A program made the translations under genes and the position numbers. Under the pieces are notes generated by a model that saw only the letters and a program-made list of their open reading frames with translations, searched no databases and was not told the DNA's origin. Shown piece by piece: positions 1 to 64,000 of a DNA stretch of 64,000 bases. Positions within the stretch are counted from its first letter, which is position 1. Each line of letters opens with the position of its first letter. The stretch comes from Tubiluchus corallicola (taxonomy: Eukaryota; Priapulida; Priapulimorpha; Priapulimorphida; Tubiluchidae): assembly GCA_030141605.1 (NCBI GenBank), contig JAQGDQ010000070.1, positions 62,001-126,000 on the forward strand. Reading direction: 5' to 3'.

Positions 1-1701
1 ATATATATAATGCATAGGAAACAAATCCAACGCATTGGATATAAATTGTTCCCGATGTGAGTACTCGTTTAATCTTGTAGTTTATAAGCAAATCAAATTT
101 AGAAATTTGAAACAATGAAAGGTTAACGCTCGCAAAATATGGTAAATATTGGTTTACTGATAAAAAGGCTAGACCCCAATTTCGGCAAACTTGTAAACAC
201 TACTCAAATGTTTGCTGCTACAAGAGGCACACGTCTACACATTTGATGTGAATTTATTCCATATACACAGACATACTGTGAGGTCACATTACACGGTCAC
301 TGTGTGGAGCAAAAGCATGTGCTATTAGGCCTCTCCAAATTGTGCACCAATTGACAGTCATCAATAATGTAACTTAATATTACATATTGAAATTATAAGC
401 AAATTTTGTTCGTAACTTGAAAAAGGACGAGTTCAAATTGTTGCGATTTGTTATACCGTTGTAGAAAATATTGTTTTGATGCGTTTTCAAATTTGTAAGG
501 GCTAAACATTTAAAAAGGAATTGACGACAACATTTTAATGGTATTCTGTTTTGACGACTGTTCCGTTATGTTTGGCTCTTTGAAAAAGTAAAACACAATT
601 TGCAACTGAATGTCTTGTATGATAATGTTGATGACTGAGAGGCTGGTGGAAGTAAATAATGATGCCAATACATGAGATGGAGACAATACAGTGGTGTACG
701 CATTATACAGTTTTATGCTTCTATTTTCGATTTCGTAAACATGTGCAACACCCTCGTGGAATGTTCGTGCCGTTAAAAATTACGTTCAATTGTGACGTTA
801 TCACCAGCTGGGCTTGCCGGCCGTTAATGAAATTTTTAATATTTAATGATCTGAACACTTTAACGTTATTATACGTGTTAAAATGTGCACTTTTTATCGT
901 ACTTCAAAATGGAGTAGGATATGAAAAAAAAATCATCCGGGTTCCCTTTAACCGATTTTTTGGAGGGTAAACATCATACCTTTTTAGATATTCTACGAGC
1001 CCCCTTCCAAAAAGAAACCTCGCTTGGATAAATTCGAAAACAATGTTACATATCAAGATTTCCCTAAAGGCGTCAACGAGCCAAAAAAAAACTCGCAAAT
1101 CTGTATTTGTGAGTGAACTGCAAACATTTGATGTTTCACCTCATCATTAAACCTAAATTTAACTTCATAAACTATGAAATAATTTAGCGAAATGTGACAT
1201 TTGGAACATGCGGTACACATTAATATACGAAATTTATGACGATTAAAAAACCAATAGTGAGTTAATAAATAAGCGAAATCACCGTAAGTAAAAACACTGC
1301 TGGTTTTACGTGACATGTATGCAGTAATCATGTACGTGACATGTATGCAGTGGTATAAAATCTAACGTAGAAAATCTTCTTGGTTATTAGTAAGCAAAGT
1401 GTAAAAATTATTGAGGTAGTTGTCGTAAAAAGGTTAGCCAGCCTACCTACAATTTCTAATATTCTTCTTTTGGGTCTTAGTAAACTCTAAGTTCTTATTG
1501 GTTGAAGAACGGTTTTGAAAATAATATAAAGGATTAAACTGCATGAAACAGGAATATTTATAATTTTGTATTATAAATTGGAATAAGTTAGCAAAATTGT
1601 ATCATTTATACTGTTTTTATTATTATTATTTTCTTATTTGTTTTTATTTTTGTTATCTGCAGCATCACCGTTAATTTTTAATATACTAATCTATTTATAA
1701 G
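1..1701. other. Gene-free AT-rich flank
   Basis: I see no supportable gene here. The open frames are short, low-complexity and without recognisable motifs. The only local structure is a direct repeat of about 19 bases (TACGTGACATGTATGCAGT) present twice near 1308-1351. Confidence 0.5.
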
Positions 1702-1836
1702 AAAGGGCAGGAGACTAGATGACCCTATGGTCCTTCCCTGCCCTGCCCCATGAATATAATTACTTAATATTTAAAAAACTTTTGACGTTAAACTAATTGG
1801 TTGTAAATAAATGTTCTATGTCTATGTCTATGTATC
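1702..1836 (+). repeat. 3' tail of a non-LTR-type repeat with a conserved hairpin
   Basis: A segment starting AAAGGGCAG and returning to CTGCCCT about 45 bases later encloses GACTAGATGACC and GGTC, so it can fold into a two-part hairpin. After an AT-rich stretch it ends in a short tandem tail (TATGTC repeated). The same hairpin recurs at 55,513 on the same strand and there ends in a TTA tail. A conserved hairpin followed by a variable microsatellite tail is typical of LINE or SINE 3' ends. The family name is not known to me. Confidence 0.55.
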
Positions 1837-4800
1837 GCAGCTTTAGCTTTGTTGCAAGCACAGGTTTTTCATGTTTCTTACATATAACTTAGAAGCTAGA
1901 AACCAAACCGACGTATTGCTTGTGACAATGTAGCCTGCAGTTTATCAGATAGTCATGCCACCATCACTGACAGTTATAGTAAGAAAATTTGTTACAACGC
2001 GCCAGTTCCACGAACCAATATGTGAACGCAGCTTTATACTCATGTTTAACCTCCACGCTACACAATGAAACAACAACAAAAAACAAACAAAGAATAGTCG
2101 ACACCAATAAAAATCACACTGCCATAAACAATTACGTTTTACGAGTTTTATAACACAGGCTGTCAAATTAAAAATTCATGAACTTGCTCAATAAAATACA
2201 TGTTTACGAAGAGATCAAAAGACATGAAAGGAAATTAATCTATGAAAACGCCAATATTGATAGCAAATTACATCGCAAGCGACACAAGCTAATTAATCAA
2301 GTGAGGAAGTAAGCAGACATCAACCACTAATTAACCAACATTATATAAACATTCACTCATTCCCCCCACGTCCCATATCAAGTGAACATTAAACGATGAA
2401 AAATTTAAACACTTCGTCACTTTGACAGTTAATAAATACACTGGTAATTTAGATGGACGTAATTTATGGACAGACTTCTGAATACTGACTTCACAATCAC
2501 CCAATTCACAATCACCGATACTTCTACACTTCAATATTAGGCAATCTAGAAGCTTAATTTTGTACACTGACTATCCAAATTATCCTTTGTATACTTGCAA
2601 AGTTGTGTGCTCTTCATTTTTTCTTCTTATAGACCACCAGCAAGGTCCTGGCCAAAAAGCTCTTGACATGAATTGAATATTTTTTGTTCATGATCAAGGG
2701 CGACCTGTGCTAGTTTTCTCGTGACAATGCTGTCTTTTATAAAACAGACACCATAAAAAAACATTAAAATTAGCCAATCACCATCTCTACATGTATATAA
2801 TTATATGTTTATTGTGCGCCTAAAACCTGATAATTATTAAGTTAATATGGTAATCATCTAGGCTAAGGTGAGTGGTTGAAGGCTTGCAACTAATTTTGAA
2901 TTAATAAAAAATTTCTCACGAAAAGAACAAGTTTGTCCCCTTAAAGCCATGACTAGATTTATCAGAAGAACTCACGTGGATTGTATGATTTTTGTCAATG
3001 ATTTAGTCTACATGCATCCAAACACTTTTATATATGCATCATTGCTTGTATTAGAAAGATAAATAAAAAACAAATCGACAGACATTAGAACATAAGCAGT
3101 ATCAGCTTAATTGCCTGCATGGTTCTAGTATTATTGATGTATTAGGTACAGGTTAAATGAAATGGGACCCAAAGTGCAACCCTGTGTACCATTAACAACT
3201 AATATATGATCTTGAAAGCTGCAATATTTGTTTTGTGCACGCCCCCATGCCCTCCCCCACACACACGAAATAGATTTCATGAAAAACGGTACGAAATTGA
3301 CCAGTGCAAATTGCGTTTAAATTACTAGGCAAAATAACTATGCTGCATGCACAGTGTAACTAGTTATAATATGCAATGCTTAGTTATGCTTCCGTATTTG
3401 CTAAAGATAATGTTGTGCAGAATGCTTGCTAACACGTGTAAACATATTTATATGTTTTCCCATGTATAAAGTTAGCACATATTTGCAATTTTAACAGTAC
3501 AAGTTGCCATTATTATTTAATACAAGGTAGTAAAGACGTAAAGTTATTCAGTGATGATTAGTTTTGCTCACATTTGCTGCTAATGTTTGTACTAGTCGGC
3601 GTACTGTTGACACTGTTATTTATTAGCTATATGTACATATTTAATAGCAGCAACAACGTACTTGGCTACATTGCTAATTCTTGTGGTATATAGATCATTT
3701 GTTTACCCCAACCGTATGTATTGTAGGTAAATAGTAGATAAAGCATTTTATTCAAGTTTAGCGATTACAGCAGATTGAGCACAAAGAAATATTTAAGAAC
3801 TTTTTATTTTAATACATGTCATACACCGTCAATAAGTTTTCAAGGAGCCCGAATGACCGGCTTCTAAAGCCCTTAGACAACAAGTCTGCAGCTGATGCCA
3901 TGTTTGACTAGCTACTCCAGAAAGTTAGCGGTTAACGTGTTTGGTTAACTCTCAAAGCTAGAATGGACAATGGTCATTCTACTGGTCGCCTGTGTCATGG
4001 ATGGAGGTTTATAATCAGTGTGCCAAAAATAAATGGCTAATGATATTTGTCAGATGGACTATTTCAGCTACTACAAAACCTAGCAACCTAAAATATTCAA
4101 TCGTTCTCCAAAGAGGTCAGGTCCATTAGCGATGAAAAATACACGTAATAAAAAAGTAGCCAATGATGGTTTAACCGTTAAACGATTTAGTGTTAAAATT
4201 TTGCATAAAATTGGGGTACAGATGAACAAACCTTTGACCCAAAAACTGCTGTGACAAAATGAAATTTAACCTCTAACATAAATCAAAGAGATAAACTTGC
4301 ACGTACTGTACACCCAACTGAAGTGTTTGTTCCCCACAAGACCAACTATGTTGAAGAAAACAAAAAGTTTATTTTATAATCCAGCAATCCACAGCCTGAG
4401 AAACTAGTTAAGCAAAATTTATTGATTAATAAGCATCCCCTCCCAAAAGCACTATCACCTGACAGCGGACACCCAGTCTACATGCATTTCTTCTTGTATG
4501 GTCTGTTCTGATGGCTTATAATCCTCATACAGGTTTTGAATTAAATATGGCAAACAAACGCTTACTCCGCTTATATTGGGAAACAGTTACCTCAGCATAC
4601 AGACACGTAACTGAGGTTAACCAAGTGTTTCCAGGTAAATTGTTTATGGGAGGCATTAGGAGCAGGAAGTCAACAGAACTTGCGGGTCATCAACATGGCG
4701 ATAATAGCTGACACGACTATACCATGTGGACAAACTGATATTACACCGTGGTATGAATAGTTCAGAAATCTTCGTTAAAGATTATAATAAATTTATGCCC

Positions 4801-5192
4801 AATAGAAGGATATCGCCAGAGCACATGCTGACATTGTGAAATGCCACGTTGGGACAATGCAGGTTTTCACCTACAGTGGATGACCAGGAATGGGATACAA
4901 AGTAAAACTGGATAAGGACTGATAGCATCAATAGCGTATAGCAAGGCTAGAAAGAAAATTATTTATATATGATGAAGAAATGACATTATTAATTAAAACA
5001 TAACTTTATGATCATTTTAGGGTTATACAGTCTACAAACGTTTGGAGTATAACTGTCTAACTGATGCTCACTTTGCCTGTTTATTTAAAAAATAATTTTG
5101 TTGTTTCTAAAATTCAATTGTTTTGATATCAGATGTTACTTGAAAGAGATGGATCGTATGAATAGGAATAGTTATTACTCAACTATTTGAAG
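1837..5192. other. Intergenic DNA with no recognisable feature
   Basis: I read this as AT-rich non-coding DNA. The one ORF over 60 codons (4511-4711, plus) has no recognisable motif and no splice context. Old, unclassifiable repeat fragments may be present. Confidence 0.4.
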
Positions 5193-6188
5193 CACTAATA
5201 CATTTTAGTGGTTTCTTACTATAAATGTGTAACTCGTTTTTACTGTAAGCTACAAGTACAGTCACTAATACATTTTAGTGGTTTCTTACTATAAATGTCT
5301 AACTCGTTTTTTACTGTAACTTGCAAGTAGAGTCACTAATACATTTTAGTGGTTTCTTACTATAAATGTGTAACTCGTTTTTTACTGTAAGCTACAAGTA
5401 CTGTCACTATTACATTTTAGTGGTTTCTCACTATAAACGTGTAACTCGTTTTTTACTGTAAGCTGTAAGTACAGTCACTAATACATTTTAGTGGTTTCTT
5501 ACTACAAATGTGTAACTCGTTTTTTACTGTAAGCTACAAGTACAGTCACTAATACATTTTAGTGGTTTCTTACTATAAATGTGTAACTCGTTTTTTACTG
5601 TAAGCTGCACGTACAGTCACTAATACATTTTAGTGGTTTCTTACTATAAATGTGTAACTCGTTTTTTACTGTAAGCTGCAAGTACAGTCACTAATGCATT
5701 TTAGTGGTTTTTTACTATAAATGTGTAACTCGTTTTTTACTGTAAGCTGCAAGTACAGTCACTAATACATTTTAGTGGTTTCTTACTATAAATGTGTAAC
5801 TCGTTTTTACTGTAAGCTACAAGTACAGTCACTAATACATTTTAGTGGTTTCTTACTATAAATGTGTAACTCGTTTTTTACTGTAACTTGCAAGTACAGT
5901 CACTAATACATTTTAGTGGTTTCTTACTATAAATGTGTAACTCGTTTTTTACTGTAAGCTACAAGTACAGTCACTAATACATTTTAGTGGTTTCTTACTA
6001 TAAATGTGTAACTCGTTTTTTACTGTAAGCTACAAGTACAGTCACTATTACATTTTAGTGGTTTCTCACTATAAATGTGTAACTCGTTTTTTACTGTAAG
6101 CTGCAAGTACAGTCACTAATACATTTTAGTGGTTTCTTGCCATAAATGTGTAACTCGTTTTTTACTGTAAACTGCAAGTACAGTCACT
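5193..6188. repeat. 71-bp minisatellite, about 14 copies
   Basis: Fourteen head-to-tail copies of a 71-base unit (two copies are 70 because of a shorter T run) start at 5193, 5263, 5334, 5405, 5476 and so on to 6114, with a partial CACT at 6185. Copies differ by only a few substitutions. Each unit holds two palindromes, CACTAA...TTAGTG and ACTGTA...TACAGT, separated by a conserved GTGTAACTCGTTTT stretch. There is no long ORF. Variation is not concentrated between fixed repeats, so this is not a CRISPR-type array. Confidence 0.93.
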
Positions 6189-9100
6189 GTAACCGCATAA
6201 TGCCAGAATGAGTCGCACCGGTAATGGGTCAATTTTTGAGACCCATTTTCAACACTTGCTGTAATCAAGTCTTAATTTCTACTACCTCCCCTTGAGCTCT
6301 TGAGCTCTTTCACACCAGCCCATCACAAACACTGGTCCCACACAGTTCATACATAACACTTTCATCACACTGGGAACAAGAGTACTAGAAGTACTAGAAA
6401 TGATTCGTTCATCGATCCATCCGTCTATCCCTTTGTTCGTCTATCCATGAAGCCATCCATCCAGTTACACTTTGATTTGTATTCATTCGCCTGTTTACTC
6501 AATCGCTCATCTCTACAGTGTTCATCCATTTTGTAGTGAAATTTGAAATCACTGCCCCTCTTCAACAACTGGAATGAATGAAAATTATTCTCCCTGCTAC
6601 AATGACTGTAAATACAGACAGCGCTGTGAGTATTCTAATTGCATTTCTTCCTCTTATGAATGCTCTCTGGTCGGATTCGGAAGTAGCCTGCCCGTCTGCG
6701 CATTATCGATCTTTCCCCGAAATTCCACAGCCATTATTCCCTGTGTAAGCAGTCAGCTACAAGCAAGGCGCTGTCCTGAATTCAATCTCTAGCTTGCGAC
6801 CTCGTGTTTGTCGCAAGCGTCTAGCAGATGATTACCATGCAGTATTCTGTAGAAGTACCACAAAGAAAAGAGCGACCAGCCTAAGCCTTGATGAAACCCA
6901 AATTCTCAAGATGGTCGACTACTGTTCAGTTTTTATCATTCACTAGATAAAGACTAAGTCAACATTTATCGACCGTCGCTCTTTATAACATACAACATTA
7001 CCACTAACAGCTATTTAGCGACGTACAATACAACAAGAACAGACAACAAACAAGTACGGATGCACACACAAACAACGAATAGCACATAGGGTATATGTGC
7101 TATTATTATTATTATTATTATTATAGTGTATTATTATATTTTACTATTGGATGTGAATAAAATAAATAAATAAAAATAAATATCCTGGCGTTTGCAGCCG
7201 AACTGAAGACTGGGTGGCTACAATTCGAAATCCAATTCGCTAGACCACACCCCTGAGTCAAAACAAAAGGACTTCGCTTCTCTTGTGTTAACAAACTTTT
7301 AGTTTACATTTTTTGTTCTGTATGATTGTGTTGCCTTATCGTGAACCGGAAAAAACATAAGTACGGACAAACCACCCATGCAAGAACATATCAGGGTCAG
7401 GTTGGACACGAAATGTAGCTGTGGTAGTTGCTGGTTACTGGAAGTTTATATTTTACTTTTTATGTGAGTTCATTAACTGCAAAACCATCATTTATTGCCT
7501 TCAAGGCACATGATTCATTGACTTATAAATACGTTTATAAAGTTATGGTATGTGAGGAATAGAAGTTTGTTAACATTTTGATGTAGATTAATTTCTCTTC
7601 AATTCTTATTTTGCATTTCAAATTAAAACCAGCTGACAGCCAGAGAAACAATTTACCGAGAACACACCATTTTTTGTGGTTTTATGAACTAGCTTTGCAT
7701 TATTCTAGCTAGCCCTTGAGGTAGACTGAATAATTTAGAACACACACACTACACTGAAAATGGACCAAGACTAGTTGGTGTGCAAATAAGCATCGCAAAA
7801 GCTCAGAACACCACACAAACATGAATTTCTCATTGTTTCTTTGATTTCATTTCCATTAACTGCCTTTAACTGCGCAGCTTACACCTGGACACTTTCTATT
7901 TTCCGAACAACCACCGCCACCGTCGATACACCAATCACACTAAACTGCCTTTCATGCATTCACTGGTGCATATTACTTTTGCAGCATCATCTATTTAAAG
8001 ATGTAATCTCCCTGCATTGTCAAACTCTGAAATTACACGCACCTCAAATTTCGTGATTCCTTTATGATACTGCAGAAAATTTTGCAGATAATTATTACTT
8101 ACAAGTTCGACGCGCATCTTCCCATGCAATAATGCGGATAATTATGGTGTCCATAAAAGTGTAGAGATGAGGCAAAGATCTCCAAACTTTGTACAGAAGA
8201 GTACGTATCTATTACGTTAATACGTAATAATACATATTACGTTAAGCCATGCATAATAAACAGACAAGAGGGGTAGCGAATCATCAATTTGTCCGTCATC
8301 ATATGGCTACAGTAGTAGAATATGTGAGGCGGTTTAAATCATTTTACATGCGCAAAAGTGGCATTGAGAATATAGACCAGAATTTGCTTGTATATAGTAA
8401 AAAGGATATATTAAAGCAATTTTTAAAGCACTGTTGTGCAATAGCAGAAACAGAATCAAATCTCAAATTGCTCCTAAAACTTTGGTTAAACCCTACACAC
8501 TTAGTTACAAGTGTAAATAGGAAGACGGAATCCATATTAGGGATCCACCCTATGCACTTAGCTACAGATGCAAATAGGAAGAAGGATTTTAATTTTCTTT
8601 TAGACTGAGGCAATAATAAAGCTTTTTTTAAATACGCTAATCTAATACAAGATGCCACGTGTCCTGCTCCGCATCTTCTTTTTGACTCCTCATTGGTTTG
8701 GCCAACAGAAAAGATCAAGTTTTGTAAACGCACTACCAGGAGAACTGCACAGTCTTTATATAAACGGAGACCGATGTGTTAAAAATTTTGTTGGACTGGT
8801 ACAAGACCCATTTTTAATGAAAACATTTAATTAGTAATAAACATTTAAGACTATTTTATACATGTATTATCGATTTTCTTGCACGTTTTGTATCCAACTC
8901 TAACAAAATCAACTTGACTTATATATTATAGACTGTTTCGATAATTAACCTGATTCTAAAATTAGTTTTGGTTAATTATATGGTTGGTTAAATTATGTTT
9001 ATTATTATCATTTACTACGTATTTTTGGATACTTTGTTACAAAGTTTACTGTAGTAATTGTTAAAATTTACTTTCAGTCTTAAATCTATTCCATTGATGT

Positions 9101-9680
9101 TAAATTTAGAATTTCGTAAGATAACGCATGCTATTATCGTAGTCTGACTGTTATACGATGTCATTGTAATTGTAATCACATGACTGTAATCATATTCTGC
9201 AAATGGAGAACAAAAGATTTATAATAATAATAATAATAATATTACGTTAAGAGATGCAGAAGCAAAAATGAAGAAGTTCTTAGTTAAGAGTTATTAAAAG
9301 CGCATTAATTAAATTTACAAAAACTCATGCAAAACATTAAGCCTATTTGGTAAATTTTATTGCTGCCCACAGTTGCTGTTACAAGTATACAAGACCAATG
9401 TTCTGTTTACATTACAAAACAAATCCTTATTCTGGCTATCAAGGTCTTCTAAGACTACACACAGGAGGTATTGGGGGTTGGGGGGGGGGGTTGGTTGTTT
9501 CTAATACTAGTACCCATAGGCGTCTTTTGGCTATGAGATAGTTTCCGTTACACGCGGACCTAAGAAGTCCAGCATGGCTAGAGAATATATTGACTAGTGT
9601 TAAGGCGGAGTTATGACTATGAAAATCGCTGCTTCATGGACTACAATGTGTCTTTTAAGTACAAATAAATAAATGACTAA
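6189..9680. other. Intergenic DNA with small simple repeats
   Basis: The stretch contains degenerate TCCA-type repeats near 6400-6470, an ATT run near 7101-7125, an AAT run near 9220-9240, a G10 run near 9480, and a roughly 60-base imperfect duplication at 8495-8595. That duplication makes the ORF at 8249-8608 read as two similar segments (THLVTSVNRK and MHLATDANRK). No gene is supported. Confidence 0.4.
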
Positions 9681-9961
9681 AGTTTACAATTCCCCACAAA
9701 CAAGAAATTAATTCTTAGTTCATTAAGCTTAGGATTAGGATTAGGGTTAGGATTCTGGTGAGGGATGGGGTTAGGGCTAGGGCTATGGTTAGGGTAATTT
9801 GTGTAGGAATCCTAAACTTCTTCCAAAAATGGCATAAAAATACCCGACGCAAGGAAGTTAGTTCGTTAAGTAGGTTAGGGTTAGGACTAGGGTTGAAGTT
9901 GGTGTTTAGGTTAGCGATGGGTTAGGGTTAGGGTATTTAAGTTGTGGGAGAATTGTAAACT
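9681..9961. repeat. Degenerate TTAGGG-like block between inverted repeats
   Basis: Two clusters of degenerate TTAGGG/TTAGGA/TAGGGC units occupy about 9727-9795 and 9868-9932. They are bounded by an inverted repeat: AGTTTACAATTCCCCACAA at 9681 and its near reverse complement TTGTGGGAGAATTGTAAACT ending at 9961. A related GTAGGAATCCTAAACTT sequence lies between the clusters, so the block looks like an imperfect duplication of a unit containing the telomere-like repeat. Confidence 0.65.
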
Positions 9962-11239
9962 CGTTTCACAAAGTGATTAAAAACCAAGTATAGTACGTTA
10001 AGTTCGTTACCAAGAATTTATGAAAGAAATTAAACTTATATGATAAGAATTTGTTACTGGTTACCGCAATGGATGCTACTAGAACAGCCTTCAAGGCCTA
10101 CTCTGCGTCTGTCATACGTTTGTGATTTGTATGTTCTAGTCTCTCACGGAAAAATTTCATTAAACGTTTCAGACCGTTTAATGGCGTTTATTCGTGCCAT
10201 GCTCTCCTTGCGAGAAAAAGGCAGGCAGTGAATAGACTCCATTGTGTCTTGTAGCTTATTGGTAGTCTGAAAACGTTGTTGTTGGCTTGCGTGTTGAGGA
10301 CGATACATGTCCCGTCTGATGGGTCTCTTTTGTGGTCGTGCACACCGTGTAATTGAGTTTGGCTATACTGCTGTCTGTTTTGACTCGTTTTTCAACTGTA
10401 ACCCGGAAGAGCCGCCTGGAGTAATGAGTTAAAACTTCGCAAGCTAAAAATTCCAGTTTGAGAGATTATACATTAGTAATGAAACTACTGAATGATTGAA
10501 AAAGAGAAGTGAGAAATGTCAATTAAGAGTCTTGGGTTTCCAAACCTGATTGGCAGCTGCAGAAAAATAGAGAGCCGCGAATTTCTCGTGGGGTGAGGTG
10601 GGAGGAAGAATGTACTGTCGCCTTTTCACAATATTAACTTTCAAATCATGAACGTTTGGTTGCACATAATTAAGTAGAAGTTCAATGTTTTTCCTTGTAA
10701 TGTATACTTTTCTGTAGGCCTGCATACTGAGCTATACAGCCTTTCTAAATAATCAGTTTCTGCAGCCTGCTCCGGTTAAAGGAAAAGGAATAAAAGCGAT
10801 TCGAAAAATAAGATGCAACTCACGCAAGTTCAATGAAGAAGTTCTAGTATACTTCGGTCTGTCTGACTGTTTGTCTGTCTGTCTGCTACTTGTATGCCGC
10901 TTTACCTAAATTAATTTAATTATGCACTTTAACGCTAGGTTCCTCAGACCCGGATAATCAACATTATGTACGGAAACGAAAACGGATGCAGTTTGACATC
11001 ACTACGCAAGAAGTAGGCAAACTTGCTGTTTACATTGTCTAAGCACGCCCATTTAATTGACATAAATCAGCTAAATTATGCTAAAATACTGACGCCGGTA
11101 AACTATAGTATAACTAATTGTCAATATGATAACAGTGTGACCAGAACAGAGCTATGCATACATGTGTTTTTAATCAAAAAGTTTGAATTTTAGCAGATTC
11201 TAGAATAAAGCGATAGATGCAATTGTCAGCTACAGAGTG
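9962..11239. other. Intergenic DNA, nothing supported
   Basis: A 68-codon minus-strand ORF at 10,519-10,725 begins with ATG and is not low-complexity, but it matches no family I recognise and has no clear exon structure. A short GTCT run lies at 10,860-10,885. I see nothing else. Confidence 0.35.
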
Positions 11240-11820
11240 CTCCAAAAAAGTGCAGTAGAGATATGCCAATATTGTGTGATTAGGCCAGTTGTTGAACACG
11301 CTTGTCAGGTATGGCACTCATCTCTTTCCCAGAATTTCTGATTTGTTAGACACAGTTCAAAAGCGCTTATTGAAAATAATTTTTCCAAATGAAAACTATG
11401 CAAATCTCTACTTTTGACTAATCTTCAACCTTTATTGAACCGTCGCCAAAATTCTTGCAAAAAGTTGTTCTTATCAATTCAAAATCCTAATAATAAAATC
11501 CACACTCTATTGCCAGATGCCCAGACTCACAGATACAGTACTTGCCACCATTTGAAATACCCCTTACCTAGATGCAGAACAGAGAGATTCAAGAACAGTT
11601 TTATCTCACATGGTTTATTTAATTTTCAAACTTAAGTTTTGACTCATTTAATTTTAATTTATTTCGTTTATGTATTTTGTAACAGTGTAATAGTGCAAAT
11701 CGCTGTATGTTCTACCTTGCTTATTCTTTTTATATTACAATTTTATGCTGTACTGTAATTCAACTTTTGGTTGTAATGATGATAAATAAACTTATATATT
11801 ATATTATAAACTGTGCTTAT
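11240..11820 (+). pseudogene. Decayed LINE, 3' part of the reverse transcriptase ORF
   Basis: Translation of the plus strand gives, across frameshifts and stops, pieces in the order seen at the C-terminal end of Jockey/CR1/L2-type polyproteins: RPVVEHACQVWHSSL at about 11,282-11,326, then DTVQKRLLKIIFPNENYA, then NLQPLLNRRQNSCKKLF from about 11,420, ending in RCRTERFKNSF. The recalled family pattern is RPxxEYAcpvWH, followed by QKRalriIFP, followed by L..RRe.LC. At least one in-frame stop and two frame changes show that it is dead. It probably ends near the AT-rich tail at 11,790-11,820. Confidence 0.75.
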
Positions 11821-13539
11821 CAAATCACAAAAATAAAAGTCAGTGTGGTATAGTACAGTACTATTGTATTGTATCATACATTGATTATTCTAGATTCTAG
11901 AAAAAAATTCTGGAAATATGAGCTATTAACTTATTAACCACACTTGCTGGACTTTGCACGGTGTAATATCGCTATGATGAAATCAGTTGTTAGGTTATTG
12001 GTACATTTTCTTTTACCTGTGTATACCTGCGATGTGCCGGGCGAACCTATAACCTATCTGGCCCATAGTTTCCTCAATTTTAATGCTAAACTAGTTTTAT
12101 GTGCAAACAAAGAAGTTATCGCTAGTTTTTTTCGCAGGCCCTCTGGTGGTAACATGTAGAAGTGGTGGTTACTGCAACGCCTGTTGTATCCACTTTAACA
12201 TTGAAAGGTGTTACGGTACTTTTTGGATGATCTGTTCACCATTTGTCAAACTGTTTTAAAGTGGTCTGGACGTCTTGCAGTTCTAACATGTGTATCCAAC
12301 TTATTCCAATCATTGATGACACGAAAAGTGAAGCAGTTCTTATTGTTGCATCCAGGCTTACAGATCTTGCGATTGAAACGCAGAGCTAGCGTACAATAAA
12401 AGGATCATGTTTTCAATGTCTGTGTAGCTATTTTATTTCTGCTAAAGTTAGGATTTCTAAATGATAGACATACTGTAGAGCAAACTAAATAAAGTTTATA
12501 AATATAGACAAACATACTGCAGTGTAAGGAAGAAACACAGTTCCACACAGGAAACTATCAATGCACTTACGACGTCACAGAGCTATTAAACTTGTCATTC
12601 TGTTGGCGCCAAAGGAAATTAATTCTGAGACATTTTGAGTAATGGACTGCAATACAGTATTACTCAATCTATCCTTCATAATTTGACAATCCACAAATAT
12701 CCTAAAAATCCTAATAGCACTGACAACAACAATGACACGCTGCTTATAGTAAATCAGAAATAACTGTGAGTGTATTTACCCTCATCCGCATCGCATACAT
12801 GCAATCTTTACTGGACCAATTTTTAGATGTGAATGTGCAAGATGTGCATCTGAGTTACCAAAGTAATGAAACGTCCCGAACCACACAATCGTAGACTAGT
12901 TATTCACAAATAGTGCAATTTAAAAATCAAATAATTTAATGTGAGCGGTAAGGGTCATATTCTTATATACATAAATACACCACCGACACAGCTATGAAGA
13001 ACTGCATCCAACGAGGGACAAATTCAGCATGTACAAATTTTGTATAAGCAAATCAATATTATTTCCTGATATGTAATCAATGTAATGTCAAGAATCAACC
13101 ATTAAATCCGTATAATTAACGTTAATTATTACCAAGCGATGGTAATTATCGCGAGACATCTCAATAAAACGACTCTACTCTTTTTATCATTTGCCTTCGC
13201 CAGCTCAGTGTATTTTAAAAGGATTAATCTTTGCATGCAACCTTCGGTGTGCCTACAAATACAGAGTGACAGGACGCAAAATCCCTCTGTAAACAAAATG
13301 AAAAATTTCCTGATATCAAACCACGAATTAAGGAAATGATATACTGAAATCAGACAAATGTTCTGATATATCAGACAACTGTAATGCAAGCTTAAAATCT
13401 GAAATTCTGAATAACTAAAATTAAAGTTATGTTTAATTTTAAATGTTGAAAAATGACCCAGTAGGGTGGAGTAGTAGCCAGCGGTAGGGTAGTCAGTTGG
13501 GTGGAGGCGAACGACAAAATTGTGGTAATAAGTTATACA
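11821..13539. other. Intergenic DNA, nothing supported
   Basis: No coding or repeat structure is convincing. The sequence CCACCAGAGGGC, which fits the known CTCF core consensus, lies on the minus strand at 12,138-12,149. Confidence 0.35.
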
Positions 13540-14255
13540 CAGGGCACTTTATTTATGACTTTAGTCATAAATTGCATAAATAGCTTATTTAATACTAATT
13601 TCAGATTTTATTTATGACTATTTATGACGTGTCAAATTTTGACCAAAAATGCCATCCTGAGCTAAAAGAAATACATATTTTTAATCAGAATCTTGTATTT
13701 TGCCTTTCTTCGTTCTTCATTACATTAAAATGTAATAAAAATGTCTACTTTCATCATTCCAAGGCCTGAAGTTTCTCGTATTGTTTTGCATGCAGGCATC
13801 CCTCCAGACTGAAATCCGTGATCGTGTTTATAATAATTATAGTATCGGTTTTAATTTGTTTAGGATGACCTATAAAATTACTGCTCATAAAAATCAATCT
13901 ATTAATTAATTCGTACAGTCACAATTCGTAGCCACAATTAGTACAAGTAAATAATGTATTTTTTTAAATATCGATTTTAAATTTAATGTTGGAAAATACT
14001 ATTGGCTATTACATCTTTCTAGGGAACCGTCACGTATGTTTTCTAATTAAAATTGCATTAAGCAAAATAACTAAACAAGAAAAACAGTTAAATTTTAATG
14101 ACAATGAAGCAGCAAATTCTCCCAAAGATAAAATATGCTCAAATTCTAGCAGACGGCATTATTCTTATTTCTTGAGGATGAGGCAGTAAGGCACGGGAAA
14201 CGCTTGCGGCAAACTCGAGCTAAAACCTACACCCAAGCCATTGACTTACGCCGCT

Positions 14256-14351
14256 TAGGGGTAAGCATCGAAGTTCGGTTCGATTCGAATTCGAAAGTCA
14301 CAAATTCGGTTCGATTCGAATTCGCTTTCTGGTAGAGAATGCTCACCCCTA
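14256..14351. mobile_element. 96-bp hAT-like MITE nested in the 13.5-kb element
   Basis: The ends TAGGGGTAAGCAT and ATGCTCACCCCTA form an imperfect terminal inverted repeat. The interior carries two copies of TTCGGTTCGATTCGAATTCG. Flanking octamers ACGCCGCT (14,248-14,255) and ACGCCGTT (14,352-14,359) match at 7 of 8 positions, as expected for an aged 8-bp target duplication. A longer relative lies at 48,630. Confidence 0.8.
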
Positions 14352-14688
14352 ACGCCGTTAGGATGAGAAAGGCACTGAAATGAACGTGCAAAGAAAAGAA
14401 TTAGAAGTGTAGATTTCTGTTATTGTGCAGAGCGTAGGTTTGAGGCGCAGAACTTTAGGACATTAAAATAGGTAAGCTGTCTTTAATTCAAATTTTCGAT
14501 GGAACGACAACGATTCTGTCGGTGCCTATTTATTTTTTCGCGGTAACGCGCTCATTTACTTTTTATTATTTAGGTTGCTTCTAGACGAGTTAATGACAGA
14601 TAAACGCATCAGTTAGACAGTCTCAGTTACTGTGTTAGTCCACCAAACAGTCACGCGCAAGCTTCTTATGGACTGCCTGTGTGTGTGG

Positions 14689-14708
14689 GAGAGAGAGAGA
14701 GAGAGAGA
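14689..14708. repeat. GA dinucleotide tract
   Basis: About ten GA units lie inside the 1.3-kb hAT element. The repeated EREREs in the overlapping ORF are a by-product of this tract. Confidence 0.9.
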
Positions 14709-15236
14709 CGGTGGAAACAGTTTTCTGTACTGAATTTTTTGTTCCATTCATCGGGAAATGATTATTTTTCTTTCGTTATTTATGACAAATTTGAAATCTT
14801 ATTTATGACTATTTATGACTATTTTGCAAGAAAAGTCATAAATAAAGTGCCCTGGTTATACACCATCTCAGAAACTACAAATACATGTAGGAGGCTGAAT
14901 AACGTATAACTGTATACAGCCAAAAGTAATAATATCCCTCTTCTCTTTCCACGTGAGAATATTCTTGTAATGACAAAAACATGACTCTGAGGAAGACCAG
15001 AAGTACGCAGGTGCAAATCGTGTAATCATAGGCACCTTAACACAAATAATATGTAGTAACAATACGTTGGAAGTTTTCAGTCTGGGGAAACAGTTTGAAT
15101 AACTTTCAAGCAGCAAACTGACTAACGTTATGGCACAGTTCATGTCTGTCAACAACTTCATGCATTCCTTGCGTGTGCAAAATTTAGTGTTGAAATCGAG
15201 TGATGTTTAACAGACAGGGTAATGCGTTTAAGAGAG

Positions 15237-15315
<79 letters not shown>
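15237..15315. repeat. GA microsatellite, about 79 bp
   Basis: Nearly perfect GA repeat. It encodes the run of alternating Glu and Arg in an overlapping plus-strand ORF, which I therefore do not call a gene. Confidence 0.95.
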
Positions 15316-15318
<3 letters not shown>

Positions 15319-16454
15319 ATAAGAAAGATGGCCTTGAACAACGTGAGGCTTTTGAAAGCCTTTTTTGTCATGAGCCCATTTCTATATTACTGCTTAATAG
15401 CAGGGAAAAACTTAGCATGAGCACAGCTGGTACACTGAGGGTTTTGATTTCCATGCCAAACAAAGGACTGAAAGAACTAGTCCTCTAGCCCCCCGGCGTG
15501 TCAGGGTTAGAGAACTGAAGGGAACAGACAGTACAGCTACAGTAACTGTACCAAAATATCTAGTGCATCAGATTTAGTTAGATTAACGTGTGAAAAGTCT
15601 AGAGTGCTTCTGAATCTAGCTCCAAGATTAAAGACTGACCACTGAAACAACCACAACACTGGCGGCTCTACAAATACTTTCTGCATCCAAGTATTATAGA
15701 TTCCTTTAATTAACTTGGCAACAAACATGCCTTGAATTTAATGTACGTTTCATCCTGATTACGAAGGTTCGCCTCACTCTATCACGACTGATCTAGTAGC
15801 AAGCGAATCTAATAACAGTTAATTCTCCAATTCTCTTACTAGCAACCTAAACATACTTTCTTTTCTCATGCAAATTGGGTTGATGACTGGAAAATAAGCA
15901 GCCGAAGGCGGGTAATAAACCAATTTAAGCACAAATACTGGGCTAAAATAACAGAGTCTTTGTGTGAGGCAATTCATTTCACTTTCTTTTATTCCCTTCT
16001 TAAATGTAAACCAATTAACAGGTGGAATGTCGTCGGACATGTTGACAGAAAAAGCTACTATATGCAGCAAATAATGTAATAATAAAATGTAGCATAAAAA
16101 TATATACGCGATCAGTTTTTTTGTATATGTTTTCAGTAAAATAATTTTCTTAGCTGGTTAGTCATCGTAAACACACTTTAAATATGGTTATCAAATATTT
16201 CTGCAAAACCGCTGGTCAGTTGTTTAGTAATTAGTCTTAAACGAAGCAAATAATCTATTCTTCTGTTATTTGTATAGTAAAAACACCCACGGTGAAAACA
16301 AGTGCACAGATTTACAAAACTTTTTTTACAAAAAATTGCAGTGAACATAATAAAGAAGAACTTTGTATGAGTAGGCTAGCTTATAGTTAGTATGTACCAA
16401 ATTATAGGAAATTAAAGCTTTATATAGTAAAGTTCTGGGAATAACAAATATCGC

Positions 16455-16515
16455 ATTGGTGATCATAACTGTCTGGCGAACATGGGTTCGAGTCCTATTA
16501 GGCGCCAGTTTTTTT
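16455..16515 (+). other. tRNA-like 3' half with B box and T-run
   Basis: GGTTCGAGTCC fits the RNA polymerase III B-box consensus and sits in a plausible T arm (ATGGG, loop, CCTAT). It is followed by AGGCGCCA and then a run of seven T, as at a Pol III terminator. The 5' half does not form a matching acceptor stem or a clear anticodon arm. It may be a decayed tRNA or a SINE head. Confidence 0.3.
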
Positions 16516-17198
16516 AATCCTTTCGTTTCATTTTTCTTTATAAACAGTTGTAGAAAATAGTAAACAAGTTCTTGCATAATTTGCAGCCCGAGCAATTTTT
16601 CCAAGTTTTAGTGATGCTTAGAGTTGGTGCCAAGTACCATGTAAATTTGTAAAAGTGATGGTGCATTGGATAAGAGAAACAAAAAGGGTGACAATTTGCT
16701 GCCTTGCAAGACACCGCAAATATGAGAGAGTACAAATGTCAGTAAACTCTTAACACACAAATTTAATATCTGAACTGAAAAACTGACACAAATTTGACAA
16801 AAAACATAGACTTTACCAAGAATACCATAATCAGCAGGTAGCAAAAGCCCATGGTTAGTCACGAGTTTACCACACACTGGCCAGGTAGCATTATCGCTAA
16901 TGAGATAACGATATACCTGAATAAGAAAATTGGCTGAATCTGTTTAAGAAAGAAAGCAAGCAAAAGTCTTGTATTACCCGACGACCTACATATTTCGAAG
17001 ATTACAGGTGAAATTTTCACCTAGATTTTTGTGCTTAATTGGCGGTGAAGCATCAAAGAAGCAGAGTCAATAATAAGCACAAAATCTCTTATATACGTCC
17101 TTGCAAGAATTCTTGTCACTTTGAAGTGTTATTTAGCATTTTACACTCTTGTCTATACGTTAGAACAAACCAAAAGTGAAACAAGCAGGCAGTTTTAA

Positions 17199-17420
17199 AA
17201 TGACCTCTCTCTCTCTCTTCTGTCTTTCTCCTCTTTCTCACCAACACCTCTACCTACTAGTTTTTTCCTCCCCTCTCTCTCTTTCTCTCCTCTCTTCCTC
17301 TTTCTTCTACCTCTCGCCTTCCGTTTTATACACTGGCTTCCTTTGTCTGCCAGCCTCTCTCTGTCTCTCTCTCTCTCTCTCCCCCCCCTCCCTCATTCGC
17401 TCCCTCCCCTCTCTCAGCCT
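17199..17420. repeat. Imperfect CT-rich pyrimidine tract
   Basis: Interrupted TCTC and CCTCTC repeats on the plus strand. Two opposing ORFs across it have biased Ser/Leu/Pro or Glu/Arg content that comes from the repeat, not from a protein. Confidence 0.85.
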
Positions 17421-18484
17421 CAATTTATGCAGTCTGATAAGGATTCTTTCTAGTTCATAATTCACACGTTCTCTCACTAGTACATGCATCCTTCGTAACA
17501 CCTACACCTAACCAGTACAATCTTCTATTGTCCAGTAAAAATGTTCGTTCGTTTAGTGAATACTCATTCTACTTCTAGACATTAAATTCACTAAACAGAC
17601 TACTCAAGGACGCCAACCATAGATTTACCTAGTAACACAGAACTATCACATTTTAGCTGAATGTACTCAGTATAGTGTGAAAATTAATAACTATTTGAAA
17701 AATACAAGTCTATTTCTAAAGGTTGTTGTGCTGATCAGACGGGACTCATTACACACGGAGCACCTGTGTGTAAAAAACGAAATCTGTGATGTAAAGAAAA
17801 TCCGTTGTATAGGCTATATCGGTTTAGCATATCTGCTGAATCTGGCCAGCAGGTAGATGGGTGACTGCTCAGAAGATTGTTTACTTCTCTGGTTGGTGTC
17901 TTTGAGTTTTTAATACAAAATTTTCTTTAATCTGAACCAAAATTAAGTGAACACTGGTTAAAAATGATGTTGAGGTTCAAAAACCGATTTCACGTTCGTC
18001 TCCACGCAAAACTTTAAAAACCAAAAAAAAAGGCAATGACAACAATAACAACCGTAATAAAACAACGCTGACAACAACTGCAACAATTCCAACACCAACA
18101 ACATGAAATCAGAAATTCCACTGAACTACGAAAATTACATAAATTGGAAAATGTTAAAATACACACCCATACTCCAAGGGTCCCAGGGCATTACATCATT
18201 TTGATTTTAATGAAATTAACATCATAACAGATTAACAGTATTAAATCATGTGACTAAAAATCTACAATTACACCATTTACACGAGTGATTGTAAATCTCG
18301 TATGCTTTTGAATACTAATGACAACGTTTTTACCAAATGTTGTATTTATGTTATTTTTTCACTTAAAATTTTAAATTGTTGTATGCAAGTTCGTGAAACA
18401 AATGTACTTATTTTTCTTGTTTAAAGTTTATTTCACAATAATGTTACGAAAAGATAACATTTACACTAAAAGACTAAGAAGTAC

Positions 18485-18587
18485 ATACGCACGCGCACAC
18501 ATACAAACGCACATATGCGCACACGCACGCACGCGCGCACACACACACACACACACGCACACAGACACGCGCACGCACACACACACA

Positions 18588-18618
<31 letters not shown>

Positions 18619-18620
18619 TA
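18485..18620. repeat. CA/CG-rich microsatellite
   Basis: Alternating purine-pyrimidine tract of ACAC and ACGC units of about 135 bp. Such sequence can adopt left-handed DNA. The His/Thr/Arg-rich ORF over it is repeat-encoded. Confidence 0.92.
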
Positions 18621-19739
18621 TATAAAGAGACATTCAAAGTTTCGTGTACTTTTTCTCATTATCAGTACAGCAGCCCTGACCTAAACAGCAGCGCGTAAAA
18701 ATGCGGAAAACAACACTTCAAGCGCAAAAATTGTCACACATGCATCTAACACGCGCTACTCACAAAAGCAGTAATAAATTGAACAGGAAAAAGCCACAGG
18801 CCGAGAAAGAGTGACCTGGTGACCTAAACGTATACGCGGGACTTGAGCAATGAGCCAATGACCAATCGAGAAAATTGTTCTAAATCTGTTTACAAGCTGG
18901 GTGTTAGGAAATTTGCATAGGGACTGGATTAACACACACCAAAAGTTGACATGCCTAAACTAATTTCACACCTGAAATCTCGGAGTACACGTGTGTAGTG
19001 CTGAGCGCAGTAGTAATAATTTACCAAAAGCTACTTATTTACTATTTTTACCGCTTTTGCAGCCGTACTATTCTAAGTTCTTAGGACTTAGGCTGATCGC
19101 AATATCTCAGCAAAAAACATCAGTCTCAGTAAGAAGCAAACAGAAATTAAAAACACAAAGTTGGCGGCGGGCACAGTGACAGCCAACCTAGTCATGGATA
19201 GTATAGTAACCAAAAGTTCTAGATGGTGTAAGATAGGCAGCCCAGTGTGCATCCAGTTGATTTTTGTAACTATTTGTGCCCCCCCCCCAACCGAAACCTC
19301 AAGCGCTAGTAAAGCGCTAAACGTTCGTAATTCTTAAACAGAAATGGCTAAATGTAAGGTAAGACAAAATGGACAAAAATCTACCCGAATACTGTTAACA
19401 TGCTCGCAAATCCCACAATGCCAAGAATCGGTGCTGACATTGACCCCCCTTTAGTTCAATTTTTGTTGTCATACTTCATTAATTCATGTTTATTCACAGG
19501 TCTTGTTCTGGCGTGAAATCATGGCAAAAACCTTCGTGAAAAACTTCCCCAACATTCCCTGCATGTTTAGAATTTGAGCTCAATTGGCCAGCAACTGTTT
19601 TCAAATCCAATTAAGCCTTGAATCAGCGCTGGTGAATCAGACGTAAAAGACAACATAAAACCTAGTAGAAATCACCACACTACAGCGCACAAAAACTCTT
19701 CAAGACATTGTTTAATGTTTGCGTAAGACACTCACTTAC

Positions 19740-19845
19740 CTCGTAGAAAGACTTGATAGCCTGGAGCAGTATGTCGAAGTTTTGTATTCGTGCGTTGATG
19801 CTCTGCACACATCTGTGTACCGTCCTTCCAGATGGTCGAGGGTCA
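19740..19845 (-). CDS. Orphan candidate internal exon, protein family not recognised
   Basis: A 106-base segment on the minus strand is bounded by a good acceptor (TTGACATTGCAG) and a strong donor (GTAAGTGAG). In the phase that leaves one leading base it reads 35 open codons, beginning DPRPSGRTVHRCVQSI and ending AIKSFYE, with a charged/hydrophobic pattern that looks protein-like. A second frame is also open, so coding is not proven. I found no convincing partner exons within several kb on either side, so if real it belongs to a gene with long introns. I do not recognise the protein and assign no function. Confidence 0.45.
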
Positions 19846-22800
19846 CTGCAATGTCAAAACGTTCGTAAAATGAAATTTATACACCTATCAATAACGTAAC
19901 AGTTGTGTAAAATAAACTGTTCCAAACTGTCTACCCAGTACAGCATGCACAATGAGATCACACAGTAGGCACACAGGTACATAGTTAAAACATTAAGGCA
20001 GGTACAAACAAAATCCAAATGAGACTAGGTCTATCCTGTGTACGTTAAAGAAAAGGTGCATCTATAATACCAAAAATGTTCTTCAAGATTCTAACAGCAA
20101 AGGTGAGTATAGAAAACGCATTTTAACGTTTGCTGGATAGCTTTTAGCTGATCCATACTCAGCCGTTACTGAATCCAGGCGCCTTATATTCAGCGAGATC
20201 GGATTTGTATCCTTAAGGTTAATAGATAGACAACAATCGGCAAAATGTTGCAAAACAAAAGATAAATCACTAGGGTCATCTACTGAAAGGATACAGAACT
20301 ACTGGAGGGTTTCAAAGTTACAAAAGTTAATGTGGATGGACAATGCCCAGTGGGCATGCAGTGTAAATGAACTGTGCTAGCACTGCACAGATATCTCAAA
20401 AAGATACTGTGCATTAGGTGCAATCTAAATAGATTCACAATTAAAACTGGTTAGGGCGATCAAATTTAAATACGGCAGCAATTCATTTTTAGTTCTTACT
20501 AATTTCATACGTGTAGAATGGTTTGTTGTGAACCCTTTCGCTTCCACTCACTGCACAGAATCTAGTTGAAAAATTGGCATTCTGCATCAATTTATGGTAA
20601 TACCAATTTTGTTGCACTCTATACAAGTGCTATGCTTTTCGTGACAGTAATGGCAGATCCTTTTTCCTTATCAAGTTAAGATAAGTCTAAACATCCTGCA
20701 CCAATGTATTTCAAGCTTACAGTACGGAAAAGTAATGTGTAAGACGGTATGATATCGCAACCATAACGTTTCTGCCCCAAATTTTACGTTTTGAAACCGG
20801 GACAATGGTTGTTAATTAATTTACTTTAAATTCACCTTTGCCTTTTACCCTTTAGTAGACAGGTAATTACTCTTAATACCACTCGTTAGCGCGGTTAAAA
20901 AGAACTTTAACTGCTTCTAAGAGCATCAAACTAGAAAGGAGAATGCGAGGGCGACTTCTGCACCCAAGTCGACTACTGTTATTATTGTGCGTGTAGATTA
21001 GCTTGGAAACTATTCCCAAAGCTTTATTTTTCCAAGAGCCTACTTGAGTTGAAACACAGCTGCTTAAGTGTGGCTTAATTCTTACTTGAAAAGAAACTTC
21101 GTTTGTACCACCGTAGCTAACTTCGCTTAGCCTGTGCAAATAAATAGAGCTTATTTTCTCAGCAATGCACAAATCAATAACGGACGTAGTATAGTAGCAA
21201 CATTAAGAAAACATCGTGTTGATGAACTCAAGACGCTGTTTGTTTTCATTGAACTACTTGCTGAAACAAATGTTCTACAATGTATCTACAGCTCACTCTT
21301 GATTTGCTAGTTTTACCGTAGGTTTTAAACACATTCGCGTTAATTGCTAGCTTCTGCAGAGATGTATAAGCTTCTAAGCCGATTAAGCTGAGAGTGTGAC
21401 ACCAGTGATTATATATTGGTGAGTTTAGAAACTTTGAAAGTGTCTGACTTTTAGGATTTTATATAATACCTATCAGAAATAATGGCAAATTTCGCGATAT
21501 GAGTTATGAATTAAAAACTCAATTACTTTAATTATTTTTTTTAATTAATTCATTAATTTAGGATCTATTTATTACACTCTAAAGCATAAAAATGCACTTC
21601 AGTATTACAATAAATTAATTTAGAAATCGTAAGTACAGTAACAATATCCACATATATACATACACATTTACAAAATCACATAAAAAATCACAATTTCTAA
21701 TAAAACTCAAGACTGGTGTACATATTGAAAAGGTATAAATTATACTTTTCTTTATAAAAAACATTATACACTTAAAATTAATAAATGTGTTTCACAGCTT
21801 AAGGAAATGTTTATTACTGAGAGCATCAGCAGCTGACAGTATAAAATTATTTTTATGTCTACTTGTTCTCAGGATGAACTGGTAACTGCTGATAATTATC
21901 AATCATTTAATCATTTTTTTTAAATTTATTGTCACTATTCTTCTCATTAAGATAATTCACATAATTAACTGGGTATTATCATGAGGCCAAGTTTTGACAA
22001 ACTTGCTTGTTACCTATGATGGTTAGTTAGTTCTAAAGAAGGGCTAAATTTCACGAGCACAGCTATCATCATCATTATCATCACTATCGTCGTCGTCATC
22101 AACATCATTACCATCGTCATCACTTAATCATTATCATTAGTTTTTACAGCATCAAAGCCGACTTCACAGCTTTATAGGCGTTGCCACGACCAGGAAAACG
22201 GGGTATTGTGAACCATTTTAGGGTAATAAATTTCAATTTTTTTGCAGCCAATCAGTCAAGATAAGCAATTATGTAGGCAAAACATGCCTAGTGTTTACCC
22301 TTCTGACATTATAATGATAATGACGACTTGTAAACAAGACAGGTCTGTAATCACATAATTAGCAACGCTATTAATCATCATTTAGCGTTTGAAAAACGAG
22401 CGGTACTCAGCCTAGTTTTAGAACAATAATGGGTTAAACACAGGAGCACAGTGTTGTCTAAATCACACTTGTAACAAAGATTACGCATGAGTCATCATGA
22501 TGATCTAAACCGGTCACTGTATCAAGTCTGTAGTCCATTAATCATAGTTTCGCGTACGAATTGTAGCGTACGTAAATAAAGAATGTACAAAGTGTTAATC
22601 CCTGTAACATCAATTGACGCACGTACAGAGATAGCTGCCTGGCTTATCACAAACTACATTAAACCCTGGCAGCCGTGAGTGAAGATTAGTTTCATTATGA
22701 GCAGAGGCGTGACCGACGAATAATGGTTGATTTTAATTACAGTAACATCAAACTGCCAATTGAACTAGCAAATAAAAGCACTGTATCAATGTAGGCCCAC

Positions 22801-25800
22801 TGCAAAACGTATTATTAGTGCGCACGCAATTCATAATAAAAAATGTTTTTACTTTGTATACATAGGATATATTTTTGTTTTATTCTCATTATATGCATTT
22901 TAGCCTGTATTTTATGTTAACTTAACTTTAATCTATGGACTAACTTTAATCCAAACTGAAATAAACTGAATTGAATTATACTTGATCATGGTTAAAAGGC
23001 CTTTTGTTGTGGATGTTGTCAAACTCGCTTGCCCTACTTTTGCGTAAAAAATACCGCTGTCATTATGTTTTGGTGATAACCGAAAAACGTCGATGTTGTT
23101 CAGACGTAGAAACTTAAAATTTTGGACTGTCCTATAAAATATTTCCAATTTGCCATTAATTTCACAAAACAAAAACAAAGGAACTATTGTGGATATGTTA
23201 GTATTTGAGAGAAAACACACGAAAATATTAAATATTAGTCTATGACGAATATAAAAACACAATGAGTTTATTTAAGATCACTTGGTGTTACAAAATTGAA
23301 ATTTTAAACCCCTAGGTGTTTGTGTCCTCCCATTTGTTATACTCAACATTCAGCAGAATCTACACTCAGTATGCAGCTACCGTAAATTCCTACACCACAA
23401 CAGTAGTTAGTACATGTACCACACTACCAGACACAAAATTTAACAGATGCCTTCAGCTGACATTCAAGCAGCCCAGCGGTTTCATTAATAGATCCTAAAC
23501 TGTGTCATTAAAAGGAGGAGAACTAAGCTTACTGGTCGCCCACAGCTCATTAGCAAATTGCTAAATTTATAGGTTATTTGGAGAGTTACAAGTGCAGTAA
23601 ATGGGATATGCATATACCATTGTCACCATCTGTCATGCTATCCTCATGCAGCATGGTCCACTTCATTCGTGTGCCCAATAATGACTGTGTATCAATGTGA
23701 ATTCTCGGACTAAAGAAAATACATTGGCTGCTATCAGTGACAAAAAATAGGAAATGTTCTTTGACGACGTTTTTAAAGGCTCAGCAGTAAGAAGAGAAGG
23801 TCCAAGTTCAATGTTTGGCTGTGAGTGAATTTTTCAGTGTTCGTTTTTCAAACCAAGGATACTTACCAATACAGAAGTATCCATCTTATTAGTAACACCT
23901 TGCTAGTCTAAACACACTATGTAGTTAATTATTTTTATACTTTTAACTAAACCCAAAAGCAGCAAGATGGCCCAAGATGCTACTGTAACTTCAGAATGTG
24001 CCCCTTCAGTTATTCATTTAACTTGTTTTCTAATTTGATTCTTCTTACGTTATTTTTTATTTAATGCCTGAATTCCTTACGGTTTGTGATATGTCCGATC
24101 AAAACCAGAGCAGGTAACTACCACACTAACGTGTACCACTGTTTAATATTATAAGGCATCTTTGTTCTAAGAGCTATAATTAGCCTGTGACAGTGATCAG
24201 TTACATACCAATACCCAAATTCACTGTCACTGATAACTACATAAAACGAATATAAGCTACTCAAGAGTGGGACTGGGCACTAAATCCCCATTCACGTTCA
24301 CGCACACACAGTGCACCTAGTCTCGGGATACGCGTTAAATGTTCTACCTAAGCTTATTTCCAGAGCTGTTAATGAGCCATAGAATAGAAGAATGCAAGTA
24401 CATATAACGCTAAGTAAGAGGCTACCACTTGGCAACTTTATAGGCTTCCACTACTAAATGAATGAGGCCATAAACAAGCCACACAGCATCTAATTGTGCA
24501 AACCTACCCATAACAATTCTCTTGCGGAACATCTGTTCTGCTGTTTCTGTTTTCTAAATACATTGGGTGCTAATGTGTCATGTGGCGGTAGAAAATACAA
24601 ACACAGGTTCTAAAATCTCTACTACACACACGGAATCTTCTGGCTTATAGTATGGAAGGATTAGTAAACGTCTGAATCTAGGACTTCACTTTTTCACGTA
24701 CAACTTTAACTTCTAGGAAGTAAAGTAGTGAAAAGAAGCTGCAAGTTTTTTAATTAAGCATAATTTATCTTAGCATGCTATTTGAAAGTTGTTGTTTTAC
24801 AGTGTGTGTGTGTGTGTGTACATATTTATGTTGTTATTGGCTATTTTGGAGCAAAATTACAAAGAATGACTAAGTATTTATAAGGAGACAAAGCACATCA
24901 AATTTGAAATCTAATATCTTAACATATGCATGTAAAAAATGTTAGACAGTTTTGCAATTATATAAACATAATACATACATTTGAAACATGACATCATTGA
25001 GATAGACACCCTCCGCCAAGTCAGGAAACATCAGCGGTTCATTACCAGTGTTGAATGTTTTAACCTGTAACATTTAATGTAACATTCCATAATTTTGCAA
25101 TAGCGTGAAAGTAAGTCACACAAAAATGTTGTAAAAGAATGTACATTTTTGAAAAATGATAGAGTGTTGCAATGCATCAAGATAGTGGAGTCATATTACA
25201 ATTTCCGTTGTCCAACACCGTTTCCTATTAATAAGTAAACTTATTGACACAGCATAATCTTCTTAGTATTTTTTTAACATATAGGCTATCTGGTAAAATT
25301 TCCAAACAAATTTCTAAGAGAACAATTAAATATTTGTGCGCAGACCGACCAAAGAACAGAAAGTTAGATTTGCACAACAGAACAAGCAGCTCATGTCATT
25401 AAAATTTAAGTTTCTTATAATTAGATAAATGTGAAACTTGGAAATCTCACCCATTCGACAAGTGGTGACTGCATAAACGAAGTGACATCAATTGGCATAG
25501 TCGAACTACCGATCTTTTTCACCCCATTACTGAGGCTCATCTTTCCGACGTCATCACTATACACTTCGCCATTTACAGCCATTGCTTATGGTTTAGATTG
25601 TGTGCCCGAAACCAAGAGGAAGTGTAGGCCTAACTTCATACTTTGAAGACAGCCGGTTACATTAGAAGAAAATTACTGACGTTACCTGGTGGTTCAGATT
25701 TATGCAGTTATGTTATATTGCAAACGGAACTGCACTTCTTAGCAACGTGATGAAGCTCGCTGTATTGCACTGTTGGTCTGCTAAATTCAGAAGTCAGCAA

Positions 25801-28476
25801 CTCACTCAAAAGTTCTCAGCAAAATACATCAAGTGATACAATTATGCCAAAATAATACCTCATGAATACAAATACCGCACAAAGTTAAATCATTCCATAT
25901 TCGAAAATTTCACAAAAACTTTTTAAGTACTTCAATAACAATCTTCATCGTTGGCTCCAACAATTTTAAATTGTAGTAACAGTTTCAGGAATGCAGAAAA
26001 TGCCAGGGTGAAATATTTACTAGCTTTTAAGAGTTTTCTCACTAATAAACTCTTAAGAAGCACTTCTAAATTCGTAACAAGAACTTAGAATACACCTGTT
26101 TTACCTTTTTTTAAAGGCATCACCAAACACACAAAATATCACCAGTTAAAACACAAATCATAAACACTACACTGAGAGTCGCACAGAGTGAACTCAGTCA
26201 ACTGAGCAGGGTGCCGCAGAACAGACAGCATTAAAATACTGCACCGAAGAGAAATTCATCCGCTGTAGTAAGTGATAACCACATAAGGATCTAAGCTGTG
26301 TTTAACAAAATTACGTATTATTTTGTTCAATGGTTAAAACTAAGTTTTAGCTACTTCAAATTTCGTGAGCTTTTTTTTGATTTAGAATCTAACGACTCAA
26401 ATGAAGAAATGTAGATCCGGTAATGATCAAAAGCTTGCACAGAACTTGACATTTTGTCGCCACCTACTGGAAAATTTATAAGTTAACGTGTATTGGCAGT
26501 GGACTTGCAATGCATTTCTATATCCCTGAATTTATTATATTGAACTGTCAAGTGATTTATTGTGGAGTACAATAGCCTGTTACCTTCACGTTTTTTGTTA
26601 TAATGGGACAAAATAGAGCCGAAATAGCTTGTTGTTGTTTCTGAAAAACACATAACTGCCTACATTAAATCAATTAAATGAAAATGTGTCAGTTAGTCAG
26701 TAAAATAATATTTGGCAGTACAAAATAGCAAGAAAAATAATTCTAGTTTAATAACAAAAAAAATGAATGGTTACAAAAAAAACAAGCATTACGCTAGCAA
26801 TTAGGTCATACGACTTTTACTCCTTTGCACATGCTTTCACATTTTTACCCTTCTAGGCAATAAGAAATAACTCACAGTAGTGACAATGACAGACACATGA
26901 GAAAGTGTCTGTTAAATTGCTTTGATATCAAAACTGGCAGTTTGAAAAACAACTCTAAATTGCTGAACAATCTTGATTTTGTTCTATTAAAAATGAAATA
27001 TAAAATGAATCACGGAATCACTTGTTGATGCTTCCAATACCATTATTTAATGCACTGCTTTTGTACGTGTCATCTCATTATGATGGCTGCTGTTCAATTG
27101 TTTTTAACGTGCTACTGGCTTATTCTAATGCCCAATACAGCACAGTTAAAATTGATTCACAAAAATGAGCATTTACAAATACAACAACAAAACCATAATT
27201 GGGTGACGAAAGACTATATTTGTGACCACACACAACACAAAAACACTATAGCAACAATGGCAACATTTACATACAAGTAATTATATCAGATGTTAACTCA
27301 GTTCGCATGACTTAACAATCTTCACTCTACTGTTACTCAACAGTGACCCATTTAAAAACTCTTCATTGGTCCCATCAAAAATTTTATCTGATAATTATTA
27401 TAGGTGCAATTAAAATAATAGTAGTGCCATTCTTTTCGTATTATAGTATGAATGCAATAACAAGGTTTCGAAATTTGCTCAATATCTTGCTTACGCCATC
27501 AAGTTTTAAAAACTCAGTTTTTTTGAAAACCAAAGCTACATGCTGACATTCATCTTCACCAGAGTTATGTTCATTGCTTTCTAATGGAAAAACCATGTAT
27601 AATGTTGAATAAGAAAACTAGTTATAAATAATATGTTCCAAAAAGCAGATCAACAAGACACCATGCAATGCGTTCCTCATCATTTAATCTTGTATTACAT
27701 TTTTATCTTTATAAATGCAAACATTGTAATATTCTTTAATAACCTTCTTAACCAACATCTTTAGATTTAATAATTAATCTCACCACCTACTTTTCCTCCG
27801 GTATTGCTTTTAACAAGCTCAAATATGCTCAGCTACGCCATGACCGACACCCAAAAACTAAAAACAAGGCCACAGCCGCAAACCTAAAATTTTACTGCAA
27901 TTCAAAACGGCACATCATGGTATGATACTATGATGCAAAAGGCTGTGGATTTTACACATGATTCCGTTCTTTCAAAAAAACTACACTTGCCTTTAATTGG
28001 ACACAGGTCAACAATTTCACTGAGTTCTCAAAAATTTGTCACATATAAGTACATCAATCCAAAGCAACACAGACTATGCTAGATATGTAATACAGTCAAT
28101 CAGTCCAACCGACTCTTTCCCAAATAAATAACAATATTACAAAATACAAATATTAAACAATACTACAAAATATCTGCTGTTTCATAACAGCATTATAAAT
28201 AAGCTTGACTCCTAATATGATACAATGGAAAAAATGTACTCTGCCAGTCTTAGAGTTTATGCACATCATGCTGGTAATCACAACGACTGGGGACATTTCA
28301 TGTAGTCCTATCACAAAAAGTTAATCCAAATCTCATGGTAAAAAACTGCACTGTACACAACAGGGATAAATAGCGACCATAAAAAACACACTTTAATTGC
28401 ACTTCCGCAAACAATCTCAACAGGAGCATTTGGATAGGAACGCGATTGCTCTCGATATCTTCACAAAAACTCAATG
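19846..28476. other. Long gene-poor stretch, includes the 3' flank of the TJAP1-like gene
   Basis: AT-rich DNA with no gene I can support. Notable items are an imperfect ATC/GTC repeat (22,066-22,140), a short TG run (24,803-24,820), and CCAGTAGGTGGC on the minus strand at 26,459-26,470, matching the CTCF core consensus. The last kilobase or so may be 3' UTR of the TJAP1-like gene, since its stop is at 28,477. ORFs at 20,873-21,172 and 22,933-23,262 resemble nothing known to me. Confidence 0.4.
22066..22140. repeat. Imperfect ATC/GTC trinucleotide repeat
   Basis: A run of ATCATC and GTCGTC units with interruptions, in non-coding DNA. Confidence 0.8.
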
Positions 28477-36064
<7,588 letters not shown>

Positions 36065-36955
36065 CTTTGTCTTCGGTCGAAAAAAGAAACTCGGAATCCT
36101 CCACCAGTCGTCCAGTTGTTATACAGGTATGTTTTTAGTCAACACGTTGAATTTGGTCGTCTGCAATGCTTGGAGGTAATTCTTTTGATTACTTTAATCT
36201 AATGAAATTTGTATAACTTAAGAATTTTCACTCATTAACAAGTCTTCCAAGCAAGAGTCGTTTTCCATACAAAAAGTCGAGTTCCTTGATTCAAATTTGA
36301 CCGTCATAACGTGCGACACCATAAAAACAAGCCGTTGCGTTTGGCTTATAATTTTATGGCTGATTTAACGTATGAAATAAATTTTTGAATATTATTTTTA
36401 CTTTTCAGATTTCTTGCATGTAATTTGACCCTCAGTTTTACACAGCAGTATTTTAGGGCGGATCTAGAACTAGATGTTATAAAACGGGAGTGTTTTTACT
36501 GCTGAATGTTGCATTATAGTTTAGAGATAACTGATTTGCAAAACAGTAATTATTTTTGTATAATGTTCCCCAGATATAACATGACACTATAATAAACTTA
36601 ATCTGTTTTTGTAATATTACTGAAAAAAATAAGTATATTTTTATCTCAAAATCAAATTTATACCTCTGATTTTTTAATTCCATTTTTAATTGCTTTCTGG
36701 GAGTACCTGTATATTATACCTATGGTAATTAAAAAGAATGTGATGATGTATTGAAAAATAATGTTTAATTTCTTTATGATCTGCCGGTCAATTATCAACA
36801 CGGAAAACTGTTTTTCATGTCACTTTTATAGCAAAATAGAAAGCTGCTGACAAGTTTCACGGTCTGAAATTGTCATAGAAAATAATTATTTTGTTTTTTC
36901 CAGAAGTTGCTAAAGCTATAGTCACTTTTAACACCATTCGAGAGGAAGTGGTGTT
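36065..36955. promoter_or_regulatory. Divergent intergenic region, likely shared promoter of CTCF and the TJAP1-like gene
   Basis: The two start codons are 891 bases apart, head to head. On the plus strand CAG|GTATGT at 36,124-36,132 is a consensus donor and TTGTTTTTTCCAG ending at 36,903 is a strong acceptor. A CTCF 5' UTR intron of about 777 bases is therefore likely, putting the CTCF transcription start upstream of 36,126, close to the TJAP1-like start. No TATA box is obvious. The shared-promoter call is inference. Confidence 0.5.
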
Positions 36956-39766
36956 ATGGAGGCAGCAGGTGATGCAAACACAGTTGCTCAGCCGGCACTC
37001 AGCGACATTCAGTCTTACCTTGATACTTTCAATAAGGAGATTGATCCTGCCCAAATCACCGGTCGAGAGATGATGTACGTACAAACGTCAGTTTCAGATG
37101 ATAATAGCCCACAAGTTTTTGTGGCTACAACGGATAATGCTGGTCCAGCACAGCAGCAAGTTATAATGGCTTCAACAATGGATGGAAGCAATGAACATCA
37201 TCTTTATGTTGCTTCTTCAGAGGTAGATACACAGCCTGGTCAACAGCAGGTGCTGTACGTAGCACCCGAAAACGATGAGGGAATTTCAGGTTCTGAAATG
37301 GAAAATCAACATGTTGTCTTGGTGACAACAGATGAACAGGGAAACTTGCAGTATACAACTGCTGATGGTGCCGATTTTTTTCCTGATGGTGAACCTCGGC
37401 AACAAGAACATGCAACTACTGCATTTCAAGAGGAAATGATGGGTAAGGTATTGAAACAAGAAACTGATAGCACTACTGCTGCTTCATCACAGTCTGCTGA
37501 AAATGTGCAGGAACTTGTTCAGATCAACGTACCAAACTCAGACAATATGATCTTACAGCAAGATGGCAATGCTGCTCTCGAACAAGATGAACCAGTGCCG
37601 ACCCTGGAGTCAGCTTCTGCCTTGGACACAGAACAAGTCGTCAACGACTTACAGGCCGGAGAAAATCAGGTCGAACCTGTTGAAACTAATCAGTTAATTC
37701 AAATTGAAGGAGAGCGGGAGCCTGATGCCATGCAAATGGTGACGCGATTGGCCGAACAGGCCACTGGAGACAACATGATTTTGAATTCAGGCAACTCTTA
37801 CCAGACTGTTACTATTGTTCCTTCCGACAGCAATCCCGAGGAAGTGAGCTATGTTCTTATTGTGTCTCAGCCTGATGACAAAGACAAGGATTTAAGCGTG
37901 TATGACTTTAATGATGAAGGTCAGCAGATTACGCAGCAGCTGGATACTGAAGGTAAGAAATTCATTCGTGTGACACCAAGGAAAGGTAAACTTGCCGTCG
38001 GGCAGGCGGCTCACATGTGCAATTACTGCAACTATACAAGTCCGAAGCGCTACCTACTCGCCCGACATATGAAGTCGCATTCGGAAGAACGTCCTCATAA
38101 GTGTAACATATGCGAGCGTGGTTTTAAAACTGTAGCTTCTTTGCAGAATCATTTGAACACGCATACGGGCACGAAACCCCACCAGTGTAAAGAATGCACT
38201 AGTGCATTTACCACGTCTGGTGAACTGGTTAGACATGTACGGTACAAGCATACACATGAAAAGCCCCATAAATGCACAGAGTGCGACTATTGTAGCGTGG
38301 AATTAAGCAAGCTGAAGAGACACATGCGATGTCACACTGGGGAACGGCCATACCAGTGTCCACATTGCACTTATGCGAGTCCGGACACTTATAAACTGAA
38401 GCGCCATCTCCGTATTCATACTGGAGAAAAACCTTATCAGTGCGACATCTGTCAAGCTAGATTCACACAAAGCAATAGTTTGAAGGCGCATCGGCTAATC
38501 CACTCTGGAAACAAGCCCGTGTACCAGTGTGAGCTGTGTCCTACTACCTGTGGACGGAAAACGGATCTTAGAATCCACATACAGAAGCTACACACAAGTG
38601 ACCAGCCAATCAAGTGCAAGCGGTGTGAGAAAGAGTTTGTCGATCGTTACACCTACAAGTTGCATGTGAAGACGCACGATGGGGAGAAATGCTTTAAGTG
38701 CGACCTGTGTCCATATGCATCATTGACACAACGCCACTTAGAGTCGCACATGTTAATCCACACTGACCAGAAGCCATTCCAGTGTGGCCACTGCGACCAG
38801 ACATTCCGCCAGAAGCAACTTCTGAAGAGACATCAGAATTTGTATCACAATCCAGACTACGTTCCTCCCCCACCAAGGGAGAAGACCCACGAATGTCCTG
38901 AGTGTCACAAAATGTTCCGCCACAAGGGAAATCTCATACGTCATCTTGCTATTCATGATCCCGAAGCCGAGCAACAAGTGCACTATCCAGCAGAAGACAT
39001 GGAAGGTGAAGAATCGGTGGATGAAGAAACATTCCAGGGAGCTGTTCAGTTGGTCGAGTCCGAGCACATTGCTCTTGGCGATGCTGATTATGATTTAGAT
39101 GCCACAGCTGATTTTCAAAATTCTTCTGGTATTGGTGTAGCAGTGACGGAAGTTGTGCAGACTGTTACAGAATCGAATAGGCGCCGTGGCCGACCACGAG
39201 TGATGAAGTTTGAGGAGCCAATAGACGACGAAGAAGAAGAGGAAGAAGCCTACGAAGCAGAAATTGACGAGGAAGGTCGTCTGATTTCCATGAAGAGAAG
39301 AAGCAGATATGATCATGATGAAGATTATAATCCCACTCCTAATAAGAAGCAACTCCGGTCAGGCCTGCCTAGTCAGGAACGGATTCCGATCGATCCTGTC
39401 GCGGAAGCGACTAAAGTGGCTTTGCAAGTACAGAAAAAGGCGGTACAAAAACAGAAGGAGATCGAGGAAGCATTTGGGTTTGATGCAGAGGAACAAGAAA
39501 ACGGGACTGAGGAAACTCAAACAGCACAGTATTTACAAATCCAGGATCCAGACAGCGGGCAGCCACAACTGATACAGGTAGTGGCATCTGGTGACCCGGA
39601 AGAGCCGACCATAGTGCAGTTAACAGAAGAACAAATGGCACAGCTCGCTGCACAGGTTGACAGTGATGATCAGACTGTACAGGTTGTTTTACAGCAAGAT
39701 GAGCCGACTCCAGAAATGGAGTCGCAGTCTATCATAGAAGTACCTGTTGTAATCATGGACCAGTGA
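36956..39766 (+). CDS. CTCF: CTCF insulator protein, 936 aa, uninterrupted coding sequence
   Basis: This is the chromatin-architecture factor that binds DNA through a zinc-finger array and stops cohesin. Residues 1-350 are acidic and Gln-rich. VYDF at about 315-318 matches the YDF motif by which vertebrate CTCF contacts cohesin SA-SCC1. Eleven C2H2 fingers fill about 353-667. The finger 2-5 blocks NHLNTHTGTKPH, TSGELVRHVRYKHTHEKP and DTYKLKRHLRIHTGEKPY are near-identical to my recollection of vertebrate CTCF. After the fingers come RRRGRPRV (an AT-hook-like motif, about 742), a long acidic stretch (EEEEEEAYEAE) and a Gln-rich tail. Finger 11 ends HLAIH, i.e. C2H2, where vertebrate finger 11 is C2HC. 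The ATG follows a 52-base 5' UTR and a splice acceptor at 36,902-36,903. The 2.8-kb frame has no intron, unlike most CTCF genes I know. Confidence 0.96.
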   Translation: MEAAGDANTVAQPALSDIQSYLDTFNKEIDPAQITGREMMYVQTSVSDDNSPQVFVATTDNAGPAQQQVIMASTMDGSNEHHLYVASSEVDTQPGQQQVLYVAPENDEGISGSEMENQHVVLVTTDEQGNLQYTTADGADFFPDGEPRQQEHATTAFQEEMMGKVLKQETDSTTAASSQSAENVQELVQINVPNSDNMILQQDGNAALEQDEPVPTLESASALDTEQVVNDLQAGENQVEPVETNQLIQIEGEREPDAMQMVTRLAEQATGDNMILNSGNSYQTVTIVPSDSNPEEVSYVLIVSQPDDKDKDLSVYDFNDEGQQITQQLDTEGKKFIRVTPRKGKLAVGQAAHMCNYCNYTSPKRYLLARHMKSHSEERPHKCNICERGFKTVASLQNHLNTHTGTKPHQCKECTSAFTTSGELVRHVRYKHTHEKPHKCTECDYCSVELSKLKRHMRCHTGERPYQCPHCTYASPDTYKLKRHLRIHTGEKPYQCDICQARFTQSNSLKAHRLIHSGNKPVYQCELCPTTCGRKTDLRIHIQKLHTSDQPIKCKRCEKEFVDRYTYKLHVKTHDGEKCFKCDLCPYASLTQRHLESHMLIHTDQKPFQCGHCDQTFRQKQLLKRHQNLYHNPDYVPPPPREKTHECPECHKMFRHKGNLIRHLAIHDPEAEQQVHYPAEDMEGEESVDEETFQGAVQLVESEHIALGDADYDLDATADFQNSSGIGVAVTEVVQTVTESNRRRGRPRVMKFEEPIDDEEEEEEAYEAEIDEEGRLISMKRRSRYDHDEDYNPTPNKKQLRSGLPSQERIPIDPVAEATKVALQVQKKAVQKQKEIEEAFGFDAEEQENGTEETQTAQYLQIQDPDSGQPQLIQVVASGDPEEPTIVQLTEEQMAQLAAQVDSDDQTVQVVLQQDEPTPEMESQSIIEVPVVIMDQ

Positions 39767-40047
39767 GTTAAACAATAATGAATAGCCACTGTATTAACTT
39801 GTATAAACCATAATTTCTTGTTGGTTGCGGAATTGAGTTTTATGTGCATGTTTTGCATTGAACTCTGCACTGTAATGCAGTTATTTATGTACGCTATTGT
39901 AGTTTATTTATAGTTGTAGAATTATTAAGCTTTTGTAGGATGTTGTACAGGAAAACAAATTGGCGTTATTGCTGTATTGCGTATGATGTACTTGCGTATT
40001 TCTTTTTTCTTACTTTGTACTGTACAATTGTACATAATTATAGTCTC

Positions 40048-40053
40048 AATAAA
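40048..40053 (+). terminator. Polyadenylation signal AATAAA, proximal, CTCF
   Basis: Canonical hexamer 282 bases after the CTCF stop codon. A second AATAAA lies at 40,528-40,533, so two 3' UTR lengths are possible. Confidence 0.5.
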
Positions 40054-40527
40054 TTATAAACTGATACCAAGTATGAAAAATACCATACTGCTCTAGGAAT
40101 GTAGGAACTTTTTTGACCAAACCTGTCTAGGTTTAGGGTTATTCTTCATGTAATATCGGCTTGGTTCATAGAAAAACTTGAAAACCCCCTCCAATTAACT
40201 ACTGAAATAACAATGCTAATTGTATAAAATATATTGCGACTTTTATGCATGTAATTTGTTAGTATAAGGTATAATTGCTTCGCAGTGTAGTTATTATTGA
40301 GCCTGCCAGCATTTCCTAAAGTAATGTGCAAATCTTGTTCATAGTGCAGTCACACAAAACTGACTCGAGTCTTTTTGATAATACTGCACACACTAGTTAT
40401 GTTCTTTTTCAAAAATATTTTGTGTGATCATTATGATGAAACTACTTTCGTACTTTAAATTAAAATTTCGCTTTCGTTGCTGAGAATATTTTGCTGTGTG
40501 CTAATGATTGTGTGCAAGGTTTATGTA

Positions 40528-40533
40528 AATAAA
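40528..40533 (+). terminator. Polyadenylation signal AATAAA, distal, CTCF
   Basis: Canonical hexamer about 760 bases after the CTCF stop, upstream of the converging peroxiredoxin gene. Confidence 0.4.
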
Positions 40534-40777
40534 CTATTTTGTAATTGAAAATTTAATTTTTACTCTGCCATTCTCAACCAAAACTTGCAACATTGAATGC
40601 ATGTGCATTTTTCAAAAAATATCACGCATGCATAAAATTGCTTACACATTTTGATGTAAACTGCCTCATAGTTTGCAAATTACGCAAGGTTACTGTGATA
40701 TAGCAGAAACATGGCAAAGAAATAAAAAATGCTAACAGATGGTACATTTCTTTGGTGGCTGAATGTTGAAAGTATCA

Positions 40778-40792
40778 CCAACAGGTGGCACC
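40778..40792 (+). promoter_or_regulatory. CTCF-consensus-like site between converging genes
   Basis: CCAACAGGTGGCACC differs from the known bilaterian CTCF core (CCASYAGRKGGC) at one position. It sits between the likely ends of the CTCF and peroxiredoxin transcripts. It could be chance. Confidence 0.25.
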
Positions 40793-40872
40793 ACAAGGAG
40801 ACTAGTTACTGGTTATTTTTGTGAACATGATGCATTCAAAAAAATATGTAACAGGGGTTAAGGAAACAAAAT

Positions 40873-40878
40873 TTTATT
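40873..40878 (-). terminator. Candidate polyadenylation signal AATAAA of the peroxiredoxin gene
   Basis: Canonical hexamer on the minus strand about 610 bases beyond the peroxiredoxin stop codon. Confidence 0.35.
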
Positions 40879-41485
40879 TTACCTGGTACTTGATACAATG
40901 TGAAACATACAAGCATTCAAACAGAATGTTTAAAGAACAGCAAAGCAATGTAATGTGTGCTCAATTAAGTCAACTAGCTCTTACTTAGCAATATATTCAC
41001 CGGTTGTATAATCACAATTTTCTCACAATCATCTATGCAAAGATTCATACAAACAAAAACAAATGTCAAAAATGTTAGCTAATTTTCAAATCTAGTTTCA
41101 GCAGTCTAACACTAAAATGAATAATACACTTCCTTATTCATGCTACAAGCTCTTAACAAAATCCAACACCTTTTTTTTTTGGTAAAATGACTAAACACAA
41201 CTCTGCATGCACTAACTTATATACATCTATAGTAAAGTTGTATATTATACTTATATGGCACAGGAAAGAAATAAACTGTCAGCTATGAAATGTGCAGCTA
41301 TAACATACTTTAATCAACAAAATCAGTAATTTTGATTATGGTATTTATGTCCTCTGACTATTTTGCTCCAAATGAGAAATATTGTAGATCTTTGATTTGC
41401 GTTCCTGTAGTCGCTATCACACTGTTGTGAGATTGTTTTCAAGCTTCCAAGATAAAAAGGCCCAAGTGGGAATTAGGAAAGCTCT

Positions 41486-44400
41486 CTACATTTTCTCTCC
41501 TTTGTTTGCTTTCTCGAAGTACTGCTTGCTTCCTTTGGGGTCTGGCTTCATGGTGTCCGATCCAGGTTTCCAACCAGCGGGGCAAACTGAAAAAAAAACA
41601 AGGAAGATCAGAGCTGGGTATAAAATGCAATTTATGGCTTGCTAGCTGGCAAGAGGAAAAGGATAAAGCTAACAAAAACCTTTCTGTTTCGCTCTTGCGT
41701 TTGCTGGCAGATAAAAAGTAAGGTTAATAACTTGTACTTTCAATAAGACACATTACAGCATAGCAACGATTATAGCAAACATGGTTTAATGCACACCAGT
41801 GATGCAAACTCACAAGAAAGGAACGTTCATCATTTATTTAACTACTATAAAAGCTTTGAATGCATCTTACTTGGTTATTGCATACCATGGACTTTTTGAC
41901 TGGCCCCACTGCTTCCATTACTAGGTATCTATTGTGTACTTTACCTTTGCCAATCATTTGCAAATTAATTTAAAGTTAAATTTTACTGTCATTCTTGGTG
42001 ATGTAAAGAAGTTAGGGAGCATGCCGAGTTGTTAACATGTCGTGTACAAATGTCATTTTGTCTACTATCTGTATACAAACAATGAGTCACTCAATAGCTT
42101 GGCATCCAGTTATTTTATGTACGTTCCCTGGCAGCAAACTGCTGAGATGTTTCAAGTGATAAACCCCACTGCAGTTAATTTGCTACAAAAACGTTTTACA
42201 CAAGCGGCAAACAGAAATTTTGTAAAAAACAATCTTTTTGTTCATTTCATTGACTTTACTGAACATGTCACATAAATTTACAGCTGAACATGTGCCGCAG
42301 ATTGTGTACACGCAATTTAAAATGAAATGTTCATTAACATTTTGTTTATAAGAATAAGTCACATAGGATAGTTTTGTTGAATTTTAATATACTGCAAAGT
42401 AATAAAAGTACTTCACATCCTCTATGGAACATATTGTACATTATTTATACCCTTTTATGTTTTATGTATGTATATATATATATGTATGTATGTATGCCGG
42501 GTATATAGAGTACGTTGGTTACAGAGTACTTTTTTGGGGTGGTTTTTTGTAACTATAAGATGATAACAGACAACTATAATGATGATATACTGTAATACGA
42601 AAGACACATAAGACTTTGGAATCCATTTTACACTATAGACCCCAACCAAGACAATTTAAAATCATGAGATGTACATCAGCCTTAACAACAGATATCAACA
42701 CCAGAAAACAGCACTATGAAGTTTATCTGAAAATGCTAACAGGGAAAATAATTGATTATTTTATGTGCTGTAAATTGCATGCAATGGAGTAACATGTTAC
42801 TCACAACAGCACGCATGCTATAAAATTAATTAATACAGAATTCCATCTGGTGCAGTAGCAGTTAACAGTCATACATTAGTGTCTGATTACTTGTTATACA
42901 GCTGCAATACAACATAACTATAGCAGCAATAAAATGAATTTATTCACTCTCATAATTAAGTGATTTTTTTTACACTGTGGCAAGGTATGATATATTGTAA
43001 AAAAACTGTAATTTCTAACCAACGTGGAAAAATGAAAACAGATCTTTTTATTCAGTTCGCGATTCTATTTTCTAGGATCCCATATTTGGTGAAAACCCAA
43101 ATTAATGTAGATGTTTGTGGCAGAACCAGAATTTTGCTGGTTATTAATGATAATCATTTAAAGTGAGATAATGAGCTGGAACAGGTGTATCAGCCACATT
43201 CATGAGATGCGTCCTATAAATCAGAACAGCCAGGTGCAGAAAACACATTCTAGAGCAACTGTCTGAAGTCATCCAGCCACTGACTGACTTGGCCTTGCAG
43301 TGCTTCGCTCAGGCACTAATAACGCGTATTCGGCTATTCACGAGTTCACATGCTAGGTGACCAATAATGTCAACAGAAATAATTTGATACAACCTGCTAA
43401 CATACTCATATAATACATGAAAATGCCAGGAAATCCCTATTTTTGTGGTCTACCTGTTACAAAAGGTAGACATGAAGTCTACACTATGGAGTAGTGCAAA
43501 CTACGTAGTACCTATCTCACTTTTGCAGAAATGCAAGATTTTGCAAATATGAAATTCATTACCTTCACCGTGCTCATCGGTAAACTGGAATGCCTGCACC
43601 AAACGCAACGTTTCGTCGACGGAGCGACCGACTGGAAGGTCATTGATTGTGATCTGACGCAGGATGCCCTTCTTGTCGATGATAAACAGACCTCTGTTAT
43701 GAAAGAAAAAGTCAAAACTATAAAAGTATTGGAAAAAATCTAATTGCTGCAGCTGTAGAATTGCTTTCTGCACCTAACCGCTACATGTATAAGTTCATTT
43801 AGGCTGATAATAGTATACATCGAATTATCCAGAACTGTATCTCCAACAGTTTTTTTTAAAAAACAGCATAATTTGCAATAATAACTAATTCAATGTTTGC
43901 TTATGTTTAATGCAACATAAACATTCTACATAGTGAATCAACAATACAACTACTACAGCATTTTCAAAAACCTGCTTCAGTGAATTATTAAATGAAACTT
44001 AAATAGTTATCACATGCTAAGCCTTACAAATTAGAGCGTTAACAGTTTTTGTGTTCGACTGCAGATCCATTAGCTCTAGGCACTACTAATTTAGGTAACC
44101 AAACAGAATATAGATTCAAAGCTTTTTGAGCAGAATACAGTAAGCAGCAAAGCTGTTAAGTATTGAAAAGGAAAACTGACGTAAATAATTAAAGTGTGTT
44201 ACTTTTATGCATTTTGGCGCTCTGCAAGCTGAAATCCAGCAATTTAATTGTAAAATCTACTCAATGTGCGACCAGAGGCTAGCTCATCATCAAGTATCTA
44301 AATCTAAGATCAGCCACTGAACCAGTAAAAGTATTTCAACCACGTTTGTATGTATAAACATTATACAGTATACACCTCTCTCTCTCTCTCTCTTCAGGTA

Positions 44401-45136
44401 AAATACACAGGATCAATATAGTGAACAAACAAATTGCCAACTGGACCACACCCGAGAAACATTTAGTGCAAAATTTAAGCCCGTTCTCACTATTTCACAC
44501 TGCACAGTTACAGCATAGTAACAACACAGATCTGAGACTGAAACAGAATGTACAGCACAGCCTTAAACTCAGTCTAGAAACATTCCATACTAATGTAAAA
44601 ACCAACTGATTTACGTAAAAAATTTGATGAATGCTACAGATTTCCACAAGAAAAAGCTCAAGTCTGTTACTAGTAGTGAGTTAAAGTAAACAACATGCTG
44701 GGCATTTATAAAATGCTGCAGTCAACAAAAAAATTTAAAAACGGAAAAGGCTTCACGCCACTAACAGCTGGAAAATTTGGAATTTCACTTCTCGACTAAG
44801 AAGCCTAGTCATACAAATTAAGCTAAACGTTTCTGAGATTTTGACAAAAAGCATTAAAATAGAATGGTGCAGTAAGGACTCTAAGCAGCACGCTCATTTA
44901 AACAAGTTTCTCGATGCGCCCATTGAAATGCTCACAATAATTAAATTCCTATTTTAATAAGGCAACCTCTGTAGAATTTACATTTATTATACAATTATAC
45001 ACATATTAATTGTATACATTTATTATAGCAAGTTAAAAGCACTTTTTACTGCCAAATTTCATTTGAAAAAACACACACATATACATAATCAATATATATA
45101 TATACATTTATTTCTTCATAAAAAATTTTGTTTTTT

Positions 45137-45189
<53 letters not shown>

Positions 45190-48100
45190 TGCATGTTTAT
45201 AACTGTACAAAAATAAAAAGTATCAAGTTGACAAAGGCGTAGTGTTGAATTAACAATGACTGATTTCCCTTCACAAAATTTGTGAATTTTCAAATTACCT
45301 AAAAGCAGCACCCATGTCTTCTTTTAGGACACCATAGTCTTTGGCGATGCTTTTTGTCAGATCGGAAACAAGGGGAATCTTCATATTACCCAGTCCTCCA
45401 GCCCCTCTTGGCGTGTTGATCCTAGATAATAATACTTCAACAATAAATTAAATGAATAATTTAACTGCACACATTAGATGTACTAAACAGCTATTTTGTA
45501 ATTTTCTCCATATTTGACCTTTGACATTTTGCCAAGGTCAGGCTTCATGCCAATCAGGTATTTATCTGTTAATTTATATGTACAAGCTTACACTATGCAA
45601 CTAGGCTACATCCTGGCAACTCAACAGTTTTGTTTCTAAAGCATATGATTATGTTCATTTCCAAACTTAAAAGCTGATTTTCATGGTGAACGTCTTGCAA
45701 ATTATATTAACAGCTAAATGTTCTCCTTAGTTGCTACTTCTCTACAACTCTGGTAGTCAAACTCGGTTCCCCAAGGTTCTTTTTCAGGTCCCTTCCTTTT
45801 TCATAATCTACATAAATGACATACTAACCAACATTAATATGCTAAAATCCAATTATTTGCTCATAACAAAGCTATGTTGAAAGATCACTATAGACTGCTA
45901 CAATGCTAAACAAATGCTAGTATAAAACAGACTTCTGGAACTAAAAATGACTAGTAACATTGATTAAGCCTGTCAAAAATAAAATTATTAGTAGTTAATT
46001 TCTACTGAACAACTCACCCACTATCCTCTGTAAACTCTGTATTATAGACAATATATTTTGACAACTGATGCATTAATGAACTTGATCATGATAAACACTT
46101 AGGAATAACATTAATAATAATCAGCTAATGGTCTTGAAATAACCATAATCAGCTGATGGTATCTGGACTAGTTGTATATACAAAATCATAATAAGGCCGA
46201 TAGAGTATTATGGACAGTTATCTTCTTAAACAACTTTTGATATAAATGTTCAGTTATTGAAAAACAGGCAAATGAAGACTCTGGCAGCCCTACTCGTCAG
46301 AACCATAACTTTAAAACCCTCTATACAGGGCCAGATTATGGGGTCTGATTTGGTCTTCAATAGATATGAAATGTAGTTTTTTAGTCACTGATTTACAGTC
46401 TCCAACAGATGTTTATTCTGCAGCTTTTCAATCACTGACTTACTATTTATTTCATTTATCATTACTTAATAGTTTGTGTTCTTGTGAAAAACAACTTGTA
46501 ACAGTGAGTTGCTTAGAGACTCATTTGTACTGTAATTTGTCCACCAGCTCAACAATACTAACAAAATAGTTATGAAAACCATAGATCTGTTGTCTAAAAG
46601 GCTGATTCCTTGTTTGTTTTCTGATCACTTTCCTATTTACATTCAGTAGATGTAACTCGATAACAATTGGTTGTAGAATATGTAGACACAAAGCAGTTTA
46701 TTGAAAAGCTTTTTGCTGCCATTCTCTATTGATCACTTAGAAACATGCTGCCTTGAAAAAGTTTCTAGTCTTTACCGCATCTCGTCATGCCTCTGAAAAG
46801 GAAGTGAAAGGAAATGGGTTATTTTTGGCAGGTTTTCTCAAGGCAAGGCAAGTACGAAGTACGTGTAGCAGACGTTTTACTTGAAACGTATTACTCATTT
46901 GTGACTTCCTGTCTGATCAGCTGCAATCACAAACTTGCATTCTAACTTTAGTTGCATCTTTCTAATTGAAAAGTTACCTTCATAAGTTTATAAACTGAAT
47001 GGGTTAACAAGTACTAAATATGTGTAAGCTTTGAGAGCAGTTTGTTGTATTCATCACCCCCCAACCCCGTCAAAATGGTAATAGAACTATATTTTGAATA
47101 TAATGTCATGGATGCATTTAGTGATCTAATACTATAATGGATTTTTAGTTTTAAAGACAGCTTCTAATGTTTGTTACTGATAGGAATATGATAAGTATTG
47201 CATTTAGCAAATTTAGACCAGCCTACAGATATATGTTACTGGTGCAGTATTATTTGAAGAGATGTGTCAGTGGCGGTCTACTGTACTTTGTTAAGTCAGT
47301 ATCGTAGCCACGTCCAGTAGTTTCTTGGGAGCTGAATTTGACTCTTTAAGTGTAAATTTAAACTGGAATCATGAAAAGATGAGTGTAGTTTTTCTCAAAA
47401 AAGTATTAAATTTAGAAAATTCACAGCACCACTCTTTTAAATAGTGATTGGCCTTTGCAGCTTATTTTTACTCATATCTGTCATTTTTGACAAATTCCTT
47501 TTATCCCTTTCTCTTTTATCTCCTGTTCCCATTTGCTTTTTCTCTTTCCCCTCCTCCCTCCCCCTCTCCCCTTTCTATTTTGTCTCCTGTTCCCACTTGC
47601 TCTTTCTGTCTCCCTCTTCCCTCCCCCTCTCCCTCTCCCCCCTTCTCTCCTGATGGCGATAATGATATTTGCTTTAGCAACGGTGACCAATATTTCTTTA
47701 TGTACATTAGCTCTTGCACGCACATGTTTTCTGACTATACCAAATATAATTAATTTGCTATATTTACTATATGTGTACATATATCATATATACACTGCCA
47801 TTCATAGCTGATAATCAATATAAAGTGTGGGATCTACATTTGATTCTGCAAATACATCTGCATTTACTGTACCTTTTATTTATAAGTGATTTTCAACATG
47901 TTTTATTTGGAGAGTAGTTAAGCAATTTAAATAAATTTTTTAGCATGTATCTAGTAGTTTTATTAATTGTTCATTTGTTGAATCACTTTATGTATCTTAT
48001 ATTTATAATTTCATTATTTTGATTGATAAGAAAGGAAGGAATGATGCAGCTGTTTTTATCTTTGTCAAAACTTACTTTTTGATAAACATAGGTAACTTGG

Positions 48101-49867
48101 AGAACCTCCCATATTTTTTTAAACCAGCAGAGTCAGTTATGTTGAGAAAGAGTCAAGACTGGGTGCAAATCCTGTTTTGAGCTAACTGAATAATGTATGA
48201 TGTTCACAAAAAGTGTTCAGAATCTTATTGGGGAAGCTGCAGTGGCCAGTGTGAAAGTGGTATAAAATTAAAGCATATGTTTGCATTGTGAAGACTGCTT
48301 TGTGCACTCTCATTCTGATTCTTGCCACATGTATTTTGCTGAAGTAAGGAAATTTGAAACGTAGAATCTGTCAATTTCGTTTGTGAACTTTTCAACAACA
48401 GTAGAATTTCTTATTTTGGTAGAAGACATCTGTGTGCTGCGGTAATGATGAACGATGTAATGATGTAGAGTTTGTTTGTAGACACTTGCTCTGGTACCAA
48501 GCTTTGTAGTGACAAACAAAAGATACTTAATCTAGTTTATTTAAAGAATTTGCAATAAATTTTTATTTAAGAAGGGTGCAGTTGGTGGTGGTTAAATGGT
48601 GGCTTCATCTGAGGAGGCCCAAACAAAACTAGGAATGAGCATTCTCTCAGAAAGTGAATTCGAATCAAACCGAATTTCAAGATTTCAAATCTGAATCGAA
48701 TTCAGTTTTTAAAGATTTCCGAATAATTTTTTGAATCAAAACAAAAAGCAGCTACGCAAAGATCATGCATATTGCTTAATTTTGTTCTGCAAGGAAAACA
48801 CTAATACTTACTTAATAGTTGTGCATACAAATCACAACTAAATTGTGTTGATTGCATGATGTTTCAAATATTTTAATGATAAAAATATGTGTTCAAATCA
48901 ACAATTTTAGGTTTGAATCGAATTTGAATTAAAAAAAAAAAACTTGCTTGAATTCAACTCGAACGTTTGATACCCACCCCTAATAGAAACCAGTTTAAAC
49001 TAATCCTCTACTGTAAATATAATCAACTACAAGAACTGAGAAGTCAATGGACTAATGGTATGGGGTCGATTTTTTAAAATATTAACTGATTGGATGGGAA
49101 ACCAGAAACAACACAATTTAAAAGTTTACCATGCAAGATGAGTGAAATGACTGTCGACAGACACCCCAACGACTTCGCAGTGAATCTTGCGGAACTCCTC
49201 AACTCTGTCGCTAAAAGCAATGATCTCTGTTGGGCAAACGAATGTGCTGAAAAAACGAAAAAACTGGTTTAAACTGTCACGCAAAAATTAGAGCAAGTAA
49301 AAATCTTAGTAAAGATATATAGATACAAACCAGCTGGGTAAATGCAACTGTATTGTTATTCCTTGCGAGAAATTATCATCTGAAGAACAATTAAGTTTGG
49401 CAGACTAAACATTCTCATTCAATGTCAATTTTTAGAGTAGAGTATGTCAGTACAATTGTACGACTGTTTTTAATATCGATCTTACAATATTTACAATTTT
49501 GTGATTTTAGAATAATTAATTTTATAATAACTGTAAGTTATAACAGACTTTTTAATTGCGAAGCATACTGAGATCACTTGATGTGATGCACTGTACAAAT
49601 AATAAATTATTATAACTATTTTAACATAATTTCTATGAATGCAGTTCTTAAACTTCATTATTTGAATATTCGCTTATGTATTTCAAAGTGAACTAACAGT
49701 AGTTGAAATAACATAACTAAAACTTACAAATCTAATGGGTAAAAGAAGAATACTAGATATTTTCCCTTATAATCGGACAAGCTTATGTCTTTGAAGTCGC
49801 CATTTACAACGGCTTGGGCCTTCCATGCGGGAGCAGGATGGCCAATTTTCGCACAGCCAGCCGACAT
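41486..49867 (-). CDS. PRDX1/2-like: Typical 2-Cys peroxiredoxin (PRDX1/2 type), 203 aa, five exons
   Basis: This is a thioredoxin-dependent peroxidase, cytosolic by lack of any signal or transit peptide. Exons (minus) are 49867-49728, 49246-49130, 45421-45299, 43693-43563 and 41586-41486, in all 612 bases in phase with GT-AG borders. The start is [23 protein letters not shown] carries the peroxidatic Cys at about 51 and [14 protein letters not shown] the resolving Cys at about 172. GGLG at about 96-99 and the YF pair near the C-terminus (KQYFEK) are both present, the combination known to make eukaryotic 2-Cys enzymes easily over-oxidised. Length matches the usual 195-200 residues. A splice acceptor (TTTTCAG) ends one base before the ATG, so a 5' UTR intron or a trans-spliced leader is likely. 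The large third intron (45,422-49,129 on the map) holds LINE and hAT relics. Confidence 0.96.
44377..44394. repeat. Short CT tract in a peroxiredoxin intron
   Basis: About nine CT units between exons 4 and 3 of the peroxiredoxin gene. Confidence 0.85.
45139..45188. repeat. TG microsatellite next to peroxiredoxin exon 3
   Basis: About 25 TG units, ending 111 bases from the exon border at 45,299, within the intron. Confidence 0.95.
45766..46330 (+). pseudogene. Very decayed LINE reverse transcriptase, antisense in a peroxiredoxin intron
   Basis: The plus strand translates to [14 protein letters not shown] at 45,766, close to the reverse transcriptase motif VPQGSxLGPxLF. About 300 bases further on, [10 protein letters not shown] resembles the conserved HxKHLG thumb motif. 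Stops and frameshifts lie throughout. Order and spacing fit a LINE, but the similarity is patchy. Confidence 0.5.
47505..47650. repeat. CCTCTC-rich pyrimidine tract
   Basis: An imperfect duplication (TCTCCTGTTCCCA...TCTTTC) built on CCCTC units inside the peroxiredoxin intron. Overlapping ORFs in both directions are compositional artefacts. Confidence 0.85.
48630..48982. mobile_element. hAT-like MITE, 353 bp, relative of the one at 14,256
   Basis: Ends TAGGAATGAGCATTC and, on the other strand, TAGGGGTGGGTATC resemble the TAGGGGTRAGCAT ends of the nested 14.2-kb MITE. The subterminal sequence is the same TTCGAATC/GATTCGAA type. Flanking octamers (AACAAAAC and ATAGAAAC) match at 5 of 8, so the target duplication is eroded. 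It lies in a peroxiredoxin intron. Confidence 0.65.
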
Positions 49868-50754
49868 TCTGAAAATGAAAGAGTGCTTCAAAAACAGTCA
49901 CCACCTGACAAGCTGAGGTCTAGAAAACAAGCTTCCAGTTAAGCTGGTTAAGATAAATTCAAAAAATAAAGAGAGATCATAGAAAACAAAGGAAACAATT
50001 TGGTTCCTTCTTCGTTTAATATAGCAATTGCCAAGAATGATGAAGCCACTGAAGCTAAACCAAGGTGTAGAAGTTACATCGTGTAACATTCATCTATCCA
50101 TTAATAAAGGCACAATCAATAAGCCAAAGCAATCAAGAAGAATTAACAATTATTACTTAATACTGTACTACAGTATTAATTAAAGTTTTCGGTTTGTCTG
50201 ATAAAACTTACGTCAGTAAAAACTGGAATTTTAGCCAATTTATATTAACTTAAATTATTGCTTTAACTTTCTGACTAAACACGTAGCTGTACTGGTCTAT
50301 AAATACAGTTACTGATTTTTACTAACTGTAATAGCATAGCGAAATTATTAATTACTAGTAATACTACAATTTTTTCAAGTGGTCTAGGCGGCAGGTGCTT
50401 ATAAATGGGCAAGTTTCGTTTAATGAGAATCATCGTAGAAATTAGAACAGTCAGTTCATAAATAACGATTATGCACCTAGTGCACGAACATTATTACTCC
50501 GGAATAATCTAGAAACCGGCATGCAGAATGACCTTGACAAACCCATTACCGGCCTATGCCCAAGCACGCCCGGCTTGCCATGCTTACATTTTAGTTGCAA
50601 CTCACCGTCTTGTAAAAACGTTTTACTAAAATACCTTAACAAAGAAGATCAATAAATACAAAAGTAAACCTATTAACGTTTACAATACGTACTCAGTTTC
50701 GTGATGAGCGCGAGAAAATAAAGGCATCAATAACCTGTAACAACTCAAGCTCAC

Positions 50755-50850
50755 CACTAAACCAAATGATCTCCAGTCTACTTCAGTTACGCGAGAACTG
50801 ATACACGCAGCTAGCACCACGTAGTGTCAGAAAAATTAAATGTTTATATG
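50755..50850 (-). promoter_or_regulatory. Candidate core promoter and 5' UTR exon of the peroxiredoxin gene
   Basis: On the minus strand CATATAAACA at 50,850-50,841 is TATA-like. About 85 bases downstream a good donor (GTG|GTGAGC) lies near 50,757. Splicing from it to the acceptor at 49,869 would join a short leader directly to the ATG. This is a prediction without transcript evidence. Confidence 0.35.
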
Positions 50851-50855
50851 CGGCG

Positions 50856-51909
50856 TCAATCAGTCGGCGCTTTCAATTCATCTCAAGTGAAGAAAATGAA
50901 TGTTAGAGATAGTTTCATAATTAAAATAACTTCCATTTGGTTGCTTGTGTAATCAAATGTCCAGAAATAATAACTACTAAATGACTAAACAAGCACTCAA
51001 TTTATGCTTATAAACTGGCCATTTACCATTATAGCGTTATAAAAAATTAAATTTTTAAAAAAGACTAAAAAGAAAATATTGTTGTTTAACTTATTTACGA
51101 AAAATGTGTGCACAACTAACAAACCGATTTTTATTAAGCATTGCAAAAAGTCTTGCAGCACAACTATACAGTTTTTCTTATAAACAAAGCAATATGATTA
51201 ATATGTCATAAAAAACACCAGATTCTAGACATTCCTACTAATGGAGATTATCTTATAAAATAAAACAAATTACAAAAATTATAATGAAAACAAAACTGTT
51301 AGCATTAACTCATTCCTGTTATTTCATTTTGGAAATAACTCATTTCCAAACTTCGATAATTTTCACAACATTTGTGTGGTGAAAATACCTGCACAGAAAG
51401 ACAATCGTTTTCAACTGCAATAATAACAAAGTCTACTGAACTACTGAGCTGCAGGTATAACATTAGCACATGTATAAAGTAGGGTTGTTTAACAAACATA
51501 TACCTGCATGGTAATGAAACGTGCTTGGCAACCAAGTCAAGCAGCAACAAGACTGGCTATTAAATAGATAGCAGTGCCAGAAAAACGTCTTTGAACCAAT
51601 TAATTTCTCTCAATCTGGGAGAATTTTATACCCATCCCAATGTGATTCAGACACATCTTAGAAGATCATTCTTGTAATTGTTCTCATAATTTGGGTTTGT
51701 TCCAGCTGCTGACACTCAACATTAGCCGTAAACCTTCTTGGTGAGTGTTAGATTGTCAGGCAGTGTGTCAAACTGGATAAAAAATACTTTGCAAATTGTG
51801 ATTATAAATGGCATGCAGCAAACTTAAAATGTCTGTTTTTCAAGTTTCTGATGTGCCACAATAAAAACTTTATATTTGAAAATCATGCTTTTGGGGTGTT
51901 CCTTTAAAC
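50856..51909. other. Intergenic DNA upstream of the peroxiredoxin gene, nothing supported
   Basis: AT-rich, only one anonymous 81-codon minus-strand ORF (51,305-51,550), and no repeat or gene I recognise. Confidence 0.4.
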
Positions 51910-52630
51910 CAGTGGTTCCCAACCTTTTCCTTGCCAAGTACCCCTTCTAAATGTGGCGATCTTCAGCGTACCCCCACCTGATATTTTTCAACAAATCGTT
52001 TGAAAAACCAGTTTCCAGAAAACAACGATTAATTTTATCGACATTTTTTTATTTTAACTTTTTTTGAAAACATGAATTTTATCACTGATTATTAAGAAAT
52101 ACGTAATTTGAACAACTTTCTCGAATATGAAAACACCAATACAAGGAAACGCGATCTTCACAGCAGTCATAATTAATGCACACGCTGTTCTTGATGATTA
52201 TCAACAAGTTTTTTGATATCAGGTTTAATTGTTGATATTGCGACTCGCATGTCGCTCCTCAAATCCAAACGGTTTCTTACCTTCGTCTTCAAATGTAGCA
52301 TTGCACTGAAGCCTAGCTCACATTTGTATGTTGTCACAAATGGAACCAACACCTCGAAAGCCAAATACAGCACAAACAAAGCAACAAAATATAAGCTTTT
52401 CGTGAGCGGGTAAAAGTATTTTCTAGCGCACTGCGCAGGAATGATATTGTTTATGAAATATTGCCTAACCTGTAGAAAGAATATCGCGATGCTGCAACTT
52501 GGTGTATTTTACCCTTTTCACCGGCTACAGAAAGAAAAAAATGTGTCGATCTGACACACCTTCTGCGTACCCCTGGCATTGCTGTTGCGTACCCCCAGGG
52601 GGTACCCGTACTCCCGGTTGGGAACCACTG
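51910..52630. mobile_element. hAT transposon remnant with perfect target duplication
   Basis: The left end CAGTGGTTCCCAACC and the right end GGTTGGGAACCACTG are perfect inverted repeats over 15 bases. They are flanked by identical octamers CTTTAAAC (51,902-51,909 and 52,631-52,638), diagnostic of hAT insertion. A GTACCCC-rich subterminal region occurs at both ends. It is an internally deleted copy of an autonomous element, since it keeps a piece of transposase (separate entry). Confidence 0.95.
52173..52379 (-). pseudogene. hAT transposase, C-terminal fragment
   Basis: A 68-codon open stretch includes VTTYKCELGFSAMLHLKTK followed by RNRLDLRSDMRVAIS and IKPDIKKL. This is the order of the conserved C-terminal dimerisation region of Charlie/ZBED-type hAT transposases as I recall it (TTYxCExGFSxLxxLKxKxRxRL). 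The rest of the transposase, including the catalytic core, is missing from the 721-bp element. Confidence 0.8.
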
Positions 52631-53187
52631 CTTTAAACACACAAATGATACCAAACATTTCCCCTTGTATAGTGTAAAAATGTATAAACAAAGTTTATAC
52701 TTATAAACTTTGTTTATAAACTTACTTTACTTATAAACTTTGTATGTGCATTAAATTATGTTAAAAGTACCTACAGTGCTTTCTACATGCAAAAGTCAAA
52801 TGTTACGAGGAAAAGCTAGAGTGGAAATTGCAAAAAATAGCACAATCCATCACAAACATTTCCAAGTTTTTTGGTTGCAAATGCGGGCATATGGCATCGA
52901 CAAAGCCTACTGTAGCTCTAAAATTCACTAGTAGAATCTTTCTGATCTTGCTAACAGAAAATTTTAAAACCCGTTTCTTTCACTTTTTCTATTTCGTAGT
53001 ATTCACAGATTTAATACACTCAGTGCAATAAAGGTCTGCAAGTTGTTGCAAATATCGATTAAAAAGGTATTTAATTGGTAAGGTGATTAATTCGATATAC
53101 TGAGCTATCATATTCACCATCAAATAATTTGCCATTTATCATCAGTTGATGTACAACATATAAAAATGCACAAGTTAATCTTTAAGG

Positions 53188-54669
53188 TCAGTAATTATCA
53201 TAGTGCTGTAGTCTGTATAATAAAGCATCACCCTTGTTTGTGCCAACGGCATAGTAACCACTATTGAGAGAAATGTCCTGGCACAAAGGAATACGCAACG
53301 CCTGATCTTTCATGTCTGGGAAATTGGAGAAAACAGTCATGGAAGGAAAGTGCACCATCTTCACAGCCTTCTCTTTTTCTGAAGATATCATGGTCATAAG
53401 TTCGGAAGTACAGTTGAATTTAAGATCGGTTACCGGAGTGGTCATGTTCAGCAGAACTTTCTTAGGTTTTGGAAATGAGGATGACACACAGTCGGTTTGG
53501 TCGTAGATATTTACGATGCCGCTATTGGACCCGCATGCAATAAACTGATCATTAGGTGAACAGGCTATGGCCGTGCCTTGCAAACAGCCTTCATCAACAA
53601 ATTTGTGAACGCAGGCGAGTGAATTCACATCCCAAACATACACCTTGCCTTCGTCACCACTTGAGTAAAGGGTATCACCGCTATGGCTGAAACACATGCT
53701 ACTGACATTGCCGTTCATCTTAATCGTTTTTATCAACTCTTTAGTTCTTGCGGAAAGCAAATGCATTCGCCCGTAAGTTCCATAGAACACAATAAATTTC
53801 CCGTCGGGCGAGACTACGAATCTTCTCATCACGTTTTCCTCTGTAGCTTTAATGTATTTGACACGCACGATCTTTCCTACCATCATGTTATAGTAATAAA
53901 AATATGCAAAATTTGAGCCAACAATGAACTCTTCTCCATTTGCTGCAAAACGTGCACAATGGATTGGAAACCTTTCAAAATAGATGCTTTCTATCCTGGG
54001 ATTATTCTTCCCGTCCACCTGGTACAAGCTGACGCGCAGATCAAAACCGGCAGTGAGAATGACTTGTGCAGATGGATGAAACTGCAGGCTCTTCACTCTT
54101 CCTGGAGACGTTGCGACACTTTCGTAGTTTGCATTTTTGCACTTTTTCACAGAAATGATGCCTTTAGGTAAAGTGCTAAACGAGCGAAGATACGATCCTG
54201 TTTGCTGTAGCAGACCCGTTTCTTCGGATTTTTCAGCCCTAGCAATATCCAGATTAGCCCACTTTGGTGTACCCGATATATTTTCAAACTGGGCTTTTCT
54301 GTTGCTTGTTCGGTCATCGTTCACTGCACTTTTCTGCCGCACATTAATATTAACGCTATTGTGTGCATCGTCATCATCTTCCCAAACGGGAACTCTTTGA
54401 GGAAGGGCATCCAATACGTCACTTCCACCTAACTCACTCTCAGTTTCTCCTGCCTTTTTGCTAGAACTTCCCAGATGTTGACTTTCACCCAAGCTCGTCA
54501 GCAATTCTGCACTGTCTCCAAAGACGAGTTTCTCAAATATTTTTTCTTCTTCATCTTTAGGTCTGCCTGATGGTTTCAAAGTTTTTGATTTTTTTCTTGG
54601 AGACTCACCATCTTCAGCTTCTTTGTGCTCAGAATGTTTACGTTCTACTGTTTTACTTTTACGTAGCAT
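53188..54669 (-). CDS. UTP18: UTP18, WD40 protein of the U3 small-subunit processome, 493 aa, intronless
   Basis: A nucleolar factor for early 18S rRNA processing. The first ATG (54,669-54,667) gives MLRKSKTVERK; the frame stays open upstream but without another ATG before POLE4's end. The N-terminal half is Lys/Ser/Glu-rich and disordered, with the family motif FEKLVFGD at about 45-52 and an acidic VPVWEDDDD near 93. From about 187 on there are WD40 blades: GRVKSLQFHPSAQVILTAGF, NVSSMCFSHSGDTLYSSGDE followed by GKVYVWDV, and ACSPNDQFIACGSNSG. The end GTNKGDALLYRLQHY is the UTP18 C-terminal signature as I recall it. The length is near the usual 500-560. The start lies only 29 bases after the POLE4 stop codon. 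Confidence 0.94.
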   Translation of the reverse strand: MLRKSKTVERKHSEHKEAEDGESPRKKSKTLKPSGRPKDEEEKIFEKLVFGDSAELLTSLGESQHLGSSSKKAGETESELGGSDVLDALPQRVPVWEDDDDAHNSVNINVRQKSAVNDDRTSNRKAQFENISGTPKWANLDIARAEKSEETGLLQQTGSYLRSFSTLPKGIISVKKCKNANYESVATSPGRVKSLQFHPSAQVILTAGFDLRVSLYQVDGKNNPRIESIYFERFPIHCARFAANGEEFIVGSNFAYFYYYNMMVGKIVRVKYIKATEENVMRRFVVSPDGKFIVFYGTYGRMHLLSARTKELIKTIKMNGNVSSMCFSHSGDTLYSSGDEGKVYVWDVNSLACVHKFVDEGCLQGTAIACSPNDQFIACGSNSGIVNIYDQTDCVSSSFPKPKKVLLNMTTPVTDLKFNCTSELMTMISSEKEKAVKMVHFPSMTVFSNFPDMKDQALRIPLCQDISLNSGYYAVGTNKGDALLYRLQHYDNY

Positions 54670-54698
54670 TTTGCTGTTCAATCACTAAATTTCAATCT
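54670..54698 (-). promoter_or_regulatory. 29-nt POLE4-UTP18 intercistronic gap with possible splice acceptors
   Basis: On the minus strand the gap reads from just after the POLE4 TGA to the base before the UTP18 ATG. It contains AAATTTAG and GATTGAACAG, either of which could serve as an acceptor for trans-splicing or for alternative cis-splicing. The polypyrimidine content is weak. There is no room for a separate promoter or polyadenylation signal. Confidence 0.6.
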
Positions 54699-57600
54699 TC
54701 AAAATTCCCCTGTACCTTCTAGAAATGCAAGAGCATCAATTGACTGCATAGTTGACTCTGCAAAGTACATAAAATAATTAGTATGTTCAATTTAATGATA
54801 AAACAAAAAATTAAAAAACAACATATCAAAAATTAAGCAATCTATCTAATCATATTTTCTCTGTGATTGCCGTATCTGCAAATGGTCAACATTAAAAAAA
54901 CTCATCGTTGATTCAACATTAATCTAATAAAAGTGATAACAGTGATAAAAAGTAATCCACGCGAGATTTGCATATGGGGAAATTTTGTTCATTTTTATTG
55001 AGTTATTGTAATTATGATCAATGCCTTTGAATTAAAAATATTAAATATTCGAAGATAACTGTTTCACCTCCATTGCTTTTCTTAAATAAGTACAAGTCTG
55101 GACTCCAATTGTCAATCTCCTCATGCAGTCATACACGTAATTTTTTGTGCTTTAACTATCTGCCTATTTATTTTACCTCAGATCATCAAAAATTTACATT
55201 ATTATGATATATTATGACTCCATTATACATTCGCTTGCTTATGTCTAAGAATTATGCTTGTGTTATAAAGTAAATTTCAGTTGCCATTGTTATTATGTTT
55301 CTGTTGTCAGATTTTTATTTCAGTTCTTATTTCAGTTATTTTCAGTTTGATTTTTTTATATTATGCACTTACTATTACTGTGTATGAATTGTACTAACAC
55401 GTTATAAACATATCAATTTAATGTCATTCGTAACAATTTAGTTTTTATTATAAGCAGTACTAACACTAATACACTGTAGCATAGCGCCTATAAAAAATGT
55501 TCATCACTAACCAAAGGGCAGCTGACTAGATGACCAATTGGTCTTTCACTGCCCTTTCTTCACATTTTTGTTACCAAATTAATTGTATTATAACTGTGCG
55601 TGTGTTGAAAGATAAATAAAAGATTATTATTATTATTATTATATTATTATTACAATGTGCATAATCAAAATTTCAAGGTTAATGCCGCCTCCATTATTCC
55701 ATTTAAACAACTTGTAATTGGAGCTATCGGTCAGATTTTTACCACGCGCTTTAGTCAGCTAAAGAACTAAAAAACTGACACTACAAAACGCTCTTCATTC
55801 AACTATATTGGAAACTGGGAAACTGGAAAATATAGGAAATAGGTCCATAACAGACTTTTGTCTTTGTGTTGTGCAGGTAAATCAATTTTTGCAAACTGAC
55901 AACTGCATTAAAATCTTTTTTGCTATCATCGATCAGGAGCCTGCTCTGATATGACATACCCTATCCTCATTCTCAGCATTAATTACTTACCAAAATCACG
56001 TTTTTGCAAAGTTTTCCGCTTACTTCTGGCTAAGTATTCATTTGCTTCCTTTGCAAAACTAGCAACGAACAGTTCCTGGAAGAAAAATTCTGTTCTATAA
56101 CAAATCTGCTTTGATAAAATTATGAATGAATGAAAAATTTATTAGCATTACATACTACTTCATTTCAACTGTTGAATAACATAATACATTAAAAATTCAT
56201 AAAATAAATTATTTTAAAATACACTAAAAATTAATTCACCATAAAAATAACAATTTAAAATATAAGTCATAAGTTATTTATTGAAGTGCCTGGCAGACAT
56301 ATTACGTATCCAAATGTTTTTTATTTTTTACACAAATTAAAGAAATTATATAATTTTAGATCATGAATGTCAGATAGTCAAATACATGTAGTAAGATGCC
56401 ATTCAATTTTAGCTCAAAAGGTTAAATTAGAAACATTAATCATCTGTCAAATCTAGACTATCTAGCAAAGCTTTTCACCTGCACTGTGGAGTATTAAATG
56501 CCAATAAACAGGCATCTTAGCAATTGTCACTACTGTGACAAGCACTCGCTGAGAACATAATATCAGTTATTGTTGCTGTTTACTCGTTGCATACTGCTTT
56601 GCTTGACACTGATGTGCACAGAATTTTCAATGATTTATACAAAACAGAAGCTTCCTTTGCATGTATTTATTTTTTAATGACACAATAAGTTTTGCCTGCA
56701 TTACGACAGTCTAAAAGGTTAACATTACTAATGTTTGTAAACAAAAGCCTAAATGAGGGTGTAAATGTTATGTCATGTCACGTGATCAGTCACATGCTGG
56801 CTTTTCGATTGGCGGACTAAATGAAACGTATCTGTAGCGGTTGAAATATTTTGCAAAAATTGGAGTAAACATGAAAACGTAAGTACTTTATTCGCATAAG
56901 ATTATATTTGGGTGATATAATGTTTCAATGTGAGTTTTTTGAAATTTACTTATACTACTCTTTCCTTGTCCTTTAAATAGCAATTTTTTGTAGCTTTACT
57001 TTCTTTAGATGCTAATGCACAAACAGGAATACAAAGAAAAAACTGCAAACTTGCAAAATACAATTCACTAAACTAATACTGATTTTACAACTCTGTTAGT
57101 AACTACGACTACTGGGCAAGTAATTAGATAAAGAGAAATAACACAATTAACGAGAAATAACTTAATTTTAACAATTTTTTTGCACGAAAATATGGCACTT
57201 GAGGACCAAACTCACAAAATTGTGACCTTAGACTACCTTACTGTTTACATTCCTTGTTTGTTTTGTTTCGTATTTTAAAACGTTTGTTTTCCAGTTGTAA
57301 AACAGGATTAATAAGTGTACGTTTTGGTACTCTTTACAAGCCATTTCAAGCACAGGCTTGCTATTGAAGATTGCTGTAAACATGATGCCAATGTTTTTTG
57401 TCAAAGTAATCAGTTATTTTCTGCTTCTTGCAGTCACTGCATATTTATCCAATCTGTGCGGCTAATCTAATAGATACTTCAAAATACTGCCACTCGTATA
57501 TAAAGTATAAAAACTGGACGAAGACAATTTTATTTTTTGATTTCAAAATTATGATTATTTATTCTCAAATATGGTAATAATTAGGGATGCACCGGATCTG

Positions 57601-59228
57601 GATCCTGATATCTAGTAATTTTCGTTGGATCATGCACCGCTTGTATTTCTATTTTTATGCATAAAGCTACAGACTGCACACTGATTGTGAAAAAAATAGG
57701 CATAACTGTTTAATTAGCCGAATAGTCTTAACTTTTTTAAAGAACTCGAAGGATTTCTATTAATATTTTTAGGAATTTACGTAAGTAGCGCAAGCGATAT
57801 AGCAATCTTCACGCTGTGGTTCCTTGAAGCAAATAGCGCAAAAATAGCACCATTGCACCAAAAATGTCTGCTAAAAGTTTAGAGCCATTTACTTCCAAGA
57901 GTAAAAGCATAGATGGCATTTTTTGAATGTAAACCAAGTGCGGATCAAGTTTTCAAAATTATAGTACATCAATGCTTGCAGTAGTTCCACTTAAAATTAC
58001 TCAGTGACCCTGAAAATTGACAAACGATGCAACCATATGAATAAAAGGCTACACAAATGAAATACTGTTTCCATTAATTTGTAGGCCGTACAGATTCGTA
58101 TCCGATCCGGAACCGGTAACAGTGAATCCGGTGCATGCCTATTAATAATAGGTGTATAAAAACAGAAGAAAGTTTGGCTTAAAACTGAAAATTGGAGCAC
58201 AAGTAGACGCATTAGTGCTGTTAATTTTTGAATGACTTCAATAGTTGCCCACACAGTGGCACTTCTTGGATTGGAAGCATTTTTCGTTAGTTATTTTCCG
58301 GAAACATTTTAGGCACTCATAATGTGCTCATCTGTGTAGGTACTTAATTACAAATGTAGCAATTTACTAAGTGTCACCTGGTTAACACATGCCTACAATA
58401 CATAGCTACTTTCTTTCCATGTTTTGGTTTCAAAAAGACTGTAAATTGTAATCTTGTTAATAAAATTCAAAATCTGAGATGGTCACTGGAAAGTTTTTAA
58501 AAATCTAGGTGTGTTGTCAATACATAATTTAAAGTATACTATAAATGTTACAATTTGTGTAAGTGATGCATTGTTAACTGCAAATTTCAACACAGAAAAA
58601 ATACAAAGTTTCATTAATAAGGAGATATAGTTAACATGGAAAGCTTAGTTTACCAGCTACAGGGACCGGTGTAGTGACTTCTGTATCACATTCCTTGAAC
58701 ACATTTATCAGAATTTTCCAGAGGACCAGCTTTAAATTTGCACCGTGACAGTGGTCATCAAATTCAGCTCGTCCCTGGCTGCTACCGCCCATCATGGTGC
58801 AAGTTCTTCATTAATTTAGGCATGTGAAATATTACTTTACTATTCAAATATTTTTCTATGACCCAGGACAAAGTACGTAAACTTACAGTAGCCTTTCCAA
58901 TGAGGAAGACAGCTTCTTGGCTGGCTAATGTGACATCTGGATCTTGCTTTATTATAAATTTAACGCGTGATAAGGGAAACCTATTCGTCGTTTCCAAACA
59001 AGGCTGTGCTTCTTTTCCACCAACTTCAACTGCGTTACTGTCTATCGCAACGTGGCCGGCATTAACTAACGGCTCTGCAGCAAACTCAGTGTTATTTTCC
59101 TCAATGTTCCGATTTGTAACAGTTTCTGATTTGTCACTGTCAGTTTTATCTGTATTGTTTTCAATGTCAGACTGCTGAGAATTTGAAACATGAATTTCAG
59201 CAGAAACAATAATTTTCCCACCATCCAT
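54699..59228 (-). CDS. POLE4: POLE4, histone-fold subunit of DNA polymerase epsilon, 161 aa, three exons
   Basis: A small nuclear subunit of the leading-strand replicase, whose histone fold pairs with POLE3. Exons (minus) are 59228-58887, 56075-55991 and 54757-54699, 486 bases in phase, GT-AG. Residues 1-80 are an acidic, Asn/Thr-rich tail, longer than in vertebrates (whole protein 117 aa). The histone fold runs from FPLSRVKFIIKQDPDVTLAS through QEAVFLIGKAT (exon 1) and ELFVASFAKEANEYLARSKR with KTLQKRDF (exon 2) to SIDALAFLEGT (exon 3). This matches LARVKxLVKxDPDVTLAxQEA...RKTLQRxDLDNAI...FAFLEGTLD of the family. Intron 1 (2.8 kb) contains a hAT MITE and two candidate cryptic exons. Intron 2 contains a LINE tail. 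The stop is 29 bases from UTP18. Confidence 0.93.
55513..55656 (+). repeat. 3' tail of a non-LTR-type repeat, same family as 1702
   Basis: AAAGGGCAG and CTGCCCTTT flank GACCAATTGGTC, giving a stronger two-part hairpin than the copy at 1702. A short AT-rich stretch follows, ending in a TTA microsatellite. It lies in POLE4 intron 2, antisense to the gene. Confidence 0.6.
56871..56878 (+). other. Candidate cryptic first exon and promoter, antisense in POLE4 intron 1
   Basis: ATGAAAAC is followed by a consensus donor (GTAAGTA). About 60-95 bases upstream are TCACGTGA (an E-box palindrome at 56,778-56,785) and an inverted CCAAT box (ATTGG at 56,808). A strong acceptor (TTCTTGCAG at about 57,434) lies downstream, but splicing to it or to the one at 57,293 gives only 14 to 26 codons. 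It could be a non-coding or micropeptide transcript, or chance. Confidence 0.2.
57582..58141. mobile_element. hAT MITE, 560 bp, in POLE4 intron 1
   Basis: The left end TAGGGATGCACCGGAT and the reverse complement of the right end (TAGGCATGCACCGGAT) match except at one base. Flanking octamers GTAATAAT (57,574-57,581) and TTAATAAT (58,142-58,149) agree at 7 of 8, an aged hAT-type duplication. TAGGGRTGCACCGAT ends are a common hAT signature. No transposase sequence is seen. Confidence 0.9.
58654..58795 (-). CDS. Candidate 47-codon first exon nested in POLE4 intron 1, family not recognised
   Basis: On the minus strand a start in good context (TGCACCATGATGG) opens 47 codons, MMGGSSQGRAEFDDHCHGA through LKLVLWKILINVFKECD, ending at a donor (GCTG|GTAAAC). 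An in-frame stop lies five codons upstream, so it is not an internal exon of POLE4. Composition looks protein-like, but I found no following exon and do not recognise the sequence. Confidence 0.3.
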
Positions 59229-62011
59229 GACAGATGATCAACACGCTTTCAACAGACAGCTTCACTCGATAATGAACATAACGAACTACGCATTTCTTAC
59301 GACTCCCACATTGAAAATACGAATACGAAGCATTTATTCAGCCGTAAAATATATAGAACGTACACAAGTATAACAATAAGATTACAGTTACAATTGTCAG
59401 ACGCCGGTGTTACGACTTGGTGAAGCCAGATTGCATCTGCTCCACAAGCAAGAGATTGCCATAGGCATTCGATTGATTTCAAGATTGATGTCATTGTGAA
59501 CGACCGAAAATAATAAAAAATACATTTAATTTGCAATTAGATTAATAACCTGTGAAACTGCTATTACTGTAGTAGATATGGCTTCTATGTATCTGTTACC
59601 TATTCTAAAAATGGGTTTAACCTAATAGTGAACCGTTGCTCTGGTTTTGCTATATTCTGTACTACCAGTTGACTTTTACAAGACGTTATATGCAGGCATC
59701 TTTTTTACCTATATTTATGTGGAAACTTCTATATCAATAAACGTTTAAAGTATATTCTACTGTTATACCTTTTGTCAACACGACAATTGATTTGCAAAAG
59801 AATTAGATTTGGAAAATCAGGATTTTTAGCGTAAAATCAAGGCATTAAAGTGCAGATGCAGGAGATACCCGTAAATGACTTGTCGCACTGTAAAGTCAAA
59901 TAGGTTTTTTGCACCACCTCAGTTCTCCTAATTGATAATTACATTTCTGCTAGTGATAGCTAAATTATAATTATAATAATTTTATATAAACTAATTTTAT
60001 ATAATAATAATATATATAAACTAATGTGTGTTATAAGTTTTCGAAGAATATGCTGTTTAACATGTTCATGTTATTTATGTTCAACTGTTTATGTGGTCCG
60101 AAGCCGTGAAGTGAATTCGCTTTTATAAGAACAACATGATTAATGTTTGATAGCAATTATCGTGTGATTAGTTTTGGGCCGCTACTCTCTACTAAAATTC
60201 GTTATAATTTGCAAATATAAAAGTAATTTAAAGTTTTAACTCAGTTGTTTATCCTAGATACGCTCCAAAAACAGTTTAAAAGACGACATAAGTACGCAAA
60301 ATATTAACTTTCCCAAAAGTGTTCATGCACATTAGTCGACAAAGTAATTGGTTGGACAGCACTTCTTTCTAAGTGTTGCATAGGAACACGAAGGATTCTT
60401 AAATTATTTTTTCCATTATTGAAATGGTATTGGCAAGAGTGTCCATAAACTAATATTCTAAAGATTAAAAAGGTAGGGTACTAGAAGTCAGGTATGTCAT
60501 GCCTGCACACTTTATTAATACACTTCTTGCATTTAAATAAAAAATGTTGTACCCGGAGTAAATAGCGAGTGAAATGGGGGGGGGGGTGGTCTAGGTCGTT
60601 TTCTGAAAAAGCAGTTTGTCATACATACACCCAGAGCTGGATAGGTGCCATAGGATTATGGGTCGTAGGTCAGTTTTGTCACTGTTTTTTGGGTGGGTTA
60701 CACGGGCGTGGGCTTGAAGCCAGACCCACGTGGTCCAGGTAAAACTTACAACAACAGTGTAAGAGAATGCCACTTTAATTTTTTGGCCACCGTTTCTAAT
60801 CTATATAAATAGTCGTTTCATTTGTCACTACAGTAATTTTACATGTCTTTAATTATCAATGCATTATTGATGGAAGAATTTTTGAATTTTAAAATTTGAA
60901 TTTGAATTTTAAAAATTGTTTATTATTACTCAATCCCTTTTTAAAAAACGGCCGGTAGTAACATCAGATTTCTCAATAAAGACCCTCCACCTCTATGCCT
61001 TTGTTCCTCACACACATTTTGAATTGGTAGTGTGAGTTGTGTTACGTCATTACCATTTTTGTCCTCATTGTGGTGTAAAACAATTTTTAAATAAATAATT
61101 ATGTTATTTCTGTCTTAAGCTCTTCTATAAAAACCTGCGGCCCAAAGCCGTGTTTTAACTGTAAGAGTAATTTTTGTGGCTAAAAGGCGCATTTCTTCTA
61201 ATCTGAAGGAAACGTAAGAATGTGCTCAACAACACAATCATATAAATCAATTAAATTTAGAGTTTAACAGGCAGGGCTGTTTGCCTAGAAATACCGTGAG
61301 ACCAACATAAGCGCAATTGATTACCAGTGGCGAATTTAGGGCGCGGGCCCAAGAGGCCTGCGCCCTTTTCATAGTAGCAGCTTCAGCACAACAAGTGAAT
61401 ATTTTCTCTGGATTATAAGCCTTAGAATGTTATATTAGCTTCCAAGTTGTTTTTGGTTTGCCATGTGGTTTTTGGCAACATTTTAAGGTTTTCTTTAAGC
61501 AGATTCTTACTGGTGTGTCACGTGGTAATCTTAGAAGGTACCATAATCATCTCAATTTTCGGAGCCAGACTTTTGTACTCTAAGGAATTTATTTGGTTCT
61601 GGTATATTAATATTCATTTTTGATTATGTAAGGTCATCTTGTCTTCAAAACTTTCCTTAGAAGACTTCTATGAAGAGTGTCAACTCACTTTTCTTGAATA
61701 ATCACAAAACCCTATGTTTCACGGTTGTATATAAATATGCTGGTATATATGCATTAAATAGTCGAAGTTTTGTGTTTAGACTTATTTCTTGCTAGTTATT
61801 GCATTCTTGCGTTGAAGAACAGCATACATTGCAGGACAGACTGCAAAACTATACCATACGAAAATACAAGTAATACAAACACACAAGCACACAAACAAAA
61901 CAACATTACAAAAAATAATAATAACAATTTCGCATTGGCTTCAATCATTACATCAATTGAATATCAACAATGTAAAAAATTAAGCATACAGTATCCTTCT
62001 CCAAATCTTTC
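59229..62011. other. Intergenic DNA, nothing supported
   Basis: AT-rich with anonymous short ORFs. A G9 run lies near 60,576. CCAGTGGCGAATTTAGGGCG at 61,327 resembles the end of some DNA transposons, but no matching second end was found. The lower end may include 3' UTR of the LINE that follows. Confidence 0.4.
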
Positions 62012-64000
62012 TTACACTGGAAGTAAAAGTATCACTACCGTTCTACATAGCAAGTTTTCACTGTTTGTAATTCTAGTATTCAGGCTGTAAATGCTTTTCC
62101 TGAGAATAACATCAAAGTACACTAATTTATGCGTCACAGAAATGTCCCTAGTACTGTGATCGAACTGGTAATTGAAAAATTTGCGCATTGATTTATTATG
62201 AGCAACCTTAAGTTTGTTCAGATTATAATTATGAAAGTGCTGCCAAGTGGCTATACAGTAGAAGCTATTACAATAAGTATTGAATAGATGTGTTTTTACA
62301 GCATTGGTGCAATAGTAAAATTTACGGCATAGCTTATTTGCTCGAGAGTAATAAATGCCTACTTCTCGTATGATATCTAGATCGTCTCTGTTGTCCCTAG
62401 AAATGATGTGGCCAAGATGTTTTTCATTATCACAACGCTCAATAACATTATCACAAGGCACAGATCAGGCTATCTTAACTGTTCCGAACTCAAAGTTGCT
62501 GATATTGGAAGGCGTTATAGTCAGAAGCTTAGTTTTGTCAACATTAATTAAAATATCAAATTTTGCCGCATAATCAACATTTATATCACATAACTTCTTC
62601 AGAGCAGTTGCCGTGGTACTTAACAGGCAGATATCGTCAGCGTATGTAAAATGATTGTAATACATATCTGCAATTTGACATCCAAGATTACTAGAAGCTA
62701 GATTTTCACCAAGTTCTCTAAAGTAGAAGTTAAACAGAAGAGGGGACATCTTTTCTCCCTGCCGTACACAGTTGCCAACTTTAAAAAATCTCAGAGTTAT
62801 AGTTACCTCATCTCACTAGCATGCCTTGATGGGTGTAATAAAAAACAAGTAAACGAACAACAACATTTGGCATCTCAGTTTCAATGAGTTTTAAAAACAG
62901 TTTAAAATAATTAATTCTATCGAAGGCTTTGGAGGCGTCTAAAAACATTATATGTACAGTACTCTGGCGGTCTATATAACATTCTACTACTTCTTTTAAG
63001 ATCCTGTAATACGTAACTCAGTACCCATATTCTCCACATAACCAAACTAGTTGGGTGTGGCAGGTAAACAATCTGCATAACGAGTCAATACAACAATTTC
63101 TTAAAGTTTTCTGAAATTATTTCTGTCTGTTATATCTCTATTTTTGTCTTTAATAAGTCGCACAATTACTGATAACATTAGTGAGTTTTGTAAGAAACGA
63201 TGAGTGATACAAGAGTTATAAAACAATGCGAACAAAACTGGTAACACGTGAGAGGTATGTCTAAAATGCTCTGACTTTAGACTGTCTGGTCCAGCTTACC
63301 TATTTAATGCTAGCTTTTTAATGGCTTGCTGTACCTCAGCTCCCGTAAATTTGTTAATTTCATTGACGTTTCCAGGCAGTGCTTCGTGTAATTTATTGGC
63401 AAGATTGCTGTTATCAACAGCAATTGCGAGTTAAGGAGATTCTGATAATGATCACCCCACATGTCACAAATTGTCCTTTCGTCTGCTACGTGGCCAATTT
63501 TTGATGGAAAATGGCATTTTTGAATTAGTTTCTTTTTTGACCTGAGCCCAGAACTGATATGAGATGCAGTTTATAAGTCTATATGCAATTTTGTTCTTGG
63601 CGCTTACATTCGCGCAAAGCTTGTTTAAATTGTGCGCGTGCACGCACTTACTGGCTAAATGCCCAGAACGAGGTTTGCCATTCAAGTACCAGTAGCATTG
63701 GCGCAGAAACTTATGCTTATCAGCAACAAGCTCATTCCAGCCAGGAATTATTGTCTTTTTAGTTTTGTTGTTCTCAGGTTGTTTGCTGCCTGGAATAGTG
63801 CAATTTGCAGCATCCATACTAACTGAGTATCCATAATATATTGTCATAGTATTCTCTAAGCTGCAATTTATGATCGGTGTTGTGGCAGTTTATATCTTCG
63901 CGAAGAAGTGCGTGATACCGTACTGCAAGTTTAGACAACAAATCTTGCGTCATTAAAGTGTAATCGAACAGTTGGTTGCTGCTAGCTTTATCCCAATCTA
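62012..64000 (-). pseudogene. Decayed LINE with reverse transcriptase domain, runs off the window
   Basis: Reading the minus strand from 64,000 down, pieces appear in LINE order. A linker segment has IPGWNELV, DKHKFLRQCYWYLNGKPRSG and SKCVHAHNLNKLCA (about 63,500-63,750). Reverse transcriptase motif A LDASKAFDRINYF lies near 62,920-62,950. VRQGEKMSPLLFNFYFREL lies near 62,740. The catalytic FTYADDI is near 62,640, and DNEKHLGHIISRD near 62,400. Stops and frameshifts (for example around 63,420 and 62,464) break the frame. The PGWNxxV...GKPRSG linker is one I associate with an animal APE-type LINE group. It is inactive as written. Confidence 0.88.

Follow-up and report, generated by a model that had tools for sequence, protein, structure and literature searches.

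A POLE4-type gene and an intronless UTP18 lie 29 nt apart on one strand in Tubiluchus corallicola, in a candidate dicistronic locus

In the priapulid Tubiluchus corallicola, the coding sequence of a UTP18 protein begins directly behind the stop codon of a gene that we call POLE4, which raises the question of how UTP18 is expressed. Within the window, a 64,000-nt stretch of contig JAQGDQ010000070.1, the POLE4 TGA (54701-54699) is followed after 29 nt by the UTP18 ATG at 54669, both on the minus strand. This same-strand spacing had been reported in a preliminary description of the locus, and it was borne out when the exon coordinates, the stop codon and the ATG were re-derived from the sequence. 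The features of the locus, in window coordinates, are as follows.

59228-58887, minus strand: POLE4 exon 1 (342 nt), with the ATG at 59228 and the donor GT at 58886-58885.
58886-56076, minus strand: POLE4 intron 1 (2811 nt).
56075-55991, minus strand: POLE4 exon 2 (85 nt).
55990-54758, minus strand: POLE4 intron 2 (1233 nt), candidate seat of the UTP18 start site.
55652-55094, no strand assigned: repeat inserted in POLE4 intron 2, at intron positions about 339-897.
54757-54699, minus strand: coding part of POLE4 exon 3 (59 nt), including the TGA at 54701-54699.
54698-54670, minus strand: intercistronic gap (29 nt), free of AATAAA and ATTAAA, with the weak acceptors TTTAG and AACAG.
54669-53188, minus strand: UTP18 coding sequence, a single exon for 493 aa, with the ATG at 54669-54667 and the stop at 53190-53188.
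53075-53010, minus strand: first ATTAAA hexamers 3' of UTP18 (starts at 53075 and 53015), a candidate shared 3' end recognised by pattern only.

The three POLE4 exons splice into an open frame of 161 aa, with an in-frame TGA 12 nt upstream of its ATG, and the UTP18 frame shows no break across its 493 aa. As would be expected of a dicistronic locus, this one carries intact frames for two unrelated proteins, close together on the same strand. The closest coding sequence recognised beyond UTP18 is a zinc-finger ORF ending at 39766, about 13.4 kb away. Under random placement a 29-nt gap would be expected at a frequency on the order of 0.2%, a rough figure for one window chosen after the fact, and one based on recognised coding sequences rather than on an exhaustive gene search of the 13.4-kb stretch. 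Stop readthrough or a POLE4-UTP18 fusion was ruled out, UTP18 being offset from the POLE4 frame (mRNA position 515, frame 2); the UTP18 frame also has an upstream TGA of its own (54684-54682), which counts against both.

The identity of the downstream protein is clear from its matches, as it aligns with human UTP18 (PDB 7mq8) at 393 bits over residues 37-492. Among the best 60 of 158 matches, yeast Utp18 (109 bits), the uncharacterised chain 5ic7_A (104 bits) and a Chaetomium-type Utp18 (103 bits) follow, while the next named WD40 chain reaches 78 bits; the full-length similarity to solved UTP18 thus exceeds the similarity to other WD40 proteins. The upstream product carries an NF-YC-type histone fold (Pfam CBFD_NFYB_HMF, 58.2 bits against a cut-off of 21.4). 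Its top PDB match is 5y26_B (47.9 bits), whose deposited name is 'Putative transcription factor C16C4.22', with an NF-YC chimera (39.9 bits) and CHRAC-16 (25.2 bits) further down. We named it POLE4 because we take 5y26_B to be Dpb3, which corresponds to POLE4 in fission yeast, and because a C-terminal 'AFLEGT' presumably corresponds to that of human POLE4.

None of AATAAA, ATTAAA, AGTAAA or TATAAA is present in POLE4 exon 3 or the gap, so that no canonical poly(A) hexamer lies between the two frames, while the first ATTAAA occurs about 110 nt 3' of the UTP18 stop. Since exon 3 and the gap are devoid of AATAAA and ATTAAA, POLE4 exon 3 probably extends on through UTP18, with a 3' end common to both genes, although the missing canonical hexamers are also compatible with variant poly(A) signals. 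Judged from the sequence, a shared, dicistronic RNA would be the natural reading of the locus. The preliminary description had held that UTP18 must be expressed from a dicistronic RNA or through trans-splicing or alternative splicing; a dicistronic RNA does fit the lack of a poly(A) hexamer, and both the unbroken frames and the lone UTP18 found agree with it, but the 'must' is too strong.

We favour, with a probability of roughly 45%, a dicistronic-type locus with a shared 3' end, in which UTP18 protein is made mainly from a shorter RNA that starts inside POLE4. POLE4 transcripts would begin near 59.2-59.5 kb, be spliced across three exons and then run through intronless UTP18 to the common 3' end, and in this full-length POLE4 mRNA the UTP18 frame would serve as a trailer. 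As the only UTP18 found has an intact frame, it is presumably expressed somehow. The spliced long RNA has eight AUGs upstream of the UTP18 AUG, none of them in the UTP18 frame, and the first is the POLE4 AUG itself, which has a G at both -3 and +4; scanning should therefore bring few ribosomes to UTP18, and the long RNA would contribute perhaps little UTP18 protein. A shorter RNA that uses the common 3' end would avoid most of these AUGs. It might start in the 336 nt between the intronic repeat and exon 3, in exon 3, or in a non-coding exon spliced to the exon-3 acceptor, and any UTP18 RNA starting upstream must still pass the two AUGs of POLE4 exon 3 (mRNA positions 435 and 448). According to PMC4528330, an alternative promoter is usual for downstream fly genes that have an RNA of their own.

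Whether UTP18 can start inside POLE4 bears directly on this reading. It had been argued that the short gap leaves no space for a promoter; the gap is indeed too small to hold a promoter of its own besides a 3' UTR, but the conclusion does not follow, since POLE4 itself could harbour the promoter, with the UTP18 start in intron 2 or exon 3. No positive sign of an internal UTP18 promoter was found in POLE4 intron 2, exon 3 or the gap. The inserted repeat takes up 559 of the 1233 nt of intron 2; with 40 of 567 candidates scored, 49 pieces were listed for it, of which one is the repeat itself, 39 are 87-95% identical to it, two are 80% identical, and the other seven are short. Between the repeat and exon 3, 336 nt of intron remain that match nothing elsewhere among the pieces listed, and a UTP18 RNA might begin in this remainder or be spliced in at the strong exon-3 acceptor. 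Core-promoter motifs in 55990-54670 are uninformative: one TATAWA (55360) and two YCTTTY (55623 and 55612), all within the inserted repeat, two Inr-like matches (55899 and 55778), and no other motif of the set. Equally uninformative for an animal locus is the sigma-70 promoter scan, which uses a bacterial model.

The CpG observed/expected ratio (o/e) is 1.03 upstream of POLE4 (60500-59229; 34 observed, 32.9 expected), compared with 0.65 for intron 2 alone and 0.59 when exon 3 and the gap are included (17 observed, 28.7 expected); it is 1.2 in the 500-nt bin 36000-36499, upstream of the zinc-finger frame. Should a high CpG o/e be a promoter mark in this species, there would be a promoter for POLE4 but none for UTP18. 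The profile thus gives a slight preference to an obligate dicistronic RNA over an internal promoter, which counts against the reading that we favour, but the mark is shaky, with its small counts, a value of 1.27 in a transposon-like stretch at 52500-52001, and UTP18 coding bins reaching 1.03.

The foremost alternative, which we regard as possible though doubtful, is that UTP18 is translated solely from the long POLE4-UTP18 mRNA, through termination-reinitiation over the 29 nt or internal ribosome entry. It is favoured by the missing CpG rise ahead of UTP18 and, like the preferred reading, by a layout that would be immune to NMD, the long RNA having no exon junction 3' of the POLE4 stop unless the UTP18 trailer is spliced. 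Fly data are in line with it: in PMC4528330, loci making polycistronic RNAs only have stop-to-start distances of -34 to 319 nt, so that a spacing of 29 nt is ordinary, and 45 of the 159 dicistronic pairs in FlyBase are exclusively dicistronic. Against it stands the length of the POLE4 frame, which at 161 codons is well beyond the 55 codons above which frames are predicted to block reinitiation, a limit that was predicted from HIV-1 tat mRNA and to which the review also cites a counter-example (PMC4705651). The eight AUGs ahead of UTP18 weigh in the same direction. TGGGA, a reinitiation motif, is missing near the POLE4 stop, where only GGGA is found, starting 11 nt before the stop codon ends; and the RNA around the junction folds no better than its shuffles (z +1.18, with 176 of 200 shuffles folding at least as well). 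Reinitiation signals are thus not evident at the POLE4-UTP18 junction.

The lack of introns in UTP18 is more unusual than the 29-nt spacing, when set against the split Utp21 domain. In a search of the species' own assembly (343,548,820 bases in 2344 contigs), the Utp21 domain of a UTP18 partner protein (209 profile positions) was found split into four or more pieces between 19839 and 28004 of contig C1245. The Utp12 domain (107 positions) gave only partial matches, none full-length, two of the pieces being 3 kb apart on contig C1209. UTP18, by comparison, is intronless while partner genes have introns, as a retrogene would be. It has one match in the assembly, at the present locus, and a second, intron-bearing parental UTP18 was not found among the 10 candidates scored. 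For POLE4, where six candidates were scored, five matching pieces were obtained, namely its own three exons and two weak ones on other contigs (33.5 and 26.6 bits), so that its strong match is confined to this locus. COX1 was not found in the same assembly (one candidate scored), and the assembly may therefore be incomplete.

A sole, intronless UTP18 directly behind the POLE4 stop suggests that its introns were lost through retroposition or RNA-mediated intron loss. The likeness to known retrogenes residing in a host transcription unit is an intronless coding sequence in the host's last exon. The difference is that UTP18 comes with no parental copy among the 10 candidates scored in the assembly, no A-tract seen in the locus sequence, and no reported flanking direct repeats of at least 14 nt; old retroposition events lose such marks, the parent and the target-site duplication included. 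UTP18 might be an intronless copy that replaced its own parent inside a host transcript. That all parts of the strongest version hold together, with UTP18 solely a second cistron, translated efficiently across the 29 nt, derived from a retroposed copy that replaced the intron-bearing parent, and arranged in this way clade-wide, is improbable.

The preferred reading, with a shared 3' end and a shorter UTP18 RNA, was also weighed against two separate RNAs, an arrangement that we consider quite unlikely. Here POLE4 would end early, at a variant poly(A) signal near the gap or in an alternative last exon within intron 2, and UTP18 would have its own 5' UTR overlapping POLE4. Early ends are possible given the seven AATAAA, ATTAAA or TATAAA hexamers of intron 2, but five of them (55449, 55422, 55360, 55319 and 55172) fall in the inserted repeat. 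An end in intron 2 would, moreover, drop the C-terminus encoded by exon 3, which aligns with solved relatives to about residue 156.

Less probable again, and very unlikely in our view, is an operon resolved by spliced-leader (SL) trans-splicing at TTTAG or AACAG before the UTP18 ATG. Both motifs and the donor at 55990 are where the preliminary description had placed them, and their AGs precede the ATG by 4 and 15 nt; according to PMC7986045, Ciona operons often have no intercistronic region at all. Scored with a weight table drawn up from general knowledge, AACAG and TTTAG rank at percentiles 61.5 and 33.6 among 491 AGs, whereas the two POLE4 acceptors rank at 98.0 and, for exon 3, 98.6. AACAG and TTTAG are thus weak, and neither qualifies as a good acceptor with a pyrimidine tract. 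A canonical poly(A) hexamer for POLE4 is also lacking. No positive sign of SL trans-splicing came from Rfam either, none of whose families attained its gathering score within the window, though the library contains few spliced leaders. Finally, an alternative splice from POLE4 exon 2 to AACAG or TTTAG, giving a UTP18 mRNA that skips exon 3 as had been proposed, is scarcely credible: the donor and the AGs are present, but the acceptors are the weak ones just described, and the product would keep the POLE4 start, with a joined frame that overlaps the UTP18 ATG and ends 25 or 11 nt past its A, an arrangement that seems less favourable to translation of UTP18 than the dicistronic one.

In those features that can be read from a genome, POLE4/UTP18 fits the known dicistronic arrangement. 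It resembles the Drosophila pairs in FlyBase (Adh/Adhr, stoned A/B, Mocs2/CG42503) in having two complete frames on one strand at short spacing; such pairs are often spaced by tens of nt, with a common transcript and no need of a spliced leader. The priapulid pair differs from them in that its common transcript is inferred, not seen, and its downstream gene is intronless. The fly counterparts would be, on our assumption, wcd for UTP18 and Mes4 for POLE4. The main text of PMC4528330 mentions neither name. Human bicistronic mRNAs such as RPP14/HsHTD2, GDF1/CERS1 and SNURF/SNRPN, as described in PMC4705651, likewise hold two functional frames per mRNA, some in an NMD-immune layout like that predicted for POLE4/UTP18, whereas they concern other genes and are documented as mRNAs, POLE4-UTP18 being known from genome sequence. 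The SL-resolved operons of tunicates and nematodes share the very short intergenic distance but not the absence of a canonical poly(A) hexamer, of a good acceptor and of a known leader.

Our literature search found no paper on the POLE4-UTP18 pairing. Relatives of the pair were also sought in viral contigs, where neither of two pattern stretches was confirmed, and in plasmids, which gave 19 records at <60% identity, none covering >80% of the query; the five plasmid matches listed are WD40-type bacterial proteins or carry NB-ARC/caspase-family annotations, that is, WD40 look-alikes.

If the pair is truly dicistronic, an essential nucleolar protein would depend on the promoter of another gene, and perhaps on ribosomes that reinitiate behind a long frame, something that simple scanning does not easily explain. 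The preliminary description also proposed that the linkage couples replication with ribosome biogenesis, a function that would be hypothetical. Since arrangements of this type, though uncommon, are well documented, only a modest general lesson follows from the locus. In practice, gene predictors may fuse POLE4 and UTP18 or drop one of them. As minor observations, the tRNA scan returned no tRNAs, and telomere-type arrays of both kinds are present in the assembly, with 181 matches to four copies of TTAGGG (none for the reversed control) and 318 to five copies of TTAGG (150 for the control).

POLE4 intron 2 holds a repeat, recovered in a repeat search of the window's own assembly (GCA_030141605.1), that is 87-95% identical in 39 of the 48 other pieces listed (40 scored of 567 candidates). 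Because so many pieces are this similar, the sequence suggests that the repeat is a fairly recent insertion near UTP18. It is given here with the other features of the window.

55094-55652, within POLE4 intron 2: repeat of about 560 bp
57577-58146, within POLE4 intron 1: inverted arms of 21 nt each, from an inverted-repeat search
52173-52660, minus strand: putative hAT-type DNA transposon fragment
62012-63889, minus strand: candidate LINE, RVT_1 in one frame
36932-39766, plus strand: C2H2 zinc-finger frame, stop to stop, 944 aa
5122-6272: minisatellite with a period of 71 nt (13 overlapping 300-nt reference copies)

The arms in intron 1 are 86% complementary with a spacing of 528 nt, and the arrangement resembles a small transposon bounded by terminal repeats. 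The 52173-52660 stretch resembles part of a hAT-type DNA transposon; a Pfam search with the frame 52176-52508 returned no match, and the observed/expected CpG ratio is 1.27 at 52500-52001. At 62012-63889, Pfam places a reverse transcriptase domain (RVT_1) in the frame 62465-62812 and finds no matches in the neighbouring open frames, and the element is probably a broken LINE.

Numerous C2H2 zinc fingers lie in the 944-aa frame, which is one exon across its span and resembles CTCF. Long AG and CA runs occur at other places in the window.

In the same assembly, contigs C1245, C1667 and C1474 each have equal or near-equal matches in opposite orientation, as if they contained inverted duplications or mis-joined haplotypes. 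Across the assembly as a whole, a pattern search that counted arrays wherever located detected two candidate telomere repeats, TTAGGG and TTAGG, each in arrays.
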